Shown here: piece by piece, positions 1-64,000 of the stretch
Layout: every line of letters begins with the position of its first letter
Position numbering within the stretch: the stretch's first letter is position 1
NCBI RefSeq assembly: GCF_001483745.1
Contig: NZ_LQBL01000022.1
Location: forward strand, 1-64,000
From: Serinicoccus chungangensis
GTDB lineage: Bacteria > Actinomycetota > Actinomycetes > Actinomycetales > Dermatophilaceae
Reading direction: 5' to 3'
DNA length: 64,000 nucleotides
The notes under the pieces: model-generated
What the model saw: only the letters and a program-made list of their open reading frames with translations
What the model was told of the DNA's origin: nothing
Database searches by the model: none
Position numbers and translations under genes: made by a program

Positions 1-47
1 CACGACGAGGCCCCCGACCGGTCCATCCGGTCGGGGGCCTCGTCGTG
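1..47. terminator. Bidirectional terminator-like hairpin
   Basis: A perfect inverted repeat with 21-bp arms (1-21 and 27-47) and a 5-nt loop. It lies 6 bp beyond the stop codon of the leftward rpiB gene, so it fits a factor-independent terminator. There is no long T-run, as is usual in high-GC actinobacteria. Confidence 0.8.
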
Positions 48-53
48 CCGGTG

Positions 54-521
54 TCAGGGCAGCGGGGGCAGAGTGCCGTCCGCCTCGTAGGTGCCCATCA
101 TGTCGATGCGCCGCTGGTGGCGCGGGTCTCCGGAGAAGTCGGTGGTGAGGAAGACCTCGACCATGGCCCGCGCCTCCTCGATGCTGTGCATGCGCGCGCC
201 GATGGACAGGACCTGCGCGTCGTTGTGCTCGCGCATGAGCCGCGCCAGGTCGGGGTTGTAGGCCAGCCCGGCCCGGATGCCGGCGACCTTGTTGGCCGCC
301 ATCTGCTCGCCGTTGCCGGACCCGCCGAGCACGATGCCGAGGGAGCCCTCCTCCTGAGCGACCGCCCGGGCCGCGCGCAGCACGAAGACCGGGTAGTCGT
401 CCTGTGGGTCGTGGTCGAGGGGCCCGTGGTCGACGACCTCGTGACCCTGCTCGGCCAGCCATGTCACAAGGTCGCGCTGCAGCTCGTAGGCGGCGTGGTC
501 ACCGCCGATGTGCACCCTCAT
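54..521 (-). CDS. rpiB: Ribose-5-phosphate isomerase B
   Basis: Interconverts ribose 5-phosphate and ribulose 5-phosphate in the pentose phosphate pathway (cytosolic). The 155-residue protein has the usual RpiB length. Visible landmarks are the N-terminal GGDHAA (residues 6-11) and GGSGNGE (66-72). In this actinobacterial subtype Glu72 takes the place of the catalytic cysteine of the E. coli-type enzyme, as known for the M. tuberculosis protein. ATG start at 521. It is followed by the hairpin at 1-47 and lies 12 bp downstream of the Rv2466c-like gene, with which it probably forms an operon. The order rpiB, Rv2466c-like, divergent pepN matches Mycobacterium. Confidence 0.93.
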   Translation of the reverse strand: MRVHIGGDHAAYELQRDLVTWLAEQGHEVVDHGPLDHDPQDDYPVFVLRAARAVAQEEGSLGIVLGGSGNGEQMAANKVAGIRAGLAYNPDLARLMREHNDAQVLSIGARMHSIEEARAMVEVFLTTDFSGDPRHQRRIDMMGTYEADGTLPPLP

Positions 522-533
522 GTCCGCTCCTCC

Positions 534-1193
534 TCAGCTGAAGTCGGGACCCACGCTGCGGGTCCGCTTCATCTCGTAGAAGCCAGGGGTGCCCGCGACG
601 AGCAGGCAGCCGTCCCAGAGGCGGCCGGCGGCCTCGCCCTTGGGGGCCGGGGTGACGACGGGTCCGAAGAAGGCAACGTCCTCGACCCGCACGACCGGGG
701 TGCCCACGTCGTCGCCGACGAGGTCGATGGCCCGCTGGTGGCTGGCGCGCAGGGCCTCGTCGTGCTCCTCACTCGCCCCCGCCTGCGCCAGCGCCGGGTC
801 CAGCCCGAGCTCGTCCAGGACCTCGGTGGTGATGGTGTCGAGGTCCTCGCTGCCGCGGCCCTCCAGGTGGATCCGCTGGCCGTAGGCGTCGTACATCCTC
901 CGGCGCAGGACGTTGGCCTCGTCGTCGGGCAGGTCGGCCGTGGCGGCGACGATGGTCCGGACCGGGCCCCACGCGCGATCGAGCATCGCGCGGTAGCCCT
1001 CGTCCAGGTCGCGGCCCTCGTTGAGCACCGACAGGCTCATGACCGAGAAGGTGATCTCGAGGTCGCGCACCTCCGCCGTCTCGAGCAGCCAGCGGGAGGT
1101 CATCCACGCCCACGGGCACGCCGGGTCGAAGAACATCTCGGCGTGGGTGGTCCGACCTGTGACGGACTGGGCAGGGGACTCGTGATGCGTCAT
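534..1193 (-). CDS. DsbA-fold mycothiol-dependent reductase (Rv2466c family)
   Basis: A thioredoxin/DsbA-fold protein of 219 residues. Family members use mycothiol to reduce nitro compounds or disulfides in the cytosol. Matching features are the N-terminal FDPACPWAW (about 22-30), the internal GTPVVRV segment that places the cis-proline, and a C-terminal KRTR element. The active site reads CPWA where M. tuberculosis Rv2466c, as I recall it, has CPWC. Cys26 is kept but the resolving cysteine is alanine, which implies a one-thiol mechanism. There is no signal peptide. It lies upstream of rpiB and divergent from pepN across about 66 bp. Family assignment is firm; the substrate is unknown. Confidence 0.85.
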   Translation of the reverse strand: MTHHESPAQSVTGRTTHAEMFFDPACPWAWMTSRWLLETAEVRDLEITFSVMSLSVLNEGRDLDEGYRAMLDRAWGPVRTIVAATADLPDDEANVLRRRMYDAYGQRIHLEGRGSEDLDTITTEVLDELGLDPALAQAGASEEHDEALRASHQRAIDLVGDDVGTPVVRVEDVAFFGPVVTPAPKGEAAGRLWDGCLLVAGTPGFYEMKRTRSVGPDFS

Positions 1194-1259
1194 GCGACCA
1201 TCGTGTCACGGCATACCCTGTCCTTCAGCCGCACCCGACGTTCGACGAGGAGACTCTGC

Positions 1260-3842
1260 ATGCCCGGCACCAACCTGACCCGTGACGAGGCCGCCGCCCG
1301 CTCGGCGCTCGTCCGGACCGAGTCCTACGACGTGGTCCTGGACCTCACCCGCGGGGCGGAGACCTTCTCGACGCGCAGCACGGTGCGGTTCACCTGCTCC
1401 CGGCGGGGCGAGTCCACCTGGATCGACTTCGTGGGCCCGTCCGTGGAGCGGGTCGTGCTGAACGGCACCGAGCTCGACCCCGCCGAGGTCCTGGCCGACT
1501 CCCGGATCGCCCTGCCGGACCTCGCGGAGACCAACGAGCTGCTCGTCGAGGCGACCGGGGCCTACATGAACACCGGTGAGGGCCTGCACCGGTTCGTCGA
1601 CCCGGCCGACGGCGAGGTCTACCTCTACACCCAGTTCGAGGTCCCGGACAGCCGGCGGATGTTCCCCGTCTTCGAGCAGCCCGACCTCAAGGCGACCTTC
1701 GCCTTCACCGTCACCGCACCCGCCCACTGGCAGGTCATCTCCAACGAGCCGACGCCGGAGCCCACGCCCGCGGACCAGGGGAACGACGCCGACGGTGCCG
1801 GCACGGCCACCTGGGCCTTCCCCGCGACCGCGCGGATCTCGTCCTACATCACGGCGCTGGTCGCCGGACCGTACGACGTCGTCCGCGACGCGGTGAGCAC
1901 GCGCGCCGGCGAGGTGCCGCTGGCGGTCTACTGCCGCCGCAGCCTCACCCCCCACCTGGACGCGGACAACATCCTCGACGTGACGAAGAAGGGGTTCGCG
2001 TTCTTCGAGGAGGAGTTCGACTGCGCCTACCCCTTCACGAAGTACGACCAGATCTTCACGCCGGAGTACAACATGGGCGCGATGGAGAACGCCGGGTGCG
2101 TGACCATCGTGGAGAACTACGTCTTCCGGTCCAAGGTGACCGAGGCGATCGTCGAGCGGCGCGCCCTGACGATCCTGCACGAGCTGGCGCACATGTGGTT
2201 CGGCGACCTGGTGACGATGACGTGGTGGGACGACCTGTGGCTCAACGAGAGCTTCGCCGAGTGGGCCTCGACGACCGCACAGGCCGAGGCCACCGGCTGG
2301 ACCGACGCGTGGACCACGTTCGGCACCGCCGAGAAGGCCTGGGCCTACCGGCAGGACCAGCTCTCCTCCACCCACCCCGTCGCCGCCGACATGGTCGACC
2401 TCGCCGCGGTCGAGGTGAACTTCGACGGCATCACCTACGCCAAGGGTGCCTCGGTGCTCAAGCAGCTCGTCGCCTACGTGGGCCGGGAGCCGTTCCGCGA
2501 CGGGCTGCGCGCCTACTTCGCCAAGCACGCCTGGGGCAACACCACCCTGCGCGACCTGCTCGTGGAGCTGGAGGCGACCAGCGGGCGCGACCTGAGCTCG
2601 TGGAGCGAGGTCTGGCTGGAGACCGCCGGGGTCAACACGCTCGCGCCCGAGGTGGAGGTGGCGCAGGACGGCACCATCGCCGCGCTGTCCATCCGCCAGA
2701 CCACGCCGCCCGAGCACCCCACCCAGCGCCCGCACCGGCTGGCCGTCGGGTGCTACGACCTCGTGGACGGCGCCCTGCGCCGCACCCACCGGGTCGAGCT
2801 CGACGTCGACGGGGAGCGCACCGAGGTGCCCGAGCTCGTCGGACGCCCGATGCCCGGGCTGCTGCTCGTCAACGACGACGACCTCGCCTACGCCAAGATC
2901 CGCCTCGACGAGCGCTCGCTCGCCACGGCGCTGGAGCACCTGCGCGCCTTCACCGAGTCGCTGCCGCGGGCCCTGGTGCTGGGTGCCGCGTGGGACATGA
3001 CGCGGGACGGCGAGATGGCCGCGAGCGACTACGTGCGACTGGTCCTCACCGCGCTCCCGGGCGAGACCGACTCCACCCTGCTCCGGGTGCTCATCCAGCA
3101 GGTGAGCGCGGCTGCGCTGACCTACACCGCCCCGGAGCACCGCGAGGCCGTCGTCGCCGAGCTCACGGCGGGCCTGCGCGAGAGCACCCTCGCCGCCGAG
3201 GCGAGCAGCGACGCCCAGCTGCAGCTGGTGACGGCGTGGGCCTCCTTCGCCCGGTCCGAGGACGATCTCGCCCTGGTGCGGGGGCTGCTGTCCGGGGAGG
3301 AGAGGTTGGCCGGGCTGAGCGTCGACCAGGACATGCGCTGGACGTTGCTCACCGCCCTGGCGACGGCCGGCGCCGCCGGCGAGGAGGAGATCGCCGCCGA
3401 GCGAGAGCGCGACAACACCGCGACCGGCAACGAGAAGGCCGCGCGGGCGCGGGCCGCGGTGCCGACCGCGGAGGCCAAGGAGACCGCGTGGGTCGACGCC
3501 GTCGAGACGGCCGGCCTGTCCAACTCCGTGCTGGCGGCCATGGCGCTGGGCTTCGGGCGGGTGCACGACGAGGCGCTGCTGGCGCCCTACGTCGAGCGCT
3601 ACCACGACGTGGTGTCCCGAGTGTGGGACGAGCGGACGCACCACATCGCCGAGTCGCTGGCGGTCGGGTTCTACCCGCTCGCCGTGGCCTCGCCCCAGCT
3701 GCTCGAGGCCAGCGAGACCTGGCTGCAGGCGCACCCCGACGCCTCGAACAGCCTGCGCCGCACGGTGGCCGAGAACCGCGACGCCGTCGCCCGCGCCCTG
3801 CGCGCCCAGTCCGCCGACGCCGGCGCCCGGACCCAGGCCTAG
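1260..3842 (+). CDS. pepN: Membrane alanyl aminopeptidase (M1 family)
   Basis: A zinc aminopeptidase of 860 residues that removes N-terminal amino acids from peptides in the cytosol. Signatures are GAMEN (273-277, substrate N-terminus binding) and HELAH (307-311) followed by Glu330 in LWLNE, which gives the HExxH-x18-E zinc site. The C-terminal half is the alpha-helical domain of the ERAP1/PepN type. The open frame continues far upstream, but the ATG at 1260 is the start: it has a GAGGAG ribosome-binding site and begins the M1 beta domain. Divergent from the Rv2466c-like gene, as in mycobacteria. Confidence 0.93.
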   Translation: MPGTNLTRDEAAARSALVRTESYDVVLDLTRGAETFSTRSTVRFTCSRRGESTWIDFVGPSVERVVLNGTELDPAEVLADSRIALPDLAETNELLVEATGAYMNTGEGLHRFVDPADGEVYLYTQFEVPDSRRMFPVFEQPDLKATFAFTVTAPAHWQVISNEPTPEPTPADQGNDADGAGTATWAFPATARISSYITALVAGPYDVVRDAVSTRAGEVPLAVYCRRSLTPHLDADNILDVTKKGFAFFEEEFDCAYPFTKYDQIFTPEYNMGAMENAGCVTIVENYVFRSKVTEAIVERRALTILHELAHMWFGDLVTMTWWDDLWLNESFAEWASTTAQAEATGWTDAWTTFGTAEKAWAYRQDQLSSTHPVAADMVDLAAVEVNFDGITYAKGASVLKQLVAYVGREPFRDGLRAYFAKHAWGNTTLRDLLVELEATSGRDLSSWSEVWLETAGVNTLAPEVEVAQDGTIAALSIRQTTPPEHPTQRPHRLAVGCYDLVDGALRRTHRVELDVDGERTEVPELVGRPMPGLLLVNDDDLAYAKIRLDERSLATALEHLRAFTESLPRALVLGAAWDMTRDGEMAASDYVRLVLTALPGETDSTLLRVLIQQVSAAALTYTAPEHREAVVAELTAGLRESTLAAEASSDAQLQLVTAWASFARSEDDLALVRGLLSGEERLAGLSVDQDMRWTLLTALATAGAAGEEEIAAERERDNTATGNEKAARARAAVPTAEAKETAWVDAVETAGLSNSVLAAMALGFGRVHDEALLAPYVERYHDVVSRVWDERTHHIAESLAVGFYPLAVASPQLLEASETWLQAHPDASNSLRRTVAENRDAVARALRAQSADAGARTQA

Positions 3843-3863
3843 CCACAGACCTCAAGCCCCTTA

Positions 3864-3879
3864 CCCCCCCCCCCCCCCC
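3864..3879. repeat. Homopolymer of 16 C
   Basis: An uninterrupted run of 16 C residues just after pepN, immediately before the first 22-bp repeat unit. It lies outside any gene. Such tracts slip during replication and are error-prone in sequencing, so the exact length is uncertain. Confidence 0.9.
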
Positions 3880-3945
3880 GCACCGGACGCGCGCCCAGGA
3901 CGCACCGGACGCGTGGTCCGGCGACTCCGGACGCGTGTTCGGCGT
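3880..3945 (+). repeat. 22-bp repeat array A (three units)
   Basis: Three units carrying GCACCGGACGCG or close variants. The GGAC core starts at 3885, 3907 and 3929, an exact 22-bp step. The orientation is opposite to the array at 5162-5337, so the two arrays bracket the AbiEi-like gene as inverted repeats. The rest of the gap up to 4035 shows nothing further. Confidence 0.85.
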
Positions 3946-4035
3946 CCTGACGGGCGCTGATCCACACCCCGGTCCGCAGCCGGTCTTCATCCACAGGATG
4001 GTCCGGAAGCCTGGTCGTGCCCCCGGTCGAGACAG

Positions 4036-5139
4036 ATGCTGAGCGGCATGGACCTCGACTCCCTGCCCTCGGTCTTCAGTCGCCGGCTCGCACTCGATTC
4101 CGGTATGTCGTCCCACGAGCTCACCGAGCTGCTCCTGCTCGGTGAGATCGTGCGGGAGTCGAGGAGCTGGTTCCGCCGGCCCCGTGCCAGCCTCCAGCCC
4201 GATCAGGAGGAGTGGCAGCGGGTGCAGGGCGAGCACCTCGACCGACTGCGTCTTCAGCTGCAGCGCTTCCCCGGGCACGTGGCCAGTCATACCAGCGCCG
4301 CCCTGCTGCACGGGCTCGCCGTCACCGTCTCCCCCGACGCCCCGGTCGAGCTGACCGTCCTCGAGGGCGTGCAACGATCCCGGACACTGCCTGGCGTGAT
4401 CCTGCACCACTGCGACTCCGCGGGCACGGAGGTGGCCGTCGTGGACGGGCTGCGCACCACGAACCTGCTCAGGACGGTCGCCGACACCGCGCGCACCCGC
4501 CGGCTACCGCACTCGACGGCACTGGTCGACGACGCCCTGCGGCGGGGCATGCTGACCACGTCCGACCTGCGCAGGCAGCTCGACCTGCAGAAGCGGTGGA
4601 GCGGACGCCCCAAGGCCGTCGCCGCGCTCGCGTTGTCCGACCCGCGGCGCGAGACCTGGCTGGAGTCGTTCTCCTTCGTCACGCTGCACGAGCGCGGGCT
4701 CCCGATCCCCCTCGCCCAGGTCGACATCCTCGACGACGACGGCACGTTCCTCGGCAGGACGGACGGGCTGCAGCCGGAGTCCGCGTCGTTCTACGAGGCG
4801 GACGGGCGTGGCAAGTACTTCCTCGACCAGTCCGAGACCGTCTCACCCGAGCAGTCGGTCCGTGGCCGCCTGGAGGCCGAGCAGCGCCGGCACGGTTCGC
4901 TCTGTGGGATCGGTCTGCGTGGGGTGCGCTGGACCAGCGACGAGATCGTCGGTGACCCGGAGTCGGTGGCGAGCCGCGCGAAGCAGGTGCTCGGACCCCC
5001 ACCGTCACCAGTCCGTGGGTATGCCGTGTGGAACGGCGAGCGCCGTCGTCTTCCGTTCTCGGCGGAACGTCCGGCGGTCGACCTGGAGCAGATCTACGTC
5101 ACCCGCGGCATGCGTGAGCGGGCACGCCGTACCTCCTGA
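4036..5139 (+). CDS. AbiEi-like antitoxin/regulator family protein, orphan
   Basis: A 367-residue protein (a second ATG at 4048 is possible). It resembles the large actinobacterial family annotated as type IV AbiEi antitoxin-like: an N-terminal helix-turn-helix (about 10-60, with SSHELTELLLLGEIVRES), a central domain with SHTSAALLHGL, and a C-terminal part with YEADGRGKY that recalls DUF559/endonuclease-fold tails. No AbiEii nucleotidyltransferase toxin gene is next to it, so a toxin-antitoxin role is not supported here. It is bracketed by inverted 22-bp repeat arrays and interrupts otherwise conserved housekeeping genes, which suggests a mobile or repeat-associated gene. The function is unknown. 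Confidence 0.6.
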   Translation: MLSGMDLDSLPSVFSRRLALDSGMSSHELTELLLLGEIVRESRSWFRRPRASLQPDQEEWQRVQGEHLDRLRLQLQRFPGHVASHTSAALLHGLAVTVSPDAPVELTVLEGVQRSRTLPGVILHHCDSAGTEVAVVDGLRTTNLLRTVADTARTRRLPHSTALVDDALRRGMLTTSDLRRQLDLQKRWSGRPKAVAALALSDPRRETWLESFSFVTLHERGLPIPLAQVDILDDDGTFLGRTDGLQPESASFYEADGRGKYFLDQSETVSPEQSVRGRLEAEQRRHGSLCGIGLRGVRWTSDEIVGDPESVASRAKQVLGPPPSPVRGYAVWNGERRRLPFSAERPAVDLEQIYVTRGMRERARRTS

Positions 5140-5161
5140 CACGAGGCACCGCCACCCTGTG

Positions 5162-5337
5162 CTGAGCGCGCGTCCGATGCGGCCTGAGCGCGTGTCCGGT
5201 GCGGTCTGACCGCGCGTCCGGTGCGGCCTGAGCGCGCGTCCGGTGCGGCCTGAGCGCGCGTCCGGTGCGGCCTGAGCGCGCGTCCGGTGCGCCCTGAACG
5301 CGCGTCCGGTGCGGCCCTACCGCGCGTCCGGTGCGAC
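5162..5337 (-). repeat. 22-bp repeat array B (eight units)
   Basis: Eight tandem units of 22 bp. CTGA recurs at 5162, 5184, 5206, 5228, 5250, 5272 and 5294, with a diverged copy at 5316. Each unit carries GCGCGTCCGGTGCGG or a close variant, the reverse complement of the array A motif. The last unit contains the stop codon and final codons of malQ, so the array has grown into or provided the gene's end. Since 22 is not a multiple of 3, it is not a coding repeat. Confidence 0.92.
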
Positions 5338-7446
5338 GGCGCGGGCGATACGGCGGGCGCTGCGCCAGGTGACGAGCTCGTCGAGCAGCACGGGCTGACC
5401 CTCCGGACCGGCGAGCGGCACCCGCCAGTTGGGGTACTCCTCGTCGGTGCCGGGCTGGTTGATGACGCGCTTGTCCCCCGCCAGGTCGCTGACGCTCACC
5501 CCGAGCAGCTTGGCCGGGGTCCGCGCGAGGAAGGCGTGCAGCGCCTCCACCTGCTCCGGCACGTCGGCGCTCTCGCGGAGCAGCCCGCGCCGTCGCAGGT
5601 CGGTGAGCACCTCCTCCCGCGAACGCGCCTCCTCCTCCTGCTCGACCTCGAGCGGACGGTCCAGCAGGCCCAGCCGCGAGCGCAGGTCGATGTGCACGCC
5701 CTCGAGGTAGCCGGCCGTCGGTGGCAGGTCGTGGGTGGTGACCGTCGCGAGGCACAGCTCGCGGTAGGCCTCCGGGTCCAGCAGGCTCCCGTCGCCGTCC
5801 CAGTCACGCTCGAACCACAGGATCGAGGTGCCCATGACCCCGCGCTCGCGCAGGTAGTCCCGCACCCACGGCTCCACAGTCCCCAGGTCCTCGCCTACGA
5901 CGACGGCCCCGGCGCGGTGCGCCTCGAGGAGCAGGATGCCGATCATCGCCTCGTGGTCGTAGCGCACGTAGGTCCCCTGGAACGGCTCGGCGCCCTGCGG
6001 GATCCACCAGAGCCGGAACAGCCCGATCACGTGGTCCACGCGCAGCCCGCCGCTGTCGCGCAGGGCGGCCCGCACCATCTCGCGGTAGGGGCCGTAGCCC
6101 AGCTCGGCGAGCTTGTCCGGACGCCACGGCGGCTGCGACCAGTCCTGCCCCAGCTGGTTGTACTGGTCGGCCGGCGCCCCGACCGTCACCCCCCGCGCGA
6201 GGGCGTCACCCAGCCCCCAGGCGTCGGCACCGTCCGGGTGCACCCCGACGGCGAGGTCGGAGATGACGCCCAGCGACATCCCGGTGTCCAGCAGGTCGCG
6301 CTGCACCCGCGCCAGCTGCTCGTCGAGCACCCACTGCAGCCAGCAGTGGAACTCGACCTCGTCGGCGTGCTGCTGCCGGTATGCCTCGACCGCCTCTCCC
6401 CGGGCGTCCTGGAGCTCGGTCGGCCACTGCCGCCAGAAGGTCCCGTGCTCCTGGCTGACGGCGCACCACGTGGCGAAGTCCACGAGCCCCTGACCCTCGC
6501 GCTCGACGTAGGCCTCGAAGGCCCGCGAGCGGCGCAGCGAGCGCGGCTGCCGGAAGACCAGGCGCAGCGCGGCCTCCTTGGCCGCCCACACGGGGTCCCG
6601 CTCGATCACGTCGAGGGCGAGGTAGCGCTGGGCGTCGTCGGCGTGCCACTCGACGAGCTGGCGCTGCGCGGCGGACAGGTAGGCGACCTCCGGCACGTCC
6701 TCCACCCGGATGTAGAGGGGGTTGACGAAGCGCCGGCTGGTCGGGAGGTAGGGCGAGGGCTCCATCTCCCCGACCGGCTCCGCCGCGTGCAGCGGGTTGA
6801 CCAGGACGAAGTCGGCGCCCAGGCCGGCGGCCCAGGCCCCCGCGTCCCCGAGGTCCGCGAGGTCACCGATCCCCCAGGAGCCGCTCGACCGCATGGCGTA
6901 CAGCTGGGTCATGAGTCCCCAGGCGCGGGCCCCGTCCTCCCCCAGCCCGGCGGGCAGCCCGAGGGTGGGCGGCGTCACGACGAGCGACATCCGGGCCTGC
7001 TCACCGCCGGCCGAGACGGCCACCTCGTGCCAGCCGAGCGGCAGGTCGGTGGGCACGTCGAGCAGCACCCGACGCAGCCGGCGACCGGCGACCTCGCGCT
7101 CCTCCTCCTGCTCACCGGACTGCATACCCAGGGACCGCTCGTGGCCGTCCTCGGTCCGCAGCGTCGCCGTCGGCGTCGTCCCCGCCTCGTGGTGCACCGG
7201 CACGACCGGGTCCACCCCCTGCGCGACCACGACGACCGGCGGGAGCAGCCGGCGCCACTCCCGCTCCTGCACCAGGGCCAGCTCGCGCTCGACGAAGTCG
7301 CCCTCGACGTCCACCCCCAGGGCCTGCAGCACGGCCACGACCGTCTCCTCCGGGACCCTGGCGTGCCGCCCCTGCCAGTCCCAGAACTCGGTCGCGATGC
7401 CGTAGACGTCCGCCAGCTGGGCGAGGGCGGGGGTGCGCTGCGTCAC
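5317..7446 (-). CDS. malQ: 4-alpha-glucanotransferase (amylomaltase, GH77)
   Basis: Transfers maltodextrin segments between alpha-1,4-glucans, releasing glucose (cytosolic maltodextrin/glycogen metabolism). The 709-residue length fits the long actinobacterial MalQ with an extra N-terminal domain. GH77 landmarks include SSGSWGIGDLADL, the nucleophile region LRVDHVIGLFRLWWIP, VVGEDLGTVEPWVRDYL with the acid/base Glu, and TVTTHDLPPTAGYL. Start at 7446. The gene is isolated from the other glucan genes at 11.0-15.1 kb and 31-33 kb but serves the same pool. Its 3' end lies inside the 22-bp repeat array, so the final residues come from repeat sequence. Confidence 0.93.
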   Translation of the reverse strand: MTQRTPALAQLADVYGIATEFWDWQGRHARVPEETVVAVLQALGVDVEGDFVERELALVQEREWRRLLPPVVVVAQGVDPVVPVHHEAGTTPTATLRTEDGHERSLGMQSGEQEEEREVAGRRLRRVLLDVPTDLPLGWHEVAVSAGGEQARMSLVVTPPTLGLPAGLGEDGARAWGLMTQLYAMRSSGSWGIGDLADLGDAGAWAAGLGADFVLVNPLHAAEPVGEMEPSPYLPTSRRFVNPLYIRVEDVPEVAYLSAAQRQLVEWHADDAQRYLALDVIERDPVWAAKEAALRLVFRQPRSLRRSRAFEAYVEREGQGLVDFATWCAVSQEHGTFWRQWPTELQDARGEAVEAYRQQHADEVEFHCWLQWVLDEQLARVQRDLLDTGMSLGVISDLAVGVHPDGADAWGLGDALARGVTVGAPADQYNQLGQDWSQPPWRPDKLAELGYGPYREMVRAALRDSGGLRVDHVIGLFRLWWIPQGAEPFQGTYVRYDHEAMIGILLLEAHRAGAVVVGEDLGTVEPWVRDYLRERGVMGTSILWFERDWDGDGSLLDPEAYRELCLATVTTHDLPPTAGYLEGVHIDLRSRLGLLDRPLEVEQEEEARSREEVLTDLRRRGLLRESADVPEQVEALHAFLARTPAKLLGVSVSDLAGDKRVINQPGTDEEYPNWRVPLAGPEGQPVLLDELVTWRSARRIARAVAPDAR

Positions 7447-7585
7447 GAGGGTGGAACCTTTCGCGGGTGGACGGTCGCCCCCAGTCTCTCAGGAGAGCAG
7501 CCCCGACCCTAGCGCCGCGTCGGGGCGTCGTGCACCACGGGCGGGGATGCACGCCTCACGCCGTGGGACCCGGACAATGGGAGGT

Positions 7586-8491
7586 ATGCCGAATCTCGAT
7601 GTGCCCTTCGACTCCTGGGCGTCGACCGTGGACTGGTTGCTCGGCGCGCCGCTGCGGATCGTCCTCATCCTGGTCTTCGCGGTCGTCGCCCGCTGGGCGG
7701 CGCACCGCGCCATCAAGGGGGTGGTCGAGCGGGCAGCGACCCGCGCCGACGACCACGAGCGCTCGTCGCTGGAGCGGGTCTTCGACTCGGCGGCCGGGGT
7801 GCGGCGCGAGCGGCGCCGCCAGCGCGCGCTGACCATGGGGTCGCTGCTGCGCAGCATCGCGACCTTCACCATCGCCACGGTCGCGCTGCTGACGATCATG
7901 GCCGAGCTCGGTATGCCGCTCGCCCCCCTGCTGACCAGCGCCGGCATCGGTGGCGTCGCGCTCGGCTTCGGCGCCCAGTCGCTGGTCAAGGACTTCCTGT
8001 CCGGTGTCTTCATGATCATCGAGGACCAGTACGGCGTGGGTGACTTCATCGACACCGGCGAGGCGGTCGGCACCGTCGAGGAGGTCAGCCTGCGGGTCAC
8101 CCGGCTGCGCGACGCGAGCGGCGTGGTGTGGTTCATCCGCAACGGCGAGATCATCCGCATCGGCAACAAGAGCCAGGGCTGGGCGATGGCGACGATCGAC
8201 ATCCCGGTCGCCTACGACGAGGACCCGGCGCAGGTCATCCCCATGCTCCGCGAGGTCACGGCCCAGGTGTACGCCGACCCGGAGTGGTCGACGAAGCTGC
8301 TCGAGGAGCCCACGGTGGCCGGCGTCGAGTCGGTGTCCGGCGGCACGATGACGCTGCGCATCTTCGCCAAGTGCCGGCCCGGGGAGCAGTGGGGCGTGCC
8401 CCGCGTCATCCGCGAGCGCGCCAAGGAGCGCTTCGACACCGAGGGCGTCCGCGGCCCGCGCATCACCCCCTTCGGCGACGCCCAGGCCTGA
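7586..8491 (+). CDS. Small-conductance mechanosensitive channel (MscS family)
   Basis: A 301-residue inner-membrane channel that releases solutes when membrane tension rises. It shows an N-terminal membrane segment (PLRIVLILVFAVVARW), a charged loop, two further hydrophobic helices (SIATFTIATVALLTIMAEL and a glycine/alanine-rich pore helix), then the MscS beta domain with GDFIDTGEAVGTVEEVSLRVTRLRD and IRNGEII. The longer open frame starts upstream, but the ATG at 7586 follows GGGAGG. Monocistronic, followed by the 51-bp repeat block. Confidence 0.9.
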   Translation: MPNLDVPFDSWASTVDWLLGAPLRIVLILVFAVVARWAAHRAIKGVVERAATRADDHERSSLERVFDSAAGVRRERRRQRALTMGSLLRSIATFTIATVALLTIMAELGMPLAPLLTSAGIGGVALGFGAQSLVKDFLSGVFMIIEDQYGVGDFIDTGEAVGTVEEVSLRVTRLRDASGVVWFIRNGEIIRIGNKSQGWAMATIDIPVAYDEDPAQVIPMLREVTAQVYADPEWSTKLLEEPTVAGVESVSGGTMTLRIFAKCRPGEQWGVPRVIRERAKERFDTEGVRGPRITPFGDAQA

Positions 8492-8522
8492 GGCCGTGCA
8501 GGCCGGTGTCGGCCCAGCCACG

Positions 8523-8665
8523 CACGTGAACGCCTGAGCCGGTCCGGCCGGGCGTGTCGTCGGCCCCACCGTTCACGTGAACGCCTGGGCCGGTCCGGCC
8601 GGGCGTGTCGTCGGCCCCACCGTTCACGTGAACGCCTGAGCCGGTCCGGCCGGGCATGTCGGGGG
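8523..8665. repeat. 51-bp tandem repeat, about 2.8 copies, with GTTCACGTGAAC palindromes
   Basis: CACGTGAACGCCTG recurs at 8523, 8574 and 8625, an exact 51-bp period. Two copies begin with the perfect 12-bp palindrome GTTCACGTGAAC (8571-8582 and 8622-8633); the first has a diverged left half. The block fills most of the gap between the MscS gene and the next gene. Because 51 is a multiple of 3 it also reads as a 17-residue repeat on the minus strand, but no gene is supported. Confidence 0.9.
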
Positions 8666-8723
8666 CAGAGGGTGGCCCGGCGGTCGGGGAGAGCCCCCGC
8701 TACGGGTTTGGCACGATGGGTCG

Positions 8724-11039
8724 ATGGCAGGGGCGCCGGAGGAACGTCACGACCAGGGTGACCTGGTCGGTGAGCACGGTGCCCGGCTGCACCACCTGGC
8801 GGCTGTGCTCACCGGGACCACCGACGGCGCGACGCGGCTGACGGCGCGGACCCTGGCCGCCGCCGGCCCGGGTGCCGGGTGGCGCGAGCTGCGGGCGGCC
8901 CTGGTCCGCGCCCACCTGCGCACCGCCCCCAGACGCACCGAGCGCATGCTGCCGGGTGGGGTCCGGGACGCCGGCGACGTGCTGGAACGGCTGCGTCCGC
9001 GCGAGCGGGCGGTCGCCGCGCTGCGCCTCGTCGAAGGGGCCAGCACGGCCGACACGGCCGAGGCCTTGCGGCTGCCGGCGGACAAGGTCGCGCGTCTGCT
9101 GCCCACCACGCCGGGGCTGGGCACCGCGCTCCAGGCGGTCGGGGACCGCTACGCCCTCCACGGCTCCGACCTGGCCGCGGCTCTCGAGCCGGCCGTCGCG
9201 CAGGCGCCGTCGGAGCCACCCGGCGGCGACCGTCGGCGGTGGTGGTGGGTGGCCGCCGCAGTCGTGCCGGTGGCCCTGCTGGTCGGGTACGCGCTCTCCG
9301 TCGACCGCGACGAGCCCGCCGGGCCGGACGAGGCGGCACCGTCGGGTCCGGGGGTCGTCCAGGTCGGTGCGGTGGACCTCGGCGAGGCGGGCTTCGAGCT
9401 GGACGAGGACGGCGAGCCGCCGCGCGGCGCGGCGGGGCTGACCAGGATGGAGACCCTGGAGCTGACCCCCGGAGGGAGCGCCGACCTCGCCCTCAACACC
9501 GTCGACGCACGCTTCGGCGGCCAGGTCGCCTCCTTCGCCGTCCTGTGGTGCGACATGCCACCCGCCGACGACCCCGCCCTGGACAGCCCGGTCGGCGAGA
9601 TCACGGTCGAGGGGTCCACGCTCACCCTGCCCTGCGCCGGCACCGCAGGCGAACCGGCCGTCGGTCTCGACCACCTGGTCGCCCTGCCGGCGAGCGGCGA
9701 GGCCGAGGTGCGCGTCACCGGTGACCTGCCGCCCGACGGCGGTGCCGTGCTGGGGGTCTACGCGCAGACCGACGACATGGCGGTGGAGCCGTTCCCTGAC
9801 GGCGACCTGACCGCAGGACCGCCCGTCCCGGAGGACGCCGTCGTCGTCGACGAGGCCGGGGCGGTCATGCCCTTCGACCCGGGCGATCGGCTCGTGCAGC
9901 CGGTCGAGCTCTCGCCCACCAGCACCATCCGGGTGTGGTCCGGACGGACGGGTGCGGTGTCAGTACTCGTCGACGGCATACCGGTGACCGACGACGGCGA
10001 CCTCGAGTGGTGGGCCACCGGGGAGGCCGACTGGCGGGAGCAGCAGCCGGACATCCGCGAGGGCCGGTGGATGGTCTACGTCCCGGGGTCGACCCGGGAG
10101 TTCACCATCCCCGACGACGTGGTCCCGCCGAACGGCCGACGGCCCGCCGTCGTCGAGGTCGTGACGGAGAGCACCGAGCACGTCCAGGTCGTGGCGACCC
10201 AGGCCGTCCCGGGCGAGGCGGCCCGCGAGCCGGTGCCGCAGGGGGACGGCGGCGAGGCACCTGAGCTGATCTCGGGACACCGTCTGCTTGGCGCCTGGGA
10301 GCTGCCGATGGACGGGCTGGAGCGCGAGCTCCTGGACCCTCCGGACGGTGCGGGTGTCGCCTGGGCGTTGCTCGGCGCCGCCCCGGGTGAGGGTCGAGGG
10401 CCGTTGGCTTTCTTCGGTGGGGGCATCCTGCATGCAGGTCAGACGGTCATGCCCGTATGGCCGACGCAGGACCCCTCCGAGGTCTCCTTCACGTTCCAGG
10501 AGTCGTTCACAGGGTGGTTCGAGACATCGAACGGTCGACTGACCGAGGCCGACCAGCCGCCTGCGGGGGTGCCTCTGCTGGCAAGCGCCCAGGCGTCCCC
10601 CGGGCATCCGTCGAGCTGGCTCCTGGCCTACGAGCAGGTTCCCTACGAGGAGTTCGACTTCGCGGCGGCGCAGGTCCCCGCGACCAGCTGGCCGGTGGGT
10701 GAGGAACCGGCGCAGCGTCTGCTCGGCTCCACCTCCCCCATCGCCACGGTGGCCGGCGACGACCTCGACGAGGACGGCCGGACCACCGTCGAGGTGCCGA
10801 CCGGCGTGCTCGGGGCCCGCATCACGACCGAGGGCCCAGGTCGCATCCGGTTCCAGGTCGACGGGGAGCCGGTCGAGCTGCTCGACGGGACTGACGGCTG
10901 GTGGTCCAGCTGGACCGACCGGGACGTGGTGTCCGAGACCCAGCTGTCCTACGGGGCCTACAGCATCACCGGCGACCTCGAGCTCACCATCACCGTCGAG
11001 GACTACGAGGACGTGCGGATCGAGCTGCTGCGCAGCTGA
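8724..11039 (+). CDS. Membrane-anchored protein with degenerate sigma-70-like N-terminus
   Basis: A 771-residue protein in three parts. Residues about 10-60 (ARLHHLAAVLTGTTDGA) look like a decayed region 2 of SigE-type ECF sigma factors. Residues about 90-130 (RERAVAALRLVEGAST, TADTAEAL) look like a sigma region 4 helix-turn-helix. A single transmembrane helix follows at about 172-191, then about 550 acidic, beta-rich residues that would lie outside the cell. The extracellular part has no recognised enzyme motif. A DNA-binding-like domain tethered to a large ectodomain suggests signal sensing, but this is inference. No anti-sigma gene is adjacent, and it converges with the GH13 gene 7 bp away. 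ATG start after a poor Shine-Dalgarno. Confidence 0.7.
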   Translation: MAGAPEERHDQGDLVGEHGARLHHLAAVLTGTTDGATRLTARTLAAAGPGAGWRELRAALVRAHLRTAPRRTERMLPGGVRDAGDVLERLRPRERAVAALRLVEGASTADTAEALRLPADKVARLLPTTPGLGTALQAVGDRYALHGSDLAAALEPAVAQAPSEPPGGDRRRWWWVAAAVVPVALLVGYALSVDRDEPAGPDEAAPSGPGVVQVGAVDLGEAGFELDEDGEPPRGAAGLTRMETLELTPGGSADLALNTVDARFGGQVASFAVLWCDMPPADDPALDSPVGEITVEGSTLTLPCAGTAGEPAVGLDHLVALPASGEAEVRVTGDLPPDGGAVLGVYAQTDDMAVEPFPDGDLTAGPPVPEDAVVVDEAGAVMPFDPGDRLVQPVELSPTSTIRVWSGRTGAVSVLVDGIPVTDDGDLEWWATGEADWREQQPDIREGRWMVYVPGSTREFTIPDDVVPPNGRRPAVVEVVTESTEHVQVVATQAVPGEAAREPVPQGDGGEAPELISGHRLLGAWELPMDGLERELLDPPDGAGVAWALLGAAPGEGRGPLAFFGGGILHAGQTVMPVWPTQDPSEVSFTFQESFTGWFETSNGRLTEADQPPAGVPLLASAQASPGHPSSWLLAYEQVPYEEFDFAAAQVPATSWPVGEEPAQRLLGSTSPIATVAGDDLDEDGRTTVEVPTGVLGARITTEGPGRIRFQVDGEPVELLDGTDGWWSSWTDRDVVSETQLSYGAYSITGDLELTITVEDYEDVRIELLRS

Positions 11040-11046
11040 CCCTCCC

Positions 11047-12852
11047 TCAGCCGTCCTGCGACAGCACCAGGGCGGCGTAGGGACCGACGGTGACCAGGGC
11101 GCTGTCCGCGCGGCCGTCCCAGGGACGCGGCTCGGTGTCGGTGTCGTGGGCGTGCACGGCCCCCAGCCCCGGCCCGAAGGACGGCGCGTCGGTGTTGCAG
11201 CGCACCCGCCAGCGGCCGGCGCGCGGCATGCCGAGGCGCACGTCGTGCCGCGGGTGGGTGGTGAGGTTGACGACGACCACGACGTCGTCGCCCGCGCCGC
11301 CCCGGTCCCACCGGTGGTAGGCGAGGAGGCCGTCGTCGGCGCGCAGGATCGCGGTATGCCGTCCCCGAAGCCCCCGCGTCGTGCCGGAGGCGTTGCGGCG
11401 CAGCAGGACGAGCTGCCGGACCAGGTGCAGGAAGCCGGCCCGGTGGTGGGCCTTGGACCAGTCGACCGGCCGGGTGTCGGTGAACCACCCGTCCTCGAGC
11501 ACGTCCTGGCCCTGGAAGAGCATGGGGATGCCGGGGGAGGTCAGCGTGAGGACCAGCCCGAGGGCGGAGCGGGTGCGGGCGTGCCAGGAGTCGGCGTGCC
11601 CGGGGGTGATCTGCTCCGGCACGCGCGCCCGGCCGTTGGCGACCTCGTCGTGGGACTCGGTGTAGACCACCCGCTCGTGCACCGGGCCCCCTCCGCCGAC
11701 CACGGCGGCCGCCACCGCCCGCACGTCCCGGTGCACATCGTCAGGGGCCTCGAGCGCGGCCCGGACCGTGTGCACGAAGCCGGCGTCCCACTGGCTGTGG
11801 AAGCCCAGGCCTCCCTCCTGCGGCGGCCGCGTCACCGCGGGGTCGCGCTGCATGTCCTCGGCGACGAGCAGCTTCCACGGCTGTCGCGAGCGCAGGTCGG
11901 CGGTGAGCGAGGCGAGGTAGCGGTCACCGGCCGAGATGTGGTGGGCGGGGTCGCGCACGTCGCCCCACCGTGAGCGCACGAAGTTGGTGCCGTCGAAGCG
12001 CAGCCCGTCGACCCGGAAGTCCTCGAGCCACATGACCGCCGAGTCGCGCAGGAAGTTGCGGACCGCCTTGCGGTCGTAGTTCGGCCTCGTCGCCCCCCAC
12101 GGGGTGAGCGCGCGGCGGTCGTTGTAGAAGTAGGCCCCGCCGTAGCGGCGCCGGCCGGCCGCCCCGTCGAAGCGCCACAGGTGCGGGCCGTCCGGTCCCA
12201 GGTGGTTGTGCACCACGTCGAGGATCACCGCGATGCCCCGGGCGTGGGCCTCCCGCACGAACCGCGCGAAGGCGTGCGGCCCGCCGTAGCTGGACTCGAC
12301 GGCATACAGCTGGGAGGGGTTGTAGCCCCAGCTCGTCGCGGAGGCGAACTCGAAGGGCGGCATCACCTCGACGGCGCTCACCCCGAGCCACGCCAGGTGG
12401 CCCAGGCGCCCCACGGCGGTGTCGAAGGTGCCCGGCCCCTCCCCCGTGGCGGCGAAGGTCGGCACGTGCAGCTCGTAGACGACGAGGTCGTCCCACCCCG
12501 GGGCCCGGAAGTGCTCCTCGCCCCAGTCGAGGTGCCGCGGGTCGAAGACCACCGAGGCGCCCCGGGCCCCGGTCACCTGCCGCGCGCACGGGTCCTGACG
12601 CGAGAGGTAGGGCCCGCCGCGGCGCACGAGGAAGCGGTAGTGGCTGCCCGGCCCCGCGCCCGGCACGAAGGCCGACCACGTGCCGGAGCGGTGGTGGTCC
12701 TTCGCCAGGACGGTGCGGCGCCGCGCGTCCCAGCCGCAGAAGTCCCCCACCACCGCGACCTGCCGGGCCTGCGGCGCCCAGACGCGGAAGGTCACGCCGT
12801 CGTCGTGGGGCACCGCACCCATACCGGGGTGGGACGAGGACCTGGCTGGCAC
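11047..12852 (-). CDS. GH13 alpha-glucan enzyme, branching-enzyme/TreZ-like
   Basis: About 601 residues from the GTG at 12852 (an ATG at 12822 would also keep the domain). An N-terminal CBM48 domain (VTFRVWAPQARQVAVVGDF, about 20-38) precedes the GH13 barrel. Barrel landmarks are DVVHNHLGPDG (212-222), nucleophile Asp282 in VDGLRFDG, acid Glu332 in VAEDMQ, and Asp402 in TESHDEVANG. HDEV points to a glycogen branching enzyme. The LGPDG and TPWGATRPNYD stretches also recall maltooligosyl-trehalose trehalohydrolase. The exact reaction is therefore open, but an alpha-glucan substrate is clear. A cytosolic partner of malQ and the alpha-glucosidase at 13.4 kb. Confidence 0.8.
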   Translation of the reverse strand: MPARSSSHPGMGAVPHDDGVTFRVWAPQARQVAVVGDFCGWDARRRTVLAKDHHRSGTWSAFVPGAGPGSHYRFLVRRGGPYLSRQDPCARQVTGARGASVVFDPRHLDWGEEHFRAPGWDDLVVYELHVPTFAATGEGPGTFDTAVGRLGHLAWLGVSAVEVMPPFEFASATSWGYNPSQLYAVESSYGGPHAFARFVREAHARGIAVILDVVHNHLGPDGPHLWRFDGAAGRRRYGGAYFYNDRRALTPWGATRPNYDRKAVRNFLRDSAVMWLEDFRVDGLRFDGTNFVRSRWGDVRDPAHHISAGDRYLASLTADLRSRQPWKLLVAEDMQRDPAVTRPPQEGGLGFHSQWDAGFVHTVRAALEAPDDVHRDVRAVAAAVVGGGGPVHERVVYTESHDEVANGRARVPEQITPGHADSWHARTRSALGLVLTLTSPGIPMLFQGQDVLEDGWFTDTRPVDWSKAHHRAGFLHLVRQLVLLRRNASGTTRGLRGRHTAILRADDGLLAYHRWDRGGAGDDVVVVVNLTTHPRHDVRLGMPRAGRWRVRCNTDAPSFGPGLGAVHAHDTDTEPRPWDGRADSALVTVGPYAALVLSQDG

Positions 12853-12946
12853 GGCCCCGAGCGTAGGGGCCGGGGCCGACAGCGCCCCAATCGCCGAGGT
12901 GGGCGGCACGTCCCGGGCCACCGCGCGGGTTTGGCACCATGGAGAC

Positions 12947-13357
12947 GTGAACCAGCCCTCCCCCGACACCCCCACCACCGTCTACGAGCGCGTCGGCGGG
13001 CACCAGACCTTCGTCGACCTCGTGCATGCCTTCTACCAGGGCGTGCGGCAGGACCCGCCGCTGCGCGACCTCTACCCCGAGGAGGACCTCGGGCCGGCCG
13101 AGGTGCGGCTGCGGATGTTCCTCGAGCAGTACTGGGGCGGCCCCACGACCTACTCCGACCAGCGCGGCCACCCCCGGCTGCGGATGCGCCACCACCCGTT
13201 CCGGGTCACCCCCGCCCAGCGGGACCGCTGGCTGCACCACATGAACGCCGCGCTGGACACCGTGGCCGACCGGATGGACACGCTGGACGAGCAGCAGATG
13301 CGGGCCTACATGGCGCACGCCGCGCAGGCCATGGTCAACACCCTCGAGGAGGACTGA
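12947..13357 (+). CDS. glbO: Group II truncated haemoglobin
   Basis: A 136-residue 2-over-2 globin that binds O2 or NO through haem. The group II signature is clear: PLRDLYPEEDLG with the CD1 tyrosine (Tyr43), FLEQYWGGP, HPRLRMRHHPF with proximal His82, and Trp95 (G8) in QRDRWL. Start is GTG 12947; the nearby ATG at 12939 is out of frame. It precedes an alpha-glucosidase gene, as glbO precedes aglA in M. tuberculosis, so this is conserved synteny rather than a functional operon. Confidence 0.92.
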   Translation: MNQPSPDTPTTVYERVGGHQTFVDLVHAFYQGVRQDPPLRDLYPEEDLGPAEVRLRMFLEQYWGGPTTYSDQRGHPRLRMRHHPFRVTPAQRDRWLHHMNAALDTVADRMDTLDEQQMRAYMAHAAQAMVNTLEED

Positions 13358-13408
13358 CCGCCGCGCGATTTGCGCGCCCCAGGGAGGCGCGGCATACCGT
13401 AGCCCCTC

Positions 13409-15136
13409 GTGACTCACCCCCCTTCCGCGCACGACGCGCCCTGGTGGCGCCATGCCGTCATCTACCAGGTCTACCCCCGCAGCTTCGCCGACGCGACCGG
13501 CGACGGGGTGGGTGACCTCCCGGGCATCACCTCCCGGCTGCCCTACCTCGCCGGGCTGGGGGTGGACGCGGTCTGGATCAGCCCCTTCTACCGCTCCCCC
13601 ATGGCCGACGCGGGGTATGACGTGGCGGACTACCGCGACGTCGACCCGGTCTTCGGCACGCTCGAGGACGCCGACGCGCTGCTGCAGCGAGCGCACGACC
13701 TCGGCATCCGGGTGATCGTCGACCTCGTGCCCAACCACACCAGCGACGAGCACGCGTGGTTCGAGCAGGCGCTCGCCGCGGCCCCGGGCAGCGCCGAGCG
13801 CGAGCGCTACGTCTTCCGGGACGGGCGCGGGGACGGCAGCGAGCCGCCGAACAACTGGAAGAGCATCTTCGGCGGCATCGCCTGGACCCGGGTCATCGAG
13901 CCCGACGGGACCCCCGGCCAGTGGTACCTCCACCTCTTCGACAGCAAGCAGCCCGACCTCAACTGGCGCAACCCCGAGGTCGTCGAGGAGTTCCACGACA
14001 TCCTGCGCTTCTGGCTCGACCGCGGGGTCGACGGCTTCCGGGTCGACGTCGCCCACTCCCTGGTCAAGGACGCCGCGCTGCCCGACTGGGAGGCGCGGGC
14101 CGTCATGGCCGGAGCCGACGACGAGCCGGTCGTGCACGGTGACCTCGGCCCGATGTGGGACCAGGAGGAGGTGCACGAGATCTACCGCGGCTGGCGGGAG
14201 GTGCTGGACTCCTACAACCCCGAGGGCGACCCGCAGCGCGACCGCATCCTGTGCGCCGAGGCGTGGCTGCCCACGCAGGAGCGGACCATGGCCTACGTCC
14301 GCCCGGACGAGATGCACCAGGCCTTCAACTTCCACTACCTGCAGGCGCCGTGGCGCGCGGCCGACCAGCAGCGGATCGTCGAGACCTCGCTCGAGGCGGC
14401 CGAGGCGGTGGGCGCGCCCACCACGTGGGTGCTGTCCAACCACGACGTGGTGCGCCACGCCTCGCGGCTCGGGCTGCCGGTCGGGCAGCCGCGGCCCAAC
14501 GGCATCGCCGCCGGCGACCCGCAGCCCAACGCCGTCCTCGGGCTGCGGCGGGCACGGGCCGCGACCGCGATGATGCTGGCGCTGCCCGGGTCCGCCTACC
14601 TCTACAACGGCGAGGAGCTCGGGCTGCCCGACCACACCGCCCTGCCCGCCCACGTCCGGGCCGACCCGGCCTTCCACCGCACGCAGGGCGAGGAGACCGG
14701 GCGCGACGGCTGCCGGGTCCCGATGCCGTGGGTCGCCGGGGAGCCGTCCTTCGGGTTCGGCGCTCCGGACGACGTCGACACCTGGCTGCCGCAGCCGCTG
14801 CTCTACGGGTCCCTGTCCGCGGACCGGCAGGAGGGGGTGGCCGGCTCGACGCTGGAGCTCTACCGCACGCTGCTGCGCCTGCGCCGCGAGCACGACCTCG
14901 GCGTCGGCGGGCTGGAGTGGCTCACCGCGCTGGAGGGTATGCCGCTGCCCGAGGGCGTCGTCGCGTTCACCAACGCCCGTGAGGACGGTCCGGTGGTCAC
15001 CGTGCTGACGAACTTCGGCGAGGTGCCGGTGGTGCTGCCCGAGGGGCGCGAGGTGCTCGTCGCCAGCGGTCGCCTGCACCGCGACGGTGACGGGCGGCGC
15101 ACGCTGCACCAGGACTGCACCGTCTGGCTCGGCTGA
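13409..15136 (+). CDS. Alpha-glucosidase (GH13, oligo-1,6-glucosidase type)
   Basis: A 575-residue cytosolic hydrolase for maltose, maltodextrin or related alpha-glucosides. It opens with WWRHAVIYQVYPRSFAD, typical of the GH13 alpha-glucosidase subfamilies. The catalytic triad is visible: nucleophile Asp213 in GFRVDVAH, acid Glu284 in LCAEAWL and Asp346 in SNHDVVRH. DLVPNHTS is also present. GTG start at 13409. The order after glbO matches aglA in mycobacteria. Substrate preference cannot be read from sequence. Confidence 0.9.
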   Translation: MTHPPSAHDAPWWRHAVIYQVYPRSFADATGDGVGDLPGITSRLPYLAGLGVDAVWISPFYRSPMADAGYDVADYRDVDPVFGTLEDADALLQRAHDLGIRVIVDLVPNHTSDEHAWFEQALAAAPGSAERERYVFRDGRGDGSEPPNNWKSIFGGIAWTRVIEPDGTPGQWYLHLFDSKQPDLNWRNPEVVEEFHDILRFWLDRGVDGFRVDVAHSLVKDAALPDWEARAVMAGADDEPVVHGDLGPMWDQEEVHEIYRGWREVLDSYNPEGDPQRDRILCAEAWLPTQERTMAYVRPDEMHQAFNFHYLQAPWRAADQQRIVETSLEAAEAVGAPTTWVLSNHDVVRHASRLGLPVGQPRPNGIAAGDPQPNAVLGLRRARAATAMMLALPGSAYLYNGEELGLPDHTALPAHVRADPAFHRTQGEETGRDGCRVPMPWVAGEPSFGFGAPDDVDTWLPQPLLYGSLSADRQEGVAGSTLELYRTLLRLRREHDLGVGGLEWLTALEGMPLPEGVVAFTNAREDGPVVTVLTNFGEVPVVLPEGREVLVASGRLHRDGDGRRTLHQDCTVWLG

Positions 15137-15156
15137 CCCGAGGCTAGGGTCGGGCC

Positions 15157-15855
15157 AGGCGCACGATCGGCCTGCTCTGCGGGATGAGCTGGGAGTCCAG
15201 CGCGGAGTACTACCGCCTCCTCAACGAGGGCGTCCGCGAGCGGCTCGGCGGCCTGCACTCCGCGCGCGTCGTCCTCGCCTCCCTGGACTTCGCCGAGGTG
15301 GAGGCCCTGCAGGTGGCCGGCGACTGGGAGCGGCCGGGCGGCTGCTGGCCCGGCACGCCAGCGGGCTGGAGGCCGCCGGCGCCGACCTCGTGCTCCTCTG
15401 CACCAACACCATGCACAAGGTGGCGGACGAGGTCCAGGCGGCGATCGGCATACCCCTGCTGCACCTGGCCGACGCCACCGCGGCGGCGGTGCGGGCGGCC
15501 GGGCTGGGCCGGGTCGGGCTGCTCGGCACCGCCTTCACCATGGAGCAGTCGTTCTACACCGGCCGGCTGGCCGACCACGGCCTGGAGGTGCTCGTGCCCG
15601 ACGCGGCCGGCCGCGAGCTGGTGCACCGGGTCATCTACGACGAGCTGTGCCGCGGCGTCGTGCGGGAGGAGTCCCGGGAGGCGTACCGGCGGGTCGTCGA
15701 CGACCTGGTGCAGCGGGGCGCAGGGCGTCGTCCTCGGCTGCACCGAGATCGAGCTGCTCCTGGCGCCGGACGACGTCGACGTCTCGACCTTCCCCACCAC
15801 CCGGCTGCACGTCGAGGCCGCCCTGGAGGCGGCGCTCGCGGTGCCACCGACCTGA
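15157..15855 (+). pseudogene. Aspartate/glutamate racemase family gene, two compensating frameshifts
   Basis: The racemase sequence is split over frames. TIGLLCGMSWESSAEYY through GDWE (about 15163-15330) is in one frame. LLARHASGLEAAGADLVL, CTNTMHK and FTMEQSFYTGRL up to VVDDLVQRG lie in another (about 15340-15715). The original frame resumes with GVVLGCTEIELLL, which carries the second catalytic cysteine. One base is missing in the GC run near 15333-15340 and one is extra in the G run near 15716. The expected start codon reads AGG (15157) with a stop upstream, and the first usable ATG (15184) cuts off the first beta strand. This is either a decayed gene or a set of homopolymer sequencing errors. 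Confidence 0.8.
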
Positions 15856-15861
15856 GGACCC

Positions 15862-17169
15862 TCAGCCCGCCTGGTCGGCACCCGGCTCCCGGGCCACCTC
15901 GACCTCGGTGATGCGCAGCCCCTCCAGGGCGAGCACGGTGAGCCGGACCCCCTCGACCTCGACGGTGTCGCCCTCCTCGGCGACCCGGCCGAGGCGGTCC
16001 AGCACCAGGCCGGCGACCGTCTCGTAGGACCCGTGCGGCAGGGGCGTGCCGAGGACGTCCTCGAGCTCCTCGACGATGAGGCTGCCGGGGACGACGGTGC
16101 GGCCGCCGGCCACGACCAGCGAGTCCTCGGGGTCCCGCTCGGTGTCGTACTCGTCGTAGATCTCCCCCACCACCTCCTCGACGAGGTCCTCGATGGTGAC
16201 GATCCCCTCGGTGCCGCCGTGCTCGTCCACCACGAGCGCGAGGTGCTGCTGCTCGGCGCGCAGGAGGGACAGGGTCGCGAGCACCGGCTTGGTCACCGGC
16301 AGCGCGACCACCTCGCGGGTCAGGTCGCCGACCCGCCGCTGCCCGCGCTCGGCGTCCGGCAGGGTGAGGAGGTCGCGGATGTGCACGAAGCCGAGGACGT
16401 CGTCCACCCCGCGGCCGGTCACCGGGTAGCGGCTGTGGCTGCTGGTGCGGACCGCCTCCAGGACGTCCCGGACGCGGGCGTCGGCGGCGAGGAACTCCAC
16501 GTCCGGTCGGGGCCGCAGCACGTCACCCAGGGTCCGCTCGCCGGCCCGGAAGACGTCGGAGAGGATCTCGCGGCTGTAGGGACGCAGGTCGCGGTTGTCC
16601 TCGACGGTGCGCCGCAGCTCCTCGATGGTCATCTCCTCCCTGGCCGCGCCCGGGTCGCCGCCGAGCAGCCGGACCATGAGGTTGGTGGAGGCGGAGAGGA
16701 AGAAGATGACCGGCCGCAGCAGGGTCGCGAAGATGCCCAGCGGGGGCGCCAGCACCCGGGTGAAGCCGGCCGAGCGCTGCATCGCCAGGCGTTTGGGGGT
16801 GAGCTCGCCCAGGACGAGCGACAGGTAGGCGATGACCAGCGTCATGGCGACCAGCGCCACCGGGTCGGCGACGGAGGGCGGCATACCGAAGCCTTGCAGC
16901 CAGGCCGACACCGAGGGCGCGATCGTCGCGCCGCCGAACGCCGAGGAGAAGAAGCCGGCCACGGTGACACCGACCTGGACCGCGGAGAGGAAGGTGTTGG
17001 GGTCGCGGACGAGCGCGGCGATCCGCCTGCCCCGAGGCCCGGAGCGCTCGATCTCGTCGACCTGGGAGGGCCGCAGCGACACGATGGCCATCTCGGTGGC
17101 GGCGAAGACGCCGCCGACGAGGACGAAGAGCAGGACCAGCGCGATGTTGGTCAGGAGGGCGGCGTCCAT
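15862..17169 (-). CDS. CNNM/CorC-type hemolysin-family membrane protein
   Basis: A 435-residue inner-membrane protein with the standard layout of this family. An N-terminal DUF21 membrane domain (about 1-190, several hydrophobic helices; starts with an N-terminal helix then FAATEMAIVSLR) is followed by a CBS pair (about 210-330, with SRYPVTGRGVDDVLGFVHIRD split over the first CBS). A C-terminal CorC/HlyC transporter-associated domain follows (TVVPGSLIVEELEDVLG). Family members are tied to Mg2+/Co2+ homeostasis or efflux. EHGGTEGIVTIEDLVEE is the hallmark of the second CBS domain. Single gene. Confidence 0.88.
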   Translation of the reverse strand: MDAALLTNIALVLLFVLVGGVFAATEMAIVSLRPSQVDEIERSGPRGRRIAALVRDPNTFLSAVQVGVTVAGFFSSAFGGATIAPSVSAWLQGFGMPPSVADPVALVAMTLVIAYLSLVLGELTPKRLAMQRSAGFTRVLAPPLGIFATLLRPVIFFLSASTNLMVRLLGGDPGAAREEMTIEELRRTVEDNRDLRPYSREILSDVFRAGERTLGDVLRPRPDVEFLAADARVRDVLEAVRTSSHSRYPVTGRGVDDVLGFVHIRDLLTLPDAERGQRRVGDLTREVVALPVTKPVLATLSLLRAEQQHLALVVDEHGGTEGIVTIEDLVEEVVGEIYDEYDTERDPEDSLVVAGGRTVVPGSLIVEELEDVLGTPLPHGSYETVAGLVLDRLGRVAEEGDTVEVEGVRLTVLALEGLRITEVEVAREPGADQAG

Positions 17170-17225
17170 GCGGTCAGGGTATGCCGGTCCTCGCCCGCGC
17201 CGGCGTCGTCACCGCGGCGCCGTCG

Positions 17226-18509
17226 TCAGTCCTGCGCGGGAGCCCGGTCAGCGCCCCCGGCCAGCGCGTCGAGCTCGCGGGGCAGCTCGCGCATGCCGAC
17301 GAGCGGGGAGACCAGGACCGGGAGCGCCGCGAGGACGGACAGGGTGGCCAGGCCCCAGAGGGTCGGCACCAGGCCGAGCTGCTGGCCGGCCACGCCGCCG
17401 AGGAAGGCCCCGATCGGCATGGGGCCCCAGACGAGGAAGCGGATGGAGGCGTTCATCCGGCCCAGCAGCGGCTTGGGGCACAGCCGCTGGCGGAAGCTCA
17501 CCTGGGCGATGTTGTAGACCACGACGCCCCAGGAGATGAGCAGGTTGCCGACCAGCAGGGTCGGCACGGCCGGCAGGACCGAGGCGAGCGGCACGGTGAG
17601 CATCGCCAGGCCGGAGAGCACGGCGGCGATGGGGATGGCGCGGCCCTCACCCACCCACCGGCCGAACCAGCCGGAGGTGACCGCACCGAGCAGACCGCCG
17701 ACCGCCCCCAGCGACAGGACCAGCCCCAGGGTGGTCTCGGCGAGGTCGAGGGTGGTGAGGGCATACAGGACGAAGAGGGCGAAGACGCCCGAGGAGGCGA
17801 GGTTGCTCAGGCCGGTGCAGGCCACGATGCGGCGCAGCAGCGGGTGGGAGAGCACGAAGGACAGACCCTCGCGGATCTCGGTGACCAGGGGACGGCGGGC
17901 GGCGGGGTCGGGCGCCTGCTCCCGGTGCCGGATGCGGCTCACGAAGAGCGAGGACAGGCCCATGCAGACGCTGGTCACCGCGATGGTCAGCGGGGAGCCG
18001 AGCAGCCGCACCATGGCGGCGGCCGCCGCGGGCCCGACGACCATGGCGGTCTGCTGGCTGGCCTGCAGCTTGCCGTTGCCGTCCGAGATCTGCTCGCCCT
18101 CGACCAGCTCGGGCAGGTAGGACTGGTTGGCCACGTCGAAGAAGACGGTGATGACCCCGACCCCCACGGCGACGACGTAGAGCTGGGTCATCGTCAGGAC
18201 GTCCAGCAGCCAGGCGGCCGGCAGGGTGAGCAGGAGCAGCGCCCGTCCGATGTCACCGAGGACGAGCACGGTCCTCTTGCGCCAGCGGTCCACCCAGGCG
18301 CCCGCCGGCAGCCCGATGAGCAGGAAGGCCAGCGACTCCAGGGTCGCCAGCAGCCCCATCTGGAAGGCGTCGGCACCCAGCAGCTGCACGGCCATGAGCG
18401 GCATCGCGAACCCGACGAACTGCGCGCCGAAGACCGACACCGTGTCGCCCATCCAGAGCTGACGGAAGTCGTGGTGGCGCCAGAGGCTGGCGGGGCGCGA
18501 GGTGGTCAC
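17226..18509 (-). CDS. MFS exporter
   Basis: A 427-residue major facilitator protein with about 12 hydrophobic segments. It resembles the EntS/macrolide-efflux branch: FRQLWMGDTVSVFGAQ at the N-terminus and the loop 2-3 motif GAWVDRWRKRTVL. Export of a small molecule or drug is likely; the substrate is unknown. Start at 18509, divergent from an ArsR-like regulator gene. The 58-bp gap between them carries a strong dyad (18527-18552), so this regulator probably controls the exporter. Confidence 0.87.
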   Translation of the reverse strand: MTTSRPASLWRHHDFRQLWMGDTVSVFGAQFVGFAMPLMAVQLLGADAFQMGLLATLESLAFLLIGLPAGAWVDRWRKRTVLVLGDIGRALLLLTLPAAWLLDVLTMTQLYVVAVGVGVITVFFDVANQSYLPELVEGEQISDGNGKLQASQQTAMVVGPAAAAAMVRLLGSPLTIAVTSVCMGLSSLFVSRIRHREQAPDPAARRPLVTEIREGLSFVLSHPLLRRIVACTGLSNLASSGVFALFVLYALTTLDLAETTLGLVLSLGAVGGLLGAVTSGWFGRWVGEGRAIPIAAVLSGLAMLTVPLASVLPAVPTLLVGNLLISWGVVVYNIAQVSFRQRLCPKPLLGRMNASIRFLVWGPMPIGAFLGGVAGQQLGLVPTLWGLATLSVLAALPVLVSPLVGMRELPRELDALAGGADRAPAQD

Positions 18510-18526
18510 GGGATCGATCCTGCGCC

Positions 18527-18552
18527 AAGTGATTGAGTTCTGTCAATCACTT
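18527..18552. promoter_or_regulatory. Operator-like dyad between MFS and regulator genes
   Basis: A perfect 10-bp inverted repeat, AAGTGATTGA (18527-18536) and TCAATCACTT (18543-18552), with a 6-bp spacer. It is AT-rich in a very GC-rich setting and centred between two divergent genes. It is the obvious binding site for the adjacent ArsR-like protein. Confidence 0.75.
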
Positions 18553-18567
18553 TGCCAGGATGGGGGT

Positions 18568-19173
18568 ATGCACCACGACCCGTCATCGTCCCAGCCCGGG
18601 ACGGGCGACCCGCACGACGGCGGGTTCGAGGCCAGCGACGCCGAGGCCCGGGCGCTGGCCTCGGGGGTGCGGCTGCGCATCCTGCGCCTGGCGCTGGACC
18701 AGCCGCTGACCAACCGCGAGCTCGCCGACGCCCTGGGCCTCAACCCGGCGACGGTCCTGCACCACGTGCGCACCCTGGTCGACACCGGCTTCCTCGAGGC
18801 GCTGGAGCCCCGCCGAGGCCGCCGCGGCGCCCGCGAGATCCCCTACCGCGCCACCGGCCGCTCCTGGTACGCCCGCACCCCCGTCACCACCAAGGGCATG
18901 CTGGACGCCTTCGTCGCGGAGATCGCCGAGGTGCCGGCCGACCGCGCGGACGTCACCATGACCCGGCTCGGGCTGCGCCTGCCCCCGGAGCAGCTCGAGG
19001 AGTTCCGGACCCGGCTGGCCGAGCTCGTCGACGAGTTCCACGACCGGGCCCGCGACCCCGCCGCCGAGCCGTGGTCGCTCTTCCTCGCGCTGCACCCGGA
19101 CAGGAGTGCCCTGCCCGGCACGGCGCGGGAGGACCGGGCCGGCCCGGAGGGCGCCGACGCGCAGGGCTGGTGA
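18568..19173 (+). CDS. ArsR-like winged-helix transcriptional regulator
   Basis: A 201-residue protein. Residues about 25-85 form a winged helix: SGVRLRILRLALDQPLTNRE, LADALGLNPATVLHHVRTL and the wing near LEALEPRRGRRG. The long C-terminal part has no metal-site cysteines and probably senses a ligand. ATG at 18568; the upstream frame extension runs through the intergenic dyad and is not coding. It is divergent from the MFS exporter, whose expression it most likely represses. Confidence 0.85.
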   Translation: MHHDPSSSQPGTGDPHDGGFEASDAEARALASGVRLRILRLALDQPLTNRELADALGLNPATVLHHVRTLVDTGFLEALEPRRGRRGAREIPYRATGRSWYARTPVTTKGMLDAFVAEIAEVPADRADVTMTRLGLRLPPEQLEEFRTRLAELVDEFHDRARDPAAEPWSLFLALHPDRSALPGTAREDRAGPEGADAQGW

Positions 19174-19244
19174 CGACGGAGCTCCCGGACCAGGGGGCGG
19201 GCCGCACCACGGCACCACGTCACCGGCGCTGCCCCACCGCCTCC

Positions 19245-19901
19245 TCAGGGACGCAGCACCACGTGGCCGACGGCGGTGGAGACCCGCAGCCACGACCCGT
19301 TGCGGTGCACCGCGACCTGCTCGTCCCCCGGCCGCAGGAAGCCGAGGGCGTGGACGGCGAGGCCCGCCCCGGCCGGCACCTCGGTGCCCTCGACGGGCCG
19401 CTCCCAGACCCGCGCCCGCAGCGCCTCGACCGCCGCGGAGCCGGACCCCTCCGGGGCACCGGTGGCGACCTCGGCGATCCCCGAGCGCGCGGCCGCGACC
19501 AGCTGCCCGGCCGGTATGCCGCCGCGCGGCTCCCAGCCCCCGCGCGGCGGGGACTGCGCGGCCCACGGCGGGGCGAGGGTGGTCGGGGGGACGGGCAGCG
19601 TCGTCGAGCTGTCCCCGTTCGCCGCCCGCCGCGCGAACCGGTCGGTCAGCCCCGCGAGGGGCACGGTGACGTCCCACGGCTCGCCGCCCGGCGCGAGCGC
19701 CATGGTCCGCAGCCCGAGGGTCAGCCCGCTGCGCAGCAGCCCGGACCCGGGCAGGACGCAGACCCACGCCGCGAGGACGCCGCCGGCCGCCTGCAGCCGG
19801 ATCGCCCCGTCCTCGTCGAGCCGCGCCGCCCGGCGCACCAGGGTGGCCAGGTCGGCGACCGACTCGCCGTCGGCCAGGGACAGGCTCGGCGTCCCGGTCA
19901 C
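19245..19901 (-). CDS. Hypothetical protein coupled to thioesterase
   Basis: A 218-residue protein with no recognised motif, no signal peptide and no membrane segment. The GTG start at 19901 overlaps the stop of the upstream thioesterase by 4 bp (GTGA), so the two are translationally coupled and probably act together. The reading frame is open far beyond this start, but those residues are shadow sequence of the opposite strand. Visible features are an alanine-rich first half and PPRGGWEPRGGIPAGQLV in the middle. No function can be assigned. Confidence 0.65.
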   Translation of the reverse strand: MTGTPSLSLADGESVADLATLVRRAARLDEDGAIRLQAAGGVLAAWVCVLPGSGLLRSGLTLGLRTMALAPGGEPWDVTVPLAGLTDRFARRAANGDSSTTLPVPPTTLAPPWAAQSPPRGGWEPRGGIPAGQLVAAARSGIAEVATGAPEGSGSAAVEALRARVWERPVEGTEVPAGAGLAVHALGFLRPGDEQVAVHRNGSWLRVSTAVGHVVLRP

Positions 19902-20383
19902 CGCGACCCCCGGCCGCGCCCGGCGTCCCCGCGCAGCACCGGCGGCGGCCCGGTCACGGCGGCGAGCGCCTCGCGCTCCTCCGCGCCCAGCCGCCGCGGC
20001 CGCTGCTCGCGCAGGTCGTAGGCGACGAGGCTGACCCGGCCACGGGCGTAGACGGTGTCGTCGCCGACCGGGCCGGCCACGGCATACCCCAGCTCGAAGG
20101 AGGCGCCACCGACCCCGCCGCACCACACCGCCACGCGCGCCGGGGCGTACGCGAAGGACATCGGCAGGAGGTAGTCGATGGCCTGGGACACCACGAGCAT
20201 GCCCTCGTCGATGAGGTCGCGGCCCTGCCCGAACCACGCCTTGAACGCGTAGACGCGCGCCTCCTCGAAGAGCCGGAGGTACTGGACGTTGTTGACGTGC
20301 GCGTAGGCGTCCAGGTCGGACCAGCGGACGGTGATGTCGAAGGTCGAGGCGACCTCGGGGACGTCGGGCAGGGAGAAGCTCAT
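19898..20383 (-). CDS. 4HBT-superfamily acyl-CoA thioesterase
   Basis: A 161-residue hotdog-fold thioesterase of the YbgC/4-hydroxybenzoyl-CoA type, hydrolysing an acyl-CoA in the cytosol. The signature is VRWSDLDAYAHVNNVQYLRLFEEARV (about 19-44), with Asp24, His29 and Glu40 as the likely active-site residues. It is first gene of a two-gene operon with the overlapping unknown gene downstream. A thioesterase also lies in the equivalent mycobacterial neighbourhood (Rv2475c, as I recall). The acyl substrate is unknown. Confidence 0.85.
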   Translation of the reverse strand: MSFSLPDVPEVASTFDITVRWSDLDAYAHVNNVQYLRLFEEARVYAFKAWFGQGRDLIDEGMLVVSQAIDYLLPMSFAYAPARVAVWCGGVGGASFELGYAVAGPVGDDTVYARGRVSLVAYDLREQRPRRLGAEEREALAAVTGPPPVLRGDAGRGRGSR

Positions 20384-20480
20384 GCCGCCATTGTGTCTGC
20401 CGCCGCGCCGCTCGGGCGAAGCCCCACCGGCAGCGGTAGGTTGGGCTCAGCACCAGCACCACGCAGCGGGAGGAGGCTCC

Positions 20481-21254
20481 GTGACCGGGTCGGCCCAGCC
20501 GCGGGCGGCGCGCCCCACGGTGGCGCTCTTCGCGACCTGCTTCAACGACACGATGTGGCCGCAGGCTCCCCGCGCGGTCGTCACCCTGCTGGAGCGGCTC
20601 GGTTGCCGGGTGGTCTTCCCGCGCGAGCAGACGTGCTGCGGGCAGATGTTCACCAACACCGGGTACGCCGACGAGGCCACCCCCCTCGTGCGCCGCTTCG
20701 TCGACGTCTTCGCCGGCGCGGACCACGTGGTCTCGCCGAGCGGCTCGTGCGTCGGGTCGGTCCGCGAGCAGCACGCCGTGCTGGCCCGCCGGGCCGGCGA
20801 CCCCGGGCTGGAGCGCGAGGTGCGCGCGCTCGCACCTCGGGTGCTGGAGCTGTCCGAGCTGCTCGTCGACGTCCTCGGCGTCACCGACGTCGGCGCCTAC
20901 TACCCGCACCGGGTGACCTACCACCCCACCTGCCACAGCCTGCGGATGCTCGGGGTCGGCGACAAACCGCTGCGGCTGCTGCGCGCGGTCCGGGGCATCG
21001 ACCTCGTGGACCTGCCCGCCGCGCAGGAGTGCTGCGGCTTCGGCGGGACCTTCGCCCTGAAGAACGCCGACACCTCGATCGCCATGGGCGCGGACAAGGC
21101 GCGGCACGTGCGGGAGACGGGGGCGGAGGTCGTGGTGGCCGGCGACAACTCCTGCCTCGCGCACATCGGCGGGGTGCTGGACCGGCAGCGCTCCGGGGTC
21201 CGCACGGTGCACCTGGCGCAGGTGCTCGCCTCGACGCAGGAGGTGCCGGCATGA
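20481..21254 (+). CDS. lutA: Lactate utilisation protein A (Fe-S oxidoreductase)
   Basis: A 257-residue subunit of the LutABC L-lactate-oxidising complex, with two CCG (cysteine-rich) domains of the heterodisulfide-reductase type: TCCGQMFTNTGY (about 53-64) and ECCGFGGTFALKN (about 178-190), each with its upstream partner cysteines (ATCFND and YHPTCHS). The GTG start at 20481 follows GGGAGGAGG with good spacing, so the longer upstream frame is not used. The stop overlaps the lutB start (ATGA), giving a tightly coupled operon. Confidence 0.92.
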   Translation: MTGSAQPRAARPTVALFATCFNDTMWPQAPRAVVTLLERLGCRVVFPREQTCCGQMFTNTGYADEATPLVRRFVDVFAGADHVVSPSGSCVGSVREQHAVLARRAGDPGLEREVRALAPRVLELSELLVDVLGVTDVGAYYPHRVTYHPTCHSLRMLGVGDKPLRLLRAVRGIDLVDLPAAQECCGFGGTFALKNADTSIAMGADKARHVRETGAEVVVAGDNSCLAHIGGVLDRQRSGVRTVHLAQVLASTQEVPA

Positions 21255-22798
21255 CCGACCTCCCGGCGCAGGACACCTCCCCCACCTTCCTCGGTATGCC
21301 GTCGTTCCAGCGCGCGGCGAAGGTCGCCCTCGGCGACACGCAGCAGCGGCGCAACCTGGCGCACGCGACGGCGACCATCCGGGCCAAGCGGGCGGGCGCC
21401 GTCGCCGAGGTCGAGGGGTGGGAGGAGCTGCGCGTGGCCGGGGCGGGCGCCAAGGACGAGGCCCTGCACCACCTGCCCCACTACCTCGAGCAGCTGGAGG
21501 CCGCCCTCACCGCCCGCGGCGCCACGGTGCACTGGGCCCGGGACGCCGCCGAGGCCAACCAGGTCGTGGTCGACCTGGCGAAGGCGAAGGGCACCGACGA
21601 GGTGGTCAAGGTCAAGTCCATGGCCACCCAGGAGATCGAGCTCAACGAGGCGCTCGAGGAGGCCGGCATCGCGGCCTGGGAGACCGACCTCGCCGAGCTC
21701 ATCGTGCAGCTCGGCGAGGACCGGCCGAGCCACATCCTCGTGCCCGCCATCCACCGCAACCGGGCCGAGATCCGGGACATCTTCGCGCGGCGCATGGGCG
21801 CGGTGGGGCGGCCCGCGCCGGCCGACCTCACCGACGAGCCGGCCCGGCTGGCGGAGGCGGCGCGGCTGCACCTGCGGGAGAAGTTCCTCCGGGCCAGGGT
21901 CGCGGTCACCGGCGCCAACTTCGCCATCGCCGACACCGGGACGCTGGTCGTCGTGGAGTCCGAGGGCAACGGGCGCATGTGCCTCACCCTGCCCGAGACG
22001 CTCATCACCGTGGTCGGGATCGAGAAGGTGCTGCCGACCTTCGCCGACCTCGCCACCATGCTGCAGCTGCTGCCCCGCTCCAGCACCGGCGAGCGGATGA
22101 ACCCCTACACCTCGATGTGGACCGGCGTGACCCCCGGGGACGGACCGCAGGAGGTCCACGTCGTGCTGCTCGACAACGGCCGGAGCCGGGTGCTGGCCGA
22201 CGAGGCGGGCCGGGAGGCGCTGCGGTGCATCCGCTGCTCGGCCTGCCTCAACGTGTGCCCGGTCTACGAGCGGGCGGGCGGGCACGCCTACGGCTCGGTC
22301 TACCCCGGCCCCATCGGGGCCGTGCTCAACCCGCTGCTGCGCGGCACCTCCTCGGAGGTCGACCAGAGCCTGCCCTACGCCAGCAGCCTGTGCGGCGCCT
22401 GCTTCGAGGCCTGCCCCGTGCGCATCGACATCCCCTCGCTCCTCGTGCGGCTGCGCACCCAGGTCGTCGACGAGGCCTCTGGGCGGTCGGCCGAGGCGGC
22501 GTCGATGAAGGCCGCCGCCTGGATGTTCGGCGACCACCGGCGTTTGGAGGCCGCCCAGCGGGCGGCCACCCTGGGCGGCCGGCTGCTCGGCGACCGCACG
22601 ATCCGCTCGTTGCCCGGGCTCGGCGCCTGGACCCAGGCCCGCGACCTCCCCACCCCGCCCACGGAGACCTTCCGGCAGTGGTGGGCGCGGACGCACGGCG
22701 ACGACGAGGGTGACCTCGACGACGCCCGCGGCCAGCCGGTCGTCGAGGAGCAGGACCTCGGCGGTGCGGGGCCGCATACCCGGCAGGAGGGGTCGTGA
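21251..22798 (+). CDS. lutB: Lactate utilisation protein B (ferredoxin-type iron-sulfur protein)
   Basis: A 515-residue LutB/YkgF-type subunit carrying electrons in L-lactate oxidation to pyruvate. It has the long N-terminal LUD domain (with FAIADTGTLVVVESEGNGR) and two 4Fe-4S motifs, CIRCSACLNVCPV (about 326-338) and CGACFEACPV (about 381-390). ATG 21251 overlaps the lutA stop, and the TGA overlaps the lutC GTG start. The order lutA-lutB-lutC is the canonical operon. Confidence 0.93.
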   Translation: MTDLPAQDTSPTFLGMPSFQRAAKVALGDTQQRRNLAHATATIRAKRAGAVAEVEGWEELRVAGAGAKDEALHHLPHYLEQLEAALTARGATVHWARDAAEANQVVVDLAKAKGTDEVVKVKSMATQEIELNEALEEAGIAAWETDLAELIVQLGEDRPSHILVPAIHRNRAEIRDIFARRMGAVGRPAPADLTDEPARLAEAARLHLREKFLRARVAVTGANFAIADTGTLVVVESEGNGRMCLTLPETLITVVGIEKVLPTFADLATMLQLLPRSSTGERMNPYTSMWTGVTPGDGPQEVHVVLLDNGRSRVLADEAGREALRCIRCSACLNVCPVYERAGGHAYGSVYPGPIGAVLNPLLRGTSSEVDQSLPYASSLCGACFEACPVRIDIPSLLVRLRTQVVDEASGRSAEAASMKAAAWMFGDHRRLEAAQRAATLGGRLLGDRTIRSLPGLGAWTQARDLPTPPTETFRQWWARTHGDDEGDLDDARGQPVVEEQDLGGAGPHTRQEGS

Positions 22799-23442
22799 GC
22801 AGCCGCGAGGAGATCCTGGCCCGCCTGCGCCTCGCGACGGCGGACGTCACCTCGCGGCCCGGGGAGCGCGGCCCGGTGCCGGTCATCGCCGCGAGCGCCG
22901 CGGCGGCGCAGGACACCCTGGAGCTGTTCGTCGCGACCGTGACTGACTACCGCGCCAGCGTCGTGCGGTGCACGCCGCAGCAGGTCGGGGCCGAGGTGGC
23001 GGCAGCGCTGGTGCGCGCGCGGGCGCACACCGTCCTCATCCCGCCCGGGCTCGACACCTCCTGGGTGGCGCGGGCGCGGGACGCCGGCCTGCGGCTGCGG
23101 ACCGACGAGGTCGAGGACGGCGGCCCGCTCACCGCGCACGAGCTGGACGGGATCGACGCCGTGGTCACCGGGGCGCGGGTGGCCGTCGCCACGACCGGCA
23201 CCATCGTCCTGGACCACGCCCCCGACCAGGGCCGGCGCGCGCTCACCCTCGTGCCGGACCAGCACGTCTGCGTCGTCCGCGCCGACCAGGTGGTGCACGA
23301 CGTGCCCGACGCGGTGGCGCTGCTCGACCCGGCGCGCCCCCTGACCTGGGTCAGCGGCCCCAGCGCCACCAGCGACATCGAGCTGGACCGCGTCGAGGGC
23401 GTGCACGGCCCCCGCACCCTCGACGTCATCGTCGTCTGCTGA
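22795..23442 (+). CDS. lutC: Lactate utilisation protein C
   Basis: A 215-residue LUD-domain protein, the third LutABC subunit. The C-terminal half carries VTGARVAVATTGTIVLDHAP and LVPDQHVCVVRADQVV, typical of LutC/YkgG. GTG start overlaps the lutB stop by 4 bp. No regulator gene of the operon is adjacent. The operon probably ends in the long hairpin at 23525-23594. Confidence 0.92.
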   Translation: MSSREEILARLRLATADVTSRPGERGPVPVIAASAAAAQDTLELFVATVTDYRASVVRCTPQQVGAEVAAALVRARAHTVLIPPGLDTSWVARARDAGLRLRTDEVEDGGPLTAHELDGIDAVVTGARVAVATTGTIVLDHAPDQGRRALTLVPDQHVCVVRADQVVHDVPDAVALLDPARPLTWVSGPSATSDIELDRVEGVHGPRTLDVIVVC

Positions 23443-23446
23443 GCCA

Positions 23447-23482
23447 CCGCACGCCCGCACAACCGCACGCCCGCACAACCGC
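23447..23482. repeat. Short CGCACGCCCGCACAAC tandem repeat
   Basis: About two copies of a 16-bp unit CGCACGCCCGCACAAC and then degenerate CCGCAC-rich sequence, just downstream of lutC. It looks like simple-sequence drift in an intergenic gap; no function is suggested by the sequence. Confidence 0.7.
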
Positions 23483-23524
23483 ATACCCAGCACGCCCCGC
23501 ACACCCGCACCCGCTCCATACAGA

Positions 23525-23594
23525 ACCTGAGCAGAGAAACCCTCCTCAGGCAGGGGGTACAGGGCCTGCTCCGGAGGTCTTTCTCTGCTCAGGT
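23525..23594. terminator. Long hairpin between lutC and a convergent gene
   Basis: Perfect 15-bp outer arms, ACCTGAGCAGAGAAA (23525-23539) and its complement (23580-23594), enclose about 40 nt whose ends also pair imperfectly (CCTCCTCAGGCAGG against CCTGCTCCGGAGG). The ATG-free 70-nt structure lies between converging genes, so a two-way terminator is the simplest reading. It is longer than usual. Confidence 0.6.
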
Positions 23595-23628
23595 CGCGGG
23601 ACCACCGGGTATGCCTGCCCCGCCCGGG

Positions 23629-24384
23629 TCACTCCCCGCGCAGCACGTCCACGTGCACGTGGTCGAGGTGGCGCAGGACCGGGTCGTCGGAGCCACCCGG
23701 CGCGCGGTAGTCCTGCCAACCCCGGGCGGACCCCCGCACGCCCCAGTAGTGGTCGTCGAAGATGACGTACTGCACGGTCAGCTCGTCGGCGTGGGCCACC
23801 AACCACTGGCTCAGCACCCACCCGTCGTCGAGGCTGTCCTCGGTCACCGGCCGGAAGAAGTAGTCCACCGCACGGCCCTCGTAGTGCGTCGACTCCTCAC
23901 CGTGCCCGGAGTCCACGCCCCCGGGGGCGAACCCGCCGACGGGGAGCTCACCCACCTCGGTGCGCACCGCGTCGAGCACCGCCTGCGCCCGCGGCGTCAG
24001 CCCGGACGACGTCTCCGCCTCGACGGCCGGCTCGGCCACCGGCACCCGGCAGGTCAGGGCCGTGTCGGCGCGCGCGGCGAGCACGGCCTCGACGACCCCC
24101 TCGGGCAGCTCCGGCACCGCGGCACCCCCGCCCGCACCCGGCCCACCCAGCGAGCGGGCCGCCTCCGCGGTGGCCGCCCGCGCGTGGTCCCGCTCCAGCG
24201 GCACCCGCTGCCCGTCGACCACGACCCCGCAGGGCGCCCCCGCCGCCGCCACCCAGGCACCGACCGACCGCATGAGCGGCTGCGCCAGCACCGCGCCCAC
24301 CAGGGCAGCGAGGAGGACGAGCACGACGACGACCCCACGCCGCGACCCGCCGCGAGCGGGCGCGGGGGTCGGGCGCTGCGGCAT
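23629..24384 (-). CDS. Extracytoplasmic M15-like (D-Ala-D-Ala carboxypeptidase fold) protein
   Basis: A 251-residue protein with one N-terminal membrane segment (VVVVLVLLAALVGAVLAQ, about 18-35), so the rest lies outside the membrane. The C-terminal half carries STHYEGRAVDYFF and LDHVHVDVL. These match the His-x(6)-Asp and His zinc ligands of LAS/M15 peptidases that cut peptidoglycan stem peptides. The rest of the domain is divergent, so catalytic activity is inference. ATG at 24384; divergent from the aldo/keto reductase gene by 84 bp. Confidence 0.65.
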   Translation of the reverse strand: MPQRPTPAPARGGSRRGVVVVLVLLAALVGAVLAQPLMRSVGAWVAAAGAPCGVVVDGQRVPLERDHARAATAEAARSLGGPGAGGGAAVPELPEGVVEAVLAARADTALTCRVPVAEPAVEAETSSGLTPRAQAVLDAVRTEVGELPVGGFAPGGVDSGHGEESTHYEGRAVDYFFRPVTEDSLDDGWVLSQWLVAHADELTVQYVIFDDHYWGVRGSARGWQDYRAPGGSDDPVLRHLDHVHVDVLRGE

Positions 24385-24468
24385 ACCCCATGGTCCCAGG
24401 CGCGGCTGACCCCGACCTGGGCGCGGGCCGTGACGACGCACCGGGTGCCCGCGCGTAGCGTGAGCTCC

Positions 24469-25539
<1,071 letters not shown>

Positions 25540-25552
25540 GTCACTAGGCTGC

Positions 25553-26524
25553 GTGGTCGTGACCGACGTGCCGCTGGACTACCCGATCGACGACCTGCTC
25601 GACGTGCTCGACCTGCGCCGTGAGGGGTCCACCACCATCCGGGTGGCCTCCCCCGAGGGCACCGGCGAGGACCTGGCCGACTCCCAGGGCGACGTCTTCG
25701 CCGGTCGCAGCCAGCCGATGCCCCACGGCCGGGTCTTCGGCGGGCAGGTGCTGGCGCAGTGCCTCGTCGCAGCCGGGCGCACGGTGGACCCGGTCGAGGA
25801 CGGGTCGGACCCCGAGCCGCTCGCCCGACCCATCCACTCGATGCACGGCTACTTCCTGCGGGCGGGCGACGCCAACCGCCCGCTGCGCTTCCTCGTGGAG
25901 CGGATGCGGGACGGTCGCAGCTTCAGCGCCCGTCGGGTGCACGCCGTGCAGGACGGCCGCATCCTCATGTCGATCATCATGTCCTTCCAGGAGGTCTCCG
26001 GCGGGCTGGAGCACCAGATCCCCATGCCGGCGGCGCCCGCCCCGGACACGCTGCGCTCGGACCGGGAGATCCTCGAGCACGTGCCGCACCCGGTGGCGCA
26101 GGAGACGGCCCGCCGCAGGCCCGTGGAGCTGCGGCACGTCGACCCGCTGCTCCTCGGCCCGGGTGAGCCCGGAGCCAGCGAGCAGTCGGTCTGGCTGCGG
26201 ATCGCCCGTGAGCTGCCGGACGACCCGCTGCTGCACGCCGCCATCCTGGCCTACGCCTCGGACTACACGCTGCTCGAGCCCATCCTGCGCCGGCACGGCA
26301 TCGGCTGGGGCGACCCCCGGCTCCGCCCGGCCAGCCTGGACCACTCCATGTGGTTCCACCGCCCGGCCCGGGTCGACGACTGGGTGCTCTACACCCAGAG
26401 CTCGCCGTCCGCGCAGTCCGGTCGGGGGTTGGGGACGGGGCACATGTTCGCCGCCGACGGGACGCTGCTCGCGACCGTCGGGCAGGAGGGCATGGTGCGG
26501 CTCAAGGGGTCCGCGGACCACTGA
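25553..26524 (+). CDS. tesB: Acyl-CoA thioesterase II
   Basis: A 323-residue protein with two fused hotdog domains. Hallmarks of TesB are HGRVFGGQVLAQ in the first half and LDHSMWFHRPARVDDWVLY in the second, with ASDYTLLEP containing the catalytic Asp. It hydrolyses medium- to long-chain acyl-CoA to free fatty acid. GTG codons at 25553 and 25559 are both possible starts. Probably co-transcribed with the aldo/keto reductase upstream. Confidence 0.92.
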   Translation: MVVTDVPLDYPIDDLLDVLDLRREGSTTIRVASPEGTGEDLADSQGDVFAGRSQPMPHGRVFGGQVLAQCLVAAGRTVDPVEDGSDPEPLARPIHSMHGYFLRAGDANRPLRFLVERMRDGRSFSARRVHAVQDGRILMSIIMSFQEVSGGLEHQIPMPAAPAPDTLRSDREILEHVPHPVAQETARRRPVELRHVDPLLLGPGEPGASEQSVWLRIARELPDDPLLHAAILAYASDYTLLEPILRRHGIGWGDPRLRPASLDHSMWFHRPARVDDWVLYTQSSPSAQSGRGLGTGHMFAADGTLLATVGQEGMVRLKGSADH

Positions 26525-26527
26525 GCA

Positions 26528-26542
26528 CTGACGCTGCGTCAG
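26528..26542. promoter_or_regulatory. Short dyad after tesB
   Basis: CTGACGC (26528-26534) and GCGTCAG (26536-26542) form a perfect 7-bp inverted repeat around one base. It lies 4 bp after tesB, in the 181-bp gap before the subtilase gene. It could be an operator for the subtilase or part of a weak terminator; the loop is too short for a clean hairpin. Nothing else in the gap is convincing apart from the ribosome-binding site AAAGGA before 26706. Confidence 0.4.
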
Positions 26543-26705
26543 GGTAACGATCCGGTCACGACGGGATCCCTGCACCATCTCGCTGTAGACACCCTGGGAA
26601 CCCCGGACGATACTGCCAAGGGTCACCTCTGGGGATCACGCGGCTCGTCGACGGAGACGGGCTGTCCAGCGGCGGCGTCCCACCGTTCCAAGCAAAGGAC
26701 ACACT

Positions 26706-29700
26706 GTGCACCAGCCATCTGCTCGCCGGAGGACGCGCCTGCTGGCGCTCGCCGGCGCAGGGGCCGTCGTCGCACCGCTGGCCCTGGTCGCCCCCGCAGC
26801 ATGGGCGAACCCGGAGATCACGGTCAACGAGGACGGGACCTACATCGTCATGCTCGCGGACAGCTCGCTGGCCGCCTACGAGGGCGGCGTCAGCGGCATC
26901 CCCGCGACCAAGCCCGCCGAGGGGGAGAAGCTCAGCACCACGAGCGCCGCCGCCGAGGAGTACACCGCATACCTCGACCGGCAGCAGAACGCCGTGCTCG
27001 ACTCCGTCGGCCTGGACCGGGCCGACACCGTCTACACCTACTCGACGACGTTCAACGGCTTCACCGCCGAGCTGACCGGCTCCCAGGTGTCCGCCCTGCG
27101 CAAGGACCCGAACGTCGCCGCGGTGTGGGAGGACGAGATCCGGACCACCGACACCGTCACCACCCCCGACTACCTGGGCCTGACCGGCGAGGACGGCGTC
27201 TGGAACACACAGTTCGGCGGCGACGCCGACGCGGGTGCGGGCATGGTCGTCGGCATCATCGACACCGGCTTCTGGCCGGAGAACCCCAGCTTCGCCGCGC
27301 TGCCGGGCGACCCCGCCGCGCCGGAGGGCTGGCAGGGCGAGTGCGTCGAGGGAGAGGACGCCGACCCGGACGGCAACGTGACCTGCAACAGCAAGGTCAT
27401 CGGCGCCCGCTACTACCCCGAGGGCAACAACACCGCCTTCGACTTCCAGTCGCCCCGCGACACCGACGGGCACGGCAGCCACGTCGGCGGCACCTCGGCC
27501 GGCAACGTCGGCGTCCCCATGGACTTCATGGGCGACGACCTGGGCGTCGGCAGCGGTATGGCGCCGGCCGCCCACCTCGCCTTCTACAAGGCGCTCTGGG
27601 CGACCGAGGACGGCGGCGGCTCCGGCACGACCGGTGGCCTCGTGGCCGCCATCGACGACGCCGTCGCCGACGGCGTGGACGTCATCAACTACTCGGTCTC
27701 CGGCTCCTCGCAGTTCGTGGTGACCCCGGACGAGCTCGCCTTCTTCGACGCCGCGGACGCCGGCGTCTTCGTGTCGACCTCCGCGGGCAACAGCGGCGAC
27801 ACGATCGGCGAGAGCTCGGTGGCGCACAACTCGCCGTGGACCATGACGGTCGCCGCCTCCACGCACGACCGCACCAACTCGGCCGAGGTCGAGCTGGGCG
27901 ACGGTCCCCCGGTCGACCGCATCTCCGGCACCAACCGCTACGACACCGCGGCCCAGATCGCCGCGGCCTACCCGGAGGGTGTCGACACCGTCTACATCGC
28001 CACCGGCAACCAGTTCGCCGACGCGCTGTCCGGCGCCGCGGCCGCCTCGCAGGGCCTCGTGCCCGCAGCCGGTCTCGACCAGCCGGCCGTCACCCCCGAC
28101 GGCTCGCCCGCCCCGGTGCTGCTCACCAAGGTGGACGAGATCCCGGGCGCCACGATGGACGCGCTGGAGTCGATCGACCCCGACAACATCGTCGTGCTCG
28201 GCGGCGAGGTCGCCGTCTCCGACGACGTCGTGGAGGAGCTGGAGGGCTACGGCACGGTGACCCGCGTCGCGGGTGCCGACCGCTACGAGACCGCCGCGCT
28301 CGTCGCGCTGCAGTACGGCGAGGTGGACCACGTCTACGTCGCCACCGGTCAGGACGAGGCCTTCCCGGACGCGCTGTCCGGCTCGGCGCTCGCCGGCAGC
28401 GAGGGCGTGCCCGTGCTGCTCACCAAGACCGACATGGTCCCGAGCGCCGTCAGTGACGCGCTGGCCGCCATGGGCGACCCCGAGATCCACGTCATCGGTG
28501 GTGAGGTCGCGGTGAGCGAGGACGTCTACGAGGACCTGGGCGCGAGCGCCCGGCTCTCCGGGACGAACCGCTACGGCACGTCCGTCGCCGTCGCCGAGCA
28601 GTTCGGCTTCAGCGACGAGAACCCGGCCCCGGTCGTGCACACGGCCACCGGTCGCGACTACCCGGACGCCCTCGCGGGGTCGGCGCTGGCCGGCTACCAG
28701 GGCGTGCCCGTCATGCTGAGCCGCCCCGACGGGGTGCCCGAGGTCGTGCTCGACGGCATGGTGGCCCTGGCCCCCGAGTCCGCCGTCATCCTCGGCGGTG
28801 AGGGCGCCCTCAACGAGGACGTCCAGCTGCAGATCGAGGCGCTGTTCGGCGAGGACGCGACCTATGCCGGCATCAGCGCCGGTGACGGCGTGGGCCCGGC
28901 CCCGCTGGTCAACTCCGTCGACATCCCGGCCGCTGGCGCGACCGCCGCCGATGCCGAGCTCTGCCTGCCCGGGTCGCTCGACGCGGCCGAGGCCGCCGAC
29001 CACATCGTCATCTGCACCCGGGGCACCAACGCCCGGACGGAGAAGAGCGAGACGGTCGAGGCCGCCGGCGGTGTCGGCATGATCCTGGCCAACAACAACG
29101 ACGGCGAGTCGCTCAACGGCGACTTCCACTCGGTGCCCTCGATCCACGTCAACGGCACCGCCGGTGACGCGATCAAGGAGTACGAGGCCTCCGACCCCGA
29201 CCCGATGGCCACCATCTCGGCCTCCGGTGAGGGCCCGGAGATCACCTACCCGGAGATGGCCGGCTTCAGCTCCTACGGCCCGGCGACCGCCGGTGGCGGG
29301 GACCTGCTCAAGCCGGACATCACCGCCCCCGGTGTCGACGTCATCGCCGCGGTCTCCCCGGCCGGTTCCGGTGGCGCCAACTTCAACAGCCTCTCCGGCA
29401 CCTCCATGTCCGCCCCGCACATCGCCGGCCTGGCCGCGCTGATGATGCAGGACAACCCGGAGTGGGGCCCGATGGGCGTCAAGTCCGCCATGATGACGAC
29501 GGCCGACCCGACCAACACCGAGGGTGAGCTCATCACCTACGCCGGCGCGCCGGCGAGCCCGCTCCACTACGGGTCCGGTGAGGTCGAGCCGGGTGCCGCC
29601 TACGACACCCCGCTGGTCTACGACTCCGGCGCCGAGGACTGGCTGGCCTACGCCTGCGCCATCGGCCAGCTGCAGCTGGTCGGCGGAGCGGCATACTGCG

Positions 29701-30644
29701 CCAGCATCGACGAGACCGACGCGAGCGACCTCAACTACCCGAGCATCTCGATCGGTGACCTGGGTGGGGCGCAGACCGTCACCCGCACGGTGACCGACGC
29801 GACGGGCGACGGTGGCACGTTCACCGCCGAGGTCGAGGCGCCCCCGGGCGTCGACGTGGTCGTCGAGCCCTCCACGGTCACCGTGGAGCCCGGTGGCACG
29901 GCGACCTTCACGGTCTCCTTCACCACCGCGGGTGCGACCCTGGACGAGTGGACCTTCGGGTCGCTCACCTGGACCGGGCCCGGCGCCGACGTGACCAGCC
30001 CGCTGGCGATCCAGCCGGTGGCGATGGGCGCGCCGGAGGAGATCCGCGGCGACACCACCGAGGGCTCGGCGACCTTCGAGGTCACCCCGGGCTTCACCGG
30101 TGAGCTCACCTCGGTGCCGCACGGCCTCGTGGCCTCGGACGTCACCGACGTCGAGGTCACCTCGGACGGCCCCAGCGGTGGCGCGGGTATCGCGGACGCG
30201 GTCGTGCCGGTCACGGTGCCCGAGGGCACCACGGGCATCCGGGTCGAGGTCGTGGAGTCGGAGTGGGCCCCGGACGGGCTCGACCTCGACCTCTACCTCG
30301 CGACCGCCGACGGCACCGTCATCGGCCAGTCGGCCGCCGGCGGCTCGGACGAGTCGGTCACCGTGGTGGCGCCCGCCCCGGGCGACTACCTCGTCGCGAT
30401 CGACTACTGGGACGGCGCCGCGGGTGACACCGCCAACGGTCCGCTGCACGTCTTCACGCCGTCCGCGGACGAGGGCAACATGTCGGTCACGCCGTCCCCG
30501 GTGACGGTGGTCGCCGGCACGCCGCTGGACCTGACCGCCGCCTGGACCGGGCTGGAGGCCGCCACCCGCTACATGGGTGCGATCGGCTACAGCGACGGCA
30601 CCGAGGAGGTCGCCTACACCCTGGTCTCGGTCAACACGCCGTGA
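26706..30644 (+). CDS. Secreted S8 subtilase with three inserted cell-wall-binding repeats
   Basis: A 1312-residue secreted serine protease. In order: signal peptide (about 1-35, ending near PAAWA), I9-type propeptide (about 37-145), peptidase S8 domain with Asp186 in IIDTGFW and His256 in GHGSHVGGT, then a break at about 400. Three CWB2 repeats follow (about 403-718; RISGTNRYDTA, RVAGADRYETA and RLSGTNRYGTS). Next is a PA-like domain (about 720-850), and only then the catalytic Ser900 in SGTSMSAPH. A fibronectin-type Fn3-like stretch and a pre-peptidase-like C-terminal domain complete it. CWB2 repeats attach proteins non-covalently to wall polymers. No LPXTG motif. GTG start with AAAGGA upstream. 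Confidence 0.93.
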   Translation: MHQPSARRRTRLLALAGAGAVVAPLALVAPAAWANPEITVNEDGTYIVMLADSSLAAYEGGVSGIPATKPAEGEKLSTTSAAAEEYTAYLDRQQNAVLDSVGLDRADTVYTYSTTFNGFTAELTGSQVSALRKDPNVAAVWEDEIRTTDTVTTPDYLGLTGEDGVWNTQFGGDADAGAGMVVGIIDTGFWPENPSFAALPGDPAAPEGWQGECVEGEDADPDGNVTCNSKVIGARYYPEGNNTAFDFQSPRDTDGHGSHVGGTSAGNVGVPMDFMGDDLGVGSGMAPAAHLAFYKALWATEDGGGSGTTGGLVAAIDDAVADGVDVINYSVSGSSQFVVTPDELAFFDAADAGVFVSTSAGNSGDTIGESSVAHNSPWTMTVAASTHDRTNSAEVELGDGPPVDRISGTNRYDTAAQIAAAYPEGVDTVYIATGNQFADALSGAAAASQGLVPAAGLDQPAVTPDGSPAPVLLTKVDEIPGATMDALESIDPDNIVVLGGEVAVSDDVVEELEGYGTVTRVAGADRYETAALVALQYGEVDHVYVATGQDEAFPDALSGSALAGSEGVPVLLTKTDMVPSAVSDALAAMGDPEIHVIGGEVAVSEDVYEDLGASARLSGTNRYGTSVAVAEQFGFSDENPAPVVHTATGRDYPDALAGSALAGYQGVPVMLSRPDGVPEVVLDGMVALAPESAVILGGEGALNEDVQLQIEALFGEDATYAGISAGDGVGPAPLVNSVDIPAAGATAADAELCLPGSLDAAEAADHIVICTRGTNARTEKSETVEAAGGVGMILANNNDGESLNGDFHSVPSIHVNGTAGDAIKEYEASDPDPMATISASGEGPEITYPEMAGFSSYGPATAGGGDLLKPDITAPGVDVIAAVSPAGSGGANFNSLSGTSMSAPHIAGLAALMMQDNPEWGPMGVKSAMMTTADPTNTEGELITYAGAPASPLHYGSGEVEPGAAYDTPLVYDSGAEDWLAYACAIGQLQLVGGAAYCASIDETDASDLNYPSISIGDLGGAQTVTRTVTDATGDGGTFTAEVEAPPGVDVVVEPSTVTVEPGGTATFTVSFTTAGATLDEWTFGSLTWTGPGADVTSPLAIQPVAMGAPEEIRGDTTEGSATFEVTPGFTGELTSVPHGLVASDVTDVEVTSDGPSGGAGIADAVVPVTVPEGTTGIRVEVVESEWAPDGLDLDLYLATADGTVIGQSAAGGSDESVTVVAPAPGDYLVAIDYWDGAAGDTANGPLHVFTPSADEGNMSVTPSPVTVVAGTPLDLTAAWTGLEAATRYMGAIGYSDGTEEVAYTLVSVNTP

Positions 30645-30684
30645 CCCACGGGCGGGCGGGCTGAGGCCCACCCACCCTGAGCAC

Positions 30685-30718
30685 CGGGCCCGTCCCCTCT
30701 CCGGAGGGGACGGGCCCG
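30685..30718. terminator. Terminator of the subtilase gene
   Basis: A perfect 15-bp inverted repeat (30685-30699 and 30704-30718) with a TCCG loop, 41 bp after the subtilase stop codon. A strong GC stem of this kind is the usual actinobacterial intrinsic terminator. Confidence 0.85.
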
Positions 30719-30762
30719 ACGCATACCCTCCCCCCTCCCCCTCCCTCCGCTCCCCTTCCCCT

Positions 30763-30828
30763 GCACCGAACGCGCGGCCAGACGACACCGGACGCGCCCT
30801 CAGCCCGCACAGGACGCGCGGTCAGCGC
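30763..30828 (+). repeat. 22-bp repeat array C (three units)
   Basis: Three units of the GCACCGGACGCG family with core starts at 30768, 30790 and 30812, an exact 22-bp step. Same orientation as array A. Together with array D it forms an inverted pair with only about 100 bp of unremarkable sequence between. Confidence 0.85.
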
Positions 30829-30927
30829 AGGGCAAGGCCACAGCGTCTATCGGCGGCGCGATGAGTCCGGCACCTCCCCCTCACGTGACTGGCATGGGCC
30901 GACCGCACGCGCGGTGCAGGCTTACGA

Positions 30928-31007
30928 CACGTCCGGTTCAACCTAACCAGGCGTCTGGTTCAACCTGACTACGCGTCTGGTTCAACCTGACTACGCGTCC
31001 GGTGCGA
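30928..31007 (-). repeat. 22-bp repeat array D (four units)
   Basis: CGT cores at 30930, 30952, 30974 and 30996, again exactly 22 bp apart, in the opposite orientation to array C. The units read CGCGTCTGGTTCAACCTGACTA, and the last returns to CGCGTCCGGTGCG as in array B. This is the same family in a second locus. The rest of the gap to 31105 holds nothing I can name. Confidence 0.85.
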
Positions 31008-31105
31008 GATGGGCGGCGGGGAGGAGGACCCGGAGAGACCACGCCGCCGTCGCGCACGCTGCGGACGAGCAGGGTCAGGTGCCGCGCGCTGCCTCCGCAG
31101 CAGGG

Positions 31106-32932
31106 TCAGGTGGTCTGCGCGCGGACGTGCGCGATGGCGTCGGCGGCCCGGACCAGGCCCAGGTGGCTGAACGCCTGCGGGTAGTTGCCGAGCATGCGGC
31201 GCGAGGCCGGGTCGTACTCCTCGGCCAGCAGGTCCAAAGGCTGCCCCGCGTCGACGCAGGCCTGCATGAGCGCCTCCGCCTGCTCGACCCGGCCGCTGCG
31301 GGCATACTGCTCCACCAGCCAGAAGGTGCAGATGAAGAAGGTCGCCTCCCCGCCCTCCAGGCCGTCCATGTTGTCCGACTCGTGCATGCGGTAGCGGTGC
31401 AGGAAACCGGCGTCGTCGACGAGGTCCTCCTCGAGCCGCCGCACGGTGGCCAGCATGCGGGGGTCGTCGTAGTCGCAGAAGCCCGTGTGCGGGATCTGCA
31501 GCAAGGACGCGTCCACCTCGTCGTTGGCGTAGGTCTGGCGGAAGGCGCCGTCCGGGCCGACCCCGCGCTCCTCGATCTCGGTCCGCATCCGGTCGCGCAG
31601 CTCGCGCCAGTGGTCCACGTCGCCGGGCAGCCCGCACTCCTCCGCCGCGCGCACCCCCTGGTCGAAGGCCGCCCAGATCATCACCCGGCCGTGGGTGAAG
31701 AAGTGCTTGTCCCCGCGCATCTCCCAGATGCCGTGGTCGGGCTCCGAGAGCCGCTCGGCCTGGGTCTCCAGCATCATCCGCTGGATGCCCCAGCTGTACC
31801 GGTTCTCGTCGATGCCGCTGTCGCGCAGGTCCGCCAGCGCGAGCATGACCTCGCCGATGACGTCCGCCTGGTACTGGTCGGCCGCACCGTTGCCGATGCG
31901 GACGGGGCGGGACCCGGCATACCCGCGCAGGTGCGGCAGCTCGCGCTCGGTGAGGTCTCGTTCACCGCCCAGGCCATACATGATGCGCAGCTGATTGGAG
32001 TGGCCCGCGATCGCGCGCAGCAGCCAGTCCCGCCAGGCCTCGGCCCCGCCGTCCAGGCCGTGGCTCAGCATCGCCTGGAGGGTGAGCGCTGAGTCCCGCA
32101 GCCAGGTGTAGCGGTAGTCCCAGTTGCGCTCACCGCCCGGGTCCTCCGGCAGCGACGTCGTGGCGGCGGCGACGATGCCGCCGGTGTCGGCGTGGGTGAG
32201 CGCGCGCAGCACGGTCAGGCTCCGGGTGATCTGGCGGGCCCACGGCCCCTCCGCCTGGATGCGCTCGCTCCAGGCCCGCCAGTCGTCGACGGTCTCCTGC
32301 AGCAGCGCCTTGGGGTCGATGAGGGAGGGGAGGGGTCGCCACGACTCCTGCCCGGTGAGCACCCAGCACAGCTCGTCCCCCTCCGCCAGCCGGTGCCGCC
32401 CCCGGTGGGCGTCCTCCTCGGGGACGGGCTCGGGCAGCGGACCGTGCAGGACCAGCCGGGAGGGGCCGCCGACGGCGGTGAGGACCTCCTCGCCGCCGTC
32501 CTCCTCGACGCGCGTCCGGTGCACCCACGGGCGCAGGGTCGCGTAGTCGAAGCGCATGATGAGCTCGTGCTCCACCTCGACGACGCCGGAGGTGCACCGC
32601 ACCTGCCGCACGATGTCGGAACGGCCGTCCCCCGGCGGCATGAAGGTGATCACCTCGGCGGTGCCCTCCGGGCCGCGCCAGACGGTGCGGAAGACGAAGG
32701 TGCCCTCCACGTAGTCGCGTGACTCCACCTCGCCCTCGACGACCCGGACCAGCCACCGGCCGTCCTGCTCGGTCCCGAGCAGGGAGGCGAAGACGGACGG
32801 CGAGTCGAAGCGCGGCAGGCACAACCAGTCGACGCTGCCCTCCGGCGAGATGAGCGCGGCGGTGCGCATGTCGCCGACGACGGCGTAGTGGCCGATGGGG
32901 ACGTCAGCGGTCGGCTCGGTGGCGGCAGGCAT
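31106..32932 (-). CDS. Glycoside hydrolase family 15 enzyme (trehalase/glucoamylase type)
   Basis: A 608-residue protein from the ATG at 32932 (the longer frame has no support). An N-terminal beta-sandwich domain (IGHYAVVGDMRTAALISPEGSVDWLCLPRFDSPSVF, split here) precedes the (alpha/alpha)6 barrel with RNWDYRYTWLRDSALTL and IPHTGFCDYDDPRML. GH15 members of this layout in actinobacteria include trehalases (Rv2402-like) as well as glucoamylases, so trehalose or a maltodextrin is the likely substrate. There is no signal peptide. It belongs with the other alpha-glucan and trehalose genes of the window. Confidence 0.85.
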   Translation of the reverse strand: MPAATEPTADVPIGHYAVVGDMRTAALISPEGSVDWLCLPRFDSPSVFASLLGTEQDGRWLVRVVEGEVESRDYVEGTFVFRTVWRGPEGTAEVITFMPPGDGRSDIVRQVRCTSGVVEVEHELIMRFDYATLRPWVHRTRVEEDGGEEVLTAVGGPSRLVLHGPLPEPVPEEDAHRGRHRLAEGDELCWVLTGQESWRPLPSLIDPKALLQETVDDWRAWSERIQAEGPWARQITRSLTVLRALTHADTGGIVAAATTSLPEDPGGERNWDYRYTWLRDSALTLQAMLSHGLDGGAEAWRDWLLRAIAGHSNQLRIMYGLGGERDLTERELPHLRGYAGSRPVRIGNGAADQYQADVIGEVMLALADLRDSGIDENRYSWGIQRMMLETQAERLSEPDHGIWEMRGDKHFFTHGRVMIWAAFDQGVRAAEECGLPGDVDHWRELRDRMRTEIEERGVGPDGAFRQTYANDEVDASLLQIPHTGFCDYDDPRMLATVRRLEEDLVDDAGFLHRYRMHESDNMDGLEGGEATFFICTFWLVEQYARSGRVEQAEALMQACVDAGQPLDLLAEEYDPASRRMLGNYPQAFSHLGLVRAADAIAHVRAQTT

Positions 32933-33076
32933 ACCCGGAAGTCTGTCAGGTGGGACACCGGCCGCCCCGGCCGGCACCGACAGGCACACACATGGCAGCC
33001 ACAGGTCCACGGTGCACCATGGTGGGGCGGCGGCTCCGTGGCGCCGCCTGGCGCGACGGACGAGAGGATCACCGGT

Positions 33077-33268
33077 ATGTGGTGGAACGACCTGCTGTGG
33101 GGGATGTGGAACGGGCTCACCGCCTGGGTGGTGCTCATCGCCCACGTCTTCGGGGCCTGGGAGCAGTTCCCCTTCTACAACACGGACCGCGCGGGCAACT
33201 GGTACGACCTGGGCTTCCTGCTCGGCGCCGGCTCGCCCCTGCTCGGCCTGCTCGGTCGACGCGGCTGA
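33077..33268 (+). CDS. Small membrane protein
   Basis: A 63-residue hydrophobic protein with two probable membrane segments (LTAWVVLIAHVFGAW and DLGFLLGAGSPLLGLL) and an aromatic N-terminus (MWWNDLLWGMWN). ATG at 33077 follows GAGAGG. It is convergent with the pseudouridine synthase gene. The family is unknown to me by function, but the well-formed start and codon bias support a real gene. Confidence 0.7.
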   Translation: MWWNDLLWGMWNGLTAWVVLIAHVFGAWEQFPFYNTDRAGNWYDLGFLLGAGSPLLGLLGRRG

Positions 33269-33276
33269 GCGAGGGC

Positions 33277-34263
33277 TCAGGCCCCGGTGGCCCCCTCCGT
33301 CCGGTCGGACGGCCCCTCGGTGGCGGGCGCCCCGAGGATCGGGAGCGTGCGCCGCGAGGTGACCACCCGCTCCTCGCCGCTCACCGGGTCACGGAAGCGG
33401 ACCTGCCGGGCGAGCAGCTGCAGCGGGGAGCCGAAGTCCGTGGGGTCGACCTCGCGCACCTCCGGGTAGAGCGGGTCGTTGACGATCGGGACGCCCAAAC
33501 CGGCGAGGTGCACGCGCAGCTGGTGGGTGCGTCCGGTGGTGGGGGTGAGGCGGTAGCGCCCGAGCCCCTCCCGCTCCCCGACGAGCTCGACCCGGGTGCG
33601 CGCGTTGGGCGTCCCGGGCACCACGCGAGCCGTGAGATCACCCCGCGCCTTGACGATCCGGTCCACGACCGTGGTGGGCAGCACGAGGTCAGGACGCACC
33701 GGCGCGACCGCCTCGTAGGTCTTGGACAGCCCGCCCTCCTGCACCATCGTCTGGTAGGCACCCCGCGCGGCCCGGCGGGTGGTGAGCAGGAGCACCCCGC
33801 TCGTCAGCCGGTCCAGCCGGTGGGCCGGGGCGAGCTCGGGCAGGTCGAGGGCCCGCCGCAGCCGGACGAGCACCGTCTGCGCCACGTGCCCACCACGCGG
33901 TGCGGTCGCGAGGAAGGGCGGCTTGTCCACGACGAGGAGCCCGGTGTCCTCGTCGTGGAGCAGCACGTCCACCTCGAAGGGCACCGGCACCTCGACCGGG
34001 AGGTCGCGGTAGAGGTACACCACACTCCCCGGACGGTATGCCGTCGCCGCCGTCACCGTGCTGCCGTCGCCGAGGGCGATCTCACCCTCGGTGAGCCGTC
34101 GGCCGATCCCCACCGGGTCGCCGGTCACGTGGACGAGGAAGTCGACGACGCGGCCCCAGGGCCGGCCCCCGGGGTCGGTCGCCCCGACCGGCATCCGCAC
34201 CCGCGCCGGCCCCAGTCCGTCCCGCGGCGGGAGGGGCGCCTCGGGACGGGGACGACGCGGCAT
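33277..34263 (-). CDS. RluA-family pseudouridine synthase
   Basis: A 328-residue enzyme that isomerises uridine to pseudouridine in RNA. HRLDRLTSGVLL holds the catalytic Asp, and GRTHQLRVHLAGLGVPIVNDPLY is the second family motif. An N-terminal S4-like RNA-binding stretch is present (RVVDFLVHVTGD, LTEGEIAL). ATG at 34263, 5 bp after the ettA stop, with GAGGGGG overlapping that stop, so it is co-transcribed with ettA. The exact rRNA or tRNA target is unknown. Confidence 0.88.
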   Translation of the reverse strand: MPRRPRPEAPLPPRDGLGPARVRMPVGATDPGGRPWGRVVDFLVHVTGDPVGIGRRLTEGEIALGDGSTVTAATAYRPGSVVYLYRDLPVEVPVPFEVDVLLHDEDTGLLVVDKPPFLATAPRGGHVAQTVLVRLRRALDLPELAPAHRLDRLTSGVLLLTTRRAARGAYQTMVQEGGLSKTYEAVAPVRPDLVLPTTVVDRIVKARGDLTARVVPGTPNARTRVELVGEREGLGRYRLTPTTGRTHQLRVHLAGLGVPIVNDPLYPEVREVDPTDFGSPLQLLARQVRFRDPVSGEERVVTSRRTLPILGAPATEGPSDRTEGATGA

Positions 34264-34268
34264 CCCCC

Positions 34269-35951
<1,683 letters not shown>

Positions 35952-36010
35952 GCCGTCAGGGTATCGGGGCGGGCGGGCCGACTCCGAATCTCCGGCCCGC
36001 CGCCCTCGCC

Positions 36011-36631
36011 TCACGCGCTGCGGGCCAGCACCTCGTCGGCCTGCGCGTCGTCGGCCACCACCCCGTCGTCGTCGACCTCGATCTCGAGGTCCGGGCCGGA
36101 GCCCGCCCCGACCGGCGCCGCCTCGTCACCGGCGCGCCGGTGGTCCCCGGCGAGGCCGTCCTCATGGCCGGCCGCGGTCCGCTCCTCGGCGGCATCGACC
36201 AGCCCGCCGGCCAGGGCTCCCGGCGGCGTGGGGTCGTGCTCGTCGAGCCGGTCGCCGTCGTAGCCGACCCGGCCCTTGGTGAACCGGCTGACGCCGCGGG
36301 TGACGTCGTGGCCGATGGTGTCCACGTCGACCACCGCCGTCGTGCCCGCCGCGGTGTCGGTCTTCCAGTCGCGCAGCGACAGGCGGCCGTGCGCCACGAC
36401 CGGGTCCCCCTTGCGGAAGCTCGCGAGCGCGAGGGCACCGATGTGCCGGAAGCACAGCAGGTCGATGAACATCGTGTCCGAGGTGATCCAGCCGCCCTGC
36501 GCCGCGTCGAAGCGGCGCCGGTTGACCGCGATGGGCACGACCGCGAAGTCCTTCCCGCTGGCGGTGCTGGTCTTGCGCTCCGGGTCCCGGGTCAGGTTGC
36601 CGGTCAGGGTGATCGTGGGTTCGTTCATCAT
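36011..36631 (-). CDS. SSB-like single-stranded DNA-binding protein
   Basis: A 206-residue protein with an N-terminal OB fold: TITLTGNLTRDPERK, a GKDFAVVPIAVNRR stretch and FRKGDPVVAHGRLSLRDW. The C-terminal tail is acidic but ends EVLARSA instead of the DDDIPF-type tip that recruits partners to canonical SSB, so this is a paralogue, probably matching mycobacterial Rv2478c. Starts ATG 36631 or 36628 follow AGGAGGGGG. It is 59 bp upstream of ettA. Confidence 0.85.
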   Translation of the reverse strand: MMNEPTITLTGNLTRDPERKTSTASGKDFAVVPIAVNRRRFDAAQGGWITSDTMFIDLLCFRHIGALALASFRKGDPVVAHGRLSLRDWKTDTAAGTTAVVDVDTIGHDVTRGVSRFTKGRVGYDGDRLDEHDPTPPGALAGGLVDAAEERTAAGHEDGLAGDHRRAGDEAAPVGAGSGPDLEIEVDDDGVVADDAQADEVLARSA

Positions 36632-36645
36632 GGTGCGTCCCCCTC

Positions 36646-36690
36646 CTGGACGTGTGGGTGTCCACGGGCTCGTGGACGTGCCTCCAGGAT
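36646..36690. terminator. Hairpin between GTPase and SSB-like genes
   Basis: Core arms GTCCACG (36660-36666) and CGTGGAC (36671-36677), with an outer CCTGGA/TCCAGG pair. On the minus strand it follows the GTPase gene by over 100 bp and precedes the SSB-like start, so it could end the GTPase transcript or structure the leader of the next gene. The rest of 36691-36808 is plain. Confidence 0.45.
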
Positions 36691-36808
36691 GGGCGCCCGG
36701 CCAGGACCGCACCACGGGCCGGGGCGGATCTGTGGACGACGACGGTCGCGCGGCGAGGGTGTGGACAGCGGGCCGAGGAGCGACCCGACGCCGGAGGGAC
36801 CACAGCCC

Positions 36809-38446
36809 TCAGGCCGCCGCCTCCTCCAGCAGCGACCGGGTCTTCGCGTGCCGGTCCAGGACGGTCATGACCGGTTTGCGCACGTGCCGGAAGGACACCT
36901 CGTCGACCGCCTCGTCGAGCGCGTGCTGGACCTGCCGTCGTCGCCGCGCCGCCCCGACCCGCGCCGCCCCTCGCCCCACCAGGGCGAGCAGCAGACCGGC
37001 CCCCGCCCCGCCGACGAGCAGGGCGAGCGGGATCGGCACCGGGCCCCAGGACGGCGCCTCGACCGGCAGCTGCAGCCAGCCGAGCACCACGAGCGTGGCC
37101 AGCCACAGCGCCCCCGCGACGGCGGTGGCGGCGAGCACCAGCTGCAGGCTCCCCAGCACCCCCCACCACAGCGGGGTGCGGGTGCGCAGGGGCACGCCGA
37201 CGACGGCCTGGTCGAGGGCGTCCGAGAGGGTGTCCTCCCCCGGGCTCGCCGCCTCCAGCACGGCGTCGGCCCAGCGCTGGGGCAGGCCCTCGCCCGTGCG
37301 CTCCCCCAGCTGCTGCGTCGCGAGCTGCACGGTGGCGCGCGCCGCCGGGGTCGGCCCCGGCAACGAGGAGCGGCCGAGCACCGACCGCACGTCCGAGGGC
37401 GCGATGCCGGACCGCCCGGCGGTGTCGTCGCCCAGCCGCAGCCGTCGCAGGGGGTCGGGACGCAGACCGGCGAGCCACCGGGTGAAGGGCCAGCCCGTCC
37501 GAGCGTGCGCGCGCCGCCGGTAGTCGTGGTGCACGGCGTCCAGCACCACCGGCACGCCCGCGGCGACGGTGAGGGCCTCGTGCAGCTGCCGGTCCGCCTG
37601 CTCCCCGAACTCCGGGGTCCGCTCCCCCGTGCCGTCGGTGAGCACGCGGGTCGCCGCGGCGCGCAGGTCGGCGGCGAGGCGGGCCTCGGCGGCGTTGCGG
37701 GCCCCGACCACGGCGCCGATGCGTGCGGCCAGCTCCGGCACCCCGTGCTGGGTGCGCGCGGACGTCGTCACGACCTCGTGGTCCCCGGCGCCGTCGGCCT
37801 GCACCAGCCGGCGCAGGTCGGCGGCGACCTGCTCGACCCCGCCCTCCTCGCGGATCCGGTCCACCTGGTTGAGCACCACGAGCATCACCGCGTCGTGGTG
37901 GCGCAGGGGCCGCAGGTAGTCGTCGTGCAGGCGGGCGTCGGCATACTTCTGCGGGTCGGCGACCCAGACGAAGACGTCGGCGCGCTCCAGGATGCGGTCG
38001 GCCTCGACCCGGTGCCGCAGCTCGCGGGAGTCGACGTCGGGAAGGTCCACGAGCACGAGCCCGTCGAGCCCCCCGGTGGCCTCGCCCGGCGCCACGTGGT
38101 GCCGGTGGGCGATGCCGAGCCAGTCCAGCAGCTCCCCCGCGTCCTCGTCGCCCCAGACGGCGGCCGCCGACTCCGCCGTCGTCGGGCGCCGCGGGCTGAT
38201 GGCCGAGACGTCCTCCCCCACCAGCGCGTTGAAGAGGCTGGACTTGCCCGACCCCGTCGCGCCGGCGAGCGCGACCACGGTCCGGCCACCGGCGATGGCC
38301 CACCGCTCGTCGACCCGCCCCAGCACCTCCCGCGCGGCGCCGGTGCTCCCGGGCTCCAGCTGCTCCGCTCCCACGTCCAGCGCCGTGGCCAGCCGCGCCG
38401 AGCGCTGCGGGATGTCCAGCGGGAGCTCCCCGCGCCGGCGGCTCAC
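36809..38446 (-). CDS. Membrane-associated GTPase, second of a pair
   Basis: A 545-residue P-loop GTPase: G1 GATGSGKSS (about 60-68), G3 DLPDVDSR and G4 NQVDRIRE. Two hydrophobic helices near 410-470 (with VLAATAVAGALWLATLVVL and LALLVGGAGAGLLLALVG) place it at the membrane. A C-terminal charged helix follows. The layout resembles dynamin-like or YfjP-type GTPases that remodel or guard membranes. GTG 38446 overlaps the stop of the upstream GTPase gene by 4 bp, so the two are coupled and may form a heteromer. Confidence 0.82.
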   Translation of the reverse strand: MSRRRGELPLDIPQRSARLATALDVGAEQLEPGSTGAAREVLGRVDERWAIAGGRTVVALAGATGSGKSSLFNALVGEDVSAISPRRPTTAESAAAVWGDEDAGELLDWLGIAHRHHVAPGEATGGLDGLVLVDLPDVDSRELRHRVEADRILERADVFVWVADPQKYADARLHDDYLRPLRHHDAVMLVVLNQVDRIREEGGVEQVAADLRRLVQADGAGDHEVVTTSARTQHGVPELAARIGAVVGARNAAEARLAADLRAAATRVLTDGTGERTPEFGEQADRQLHEALTVAAGVPVVLDAVHHDYRRRAHARTGWPFTRWLAGLRPDPLRRLRLGDDTAGRSGIAPSDVRSVLGRSSLPGPTPAARATVQLATQQLGERTGEGLPQRWADAVLEAASPGEDTLSDALDQAVVGVPLRTRTPLWWGVLGSLQLVLAATAVAGALWLATLVVLGWLQLPVEAPSWGPVPIPLALLVGGAGAGLLLALVGRGAARVGAARRRRQVQHALDEAVDEVSFRHVRKPVMTVLDRHAKTRSLLEEAAA

Positions 38447-40143
38447 CGGGCGCCCTCCACGGACGCGGCCGCCGACTGCAGCTCGTCCAGGGCGTCCTGC
38501 GGCACGGCCACCTCCTGCAGCACGGCGTCGAAGCGGGACCGTTGCGCGGCATACAGCTCCTCGACCCGGCCCAGGAGCGACCGGCGCGCCTTGAGCGCCA
38601 TGGCGCGGACGGCCTGGTCGCCGAAGACGGCCTCGAGCAGCCGCTGGGCCAGGACGGCGGACCCGGCACCCACGGCCACCTCGGCACCGGTGGGGATGAA
38701 GGCGGTGGCGCTGAAGACGACGAGCATGAGGAGCACCCCCAGACCGTTGACGCCGAAGGCGAGGTAGCGCGCCGTGGTCCGCCGCGACCCGGCCTCCTCC
38801 CGGACCATCTCCAGGATGTCCCGCTGCCAGTCGCGGATGAGGCGCTCGACCTGCTCGGAGAGGTCGGGGGTGGCCCGGCCCAGCTCGGGGTGGGCCTCGA
38901 CCAGCGGCCGACCGCCCGGCGCCTGCCTCCAGGAGCGCGCCGCCGTGCTCGCGGCCACCTGGCCGTGCGAGGTGATGAGGGCCGCGGCGCCGCTCTGCAG
39001 CGCCTCGCCCAGCGGCTCGGAGGAGACCTCCTTGCCGGTGAGGAAGGAAGTCACCCGGTCGCGCACCCGGCCCACGCCCACCTCGACCGAGCGCAGGAAC
39101 TCCCCGGTCCCGACCAGCTCGTGCCAGCGCGCGAGCACCTCCCCCCGCAGCAGCGAGCCGTCCTGCACGCCCTGGCCGACCGACTCCAGCGCGTCCTGGT
39201 ATGCCGTCCGCGGCCCCTCCTCGAGGACCTGCCAGGCCTCGACCTGCTCGCGTCCGGCGCTCGCGAGCGCGGTGGCGCGTCCGCCGAGCGACCCGAGGGT
39301 GCCGTCGAGGGTGCGCCTGATGACCACCGCTCGGGCGCGGGCGTCCAGGGCGAGCGAGTGCAGCCACCCGCGCACCCGTGCGGCGTGCCGGTCCGGGATG
39401 CGGCCTCCGTCCAGCTCGTCCTCGGGGATGGTGAAGATCGGGGACTGCCCCAGCCCCTGGTCCCGCAGCATCGAGGCCAGGTGCACCCGGACCTGCTGGA
39501 GGGCCTCGGGCGGCACCCGGTTGAGCACGACCGCCACCGAGGTGCCGCGCTGGCTGGCCTCCCGGAGCAGGTCCCACGGCACGGCGTCGCCGTAGCGGGC
39601 CGCGGTCGTGACGAAGACCCACAGGTCGGCGGCCGAGAGCAGCTGCCGGGAGAGCTGGCGGTTGGCCTGCACGACCGAGTCGATGTCGGGGGCGTCCAGC
39701 AGCGCGAGCCCGGCGGGCAGCTCGGGGGTGGGCACCAGCCGCACGGCGCCCGGGTCCTCGACCCCGGCGGCGTCCCCGCCGACCCGGGCGAGCCCGGGCA
39801 GCACCCGGGTCCCGGTGAACCACCGCGCGTCGTCCGGGTGGTGCACCAGCACCGAGGCGCGGGTGGTCGGGCGCAGGACCCCCGCCCGGCTGACCTCGTG
39901 CCCCACGACGGAGTTGACCAGGGTCGACTTGCCGGCGCCGGTGGACCCGCCGACGACCGCCAGCAGGGGCGCGTCGAGCGAGCGCAGCCGGGGCAGGACG
40001 TAGTCGTCGAGCTGCTGCTCGAGCTCGCGCCGCGCGGTCCGCGCCTGCGCGGCCCCCTCGACCTCCAGCGGCAGCCGCACCTGCCCCGCGGAGGACCGCA
40101 GCCGCTCGACGGCCTCGAGCAGCGCGGCGGGGTCGGTGGTCAC
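38443..40143 (-). CDS. Membrane-associated GTPase, first of a pair
   Basis: A 566-residue GTPase with G1 GGSTGAGKST (about 65-74), G3-like LLDAPDIDSV and G4-like VLNRVPPE. A long helical middle and one or two membrane helices near 460-500 (LGVLLMLVVFSATAFI) follow. It resembles dynamin-family proteins; paired, membrane-bound dynamin-like GTPases such as DynA/DynB act at the division septum of Streptomyces, and IniA/IniC are mycobacterial pairs. Whether this pair is related in function is inference. GTG start at 40143; it overlaps the second GTPase gene. Confidence 0.82.
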   Translation of the reverse strand: MTTDPAALLEAVERLRSSAGQVRLPLEVEGAAQARTARRELEQQLDDYVLPRLRSLDAPLLAVVGGSTGAGKSTLVNSVVGHEVSRAGVLRPTTRASVLVHHPDDARWFTGTRVLPGLARVGGDAAGVEDPGAVRLVPTPELPAGLALLDAPDIDSVVQANRQLSRQLLSAADLWVFVTTAARYGDAVPWDLLREASQRGTSVAVVLNRVPPEALQQVRVHLASMLRDQGLGQSPIFTIPEDELDGGRIPDRHAARVRGWLHSLALDARARAVVIRRTLDGTLGSLGGRATALASAGREQVEAWQVLEEGPRTAYQDALESVGQGVQDGSLLRGEVLARWHELVGTGEFLRSVEVGVGRVRDRVTSFLTGKEVSSEPLGEALQSGAAALITSHGQVAASTAARSWRQAPGGRPLVEAHPELGRATPDLSEQVERLIRDWQRDILEMVREEAGSRRTTARYLAFGVNGLGVLLMLVVFSATAFIPTGAEVAVGAGSAVLAQRLLEAVFGDQAVRAMALKARRSLLGRVEELYAAQRSRFDAVLQEVAVPQDALDELQSAAASVEGAR

Positions 40144-40201
40144 GGCCCTAGTGTGGACGCCCCGGGGCCGACCTCCAAGACGAACCGCCGCCGGGGTCAG
40201 G

Positions 40202-41344
40202 TCAGGCGCGGGTGGCGTCGGCGTGCGCGAGCAGCGCCTTGGACTCCCCGAGGAAGCGCCCGGCGTGCTCGCCGAACCACTGCTCGACCTCGCCGAACTG
40301 GCGGACGAAGGCCTCCCGGTCACCCGTGCGGAGCAGCTCGATGGCCGTGGCGTAGCGCTCGTGGTAGCGCTCGATGAGCTCCAGCGCGTCGGCGGAGCCG
40401 GTGATGATGTCGAAGTAGAGCTCGGCGTCCTGCGCGAAGAGCCGGCCGACCATGATGAGCTCGAGCCGGTAGATCGGTGAGGACAGGGCCAGCAGGGTGT
40501 CGAGGTTGCGGTCCTCGTGGGCCAGGTGCCAGCCGTAGGCGAAGGTCGAGAAGTGGCGCAGCGCCTGGATGAGTCCCATCGCGTGGTCGTGCTCGTCGGC
40601 GTCGACCTCGTGCACCCGAGCCCCCCACAGCCGGATCTGCTCCACCAGCCAGGTGCTGGCCCCCGCGTCCCGGCCCGGGACCGCGGCGACGACCTGCTTG
40701 GCGAAGCTGTCCACGTCGGGGCCGAACATCGGGTGCAGCCCGAGCACCGGCCCGGGGTGCGCGCTCATCATGGCCTGCATGACGGCCCGCTTGGTCGAGG
40801 TGAGGTCCACCAGCAGGCAGTCCTCCGGCAGCGCGGGCAGGTCCCGCACCACCTGCACGGTGTCGTGGATGGGGACGGACACGAGCACCATCCCGGCACC
40901 CTCGACCGCGGCGGCCACCTGCTCGGGGGTGTCCTCACGCTCGACGACGCGCACGGCATACCCGGACAGGGCGAACATCCGGCCCCACAACGCGCCCATC
41001 CGGCCGCCGCCCCCGACCACCACGACGGGGCCGAGGTCCGGCGCCTGGCGGGTGAAGCCCATGTTCTTCTCGTGGGTGTATGCCTCGCGCATGCACCGGC
41101 GCAGGACGTCCTCGACGAGGTCCGGCGACAGCCCACGCTCGGCCGCGCGCTCGCGCTTGGTCGCGATCATGGCCCGCTCGCGCTCCGGGTCGTAGATCGG
41201 CAGGCCGTGGCGCCCCTTGACCTCCCCGACCTGGGAGACGAGCTCGAGGCGCCGGGCCAGCAGCTCCATCACCTGGGCGTCGACGTCGTCGATCTCGGTC
41301 CGCAACCGGGCCAGCGGGTCCTGCGCCCCCGAGGGTGTGGTCAT
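40202..41344 (-). CDS. tyrA: Bifunctional chorismate mutase/prephenate dehydrogenase (T-protein)
   Basis: A 380-residue enzyme of tyrosine synthesis converting chorismate to prephenate and on to 4-hydroxyphenylpyruvate. Residues 1-95 are an AroQ chorismate mutase ([35 protein letters not shown]). The NAD site is GGGGRMG (111-117), and [17 protein letters not shown] and RHFSTFAYG follow. The fused AroQ-TyrA layout and many motifs match the E. coli enzyme; actinobacterial TyrA is usually unfused. The domain junction is intact. Start at 41344, 45 bp upstream of the divergent tRNA-Arg gene. Confidence 0.92.
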
Positions 41345-41389
41345 GGCGCCCGATCCTAGAGGAGCAGGGTCCTAGACTGGGACGCCGTG

Positions 41390-41462
<73 letters not shown>

Positions 41463-41543
41463 CGTGGCGGTGCCTCCCGGACCTCGGGGCCACCGGTGCA
41501 GGTCCAGGTCGCCCCCGGCGACGACATCGGCGAGTCTGGTGCC

Positions 41544-41774
41544 ATGACCAAGCACACCCTGACCATCACCCTGGACGCCGACATCACCGACGAGGACGCC
41601 CTGGTGGAGTCGGTCGAGCAGGACACCCCCGAGGACTCCCTGTCGCCCCACGACATCCGCGAGGAGGAGCGGGCCGCCTCCAGCCTGGTGGCCGGCGTCT
41701 CCAAGGCCCTCAAGGAGCTCTCGGTCCCCGGCGTCGAGATCAGCCAGCCCAAGGTCGAGGCCCGGGACGCCTGA
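41544..41774 (+). CDS. Small acidic hypothetical protein
   Basis: A 76-residue acidic protein, start ATG 41544 (the upstream extension would run through tRNA-Arg). It opens with TLTITLDADITDEDALVESV. No signal, membrane segment or known domain. Codon bias supports a real gene; it converges with the PrsW-type gene 9 bp away. Function unknown. Confidence 0.6.
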   Translation: MTKHTLTITLDADITDEDALVESVEQDTPEDSLSPHDIREEERAASSLVAGVSKALKELSVPGVEISQPKVEARDA

Positions 41775-41783
41775 GGGACGGGC

Positions 41784-43022
41784 TCAGGCCTGCGCCACGA
41801 AGACCCGCCGGTGGGCGGTGACCGCCTCGAGGATGCGCTGCTCGCGGGCCAGCCACACGGCGTCCGGACCGTCGTGGACGAGGTGCTTGCGCACCATGGC
41901 CAGCTCGCCGCTCTCGTCCTGGAAGGCCTCCATGGCCCGCTCGGCAGGGCGACCGCCCACCCCGCGCGCCCACCGGCGGGCGCGCCGCCGCTCGCCGGGG
42001 CTGGCGAGCATGGCGACCTCGGCGGGGGTGTACCAGCCCGCCATCCCGTAGCCGGTGAGCACGTCACGCAGCAGGCGCGACTCGCGGTTGCGGGCCCAGC
42101 GCAGCAGCAGCAGGAAGCCGACGAACAACGGGACCTGCACGAGCGCGAAGAGCACGAGGTAATTCTGCGAGGCGGCCACGGCGCTGTAGTTGAAGAGGGC
42201 GTGGAGGAAGACCGCGCCGGCGAAGCCCACGAGCACCACCCCCGCCGAGCTGGCCCGGCGGCGGTGCGTGACCAGCCCGAGGGCCAGCCCGATGCAGACG
42301 GTGAACATCGGGTGCGCGAAGGGGCTCACCAGGCAGCGCATGATGAAGATGCCGACGAGGCCGGCGGTGCCCGCCTCGAGGTACATCTGCCCCAGGTAGA
42401 TGATGTTCTCGACGAACGCGAAGCCGGCGGCGACGATGCCGGCGTACACGATCCCGTCGGTGACGCCGTTGAACTCCCGGCGCGCGACGAGGAAGATCAG
42501 CAGCACCCCCAACCCCTTGAAGAACTCCTCGGTGAGCGGCGCCACGACCACGGCGCCGACGACGAGAGGGTCGGCATGCCTCCCGGCGAAGAAGGCGACG
42601 CCGAGCTCGTTGAGCACCACGGCGCCGAGCGTGGAGATGAGGGCGCCCCAGAGGAAGGCGAACCACAGCAGCCGCATCGGCTCCGCCTCGAGGCGGTCGA
42701 CCCAGATGAAGAGCGGTATGACGATGCCCAGGGCGAGCGAGGCGCTGACCATGCCCAGAATCGCGGCCTGCAGACCTACCGCGGTCGTGACGAGGAGGGT
42801 CATGGCGAGCGCGGCCAGCCCGAAGACGGTCACCACCGCGCTCCACAGCAGCAGCCGGCGGACCGCGGGCCGGCGGGTGGCGTTGGGCGTCGCCCCGGTC
42901 GGCGACTGCGGCTGGAAGGTCAGGACCTGGTGCCAGTCACCCCCCGGCCCGGGGTCGTGCGGAGGGCGCTGACCTGGGGCGTCGGGCACCGAGCTCGTCG
43001 GCGGCCGCGGCTGGGGGACCAT
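41784..43022 (-). CDS. PrsW-family intramembrane metalloprotease
   Basis: A 412-residue polytopic membrane protein, about eight hydrophobic segments between residues 60 and 330, with the PrsW (glutamic-type/ CPBP-superfamily) signature: PLTEEFFKGLGV (paired glutamates), AFVENIIYL, and a conserved histidine in SPFAHPMFT and FLHALFN. PrsW in Bacillus makes the first cut in the anti-sigma factor RsiW, so this enzyme may cut a membrane regulator; no partner is adjacent. The ATG at 43022 is used rather than the longer frame. Divergent from orn by 43 bp. Confidence 0.85.
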   Translation of the reverse strand: MVPQPRPPTSSVPDAPGQRPPHDPGPGGDWHQVLTFQPQSPTGATPNATRRPAVRRLLLWSAVVTVFGLAALAMTLLVTTAVGLQAAILGMVSASLALGIVIPLFIWVDRLEAEPMRLLWFAFLWGALISTLGAVVLNELGVAFFAGRHADPLVVGAVVVAPLTEEFFKGLGVLLIFLVARREFNGVTDGIVYAGIVAAGFAFVENIIYLGQMYLEAGTAGLVGIFIMRCLVSPFAHPMFTVCIGLALGLVTHRRRASSAGVVLVGFAGAVFLHALFNYSAVAASQNYLVLFALVQVPLFVGFLLLLRWARNRESRLLRDVLTGYGMAGWYTPAEVAMLASPGERRRARRWARGVGGRPAERAMEAFQDESGELAMVRKHLVHDGPDAVWLAREQRILEAVTAHRRVFVAQA

Positions 43023-43065
43023 GGGCCGAAGAGTACCGGGGGGACGGGGCATACCCTTGTCTGCC

Positions 43066-43662
43066 GTGAGTGGTGAACGCATCGTCTGGATCGACTGCGA
43101 GATGACGGGCCTGGACCTCGTCGCCGACGCGCTGGTGGAGGTGGCCTGCCTGGTCACGGACTCCGAGCTGACCGTGCTGGGCGAGGGGGTCGACGTCGTC
43201 GTGCGGCCGCCGGCCGCCGCCGTGGAGCAGATGGGAGACTTCGTCCGCGGCATGCACACGGACTCCGGGCTGCTGCCCCAGCTGGACGACGGGGTGACCC
43301 TCGAGGAGGCGCAGCGCCTGGTGCTGGACTACGTCCGGGAGCACGTCCCCGAGGGTCGGAAGGCCCCGCTGGGCGGCAACACGGTGAGCACCGACCGGGC
43401 CTTCCTCGCCCGGGACATGCCCGAGCTCGAGTCGTACCTGCACTACCGGATCATCGACGTGTCGTCCGTCAAGGAGCTGGCCAAGCGCTGGTTCCCCCGC
43501 GCCTACTACATGGCGCCGAAGAAGACCGGTGGTCACCGCGCGCTCGGGGACATCAGGGACTCCATCGCCGAGCTGCGCTACTACCGGGAGGCGGTCTTCC
43601 GCGAGCTGCCCGGCCTGGACAGCGACACGCTCAAGGAGATCGCCGCCCGGCACACCAGCTGA
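43066..43662 (+). CDS. orn: Oligoribonuclease
   Basis: A 198-residue 3'-5' exonuclease that degrades 2-5 nt RNA and pGpG to mononucleotides. DEDDh motifs are visible: Asp10 and Glu12 in WIDCEMTGLD, Asp in STDRAFLARDMP, and HRALGDIRDSI with the catalytic His and Asp. GTG 43066 is the chosen start because GERIVWIDCEM is the usual N-terminus. A tRNA-His gene lies downstream at 47.7 kb; in M. tuberculosis tRNA-His lies directly next to orn, so the ABC operon between them may be an insertion. Confidence 0.94.
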   Translation: MSGERIVWIDCEMTGLDLVADALVEVACLVTDSELTVLGEGVDVVVRPPAAAVEQMGDFVRGMHTDSGLLPQLDDGVTLEEAQRLVLDYVREHVPEGRKAPLGGNTVSTDRAFLARDMPELESYLHYRIIDVSSVKELAKRWFPRAYYMAPKKTGGHRALGDIRDSIAELRYYREAVFRELPGLDSDTLKEIAARHTS

Positions 43663-43785
43663 GCACGGCCGGTCCACGAGGGCCCTGCGCCTGGTCCACC
43701 GGCACGCCCACCCCTCCCGACCCCCGCCCCGGCACCGCCGTGGCGGGGGTCGTCGCGTACCCCCTTGACGCCCACCTTCGTTCTA

Positions 43786-43811
43786 TGGTTCATTAGTCAA
43801 GTAATGAACCA
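43786..43811 (+). promoter_or_regulatory. Operator dyad of the GntR/ABC operon
   Basis: TGGTTCATTA (43786-43795) and TAATGAACCA (43802-43811) form a perfect 10-bp inverted repeat with a 6-bp spacer. A TTGACG -35-like box lies at 43765-43770, so the dyad would cover the -10 region and start site. This is the expected autoregulatory site of a YtrA-type GntR repressor. Confidence 0.8.
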
Positions 43812-43829
43812 CATGACCGAGGAGGTTGC

Positions 43830-44204
43830 GTGTTCGACGGACGCGAACCGATCTACGTCCAGATCGCCGAGGCGATCCGTGGCGAGATCCTCTCCGGCGC
43901 CCTCCAGGAAGGGGAGCAGGTGATGAGCACCACCCAGTACGCCACCACCTACCGCATCAACCCCGCGACCGCCGCGAAGGCGTTCGCCGAGCTCGTCGAC
44001 GAGGGCGTGCTCCACAAGCGGCGCGGTGTCGGCATGTTCGTCAGCGACGGCGCCGCCTCCCGGCTGCGGACCCAGGGCAGCGACACCTTCTACGCCGAGC
44101 GCCTCTCCCCCGTGCTGCGCGAGGCCGCTCACCTGGGCATCACGACCCAGCAGCTCATCGACTACATCACCGACCACCACCCGGCAGGAGGCACCGACCG
44201 ATGA
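43830..44204 (+). CDS. GntR-family (YtrA subfamily) transcriptional regulator
   Basis: A 124-residue protein with an N-terminal winged helix (PIYVQIAEAIRGEILSGALQ, then YRINPATAAKAFAELVDEGVLHKRRGVGMFV split here) and a short C-terminal dimerisation helix pair. The short tail is the mark of the YtrA subgroup, which represses linked ABC transporter genes. GTG start with GAGGAGG upstream. Its stop overlaps the ABC ATPase start (ATGA); the dyad at 43786-43811 is its probable operator. Confidence 0.9.
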   Translation: MFDGREPIYVQIAEAIRGEILSGALQEGEQVMSTTQYATTYRINPATAAKAFAELVDEGVLHKRRGVGMFVSDGAASRLRTQGSDTFYAERLSPVLREAAHLGITTQQLIDYITDHHPAGGTDR

Positions 44205-45070
44205 ACGTCACGCTGGAGGACGTCAGCGTCCGTTTCCCGGAGACGACCGCCCTGGACAGCGTGTCGCTCCACTGGTCCGAGGGCCGGATCCACGGCCTGC
44301 TCGGTCGCAACGGCGCGGGCAAGTCGACCCTGCTCTCGCTCATCGCCGCCGCCCGACGCCCCACCTCCGGGAGCGTCCGCGTGCAGGGGCAGGACCCCTG
44401 GGAGCGCGGCGCGCTCACCGAGCGGATCTGCCTGGTCCGCGAGAGCGGCGACCTGCTGGACGACGACCCGATCTCGGACACCCTGGGGATGCTCGAGACG
44501 CTGCGGCCGACCTTCGACCGGAGGTATGCCGAGGACCTCCTGGACTCCTTCGGGCTGCGGCCGAAGGCCAAGCTCCGGACGCTGTCGCGCGGACAGCGCT
44601 CGACCGTCGGAGCGATCGTCGGGCTGGCGACCCGGGCGCCGCTCACCCTGCTGGACGAGGTCCACCTGGGGATGGACGCCCCCACCCGCCAGCGCTTCTA
44701 CGACGAGCTCATCGCCGACTACGCCGAGAACCCGCGGACCTACGTCATCTCCAGCCATCTCATCGCCGAGCTGGAGCCGATCGTCGAGACGGTCTCCATC
44801 CTGGGCGCGGGCTCCCTGGTGCTCCAGGCCGAGGCGGACGACGTCCGCACCCGCGGCGTCACCCTGACCGGGCCTGCGGCGACGGTCACCGAGCTGGCGC
44901 AGGGGCTGCCGGTGATCGGCAGCCGGGACCTCGGCCCCACCCGTCAGCTGACGCTCTTCGGCGAGCTCGACGCCAGCGCGCTCGAGCGCGCCCGCGCGGC
45001 CGGCGTCGAGACCGGCGCCGTCCCCCTGCAAGACCTGTTCATCCACCTGACCGAGGAGGCCCCCCGATGA
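44201..45070 (+). CDS. ABC transporter ATP-binding protein, first exporter
   Basis: A 289-residue ATPase: Walker A GRNGAGKST (about 35-43), a degenerate signature LSRGQRSTVG, and Walker B with LTLLDEVHLG, where the usual DEPT is DEVH. This resembles YtrB/EcsA-type ATPases of GntR-linked operons. It overlaps gntR and the membrane protein gene by 4 bp on either side. Its permease partner should be the next gene. Confidence 0.88.
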   Translation: MNVTLEDVSVRFPETTALDSVSLHWSEGRIHGLLGRNGAGKSTLLSLIAAARRPTSGSVRVQGQDPWERGALTERICLVRESGDLLDDDPISDTLGMLETLRPTFDRRYAEDLLDSFGLRPKAKLRTLSRGQRSTVGAIVGLATRAPLTLLDEVHLGMDAPTRQRFYDELIADYAENPRTYVISSHLIAELEPIVETVSILGAGSLVLQAEADDVRTRGVTLTGPAATVTELAQGLPVIGSRDLGPTRQLTLFGELDASALERARAAGVETGAVPLQDLFIHLTEEAPR

Positions 45071-45837
45071 GCGCCACGACCGTCGCCCGACCGGCACCCC
45101 CCGCCCGGGACCTGGGGCCGCACTGGCGCCGCAGCTTCGACATGACGATGGGGATGTGCCTCTACGTGGCGAAGTGGTTTCTGCTCATCATGGTCGTCCT
45201 GGGCGTCGCGGCCACCCTGGTCTACGCCTACTACGCCACCCCCCAGGTCTCGATCGTCCAGTTCGGCCGGCAGGCGGGGCTCTGGTTCGCGTTCTCGCTC
45301 ATGATCATGTGCGGCGTGCTGACGCCGGCGCTCGTCATGAACGGGATCACCCGGGCCGGTGTCGCCGTCGGCTCGTTGCTCACGGCCCTCGGGCTGGCCG
45401 CGCTCTTCTCGGCCGGGCTGGTCGGGCTGCTGCTGCTGGAGCGGCCCCTCTTCGAGGCGCTGGGGTGGCGGGCCGGGCTCGCCGACGGGGCAGGCGCCCT
45501 GGCCACGACCCACTGGCCCGAGCAGCTGCTCGGCCTCTTCCTGCTCTACTGCGCCGGGAACGTCTCCGGCCTGCTGGTGCACGCCGCCTACTACCGTCTC
45601 GGCGGGCTGTGGGGCACGGTCGCGCTGCCGCTCACCCTGTCCCCCGTGCTGCTCGTCGCCGTCCTGGGCACCCGACCCCAGGCCCTGTGGGGCTCGGCCC
45701 AGGACGCACTCCCCGGTGACCTCAGCGTCGACCTCGGCGCCTGGCACCCGGTGCTCGCGGTGGCGATCATCGCCGTCGCATCCCTGGCCCACCTGCGCCT
45801 CACCCGCACCCTCACGCTGGCCCCGAAGGAGTCCTGA
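45067..45837 (+). CDS. Membrane component of the first ABC system
   Basis: A 256-residue protein with about six hydrophobic helices (for example WFLLIMVVLGVAATLVYAYY and LGLAALFSAGLVGLLLLERP). No sequence match to a named permease family is visible, but the 4-bp overlap with the ATPase gene makes it the membrane partner. The long N-terminal cytoplasmic tail is proline/alanine-rich. Substrate unknown. Confidence 0.78.
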   Translation: MSATTVARPAPPARDLGPHWRRSFDMTMGMCLYVAKWFLLIMVVLGVAATLVYAYYATPQVSIVQFGRQAGLWFAFSLMIMCGVLTPALVMNGITRAGVAVGSLLTALGLAALFSAGLVGLLLLERPLFEALGWRAGLADGAGALATTHWPEQLLGLFLLYCAGNVSGLLVHAAYYRLGGLWGTVALPLTLSPVLLVAVLGTRPQALWGSAQDALPGDLSVDLGAWHPVLAVAIIAVASLAHLRLTRTLTLAPKES

Positions 45838-45838
45838 C

Positions 45839-46816
45839 ATGACCATGCCCACCCCCACGAGCACACCGACGGCCGCGCCACCGGACCAGAGCGACGGCGA
45901 CCCGGTCATCCGGGTGCAGCACCTGCGCAAGGCATACCGCCAGACGGTGGCCGTCCACGACGTGTCCTTCGAGGTCCGGCGAGGAGAGATCTTCGGCATC
46001 CTCGGCCCCAACGGTGCCGGCAAGACCACCACCGTCGAGATCGTGGCCAACCTGCGCCCTGCGGACGGCGGTCGGATCGAGGTGCTGGGGGTGGACCCCC
46101 GCCGGGACCCGGCCCGCGTCAAGGAGCGGGTGGGGGTCCAGCTCCAGGAGTCCACGCTCCAGGGTCAGATCACGGCACGGGAGGCTCTCCGCCTGTACGC
46201 CGCGTTCTACGCCGACCCGGAGGACCCGGAGACCCTGCTGCGCATGCTCGGCCTGCAGGAGCGGGCCGACACCGCCTTCGACGACCTCTCCGGCGGGCAG
46301 AAGCAGCGGCTGTCCATCGCGCTGGCCCTGGTCGGCCGTCCGGAGATCGCGATCCTCGACGAGCTCACCACCGGGCTCGACCCCCAGGCCCGCCGCGAGA
46401 CCTGGGACCTCGTCGAGCGCGTCCGCGACTCCGGCGTGACCATCGTCCTGGTCACCCACTTCATGGACGAGGCGGAGCGTCTCTGCGACCGGCTCATGGT
46501 GGTCGCGGACGGGCGCGTCGTCGCCGCCGGCACCCCGGCCGAGCTGACCGGGGCAACCCGCGGTGCGCGTGCCTTCCGCCTGGCCCTGCCCGACGGGCAC
46601 ACCCCCTCGTCCCTGGGCGTGGACACGCTGCCCGAGGTCACCGAGGTCACGCCGACCCAGGGCGGCTGGACCGTCAGCGGGGGGCACCGGGTGCTGCCCG
46701 CGGTCGTGCGCGCCCTGGACGAGCAGGGCGTCGTCCCGGACGAGATCCAGACCCGGACCCGCTCGCTGGAGGACGTCTTCGTCGAGCTCGTCACCCGCAC
46801 CGAGCGGAACTCATGA
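45839..46816 (+). CDS. ABC transporter ATP-binding protein, second exporter
   Basis: A 325-residue DrrA/CcmA-type ATPase with Walker A GPNGAGKTT (about 58-66), signature LSGGQKQR, Walker B IAILDELTTGLDPQ, where DEPT is replaced by DELT, and H-loop VTHFMDEAERL. The C-terminal extension (TRTRSLEDVFVELVT) is typical of multidrug-export ATPases. Start ATG 45839, or 45845. Coupled to the permease gene by ATGA overlap. Confidence 0.9.
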   Translation: MTMPTPTSTPTAAPPDQSDGDPVIRVQHLRKAYRQTVAVHDVSFEVRRGEIFGILGPNGAGKTTTVEIVANLRPADGGRIEVLGVDPRRDPARVKERVGVQLQESTLQGQITAREALRLYAAFYADPEDPETLLRMLGLQERADTAFDDLSGGQKQRLSIALALVGRPEIAILDELTTGLDPQARRETWDLVERVRDSGVTIVLVTHFMDEAERLCDRLMVVADGRVVAAGTPAELTGATRGARAFRLALPDGHTPSSLGVDTLPEVTEVTPTQGGWTVSGGHRVLPAVVRALDEQGVVPDEIQTRTRSLEDVFVELVTRTERNS

Positions 46817-47640
46817 GCACCACCCTGCCCACCGCCTACCACCGCCCCGGACCGGGCACCCGGCGGGCGGCCGCCCGCGCCGGGATGCCCGGGCTGGGCC
46901 GCCTGGTCACCACCGAGCTGCGTCTCTTCACCCGCGACCTCGGCAGCGTCTTCTTCGTCGTCGTCTTCCCCACGGTGCTGCTGCTGGGCATGGCGTTCGC
47001 CATCCCGGGGATGCGCGAGCCCCTGCAGGACGCCGGGCCGTGGACCGGGCGAGCGATGGTCGACCTGATGACACCCGTGATGATCTGCGTCACCATCGCG
47101 ACGGCCGGCCTCTCCTCGTTCCCGACGTACCTGGCGGGTTACCGCGAGCGCGGGGTGCTGCGGCGGCTCTCGACCACCCCGATGGCACCCCAGGGCATCC
47201 TGCTCGCCCAGGCGGCGGTCAACCTGCTGTGGCTGCTCGTCGGCAGCCTCGTCGCGGTCGCCATCGCCGTGCTGCTCCTGGACGTGCCCCTGCCGCAGGA
47301 CTGGGGGCTGCTGCTCCTGACCCTGCCGCTCGCGATCGGCTCCGTCTTCGGGATCGGTCTGATCCTGGGCGGGGTCATGCGCAAGGCCAGTGCGGCCGGC
47401 GGCATCGGGATGCTCATCTACTTCCCGCTCCTCTTCTTCGCCGGGCTGTGGACGCCGGGCCCGGCGATGCCGGAGACGCTGCAGACGGTCTCCACCTGGA
47501 TGCCGTTGGGCGGGGCGAGCCAGGCGATGACCACGGCCTGGTTCGGCGTCGGCGACGTCCCGGTCGAGCAGATCGTCTCGATGGCTCTGTGGACGGTGCT
47601 GACGTTCACCGTCGCGGTCAGGGTGTTCCGCTGGCGCTGA
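46813..47640 (+). CDS. ABC-2 type permease, second exporter
   Basis: A 275-residue ABC-2 permease with six hydrophobic segments. Typical stretches are TTELRLFTRDLGSVFFVVVF, GYRERGVLRRLSTTPM (the coupling helix) and PLLFFAGLWTPGPAMPE. With the upstream ATPase it forms a DrrAB-like drug or lipid exporter. It ends the five-gene operon, followed by a strong terminator. Confidence 0.9.
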   Translation: MSTTLPTAYHRPGPGTRRAAARAGMPGLGRLVTTELRLFTRDLGSVFFVVVFPTVLLLGMAFAIPGMREPLQDAGPWTGRAMVDLMTPVMICVTIATAGLSSFPTYLAGYRERGVLRRLSTTPMAPQGILLAQAAVNLLWLLVGSLVAVAIAVLLLDVPLPQDWGLLLLTLPLAIGSVFGIGLILGGVMRKASAAGGIGMLIYFPLLFFAGLWTPGPAMPETLQTVSTWMPLGGASQAMTTAWFGVGDVPVEQIVSMALWTVLTFTVAVRVFRWR

Positions 47641-47660
47641 GGGGCACGAGCACGGGCACG

Positions 47661-47693
47661 ACGAAGGCCCCGGCACGATGCCGGGGCCTTCGT
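47661..47693. terminator. Terminator of the GntR/ABC operon
   Basis: A perfect 15-bp inverted repeat (47661-47675 and 47679-47693) with a 3-nt loop, 20 bp after the permease stop. It faces tRNA-His on the opposite strand and can serve both directions. Confidence 0.88.
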
Positions 47694-47702
47694 CATACCT
47701 GG

Positions 47703-47776
47703 GGTGAGCGACGGGGTTTGAACCCGCGACCCTCGCGACCACAACGCGATGCTCTACCTGCTGAGCTACGCCCACC
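47703..47776 (-). tRNA. tRNA-His (anticodon GTG)
   Basis: A cloverleaf on the minus strand with an encoded extra G at position -1 opposite discriminator C73, the identity mark of tRNA-His. Anticodon arm TCGCG-TTGTGGT-CGCGA and T-arm GCGGG/CCCGT are well formed. CCA is not encoded. Confidence 0.93.
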
Positions 47777-47869
47777 ATGCTGCGCCGGACACGTCCGGGC
47801 AACGCCGTCCATGGTAGCGCCTCGGGCCCGGTGCTCCGAAACCGACGACGACCGGTCCGGGGTCCAGCG

Positions 47870-48934
47870 TCAGCGCCGCGCGTCCTCGCGGCCCTCGAGG
47901 CCGGTCTCCTGCCCGCTGGCGCGCAGCTCGGCCGCCGCCTGCATCCGTACCTCGCGGGCCTCCCGGACCGCCTCGGCCTGCTTGGCCTCCTTCTTCTCCG
48001 TCCCGACGACGTCGCGCGGGGGCAGCAGGATCTCCTCCTCGGCGGCCATGCCGGCGGCGAGCTCGCGGCCACGCTCGATCTCGGCGTCCAGCTCGGCGCC
48101 CAGCACCAGCACGTTGTTGATGATGTAAAGCAGCAGCAGCAGGATGATGACACCACCGATGGCGCCGTAGGTGCCGTTGTAGCTGTCCTGCCCACCGAAG
48201 CCGGTGAGGTAGATGTAGAAGCCTGCGGCCGCGACGATGGCCGTGAGCACGGCGAGGGCGGCACCCGGGGACAACCAGCGGAAGGACGGGTGCCGGACGT
48301 TGGGGGTGCCCCAGTAGAGCAGGCCCACGATGACGACGAGGATGAGCAGGATCACCGGCCACTTGGCGATGTTCCACACCGTCGTGAACGTGCCCGACAG
48401 ACCGACGGCCCCGAAGATCGCCTCGGACACAGGCCCGGACAGGGTCACCGAGAAGATGATGAGCATGAGCCCGCCGATGAGCACCAGGGTGAGCCCCAGG
48501 AGCCAGGGCCGCAGCTTCCACACCGGGCGACCCTCGTCGATCTCGTAGACCTTGTTCATCATCCGGCTGAACGCGTTGACGTAGTTGGAGGCCGACCAGA
48601 GGGAGCCGAGCAGGCCGACGACCAGGATGATGCCGCTGCCGCTGGAGTCGGCCATGTTGCCGAGGTAGCCGTTGACCGTCGTGATGGTCTGCTCCTGCAT
48701 CCCCAGCTGCCCGCCCAGCTCCTCCACCACCTGCTGGGTGCCCCCGCTCTGGCCGAAGAAGGTCAGCAGGGTGGACAGCGCCAGCACCATGGGCGCCAGC
48801 GAGAGGATCGCGAAGTAGGTCAGGGCCGCCGCGAGGTCCGGGCCGCCGTCCTCGAGGAACTCGGACACCGTGCGCTTGGCGACGGCCTTCCAGTCGGTCC
48901 TGGCCGTGGTCGTCTTCGCCTGGTCGCTGCTCAC
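47870..48934 (-). CDS. YihY/BrkB-family membrane protein
   Basis: A 354-residue protein with six hydrophobic helices. Family hallmarks are DLAAALTYFAILSLAPMVLAL, WSASNYVNAFSRMMNKVYE and, before the last helix, GAIGGVIILLLLLYI. The C-terminal tail is charged and coiled. The family was once named ribonuclease BN, which is incorrect; its function is unknown. GTG start at 48934 is chosen because the family begins with a short cytoplasmic segment; the longer upstream frame has no support. Confidence 0.85.
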   Translation of the reverse strand: MSSDQAKTTTARTDWKAVAKRTVSEFLEDGGPDLAAALTYFAILSLAPMVLALSTLLTFFGQSGGTQQVVEELGGQLGMQEQTITTVNGYLGNMADSSGSGIILVVGLLGSLWSASNYVNAFSRMMNKVYEIDEGRPVWKLRPWLLGLTLVLIGGLMLIIFSVTLSGPVSEAIFGAVGLSGTFTTVWNIAKWPVILLILVVIVGLLYWGTPNVRHPSFRWLSPGAALAVLTAIVAAAGFYIYLTGFGGQDSYNGTYGAIGGVIILLLLLYIINNVLVLGAELDAEIERGRELAAGMAAEEEILLPPRDVVGTEKKEAKQAEAVREAREVRMQAAAELRASGQETGLEGREDARR

Positions 48935-49000
48935 GCCGTCAGTCTGGCACGCGGGGCCGACCCCGGCAGGACGGATCATCGGCACACCCCCGGCATGCGA

Positions 49001-49030
49001 GAGGCGCCCTGGCCGGAGCCAGGACGCCTC
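49001..49030 (-). terminator. Stranded tRNA-Lys terminator hairpin
   Basis: Arms GAGGCGCCCTGGC (49001-49013) and GCCAGGACGCCTC (49018-49030) pair with one mismatch around CGGA. If the mobile element is removed, this hairpin falls about 6 nt after the tRNA-Lys CCA end in the right orientation. I take it as the original terminator of that tRNA, now 13 kb away. Confidence 0.7.
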
Positions 49031-49035
49031 GCGTG

Positions 49036-49040
49036 GTGGT
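49036..49040 (+). repeat. Left target-site duplication GTGGT
   Basis: GTGGT directly abuts the left terminal repeat. An identical GTGGT follows the right terminal repeat at 62049-62053. A 5-bp duplication is typical of several DDE transposases. Confidence 0.75.
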
Positions 49041-49053
49041 GGGTAGTTCACGA
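49041..49053 (+). repeat. Left terminal inverted repeat
   Basis: GGGTAGTTCACGA. It continues inward as AATCCCCTGACCACGGGG, which resembles a second stretch of the right end (GTTCACGAAACCCCTGGTCA on the minus strand, about 62020-61992). Confidence 0.75.
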
Positions 49054-49165
49054 AATCCCCTGACCACGGGGTATGCAGACCCTCCGGTCGGGGCGGGTAC
49101 GTAAGTCGGGCGAGATTTGTACACCCGCACGGCGAACACACTAGAGATGCTCGGCGGAACCGTGC

Positions 49166-49717
49166 TCAGTCCCTCCGAGCAAGTGTCCCTTGATTGTCAG
49201 ACCACGGCTTGTGGTGACAGTGCTCGCTCTCACAAGCCTGCGGCTCTAGCACTGTGCCGTCCGAACCCGACACCTCGTGACGCTGGTCCCACCAAAGGGG
49301 AAAGACCGTCCTTCGCTGACCGTCGAAGGCAACCACCACACGCCGCGTGTCCACCTGCTCGACGCAGTAGGTCATCGTCACGATCTCCAACTGCTGCGAC
49401 ACATCGTCGTCCAGGCTGTTGACTCGGATCAGGTGTGCCCAGCGCTCCTCAGCGACTTGGCTCAAGCCCTCCTCAGAGAGCGCATGAACAGCAGAGCCAC
49501 GTCCGTGCGTCCGCTCCAGGCTAAAGACCTCATCTAGAGACAGTTCGTTCAACCGAGCCAGGTATCCCGCAAGGAGATAGAACTGCTCACATCGAGGCTC
49601 GGGCCAGGGGAACGGCCCGTCGTGGTCCGCGATGGACCAGTCGAGCGACCATGGCCCGGGCGCGGGCGACAGCAACGGGTAAGAAGCCTTGGCCGGCTTC
49701 TTTCTTCGACCCCCCAT
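49166..49717 (-). CDS. Candidate toxin paired with Panacea antitoxin
   Basis: A 183-residue protein of no family I can name. It starts with a basic tail (MGGRRKKPAK); the middle reads EQFYLLAGYLARLNELSLDEV, and the C-terminal part QVDTRRVVVAFDGQRRTVFPLWWDQRHEV (split here) looks like a compact beta-rich small-toxin core. ATG 49717 lies 10 bp after the stop of the Panacea-domain gene, so the two form an operon. PanA antitoxins are normally encoded beside the toxin they neutralise, which makes this protein the likely toxin by position. Target unknown. It is the leftmost gene of the element. Confidence 0.55.
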   Translation of the reverse strand: MGGRRKKPAKASYPLLSPAPGPWSLDWSIADHDGPFPWPEPRCEQFYLLAGYLARLNELSLDEVFSLERTHGRGSAVHALSEEGLSQVAEERWAHLIRVNSLDDDVSQQLEIVTMTYCVEQVDTRRVVVAFDGQRRTVFPLWWDQRHEVSGSDGTVLEPQACESEHCHHKPWSDNQGTLARRD

Positions 49718-49727
49718 GAACCAGGAC

Positions 49728-50225
49728 TCACCGAGCCCAGGCCGGGAAGTTGATGTCCTCGACGTGGTGGACAGCCTCGTCCGACTCACTCAGATGGGTG
49801 TAGTAGACCTTCATCGACTCATGGGTGATGAACGCTGTGGACTGCTCCCCTGGGGCTGTTTGGCCGCGTGCGATCTTCCAAGGGTCCTCGGCGTGGGTCA
49901 ACTCACTGAGTTGCGCCGCGCTCATGTTCCCGTAGGAGTCCAGGACCGCCTCCAGGGTTTGTACCTGGTCCTCGCTCAACTTGGCGGGGTTGCCGTGAAC
50001 GAAGTCCTGCGGGGTCACCTTGTACTTGCCCTTATGCACCCTGAAGAGGGGGTAGACGACAGGACCGTTCGCCCAGGCCTGAATGGGCTCAGCGAAGAGT
50101 GGTTCGTCATCCCAGACGAGCGACCAGGCTTGGCCGTAGTACACCAACTTCTGAAGTTTCATGGCAGTCATCTGGCCCTTCTTTCCCAGGATGTAAGCCG
50201 CCACATCTGCTGCGTTGACCGTCAT
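49728..50225 (-). CDS. Panacea-domain (SocA/GepA-like) antitoxin
   Basis: A 165-residue protein with a full Panacea (DUF4065) domain: MTAMKLQKLVYYGQAWSLVW (about 19-38), PIQAWANGPVVYPLF (about 47-61), AQLSELTHAEDPW (about 105-117) and a final ITHESMKVYYTHL. This domain serves as a versatile antitoxin in PanAT systems and appears as the SocA proteolytic adaptor. ATG with GGAGGAGG upstream. It is first gene of a two-gene operon with the candidate toxin. Confidence is high for the domain and moderate for the TA role. Confidence 0.85.
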   Translation of the reverse strand: MTVNAADVAAYILGKKGQMTAMKLQKLVYYGQAWSLVWDDEPLFAEPIQAWANGPVVYPLFRVHKGKYKVTPQDFVHGNPAKLSEDQVQTLEAVLDSYGNMSAAQLSELTHAEDPWKIARGQTAPGEQSTAFITHESMKVYYTHLSESDEAVHHVEDINFPAWAR

Positions 50226-50381
50226 GATGCTTCGCCTCCTCCGGCTCTCTCATCGACCAGCGCTCTCCCGCTGGCCCCGACATCAGTATGACGCAGAGCA
50301 CCCACAGAGTGCAGGAGGTGGGTGACGCTGGCAACTCTTCTCCCGGCGCAGGTCCACTTCTGGCTGTTCTCGCCGCCTGTC

Positions 50382-50401
50382 AGACCCCTCTGCAAGGGTC
50401 T
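50382..50401. promoter_or_regulatory. Dyad upstream of the 50.4-kb gene
   Basis: AGACCC (50382-50387) and GGGTCT (50396-50401) form a 6-bp inverted repeat just before the ATG at 50407. It lies in the 181-bp gap between divergent genes; operator or leader hairpin are both possible. Nothing else is clear in that gap. Confidence 0.35.
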
Positions 50402-50406
50402 TATCC

Positions 50407-51183
50407 ATGCAGCGCGCGTACACGTCCCTCCATTCCGGAACCGACCACGGGCAGGACCTCGTGACAGCACTGCTGTGGGCACGAGACCACCTGAGGAGCG
50501 ACCAGCACGTGACGCTGTGGTGCTCTGGTCAAGAGGCGCTACCGAAGGGTTGGGAGGCCCGATTCGTCAGGGAGGGTGTCGAAGTCGTCGCAGAGTGGCC
50601 TCGCCGTCGCGGCGGGACCGGCCCAAGGGCCTTCGCCGGTCCACTGGTGGCGGTCGGTTTCAACACGCTGGACACTGTGATCGAGGTCGAGCCGTTCAGA
50701 CATCCCATGTGTTTCGTGGGAGCGTACGACCCTCGCAACGATGAGCGCTTCGACATGCATGAGGACCACCCTCACGTCAGATGGGTGGAAGCCTTCGAGC
50801 CGAGGAACCTGGCTGGACCGATCATCTCGGTCCCGAACCCTTTGATCGAGGACGGTGTGGTGGCCAGCGCCCTGGAGTCCTTCACGGCCATGACCTACGG
50901 CGGCAAGACGATGTACGACTCGCGGGACGGAGGCCGAGTTACTTCTGGCTTGATGATGCTGCACCAGAACGGCCACCGCTTCGACCCCGAGCGCCTCTTC
51001 TCCGCAGCGTTGCGTGCGGGCTGGAAGGGCTCTCAGGCGTTGTGCTTTCGTAACGTGGCACGCGAGGTGGCGCGAGGCGTTCGCAAGCGCCCCAGCGAGA
51101 GGCTCGGGCTCGGATCGCTGGAGCGATGGCGTTCGAAGGCGAGCGAGCAGCACCCGTGTGGCTACCTCTTCCACGACTCGTAG
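50407..51183 (+). CDS. Hypothetical cargo protein
   Basis: A 258-residue soluble protein, no signal or membrane segment. The first half alternates beta strands and helices (HVTLWCSGQEALP, GPLVAVGFNTLDTVIEV, AGPIISVPNPLIED), suggesting a Rossmann-like fold; the second half is helical and basic (REVARGVRKRP). No catalytic motif is recognised. ATG 50407 directly follows the dyad. Its 3' end overlaps the convergent gene by 22 bp. Lower GC codon use than the host genes. Confidence 0.6.
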   Translation: MQRAYTSLHSGTDHGQDLVTALLWARDHLRSDQHVTLWCSGQEALPKGWEARFVREGVEVVAEWPRRRGGTGPRAFAGPLVAVGFNTLDTVIEVEPFRHPMCFVGAYDPRNDERFDMHEDHPHVRWVEAFEPRNLAGPIISVPNPLIEDGVVASALESFTAMTYGGKTMYDSRDGGRVTSGLMMLHQNGHRFDPERLFSAALRAGWKGSQALCFRNVAREVARGVRKRPSERLGLGSLERWRSKASEQHPCGYLFHDS

Positions 51184-51860
51184 AAGCCGTAGATGTCGAG
51201 CACCTTGGCTACCGGCATCCGCCACTCGGTCGCTGCCCCGGTGGTGAAGTCCCATACCGGGTAGCGGTCACGGGCGCGCTCGATCTCGTCCTCGTGCTCG
51301 ACCCAGACGTCGTAAAGCATCCCGAGGGCATCCGCACCTGCCCGATTCCAGGCCCTTCGCTCGGTCGGGCTCTCGGATAGTCCCTTGAAAGTCTGAACGA
51401 AGAAGGTGTCGAACGAGGGGATGCAGCCCCAGACGCCCATCATGACCTTCGAGACGAGGGTCAATCCTGTCCGGTCGGCGGGGATCAGAGCAGCGCGCAC
51501 TTCGTCCCAGGCGACGTTGAACGCCTCAAGTCGAGCGGTGTCCACATAGTCCGGAACGTCCCATCCGCGCAACGCCTTGTTGTGCTTCTCTATCACCCCG
51601 ATGACGGCCTGATAGTGAAGTGCGTTCGTCTCGTGGAAGAGGAAGGACGAGCCGCGCAGCATGCCCCAGGAGGCGAGGTAGTAGCACAGGTGCAAGCAGG
51701 AGGTCTCCATCACCTGTGTCGGCTCAGGATGGTCCTGGAAGTGCGAGTAGCACAGGTCCCAGGACCGCTCGCGACGGCGTGACGGGGCACGGGAGTCTCC
51801 ATCTCCACCGAGGAAGCCTTCAACGGCTCGCTCGATGCTTCCAGGCGAGATCGGCTTCAT
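51162..51860 (-). CDS. Hypothetical partner of PD-(D/E)XK protein
   Basis: A 232-residue protein, start ATG 51860 (TGAGGATG: the stop of the upstream nuclease gene, two bases, then the ATG); GTG 51878 is an alternative overlapping start. Largely helical with ETSCLHLCYYLASWGMLRGS and WGCIPSFDTFFVQTFKGL; it may be a DNA- or ligand-binding helical bundle. No family is recognised. The tight coupling to a nuclease-like gene suggests a two-gene system, possibly defensive. Confidence 0.6.
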   Translation of the reverse strand: MKPISPGSIERAVEGFLGGDGDSRAPSRRRERSWDLCYSHFQDHPEPTQVMETSCLHLCYYLASWGMLRGSSFLFHETNALHYQAVIGVIEKHNKALRGWDVPDYVDTARLEAFNVAWDEVRAALIPADRTGLTLVSKVMMGVWGCIPSFDTFFVQTFKGLSESPTERRAWNRAGADALGMLYDVWVEHEDEIERARDRYPVWDFTTGAATEWRMPVAKVLDIYGFYESWKR

Positions 51861-51862
51861 CC

Positions 51863-52306
51863 TCAGTCCGCCGTCCACGTCGCGCAGTCATAGGTCCCAT
51901 CCGCACGGAGCAGGACCACATGCACCCTCGCGTCTCGCAGGGCGGTGCGGGTGGCGTTGTGGAGGCTGGCGTAGCGAGGGAAGGCGGGGAAGACGAGCAG
52001 ACTCTCCCGCTCGGGCTGCGCATCCCGCAGCATCAGCGCAGCGAGGATGCCGTGCGAGAACCAATGACGCGCCTGGGTCGTCGGCTTGGTCTTCTTGGTC
52101 TCGTGCGCTCGGCGAGGGTCCACGTACTTGTCGGAGGGGTAGCCCTTGACCTCGGCCCCGAGCAGACGCTCTCCACGTCGGGCCAGCACGTCCACCCCTC
52201 GCGACTTCTTCGCGGTGTCCGCCAGCGACTCGATCTCCCAGTCGACTGCGCGAAGGACGTCCGCGAAGACATCCTGGACGGCACCTTCCCACGGCCACGG
52301 CTGCAT
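51863..52306 (-). CDS. PD-(D/E)XK nuclease-fold protein
   Basis: A 147-residue protein with a Mrr/Holliday-resolvase-like core: SRGVDVLARRGERLLGAEVKGY gives Asp39, Glu52 and Lys54, the catalytic D-ExK triad. A helical N-terminus with VQDVFADVLRAVDWEIESLAD precedes it. Such small nucleases occur in restriction and anti-phage loci. ATG 52306. The following gene starts 2 bp after its stop. Confidence 0.68.
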   Translation of the reverse strand: MQPWPWEGAVQDVFADVLRAVDWEIESLADTAKKSRGVDVLARRGERLLGAEVKGYPSDKYVDPRRAHETKKTKPTTQARHWFSHGILAALMLRDAQPERESLLVFPAFPRYASLHNATRTALRDARVHVVLLRADGTYDCATWTAD

Positions 52307-52514
52307 GGCGTGAGGCTACTGCGTTCAGCGACCCGCCCCGTCTGCCTACCGTCGCGCCAGGGCGAGCGGGCTGGTCACAAGGCCCTCGCCAGCCGCATCA
52401 GAACCTCGCCCCCCACCCAGAGGCACTGTGTCGGTCCGGCATGGCAGGCTCCGTCCTACGGGCACCGCGCCACGCGGAGCCGACAACAAGATACCGACAT
52501 CAATGGATGCTAAG

Positions 52515-52534
52515 GTCGACGCTATAACGTCGAC
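52515..52534 (+). promoter_or_regulatory. Promoter dyad with two GTCGAC sites
   Basis: GTCGACG (52515-52521), CTATAA, CGTCGAC (52528-52534): a perfect inverted repeat that contains two copies of GTCGAC, with the -10-like TATAAC at 52523-52528 between them. It lies 20 bp upstream of the HTH start codon. The linked endonuclease belongs to the XamI family, whose type member recognises GTCGAC. The rest of 52307-52514 shows no gene. Confidence 0.6.
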
Positions 52535-52553
52535 TCTAGCCGGGGAGGCCACC

Positions 52554-52772
52554 ATGACCGCAGCAGTACGCCAGCGTCGCCCACACAACGAACTGAAGAA
52601 CGCTATGCGCGACTTCCTTCGCGGCAGAGGCGAACCCGCGAGTATCGCTGAGATCAAGTCCGGCGTCGAAGGCGTGGTAGGAAGGGCACCCGACTCCTCC
52701 TACAGGAGCGCCCTTCAGGACGAGCGCTACTTTCTCCGGGTCGCACGCGGAGTGTTCGAGTCCAATGAGTAG
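52554..52772 (+). CDS. Small winged-helix protein of the R-M operon
   Basis: A 72-residue HTH protein. NELKNAMRDFLRGRGEPASI, AEIKSGVEGVVG and SSYRSALQDERYFLRVARGVF form a winged helix like the HB1/HARE-HTH domains found next to restriction genes. ATG 52554 follows GGGGAGG; the upstream ATG 52503 would lie before the promoter dyad. It overlaps the methyltransferase start by 8 bp, so it is probably the operon's controller. Confidence 0.75.
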   Translation: MTAAVRQRRPHNELKNAMRDFLRGRGEPASIAEIKSGVEGVVGRAPDSSYRSALQDERYFLRVARGVFESNE

Positions 52773-54384
52773 GCAGTTGGCTCTCACCGGCCTGGAGAGC
52801 ATCGAAAGCCTGTCCGACCTCACGGCCCTCTGCTTCGGTCTAGGTGCGGACAGTATCGGCACCATCACTCAGAGTGAGCGGTCTTTGTCGCGCACTCAGG
52901 CGTCATCGGGGCTGATCGAACAGGCACGTCAGGCGATTGTGGGGGGTCAGGACTTCCTGGGCGACACCTACTGCGCGCTGAAGTCGGTCGAGGCCCGACG
53001 TCCTGAGGGTCAGACCTACACCCCAGCCAGCATTGTTCAAACGATGCTCGCATGGGCCGGCGATCAGACGACTCCAGCCCGCATCGTTGACCCCGGAGTG
53101 GGTTCCGGGCGATACGCACTGGCCGCAGCCCAGAAGTTCCCGGAGGCCCACGTGGTAGCGGCAGACACTGACCCCCTCGCCCTGCTGATGACTCGCGCGA
53201 CGGCAGCAGTGCTCGGAGTTGGGGAGCGTCTGGACCTTGTGCTGGGCGACTACCGATCACTCACGCTCCCGCAGATCGGTGGGCCCACCCTGTTCATCGG
53301 GAACCCGCCCTACGTACGCCATCATCAGATAGATCATGGCTGGAAGCGCTGGTTCCTTGACAAGGCGAGAACGAAAGGACTGGGAGCAAGCGCGCTCGCG
53401 GGCCTACACGTGCATTTCTTCCTCGCGACGGCCCTGCACGCACGCGCAGGCGATTACGGTGCCTTCATCACCAGCAGTGAGTGGCTGGACGTGAACTACG
53501 GCAAGTTGATGCGGGAACTGCTCGTGTCGGACTTCGGCGCAGACTCGATCCACGTACTTGACCCTGAATCTGCGCCGTTTGCCGATGCCCAGGTCACCGG
53601 CACGATCACCTGCTTCAAGGTTGGGGAACAGCCGGAATCAGTCAAGATGCGGCAGGTCTCATCCATCGCGGAACTCGGGACCCTGGCCGAGGGACGCGAG
53701 GTCTCACGCGCTCGACTCAGCGAATCCACCAGGTGGTCTGTCTTCACACGGGTCTCCCCCACCCTTCCTGAGGGGTACATCGAACTAGGTGAGTTGGCTC
53801 GCGTGCATCGTGGGGCCGTGACAGGCGCAAACAAGGTGTGGGTGCGACGAGACGGCGAGACATCACTCCCTGCCAGCGTGCTGTTCCCTTCCGTGACCAA
53901 AGCCCGTGAACTCTTCACCGCTGGAGATCGGCTACGGGTGAAGGACGGCCTACGAGTAGTGATCGACCTCCCACAGGACCTCGACGCCTTCGCTGATGAC
54001 GAGCGCCACGAGATCGAGCGCTTTCTGTCCGAAGCCAAGAAGGCTCACGTTGACGAGGGGTACATCGCCTCATCGCGGAAGAGTTGGTACAGCGTTGGCC
54101 TACGTGCCCCCGCTCCGATCCTCGCGACCTACATGGCGCGACGCCCGCCCGCGTTCGTGCGTAACGACGTGGCCGCCAGACACATTAACATTGCTCACGG
54201 TCTATACCCCCGTGAGGACATGTCTGAGGAACTTCTGGACAACCTTGCGCGCTACCTGCGTGGGTCAGTGCGGACTAGCCAGGGACGGACCTACGCAGGC
54301 GGGCTGACCAAGTTCGAACCGAGGGAGATGGAGCGCCTTCCCGTTCCCGCCCCCGAGACTCTCTTCGAGATTGGGGCGCTCTGA
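52765..54384 (+). CDS. N6-adenine DNA methyltransferase (type II)
   Basis: A 539-residue methyltransferase that should protect host DNA from the linked endonuclease. SAM-binding motif I DPGVGSGR (about 109-116) and catalytic NPPY (180-183) identify an amino-methyltransferase, most likely adenine-N6. The C-terminal half is the target-recognition region, with a partly conserved TaqI-like specificity stretch (LGELARVHRGAVTGANKVWV). It starts within the HTH gene end and is followed by the endonuclease 15 bp later. Confidence 0.9.
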   Translation: MSRQLALTGLESIESLSDLTALCFGLGADSIGTITQSERSLSRTQASSGLIEQARQAIVGGQDFLGDTYCALKSVEARRPEGQTYTPASIVQTMLAWAGDQTTPARIVDPGVGSGRYALAAAQKFPEAHVVAADTDPLALLMTRATAAVLGVGERLDLVLGDYRSLTLPQIGGPTLFIGNPPYVRHHQIDHGWKRWFLDKARTKGLGASALAGLHVHFFLATALHARAGDYGAFITSSEWLDVNYGKLMRELLVSDFGADSIHVLDPESAPFADAQVTGTITCFKVGEQPESVKMRQVSSIAELGTLAEGREVSRARLSESTRWSVFTRVSPTLPEGYIELGELARVHRGAVTGANKVWVRRDGETSLPASVLFPSVTKARELFTAGDRLRVKDGLRVVIDLPQDLDAFADDERHEIERFLSEAKKAHVDEGYIASSRKSWYSVGLRAPAPILATYMARRPPAFVRNDVAARHINIAHGLYPREDMSEELLDNLARYLRGSVRTSQGRTYAGGLTKFEPREMERLPVPAPETLFEIGAL

Positions 54385-54399
54385 CTTAGGCTGGGAGAC

Positions 54400-55317
54400 A
54401 TGGCCCACAGCCCAGCCCCCAGGTGGTCTCAAGACCAACTCGCAGAGCACGCCGCCATGGCGGTCCGGGACTTCAGGGACGTTCGCATGCACGAACCCTT
54501 GGAGCAGTACCTGGAGACGTTTGATCAGTACCGCACGGCAGTGGAGAACCTCATCGAGGGCACGGTGGACTTGTCGCGGCTCAGCGATGAGGCCGTCGAG
54601 TACGTGACCGATCCGCATCTCCTGACTGCTGTCCGCTACCTTGCTTCCCCAGCGGTGAGCGAAGACGACCTGAAGATTCTGGCGGAGGCCGTCCTTAGTC
54701 CCGGACGGCTGCGCAAGGACCCTGAGATGGCGAAGCGAGTGATCGAGACCGTGATGCTCGGCCTGGACCGGAATCGGTTCCCGTGGGTCAGTGAGGACCG
54801 GGAACCAAGCCAGGCCGAGCGCGAGATGGCCATCATCTCCACCACCGCTCTCATCGCCACGCAGCGCGTTCAGACGGACAGGCGAAACAGCGCCAAGAAC
54901 GTCCAGGAGGACGCAGTAGCCGAGTACCTCCTATCCATCGGTTTGACACAGGTGGCGAACCGTTCCGTACGCACAGCACGCGATCTCCCGTCGCCGGGCG
55001 AGTTCTGCCGGGAGAGTTTGTTCGGCAGTCGAAAGGCCGACCTCATCGTCAGCCTGTGGGATGGCCGCGCGATGCCGACCGAGTGCAAGGTCAGCAACTC
55101 GTCCACGAACAGCGTCAAGCGCTTGAACAACGACGCGGCGAAGAAGGCGAAGACCTGGAACGAAGAGTTTGGTTCGGCCAACACCGTGCCCGCGGCGGTA
55201 CTTTCTGGAGTCTTCAAGGTGCATAATCTGGAGCAGGCCCAGGCAGATGACCTGACCATCTTCTGGGCCCATGACCTAGAGGCCATGGGCGCTTTCATCG
55301 AGAGCACACTCTCCTGA
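54400..55317 (+). CDS. XamI-family type II restriction endonuclease
   Basis: A 305-residue protein. ALIATQRVQTDRRNSAKNVQE, GEFCRESLFGSRKADLIVSL and CKVSNSSTNSVKRLNNDAAKK match the XamI family as I know it. Asp214, Glu228 and Lys230 (ADLIV ... TECK) form the PD-(D/E)XK active site. XamI-type enzymes cleave at GTCGAC. The companion methyltransferase lies directly upstream. The 3' end overlaps a convergent small gene by 23 bp. Confidence 0.8.
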   Translation: MAHSPAPRWSQDQLAEHAAMAVRDFRDVRMHEPLEQYLETFDQYRTAVENLIEGTVDLSRLSDEAVEYVTDPHLLTAVRYLASPAVSEDDLKILAEAVLSPGRLRKDPEMAKRVIETVMLGLDRNRFPWVSEDREPSQAEREMAIISTTALIATQRVQTDRRNSAKNVQEDAVAEYLLSIGLTQVANRSVRTARDLPSPGEFCRESLFGSRKADLIVSLWDGRAMPTECKVSNSSTNSVKRLNNDAAKKAKTWNEEFGSANTVPAAVLSGVFKVHNLEQAQADDLTIFWAHDLEAMGAFIESTLS

Positions 55318-55492
55318 CAGAGGCGACCACACCTGCGTCCGCCCAACCCTCGAACGTCTGGGGGTAGTTCTGCCGCTCACCCTGCCCCGCCCGCAGAGCC
55401 TCCCGCGCAAGACGCCTGTCCTCCCGCTCGTCGGCAGCGATCCGAGCCTCCAGATCGGCCATCCAGTCCGGCAGAGGCTCTGGCCCGCTCAC
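55295..55492 (-). CDS. Small hypothetical protein
   Basis: A 65-residue charged protein (ARIAADEREDRRLAREALRAG forms a long helix). Start ATG 55492 overlaps the stop of the upstream membrane-protein gene (ATGA), so the two are coupled. The 3' end overlaps the endonuclease gene. No known family. Confidence 0.5.
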   Translation of the reverse strand: MSGPEPLPDWMADLEARIAADEREDRRLAREALRAGQGERQNYPQTFEGWADAGVVASVRRVCSR

Positions 55493-56055
55493 ACGTCCAC
55501 CAGGTGATCGAGGTGGTGGGCTTGGAGACGCTGTGCGGCCTCAAAGGCCGTCAGGTCGCCTGAGCGCACTGCCTGCTCGGCCCACTCGCGCTCCGCCCAG
55601 AAGGCGGCGTAGCGCTCGTTGAGGTTCCAGCAGATGCGGCGGTTGTTCTCTCGCAACTGGCGGACGACGAAGATGACCGAACCGGGAAGCCAGCCAGTGA
55701 GGACGGCGGCGATGAACGCGCCCATCACGGCTCCAAGGATGTCCATGGGGAGCGGCCACTCGGGGTCGGCCAGGCCGAAGACGAGCATGAAGATGCTCAC
55801 CGGGACGGCGACGACGGCCATGCCCAGGGCGAGGCTGGTGACGACCCGCAGCGGTAGCGAGCGCTTCTTCTGCGTGAGCGGTAGGACGGGCTGCGCGGAC
55901 GGCAGGTGGCCGTCCCGCCCGAGCACGAAGAGGTCCTGCTCGATCTGCGCGTTCATGGTCTGCGCGGCCCTCTCGAAGGCTCGGTTCGCGGCTCCGACAG
56001 TTGCGCCGAACATCCCGGCTCCGAGGCCGAGTGCTGCTCCGCTACTGGCTTTCAT
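55489..56055 (-). CDS. Hypothetical membrane protein
   Basis: A 188-residue protein with two membrane helices (about 75-97 VVTSLALGMAVVAVPVSIFM and about 105-127 ILGAVMGAFIAAVLTGWLPG) and a glycine/alanine-rich N-terminus that may be a third hydrophobic patch. The C-terminal cytoplasmic helix (RYAAFWAEREWAEQA) is charged. It lies 3 bp after the lipoprotein gene and is coupled to the small gene downstream. Function unknown. Confidence 0.6.
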   Translation of the reverse strand: MKASSGAALGLGAGMFGATVGAANRAFERAAQTMNAQIEQDLFVLGRDGHLPSAQPVLPLTQKKRSLPLRVVTSLALGMAVVAVPVSIFMLVFGLADPEWPLPMDILGAVMGAFIAAVLTGWLPGSVIFVVRQLRENNRRICWNLNERYAAFWAEREWAEQAVRSGDLTAFEAAQRLQAHHLDHLVDV

Positions 56056-56058
56056 GGC

Positions 56059-57294
56059 TCACTCCTTGATCTGGTTTGCGGTGACGATGGCGTCTTCGGG
56101 GTCCCAGTGGATGGCGATGTCGCCGTCCATGACGCCTATGGGCAGCCGTGCCCCTTCAGCCAGATCAGACACCACGGGCTCGCCGGACGGCGGCAGGTCC
56201 ACGAAGCGCGTCTCGTTGGCTCCTTGGTGGGCGACCCCGAATGCTCGCCCCGAGTCCGTAATGGCGTGCAGAATCACGCGACGCTCACCCTCGCCGCCAC
56301 CGACGCACTCCACGTCGCCGTTGGCGTCGATGCGCATGGAGTCGAGGACGCCCCACTCACGACCTGGGCTGGTGACGAACTGCGTGGGTGTCGGTGGATC
56401 GCACTCTGCGTTGGAGAGCACCTCCCCGGTCTCGACGTCCAGCACCTGCAACATGCCCTCGCCGTAGGGGGCAGCGAAGCGCACCAGCAGAAGGTCCTCG
56501 GCGTTGCTGGCTTCGATGGCTCCGATCTCGAACTCTGGCCCTGGGGCGAGGTCCTCCGAGTCGTAGGACTCCCCGGCGTACCGCTCGGGAGCCTCCTCGG
56601 TGCCGCCGCTGAGTGTGAAGGCGTGATCTCCGACCGTCACCACACCCACGAGGTCGTCGGTCGCCGGGAGTGCCTCCACCTCCCCGGAGGCAGTGACCGC
56701 GACCGCCTCGCGCTCACCAGGGTCGGATCGAACCACGAAGCCGAGACCCATCCCACCGATCTGAGGCAGGCTGCTCTCGTCACCGGGCACCGTGACCTCC
56801 TCGATCACGGTTCCCGAGGCGATGTCGAGCAGAGTCACCCGTACTTCCTGAGTGTCGGCGTCCAGGCCTTCGCCGTCAGACCTACCACCATCGACCACTG
56901 CGATGACCTCTGGCGCGACCTGACGCAACAGCGGGTAAGGCGAGCCCGGATTCCGTTCGTCGCCGGTGAAGGCCTCCCAGCCCCGCGACCACGCTTCCTG
57001 GCCCTCCGCGTCCAGGGCACGCACCTGCGTCCCGTCGAGCACCACGACCCGCTCGGCAGTCACAACAGGCGTCCACGGAGCCTCCTGAAGCCCGAGCGTG
57101 ATCCCCCAGGCAGGCTCCGCGAAGACCTCCGCCACCGGCAGCGAGACAGCGGGCTCCGATGGTTCTGCGGTGCTGGTCGTGACGGCCTGCGCGTCTGCCG
57201 TGCTCGGGGTCGAGTCCCCTCCAGAGGCGCTCGAACAAGCGGAAACCGTAACGAGCGTTACGGCCATCAGCGTGGCGGTGCGGGTGTGAGTCAT
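56059..57294 (-). CDS. Lipoprotein with probable beta-propeller
   Basis: A 411-residue secreted lipoprotein: signal peptide ending in the lipobox VSAC (about Cys20), a threonine/serine linker, then repeated beta-strand blocks (ERVVVLDGTQVRALDAEGQE, VRVTLLDIASGTVIEEV, GMLQVLDVETGEVLS) typical of PQQ/quinoprotein-like propellers. ATG 57294 follows GGAGGGAGG. It leads a three-gene operon with the membrane protein and the small protein. Role unknown; a surface exclusion or adhesion function for the element is speculation. Confidence 0.72.
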   Translation of the reverse strand: MTHTRTATLMAVTLVTVSACSSASGGDSTPSTADAQAVTTSTAEPSEPAVSLPVAEVFAEPAWGITLGLQEAPWTPVVTAERVVVLDGTQVRALDAEGQEAWSRGWEAFTGDERNPGSPYPLLRQVAPEVIAVVDGGRSDGEGLDADTQEVRVTLLDIASGTVIEEVTVPGDESSLPQIGGMGLGFVVRSDPGEREAVAVTASGEVEALPATDDLVGVVTVGDHAFTLSGGTEEAPERYAGESYDSEDLAPGPEFEIGAIEASNAEDLLLVRFAAPYGEGMLQVLDVETGEVLSNAECDPPTPTQFVTSPGREWGVLDSMRIDANGDVECVGGGEGERRVILHAITDSGRAFGVAHQGANETRFVDLPPSGEPVVSDLAEGARLPIGVMDGDIAIHWDPEDAIVTANQIKE

Positions 57295-57373
57295 AGGTGA
57301 GTCCTCCCTGCGCACTGGCGTGACCGCCCCAAGGGGGACCGTCAAGTGGTGAGACACCCTCAGTGAAGCACCT

Positions 57374-57402
57374 TTGACCAGATTGGTGCAAGGGCTTGTA
57401 CT
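57374..57402 (+). promoter_or_regulatory. Possible promoter of the HTH pair
   Basis: TTGACC (57374-57379) and TGTACT (57397-57402) spaced by 17 bp. Transcription would begin near 57409, which favours a leaderless message or the GTG at 57436 as start of the next gene. Weak -10 match. Confidence 0.4.
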
Positions 57403-57696
57403 GTGCTCGCTGCCGAAAACCAGTGGGCTATCCCGGTGAGCATCTTCCCGGTCCCTGAGCCCGAACTTGACCGCCTACCTGCGATCTTCTCCGAGCGGAA
57501 GACGGCCAGCGGGCTGTCCTACGACCAACTCGCGAACCGCAGTGGCCTGACGAGGACGACACTGATGAACGTCGCGCACGGGCGCTACCACGGTGACCTC
57601 CGTACCTGGTTGCGGCTGTCGAAAGCCTGGCAGATCAGCCTGGACGAGTTGCTCGCGCCCGTTTGGGAGGGCAAAGCAGGCGAAAAGGCCAAGTGA
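57403..57696 (+). CDS. XRE-like helix-turn-helix protein
   Basis: A 97-residue protein from GTG 57403 (GTG 57436 is an alternative, 86 residues). The HTH is LSYDQLANRSGLTRTTLMNV with ISLDELL at the end, the usual Cro/C1 core. It overlaps the next gene by 4 bp (GTGA). Probably a regulator of the pair or of other cargo genes. Confidence 0.78.
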   Translation: MLAAENQWAIPVSIFPVPEPELDRLPAIFSERKTASGLSYDQLANRSGLTRTTLMNVAHGRYHGDLRTWLRLSKAWQISLDELLAPVWEGKAGEKAK

Positions 57697-58580
57697 GCCG
57701 CCCTGGCGCGAGTCCTTCCAGCCGGAACGCGAAGCCCTGGCAGGTGCTGAACTCGATCTCTCCACGCTCCAGAGACATGGCCTTCGCGGGACGAGGCAAC
57801 TGGCACAAGCCTGTCGAGTCTCTGCCGCTCGCCGTGCGCATCGCCCTGGCGGTGGCCCGTGCCTTGTTCGATGAGGTGGATGCGCGGCAGTTCGATGACT
57901 CAGACGGCTCGACCTACCGCATCGAGGCCTGGGAGAGGCTCGGGCGAGAGGTCGATATCAGTGAGCGATCACTACGGCGTCTGGAGGCGGGCGAACGGTG
58001 GGTCTCCCTCCCCGAACTCGACCGCCTGGCCCGCCATCACACCGTGGGCAAGCGCCTCCGAAAGACCCTTGCGTCCATGAAGGTGAACCTGCTACACCCT
58101 GGGCCAAATCTGGCCAGTGACGGCGGATCACCCGCCCGCCCCGTCACCGTGGAAGACATGAGCAACGACACCCGCGCCGTACTGGAGCGAGAGGTACGAG
58201 AGCGGATCGACCGCTTGGTCCGTGCGCAGGCGTCGGAACCACCTGGCGCCGAAGAGGTCGACTGGCGTCGTGTGGAGTGGGCCATTCAGGTGCCACGGTC
58301 TACCCCGGAGCCCACGCCGGACTTGGCGCTAGAACTGAAGATTCGAGGACTGAGCATCACGCAGTTGGTGCGGACAGTCCTCGCCGAGACTGCTGGCCCG
58401 ACCCGGGTCAGCACCATCTGGAGCGGGGTGAACCGCATCGTGCAAACACTGCATGAAGATCGCGGCATGCCCCTGATCCAGGCCCACCGTCGTCAGATCA
58501 CCGAAGCACTGACCTACCTGCGCGCTCGCGGAGAGGTCCACTCCGACGACGGATTGCACACCCTCATCAGAAAGGACTGA
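57693..58580 (+). CDS. Hypothetical protein coupled to HTH gene
   Basis: A 295-residue protein from GTG 57693. An N-terminal third has an HTH-like core (REVDISERSLRRLEAGERWVS). The C-terminal third (LSITQLVRTVLAETAGPTRVS, QITEALTYLRARGEVHSDDG) looks like a winged helix. Basic, no membrane segment. The two HTH-like units suggest DNA binding, possibly element maintenance or transposition control. Family not recognised. Confidence 0.6.
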   Translation: MSRPGASPSSRNAKPWQVLNSISPRSRDMAFAGRGNWHKPVESLPLAVRIALAVARALFDEVDARQFDDSDGSTYRIEAWERLGREVDISERSLRRLEAGERWVSLPELDRLARHHTVGKRLRKTLASMKVNLLHPGPNLASDGGSPARPVTVEDMSNDTRAVLEREVRERIDRLVRAQASEPPGAEEVDWRRVEWAIQVPRSTPEPTPDLALELKIRGLSITQLVRTVLAETAGPTRVSTIWSGVNRIVQTLHEDRGMPLIQAHRRQITEALTYLRARGEVHSDDGLHTLIRKD

Positions 58581-58596
58581 CCACCAACCATGAAGA

Positions 58597-58612
58597 CGCG
58601 CCCTTGGGCGCG
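58597..58612 (+). terminator. Short GC hairpin after the HTH pair
   Basis: CGCGCCC (58597-58603) and GGGCGCG (58606-58612), directly after the 58580 stop. Compact terminator-like stem; the next 100 nt to the convergent gene hold nothing obvious. Confidence 0.5.
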
Positions 58613-58712
58613 CGCACATGAAGAAACCCCCACGCTCTGCGAACGCGAGGGCTACTTCGTAGGTTTTGGAACCACCTACAAGATAGCCGCATCGCTCAAC
58701 CAGATCAAGGGT

Positions 58713-59048
58713 TCAGCCTTCTGCCGCGCGTCGATCCCGTCCTGCCCTGATCTCCGGCCCAGGCCACAGATCTCGGCCCAGCCACTCCTCCAGCCGTGCG
58801 ATGGCACCGAAGTCGGGGAGCACCTCGCCGTCGAGCGTGCGCTCGATGGTCTTGCGGCTCACCTGAGCCTCGCGCTCCACAGCCCGCAGCGAGAGGCCGT
58901 CACCGTCATCGAGGGCTTGCCGCAGTCGCAGCACGAACTGCTGAGCGTAGGCCGCCGAGACCGGCGCGCCCTTCTTCAGCCGTCCAGTCGGCCACGACCC
59001 CCGCGCAACGTACTCCCGTGGCGCGGCGTCACCTCCGGACCTGGGCAT
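58713..59048 (-). CDS. HTH regulator divergent from the transposition genes
   Basis: A 111-residue protein with an XRE-like core (LRQALDDGDGLSLRAVEREAQVSRKTIERTLDGEVLP, split here) and LEEWLGRDLWP at the end. ATG 59048. It is divergent from the transposition operon, whose promoter carries a 16-bp palindrome, so it is the likely repressor of that operon. Confidence 0.72.
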   Translation of the reverse strand: MPRSGGDAAPREYVARGSWPTGRLKKGAPVSAAYAQQFVLRLRQALDDGDGLSLRAVEREAQVSRKTIERTLDGEVLPDFGAIARLEEWLGRDLWPGPEIRAGRDRRAAEG

Positions 59049-59074
59049 GACTACAGCCTAGGTCAGCAGCAGGC

Positions 59075-59102
59075 TTGCCATGTCAGCGTCAGCCTTTACT
59101 AT
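59075..59102 (+). promoter_or_regulatory. Promoter of the transposition genes
   Basis: TTGCCA (59075-59080), 16-bp spacer, TACTAT (59097-59102): a good sigma-70-type promoter. The predicted start site is near 59109, just ahead of the palindrome at 59112-59127. Confidence 0.65.
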
Positions 59103-59111
59103 AGTGGGCAC

Positions 59112-59127
59112 GGGTCTTATAAGACCC
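59112..59127. promoter_or_regulatory. 16-bp palindromic operator
   Basis: GGGTCTTATAAGACCC is a perfect palindrome located directly after the predicted transcription start and 22 bp before the ATG at 59150. A bound repressor here would block the transposition operon. Confidence 0.7.
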
Positions 59128-59149
59128 ATCACCGACTGGGAGCCTGGGT

Positions 59150-60103
59150 ATGCCGAAGCATCGCGTCATCGGAGGTCGCATCGTGACGACTCCCGAAGAG
59201 GTCTTCGCGCACTATCGCCCGAGGCCGCATCTCGTAGACCCCGCCGTCTGGACCAAGGTCCGCCCCTCCGCCGTCGAGGCAACCCGAGCCGCCGACTACG
59301 TGAGCGTCGCCTCGGCGCTCAACGCCATGAGCGCCGTCACCCACTTCTTGGTGTGGACGCACGGGCAAGGGCTCGGCCTCGAACTGGAGAAGTGCTTCCT
59401 GCCGGAGCACGTCGAGCACTACTGCGCGAGCACGATGCAGTCCCTGTCTCCGGAGTCCCGTTCGACCCGTCGCGGCTACCTCCGCAGAGTCGGTCGGGCC
59501 TGTACCAAAGATGCTCCGTGGCCCGCTGAGCCGAAACCGTTCTCGGGCAACAACACAATCCTCCCGCCCTACACGCCGGAGGAGGTCGAAGGATTCTGGA
59601 AGGCTGCGGAGGCGCAGAGCACCCCGCTGCGCACTCGTGTCGCCCTCGCCATGCTGACGCTGGGCCTCGGGGCTGGTGTCCAGCCCGGCGAAATGTTGCG
59701 GGTAACTGCCGACCACGTGAGCATCCACCCTGACGACCACCGCCTCATGGTGATCCGCCTAGAGTCCAGAACCACCCCGGTGCTGGCGAAGTACACCAAC
59801 CGGCTCCGGGACCTGTGCTCCCGCTATCCCGAGGAGCCGCTGGTCGGCAAGCACCGACCTACGGCGAAGGACCCGCTGGGCACGCTTCGGCAGGACGTGG
59901 CCTGGCCGGGCTGGCTTCCCCGGTTCCGCGTCTCTCGCCTGCGCACCACCTGGATGGCGGACGTGCTCACCCTCGACCTGCGTATCAGCGAGTTCATGGT
60001 GATCGCAGGCAACGTCTCGTCCAAGTCGCTGGAGGTCATCGCCCCCGATGTCCCTGGCCGTTGGGAGGGCGACGCCTATCTGTTCAAGGGGGCGGGACTG
60101 TGA
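59150..60103 (+). CDS. Degenerate tyrosine-recombinase-fold protein
   Basis: A 317-residue protein laid out like a phage-type integrase: SAM-like N-terminal domain (about 50-130), then the catalytic-fold domain (about 140-310). The expected Arg-I box reads GAGVQPGEML (Arg to Gln), the HxLRHT box reads VSRLRTTWM (only the Arg of the pair is kept), the later His/Trp is Asn in GNVSSKSL, and no nucleophilic Tyr follows. It is therefore unlikely to cut DNA and more likely to bind a target or end sequence. It overlaps the DDE transposase gene by 4 bp (GTGA), so the two are made together. Confidence 0.75.
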   Translation: MPKHRVIGGRIVTTPEEVFAHYRPRPHLVDPAVWTKVRPSAVEATRAADYVSVASALNAMSAVTHFLVWTHGQGLGLELEKCFLPEHVEHYCASTMQSLSPESRSTRRGYLRRVGRACTKDAPWPAEPKPFSGNNTILPPYTPEEVEGFWKAAEAQSTPLRTRVALAMLTLGLGAGVQPGEMLRVTADHVSIHPDDHRLMVIRLESRTTPVLAKYTNRLRDLCSRYPEEPLVGKHRPTAKDPLGTLRQDVAWPGWLPRFRVSRLRTTWMADVLTLDLRISEFMVIAGNVSSKSLEVIAPDVPGRWEGDAYLFKGAGL

Positions 60104-61830
60104 AGCAGCACGATCCCGTTACCGAGCACGTCTTCCGTCGAGCCGTCGCCGCCGTCCACGCCGGAACCCTCGCGAACATCGTGCAGCAGGACATGACGTC
60201 CACGGTGGGACGCAGCAGGTCCCAGCGTTGGGACGCCATGTTCGTGCTCTTCATGGTCGCGGCCATCGAAGGCTACGGAGAACTGCACCTGACGTCCGTG
60301 CATGAGGTCAGCGAACGCCTGAGCCGGAAGCAGGTCGAGCAGATCGGACTGCGGTTGCCCGTCACCTACAGCCAGGTGGAGAGCGCCGTCTCGGACCTCG
60401 CGGACGCCATGACCGAACAGGTGCACCCTGAGACCGGCGAGGTTCAGGAAGCGAGACTCTCCCTCTCCCTGACCGACTTCATGACGAGCCTGGTCTCACA
60501 GGTCATTCCTCGCCCACTGCGTGGACGAGCGACGCTGGCCCTGGACTCCACGGACTACGAGGCCTGGTCGAGAAGACGGTCCTGGGCCAGCCACATGAGA
60601 CCTGACGACGCGCCCGGGTCACTACCCGAGCCGGACTTCGAGCCGCCGAGGAAGCGCGCCGTGAACGAGCCCGGGTGGCCCAAGCCTGGTCACGACGGCA
60701 GGCTTCAGCACAGCGTCGATCCAGACGCGCGCGATGGCTACCGCAGCGGGAAGAACCTCGCCCGCAAAGGCATCTTCTCCGGCTGGGACGTCCACCTGGC
60801 GGCGCACATTCCCGAGCACGGAGGGCATTCCGAGGCTGCGCTCACCCAAGCGGTGTGCCTCGCTCCGGCAGGCTCCTACAAGGCGGCGGCTGGCGTGGAG
60901 GTCGTCGACTCGCTCGTCCGTGCCGGAACGGCACCGGAGACGCTTCTGGTGGACCGGGGCTACTCCTACGCCAAGCAGGACGCCTGGGCACTTCCCCTGG
61001 TCGAGCGTGACGTGGAGCAGGTCTTCGACCTGCACCCCTCGCAGCGCGGCACCCGACCCGGGCCGATCAACGGCACGATCTGGGTGGACGGTGGCCTGTT
61101 CCTGGACCACCTCCCGAAGGACCTGCGCGACCTCCCGGGCTACAGCCTCGGGATGACCGCCACGGCGAAGGCACAACTCGCGCAGACCTACGACCGACGT
61201 CAGCCCTGGGCGTTCACACCCATGGGCGGGCCACACCCAGAGCGAGGCACGCAGCGCTTCCGAGGTCCGGCCTTGGCTGGACGAGTGCGCTGCGTCAATA
61301 ACAGCCGCTCGATGCGCCTGAACCCCGCGAGCAAGCCGACTACCTCCTGCCGGAAGGGTGAGACCTGCGCCTGCGGGAAGACGCTCACCCTTGCCCGGGA
61401 GGAGATGGCCCAACTGCGGCAGCGGGACCTGTTCGGGACCACAGCCTGGCGGGCGTCCTACGGTCGGCGCGGTGGAGTCGAGTCGCTCAACGCCTCACTC
61501 TCCGAGCACCACGGGCACCTGAGGCGCGGCTCCACCCGCGTGCTCGGCACGCACCGGACCGGCATCCTGCTCGGGTTCATCCTGGCCGCGACAAACGTGC
61601 GCATCCTGATGGCCTGCTACGGCTACGACATCGGGAACCCTCCACCGGAGGGCACCGAGATCAAGTCGCAGCCGTCGAAGAGCCAGGCACTGCACCGGAG
61701 GCTCCCGTTCAAGCGCCGCCAGCGCCGGGCGAAGAGCCGACCACCCGGGTCGGGCCCGCCCCGCTCCGTACCACCCCCGGGCAGCAGCACCGCCTGGGAG
61801 CCGCTGAAGGACAACACCAAGACCGACTGA
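60100..61830 (+). CDS. DDE transposase
   Basis: A 576-residue transposase, long for simple insertion sequences. The DDE triad is visible: first Asp in LALDSTDYEAW, second in LLVDRGYSYAK, and the Glu in YGRRGGVESLNASLSEH with the Y-(2)-R-(3)-E arrangement of IS4/IS1182-like DDE_Tnp_1 enzymes. A cysteine cluster (SCRKGETCACGK) lies between the last two. The C-terminal tail is basic and proline-rich. GTG 60100 overlaps the stop of the tyrosine-recombinase-like gene. It should act on the terminal repeats at 49041 and 62048. Confidence 0.85.
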   Translation: MKQHDPVTEHVFRRAVAAVHAGTLANIVQQDMTSTVGRSRSQRWDAMFVLFMVAAIEGYGELHLTSVHEVSERLSRKQVEQIGLRLPVTYSQVESAVSDLADAMTEQVHPETGEVQEARLSLSLTDFMTSLVSQVIPRPLRGRATLALDSTDYEAWSRRRSWASHMRPDDAPGSLPEPDFEPPRKRAVNEPGWPKPGHDGRLQHSVDPDARDGYRSGKNLARKGIFSGWDVHLAAHIPEHGGHSEAALTQAVCLAPAGSYKAAAGVEVVDSLVRAGTAPETLLVDRGYSYAKQDAWALPLVERDVEQVFDLHPSQRGTRPGPINGTIWVDGGLFLDHLPKDLRDLPGYSLGMTATAKAQLAQTYDRRQPWAFTPMGGPHPERGTQRFRGPALAGRVRCVNNSRSMRLNPASKPTTSCRKGETCACGKTLTLAREEMAQLRQRDLFGTTAWRASYGRRGGVESLNASLSEHHGHLRRGSTRVLGTHRTGILLGFILAATNVRILMACYGYDIGNPPPEGTEIKSQPSKSQALHRRLPFKRRQRRAKSRPPGSGPPRSVPPPGSSTAWEPLKDNTKTD

Positions 61831-61845
61831 CCGCCCCAGGCCGAT

Positions 61846-61878
61846 AGCCCCTGCCCCGCATCCCGCGAGGCAGGGGCT
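61846..61878 (+). terminator. Terminator of the transposition operon
   Basis: AGCCCCTGCC (61846-61855) and GGCAGGGGCT (61869-61878), with inner CGC/GCG pairing, 16 bp after the transposase stop codon. Confidence 0.75.
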
Positions 61879-61976
61879 TCATCATGCCTATCCGCGCTGG
61901 CCGGTCGGTGGTCCGCGCTCGCCGGTCGCCCGAGCGAGCCCGTGACAGCACTACAACTCACGTGAACAACAGACGG

Positions 61977-62015
61977 CGAAACCCCTGGTCAGAAGCGATC
62001 TGACCAGGGGTTTCG
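61977..62015. repeat. Subterminal hairpin at the right end
   Basis: A perfect 16-bp inverted repeat, CGAAACCCCTGGTCAG (61977-61992) and its complement (62000-62015), with a 7-nt loop. The motif GTTCACGAAA CCCCTG on its outer arm recurs at the left end of the element (49046 onward). It could be a transposase-binding structure and could also end transcription of tRNA-Lys, whose own terminator was displaced. Confidence 0.7.
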
Positions 62016-62035
62016 TGAACTCAGGTGGCAGTTCA

Positions 62036-62048
62036 TCGCGAACTACCC
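62036..62048 (-). repeat. Right terminal inverted repeat
   Basis: TCGCGAACTACCC, the reverse complement of GGGTAGTTCGCGA. It differs from the left repeat at one of 13 positions. Confidence 0.75.
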
Positions 62049-62049
62049 G

Positions 62050-62125
<76 letters not shown>

Positions 62126-62276
62126 GCAACAGCGGTGAACTCTACCACCGGGTCGAGCGGGCGACGAAATCCTCGCGGGTCGGTGGACTGAGCGTCGATC
62201 TGCTGCCGCGGCACACGTTCCCCGGTCGGTCGCCCGCGGTGACCGTGCTTCTGCTGCCGGGGCAGCGCCTCGACGG

Positions 62277-63386
62277 TCAGCCCGCCCCGGGCGAGGTGTC
62301 GATGACGAGGTCGGCGCGACCGCGGGTGCCGTCGGCGGCGAAGAGCCGCACCTCCTGCGCGGCCCAGCGCTCCCAGTGCGGCCGGTAGGCCTCCCCGTCC
62401 CGGGCGACCCCGCGACGCATCCGCAGAGCCGGCTCGGCGTCCACCCACACCCGGACGGCGGCGTGCTCCCCCGCCGGTCCGACGCTGCTGCCGCACCCCT
62501 CGACGACGAGCACCCCGCCGGGCGGCTCGGGCACCTCGACGGGGTCGGTCGCCCAGTCGCCCGCGTGCCAGTCCCAGCGCCGGTATGCCGCCCGCTCACC
62601 TCGCGCGAGCGGCTCCAGCACCTGCTCGGCCAGGAGGGCGGGACTCGCCGCGAGGCCGTCCCACCCGGGGTAGAGGTCGTCCATGTGCAGGAGGGGGGCA
62701 CCCAGGTCGCGGGCCAGCGCCCGTGCGAGCACCGTCTTGCCCGATCCGCTCGGCCCGTCCACGGCCACCACGGTGACCCCCGGGGGCGTCCCGTCCAGCC
62801 CCCCGTCGGGTTCGCTCCCCGCCTGCGCGGGCCGCGACGGTGCACGGCGCACCCGCGCCTCGCGCGCCTGCTCGACCAGCGAGCGCATCCGGGCGACCGC
62901 TGCCTCGTCCACCGGGCCGAAGCCGAGGGCGGCCTCGGGCAGCCCCGGACCCCCCGCGGCCCTCCAGGCCGTGTCGACGAGGCTGAGGCACGGCAGCGTG
63001 GCCAGCTCCTCCAGCGGCACCCACCGCGCGTCGTCGCTGCTGCCGTCGCTCTCCACCGCCAGCTCACCGCTCTCGACCTCGGCGGTGAAGACGATCCGCA
63101 CGGCCTGCCAGACGGCCCGCCCGGCCGGGTCGCGGTCGTCCACCCCGCTCCAGGCGTCGGTGGTGAGCACCCCGGTGAGGCGGACGGCATACCCGCTCTC
63201 CTCGCGCACCTCGCGGACCGCCGCCTGCTCGGGCGTCTCGCCCGGCTCGATCCCCCCGCCCACCAGCGTCCAGCCCGGTCGCGCGACGCGGCCGTCCGGC
63301 AGCGACATGCCGCGCCACCGGCTCAGCAGCACCGCACCGTCCCGCTCGATCCAGGCGTAGCACCCCACCCGCGTCCGCACGTCCAC
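62277..63386 (-). CDS. NUDIX hydrolase fused to uridine-kinase-like P-loop domain
   Basis: A 369-residue two-domain protein. Residues about 44-66 hold a full NUDIX box (GGIEPGETPEQ then REVREESGY), so the N-terminal half cuts a nucleoside diphosphate derivative. Residues from about 205 carry a P-loop VDGPSGSGKT, HMDDLYPGWDG and DWATDPVEVPEP, as in uridine kinase-like phosphotransferases. A proline/arginine-rich linker joins them. Start at 63386, where the NUDIX domain begins; no break in frame. The 150-bp gap to tRNA-Lys is empty. Confidence 0.82.
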   Translation of the reverse strand: MDVRTRVGCYAWIERDGAVLLSRWRGMSLPDGRVARPGWTLVGGGIEPGETPEQAAVREVREESGYAVRLTGVLTTDAWSGVDDRDPAGRAVWQAVRIVFTAEVESGELAVESDGSSDDARWVPLEELATLPCLSLVDTAWRAAGGPGLPEAALGFGPVDEAAVARMRSLVEQAREARVRRAPSRPAQAGSEPDGGLDGTPPGVTVVAVDGPSGSGKTVLARALARDLGAPLLHMDDLYPGWDGLAASPALLAEQVLEPLARGERAAYRRWDWHAGDWATDPVEVPEPPGGVLVVEGCGSSVGPAGEHAAVRVWVDAEPALRMRRGVARDGEAYRPHWERWAAQEVRLFAADGTRGRADLVIDTSPGAG

Positions 63387-63488
63387 CGCGCCACCCTACG
63401 GCCCGACGCCGTGGCCCGCCGCGTCGTCCCGGCAGCGCACCCACCGCCCGCCGACCCCTGTCCGCGAGCCATGCGTCACGATGGACCC

Positions 63489-64000
63489 GTGCGCGCCCTC
63501 ATCAAGCCCACCGCCGGGCCAGGCCTGGAGCTGACCGACGTCCCCGAGCCCACCCCGGGCCCCGGCGAGGTCAAGATCCGGGTGCTGCGGGCAGGGCTGT
63601 GCGGCACCGACCTGCACATCGAGGCCTGGGACGACTGGGCCGCCTCCATGCTCGAGCCACCGCTCGTGGTCGGTCACGAGTTCTACGGCGAGATCCTCGA
63701 GCTCGGCCCGGGGGTGCCGACCGAGGACGCGGACGGTCTCGCGGTGGGCCAGCGCTGCTCGGTCGAGGGCCACGTCGTCTGCGGCACGTGCCGCAACTGC
63801 CGTGCGGGACGCCGCCACATGTGCGTGCGCACCTCGAACCTCGGCGTGAACCGCGACGGGTGCTTCGCCGACCACGTCGTGGTGCCGCACTCCAACGTCT
63901 GGGTGCAGCCCGAGGTCATCGACCCCGACCTCGGCGCGGTCTTCGACCCGCTCGGCAACGCCGTGCACACCGCGCTGTCGTTCCCGCTGGAGGGCGAGGA
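63489..64000 (+). CDS. tdh: L-threonine 3-dehydrogenase-like zinc dehydrogenase (partial)
   Basis: The first 170 residues of a medium-chain zinc dehydrogenase cut by the window end. VRAGLCGTDLHIEAWDDWA with the catalytic Cys, VVGHEFYGEILELG with the zinc-binding His/Glu, and CGTCRNCRAGRRHMC for the structural zinc are all present. HIEAWDDWA is characteristic of L-threonine 3-dehydrogenase, which makes 2-amino-3-ketobutyrate. GTG start at 63489. Confidence 0.85.
   Translation, partial: MRALIKPTAGPGLELTDVPEPTPGPGEVKIRVLRAGLCGTDLHIEAWDDWAASMLEPPLVVGHEFYGEILELGPGVPTEDADGLAVGQRCSVEGHVVCGTCRNCRAGRRHMCVRTSNLGVNRDGCFADHVVVPHSNVWVQPEVIDPDLGAVFDPLGNAVHTALSFPLEGE

Follow-up and report, generated by a model that had tools for sequence, protein, structure and literature searches.

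Tn6022 is a Tn7-like transposon (TnsA, B, C, TniQ, E) that targets comM. The target selector that works with this DDE-type machinery is TnsF, an inactivated tyrosine-recombinase-domain protein. It carries zinc fingers at its N-terminus, depends on TniQ and has a partial CAT domain left (Faure et al. 2023; PMC10293859). Other Tn7-like elements and CASTs (I-B2, I-D, V-K) direct DDE transposition to tRNA attachment sites, for which they rely on TnsD/TniQ or crRNA together with Tn7-type partners (PMC11406308). Casposons combine terminal inverted repeats (TIRs) and a target-site duplication (TSD) with an unaltered target gene, and carry cas1 and polB genes (PMC4046053).

The element described here lies in a window of 64,000 nucleotides, the whole stretch of DNA that was analysed. 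It resembles Tn6022 in combining a dead recombinase-domain protein, DDE transposition and a defined attachment site, but has one IS1182-like transposase and tRNA 3' ends as its target. The likeness of its integrase-like protein to TnsF is one of fold type and proposed role, not of compared sequences. No match to TnsC or TniQ was obtained in Pfam and NCBIfam scans of the window-element proteins (other elements were only sampled), and none of the Tn7-type partners was found in the window element. Likewise, none of the scanned proteins matched Cas1 or PolB, and the casposon enzyme is unrelated to the window transposase. IS1182 insertion sequences (NF033551) share a C-terminal transposase match with it, but the window family differs from them by kb-scale cargo, an integrase-like partner and a recurrent tRNA target.

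The element at tRNA-Lys and its empty site

The element spans positions 49041 to 62048 (∼13 kb). Its ends nearly match, and GTGGT is duplicated exactly on both sides as a 5-bp repeat. Sequence and end scan place the left TIR, GGGTAGTTCACGA, at 49041..49053 (+ strand) and the right TIR, TCGCGAACTACCC, at 62036..62048 (− strand); they match at 12 of 13 positions. An additional inner copy of the end motif, TTCGTGAACT, lies at 62012..62021. The left GTGGT copy occupies 49036..49040. The right copy (62049..62053) consists of a trailer base, CCA and the discriminator of an intact tRNA-Lys(CTT) gene (62050..62125, − strand). Duplications of 5 bp are also made by Tn7-like elements and CASTs. With the border fixed at the tRNA discriminator, the end scan returned the same boundaries, the exact 5-bp TSD and a 12/14 TIR; the score of this border was equalled at none of the 40 control positions shifted away from it. 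The inverted repeats and flanking GTGGT copies reported in the initial annotation are thus real features of the locus, as is the lower GC content of the interior (65.1% versus 73.0% in the flanks). Close to the right end, on its inner side, a hairpin resembling a terminator (61977..62015, − strand) faces transcription leaving tRNA-Lys and may supply this tRNA with a new terminator. Such hairpins are not universal among the relatives: at z < −5 they were seen in 19/40 cases versus 6/40 control stretches, and relaxing the threshold to z < −2 leaves hardly any difference (25/40 versus 23/40).

The best-matching genus mate (L127, 95% identity to the left-flank query) has an empty tRNA-Lys site, ...GACGCCTCTCGAG-GTGGT-GCGCCC..., with GTGGT present once, as the initial annotation had predicted for an unoccupied site. 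The base preceding TGGT differs among genus mates (e.g., ATGGT in L129), and therefore the full 5-mer beside a closely matching flank occurs only in L127. The right end of the window element was absent from 23 rows of genus-mate tRNA-Lys(CTT) 3' ends (54 bp shown each). These data, together with the relatives described below, agree with one complete-looking DDE element inserted at the CCA edge of tRNA-Lys and not recombined into the tRNA. The contrary findings specified beforehand, namely relatives sharing the cargo within different boundaries or an empty site with two or no copies of GTGGT, did not emerge. The suggestion of recent mobility is plausible, given the empty site in the genus mates read, although the insertion is undated. 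The family transposase and the integrase-like gene each have a single match in the genome of the window.

The element carries its own transposition genes and defence cargo, as had been noted from the sequence. At the left end, a gene for a SocA/Panacea-domain antitoxin-like protein (49728..50225, − strand; Pfam SocA_Panacea, E 3.1e-19) lies beside an ORF of unassigned function (49166..49789, − strand; no Pfam match), which by its position is possibly the toxin partner. Three cargo proteins of unassigned function (50407..51183, + strand; 51162..51878 and 51863..52306, both − strand) have homologues in the element of genome G040 (76% over 173 aa, 70% and 71%, respectively). They are followed by a restriction-modification pair, an Eco57I-type N6 DNA methyltransferase (52765..54384, + strand; Pfam Eco57I, E 4.5e-8) and a XamI-type restriction endonuclease (54400..55317, + strand; Pfam RE_XamI, E 3.6e-48; PADLOC REase_II, E 4.1e-58). 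A putative lipoprotein-like protein (56059..57357, − strand; N-terminus judged by eye, no Pfam match) has a 43% homologue in the G040 element, and a Cro/C1-type HTH protein (57403..57696, + strand) matches Pfam HTH_3 below the curated cut-off (E 1.8e-4). Divergent from the integrase-like gene lies an HTH regulator gene (58713..59048, − strand) with homologues in 16 of 54 other loci, which may regulate the transposition module. Defence genes were present in six of seven sampled elements, and restriction-modification and further anti-phage genes make up most of the sampled cargo.

Related elements and their tRNA borders

Copies downstream of tRNA genes, for which the initial annotation had suggested a search, are frequent. 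Among 66 loci with related transposases, a convergent tRNA gene lies just downstream in 45, a same-strand one in two and an upstream one in none; in a second set, the convergent arrangement was found at 17 of 20 loci. ARAGORN detected no tRNA at 21/66 and 3/20 loci, respectively. Among the relatives, the transposase lies at a nearly constant distance from the tRNA. They have a common layout, with the transposase gene beside the tRNA-proximal right end, short TIRs and an extra subterminal end motif at the right end.

Alignment of several insertions, also proposed earlier, yielded a duplication of 5-8 bp with its border exactly at tRNA nucleotide 73 in 11/11 elements. Their ends were chosen before the nucleotide-73 test. 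The elements were picked by eye among 42 tRNA loci of the first set, from the top three entries of the scan lists and with a GGG-type or shared-motif TIR; L053 was added through its junction with L054. The chosen length was the first of the list in 8/11 elements, while shorter ones were taken in L090, L097 and L107 to align the end motifs. In these three, other duplication lengths fit too and the unconstrained scan ranks longer ones first; the longer duplications would shift the border 1-2 nt into the acceptor stem. L106 is a possible twelfth resolved element. Eight loci of the second set resolve under an imposed nucleotide-73 rule, applied without a shifted control. For most loci, the left end was not found within the sequence stretch examined. 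Insertion into terminators instead of tRNAs was considered and rejected, since the border lies at nucleotide 73 and native hairpins lie beyond it.

Several of the loci at which no tRNA was detected have a recognisable right end elsewhere (L051, L087, L179 and the plasmids L014 and L015), which counts against the explanation favoured below; that of L051 adjoins an apparent groEL, as read. In genome G897, two copies share 2,779 bp at 100% identity and diverge directly after the right-end motif, which is half a test, because the left flank of one copy consists of N. Pattern searches of viral contigs gave four matches, none of them a relative, and a phage search gave no relative either. Taken together, the TIRs, the exact and short TSD and the repeated use of one kind of target identify these elements as site-specific DDE transposons. 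We found no published description of such a transposon family in the literature, in line with the earlier remark that the element matches no nameable family. The bacterial family of the window element is widespread and, it appears, undescribed.

The transposase and its integrase-like partner

The transposase gene (60100..61830, + strand) has a GTG start that overlaps the preceding stop codon. Residues D149, D285 and E461 are invariant in the transposase alignment and occupy RNase H-like positions in a weak structural model (pLDDT 52.9). The protein matches the NCBIfam model of IS1182 (NF033551) in its C-terminal part only (E 2.1e-10), with 40.1 bits far below the curated cut-off of 270 bits. 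All six members of transposase alignment A1 match this model, so a related DDE catalytic core is shared with the IS1182 family. Pfam DDE_Tnp_1_6 is found in three and DDE_Tnp_1 in two of the six; the window transposase itself matches neither. Judged from these profiles, the family transposase is a diverged IS1182-like DDE enzyme. The DDE assignment of the initial annotation therefore holds, but its comparison with Tn3, Tn7 and Mu gives way to IS1182 as the closest model.

Just upstream and in the same direction lies the integrase-like gene (59150..60103, + strand), the product of which has a tyrosine-recombinase fold according to structural matches. Nearly all catalytic residues of these proteins are gone; of R-K-H-R-H, generally R-II alone is kept. 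The nucleophile Y is missing in the window protein and present in one copy, the second gene of L016, as read by eye on alignment A2 (a script recovered no Y column). Of the 40 loci whose transposase frame is long, 38 have the gene, and some elements have two. The initial annotation listed it as integrase-like cargo; it belongs instead, almost without exception, to the transposition module. In L097, what looked like a fusion of both proteins turned out to be a decayed frame with a deletion and was dropped as evidence for a fusion. The structural matches include MrpR, YopR and SroF (PDB 8a0a, 8bj6, 9rd5). These are dead tyrosine recombinases acting as DNA-binding repressors, a role given in part by the entry titles. 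They share with the window protein a recombinase fold serving DNA binding, but are phage regulators and not partners of a transposase.

Target choice at tRNA 3' ends

We consider it likely that the element is a copy of a site-specific DDE transposon family in which the dead recombinase-fold partner helps to choose tRNA 3' ends. Its role as selector is suggested by analogy to TnsF of Tn6022 (PMC10293859). The integrase-like protein would bind the tRNA gene in its 3' part, the classical attB of integrases, and position the transposase there. The duplications and their border imply that joining of one target strand takes place between nucleotides 72 and 73, and that of the other strand 5-8 bp further downstream. 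Since the discriminator and CCA positions lie inside the duplication, the tRNA is regenerated upon insertion.

Alternatively, the transposase itself could read the end of the tRNA gene, with the dead protein serving in regulation, in immunity or as an architectural factor that binds the ends. L116, a resolved element (TSD 7, tRNA-Leu) in which no integrase-like gene was found, nevertheless adjoins a tRNA, and its TSD is clean. In addition, the integrase-like proteins of the window and G040 elements are 66% identical, whereas their transposases share 33% and their targets are tRNA-Lys and tRNA-Val; hence, target choice may follow the transposase. The repressors among the structural matches also fit this reading. 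Phylogeny does not show which of the two proteins carries target choice, because 13 isotype changes are needed on both trees. Against the alternative stand the near-constant presence of the partner gene, its occasional duplication and the TnsF precedent (PMC10293859), as well as the integrase fold itself, given that phages and ICEs commonly integrate at tRNA genes (PMC11406308). We therefore regard this alternative as unlikely. An integrase-type genomic island, recombined into an att site of tRNA-Lys with the transposase as passenger, would explain the tRNA 3'-end position and the integrase-fold gene, but is highly improbable and was rejected: the catalytic residues are lost, the flanking repeats measure just 5-8 bp with TIRs on their inner side, the empty site holds a single 5-bp copy, and the transposase-tRNA spacing is near constant among relatives. 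A Tn7-like or CAST-like element finding the tRNA via TnsD/TniQ or a guide RNA, for which tRNA attachment sites are known (PMC11406308), has a negligible probability and was rejected in view of the IS1182-type transposase and the lack of a TnsC/TniQ match in the window element.

Returning to a DDE transposon guided by its dead partner, we lean cautiously towards a phylum-wide, defence-carrying superfamily that has a single IS-type DDE transposase and no AAA+ ATPase, in which a domesticated, inactive integrase would read tRNA or tmRNA genes, joining would occur at nucleotides 72/73 with regeneration of the tRNA, and elements would stack at one tRNA. The 3' ends of tRNA genes are classic attachment sites of integrase-borne islands, and islands at tRNAs are therefore generally attributed to these enzymes. 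In the present case, a family of DDE transposons does this job, apparently by recycling an integrase as a guide. Its partner protein would be the second dead tyrosine recombinase found to serve as target selector, and the two genes would be a compact candidate for site-specific DNA insertion that spares the tRNA. The family would also account for one class of actinobacterial defence islands linked to tRNA genes.

Ends and insertion site of the window element

The initial annotation had described a complete transposon with matching ends, a 5-bp target duplication and a GC-poorer interior. These features are present in the sequence: the terminal repeats agree at 12 of 13 positions, the two flanking GTGGT copies are identical, and GC content is 65.1% inside versus 73.0% outside the element. 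The right GTGGT copy combines the discriminator base (nt 73) and the CCA of tRNA-Lys(CTT) (62050-62125) with a single base of the trailer. An end scan with the border fixed at the discriminator recovered 49041-62048 exactly; each of 40 shifted control positions gave a lower score.

We also looked for an empty site. The left flank was matched in 30/31 genomes of the genus search, a count that includes the window's own genome and many partial matches. The element's right end was absent from 23 rows of genus-mate tRNA-Lys(CTT) 3' ends (54 bp each). The closest genus mate (L127, 95% identical to the query) carries the predicted empty site, with a hairpin after the tRNA and then, directly, a single GTGGT. 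The base preceding TGGT differs among the other genus-mate rows (L129: ATGGT). Because of this single copy in L127 and the variable base elsewhere, we assign the window element a duplication of 5 bp. A strong hairpin (61977-62015) is located just within the right end and may replace the tRNA terminator, which the insertion displaced by 13 kb. Hairpins with z < -5 were found in 19 of 40 family right ends, including that of the window.

On the right side of the element, an HTH gene (58713-59048) diverges from an integrase-like gene (59150-60103), which encodes a tyrosine-recombinase fold lacking nearly all catalytic residues. Next comes the transposase gene (60100-61830), the GTG start of which overlaps the stop codon of the integrase-like gene. 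The window transposase by itself gave no Pfam match. Its C-terminal part matched the NCBIfam IS1182 model (E 2.1e-10, 40 bits; cut-off 270), as did 6/6 members of the transposase alignment, in which D149, D285 and E461 are invariant. A weak AlphaFold model (pLDDT 52.9) puts D149 in a strand, D285 just past a strand and E461 in a helix, which is the arrangement of the catalytic acidic residues in RNase H-like transposases.

A transposon family at tRNA 3' ends

Profile and protein searches matched 6/97 relatives, 26/186 genomes of the family, 26/396 of the order and 29/396 of the phylum; the genome sets share members, and every count includes the window's own genome. Carriers include Streptomyces, Streptantibioticus, Streptacidiphilus and Cellulomonas persica, as well as the S. 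clavuligerus plasmid pSCL3 and Rhodococcus plasmids. The first searches provided 66 loci, of which 55 were viewed within wide stretches and 11, mostly weak matches, within small ones, leaving out secondary fragments of the same genomes and the plasmid matches H3 and H4. A convergent tRNA gene lies -300 to +700 bp from the transposase end in 45 of them, a count that includes some weak matches (e.g. L125, tRNA 620 bp away) and a few tRNAs that may belong to decayed copies; 36 of these 45 tRNAs are found at 180-290 bp (median 228). Same-strand tRNAs occupy this interval in only 2/66 loci, and no locus has a tRNA 0.7-3.2 kb upstream of the transposase where the stretch covered that interval. All genomes that were new in the family search formed a second set of 20 loci, 17 with a convergent tRNA.

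Some of the loci without a tRNA were inspected by eye. L019 (at a contig end) and L122 end at 3' tRNA fragments, and L054 adjoins the next element. A recognisable end, but no tRNA, is seen in L051 (next to an apparent groEL), in L087 and in two plasmid copies (L014, L015); no end was visible in L057, L108, L111, L115 and L117. In L123 (G732, around 1031-1300, transposase on the + strand), the end lies at a tmRNA-like 3' end, which suggests a target range extending to tRNA-like ends generally. Two integrase-like genes precede the transposase in L015, L016, L093, L098, L099, L101, L104, L108, L111 and L117.

The insertion border was determined from an unconstrained scan allowing target-site duplications (TSDs) of 3-9 bp and ends anywhere near the tRNA. 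For 11 of 42 tRNA loci, chosen by eye, the ends were fixed before the border position was examined. All 11 elements (2.5-15.6 kb) have an exact duplication whose last tRNA-side base is nt 73, with lengths of 5 bp at tRNA-Lys, tRNA-Pro and each of four tRNA-Ser, 6 bp at tRNA-Gly, and 6, 7, 7 and 8 bp at tRNA-Leu. The adopted length was the top choice of the scan in 8/11; longer TSDs ranked higher in L090 (9), L097 (7) and L107 (7), because the frame can slide along G/C runs at the ends; here the adopted length is the one that aligns the end motifs. Within the first set, for L020, L092, L095, L097 and L109, the fraction of shifted positions equalling the score was 0.03-0.17. With the nt-73 rule imposed, and without a shifted control, 8 loci of the second set resolved with TSDs of 5-7 bp; in this set, L191 and L194 have 14/14 terminal repeats. 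Over all resolved elements, TSDs are 5-8 bp at tRNA-Leu (mostly 6-7), 5 bp at tRNA-Lys, tRNA-Ser and tRNA-Pro, and 5-6 bp at tRNA-Gly; the tRNA-side cut is constant and the outer cut variable. By eye, right ends repeat their own end motif ~21-25 bp further in.

Stacking and cargo

Several left flanks match the right ends of older elements (L097, 20/20 bases; L107, 17/20; L109, 16/20), that of L020 is an older right end with a second transposase piece, and L053 and L054 have ATTGT in common, a 5-bp case at tRNA-Leu. Therefore, later elements insert between the tRNA and their predecessor. In G897, two copies, one at tRNA-Leu and the other not, are 100% identical over 2,779 bp and diverge directly past the end motif.

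The window cargo comprises a SocA-like antitoxin, an Eco57I-type methyltransferase with a XamI-type endonuclease, and further unknown genes. A short ORF (52428-52772) without a Pfam match overlaps the methyltransferase start and may belong to this operon. Twelve chosen proteins from six other elements were scanned; L092, L095, L099 and L020 were outside this sample. We found a C5 methylase and a type II endonuclease-like protein (L097), an EcoRI-type methylase, a GmrSD/HNH enzyme and Abi_2 (L109), a type IIG enzyme (L093), an OLD-like nuclease (L116) and an AlbA_2 protein with a HATPase domain (L107), the latter only suggestive as a defence gene. No clear defence gene was present among the scanned proteins of L090. 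Including the window's restriction-modification pair, 6/7 sampled elements carry a defence-type gene.

Target selection

On a tree of 41 integrase-like proteins, tRNA isotypes cluster (17 changes, shuffled mean 21.6, 0/200 as low, with 'none' treated as one label). Matched sets of 42 gave 13 changes on both the transposase tree (shuffled mean 18.9, 0/200 as low) and the integrase-like tree (17-20 changes in five printed shuffles). Judged from these trees, lineages tend to retain their tRNA, and the equal counts single out neither protein as responsible.

Two elements provide the main evidence against the integrase-like protein as target selector. The G040 element (L017, 1-19071) shares cargo genes and the HTH gene with window positions 50407-60100, and the integrase-like proteins are 66% identical, yet it sits at tRNA-Val instead of tRNA-Lys. 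Its transposase is only 33% identical and its right end very different, so modules seem to have been exchanged between elements. The second, a 5.5-kb element in L116 (8948-14468) with the OLD-like nuclease and a transposase, is inserted at tRNA-Leu with a 7-bp duplication, although no integrase-like gene was found in it. Despite both cases, the integrase-like protein is more likely the target selector, because of its integrase fold, its near-constant linkage and the precedent of TnsF, the inactivated tyrosine-recombinase-domain selector of the Tn7-like Tn6022 (PMC10293859). Other comparable known systems are casposons (PMC4046053) and tRNA-targeting Tn7-like elements and CASTs (PMC11406308). 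The open-access papers searched contained no description of such elements, a provisional absence, since subscription journals and preprints were mostly outside the scope of the search.

Taken together, the transposon at the tRNA-Lys 3' end is real, and the finding is larger than initially claimed. The anatomy of the family elements is well supported, and we infer their targeting mechanism. The window element belongs to a recurrent DDE transposon family that is specific to tRNA ends and has a dead integrase as partner.
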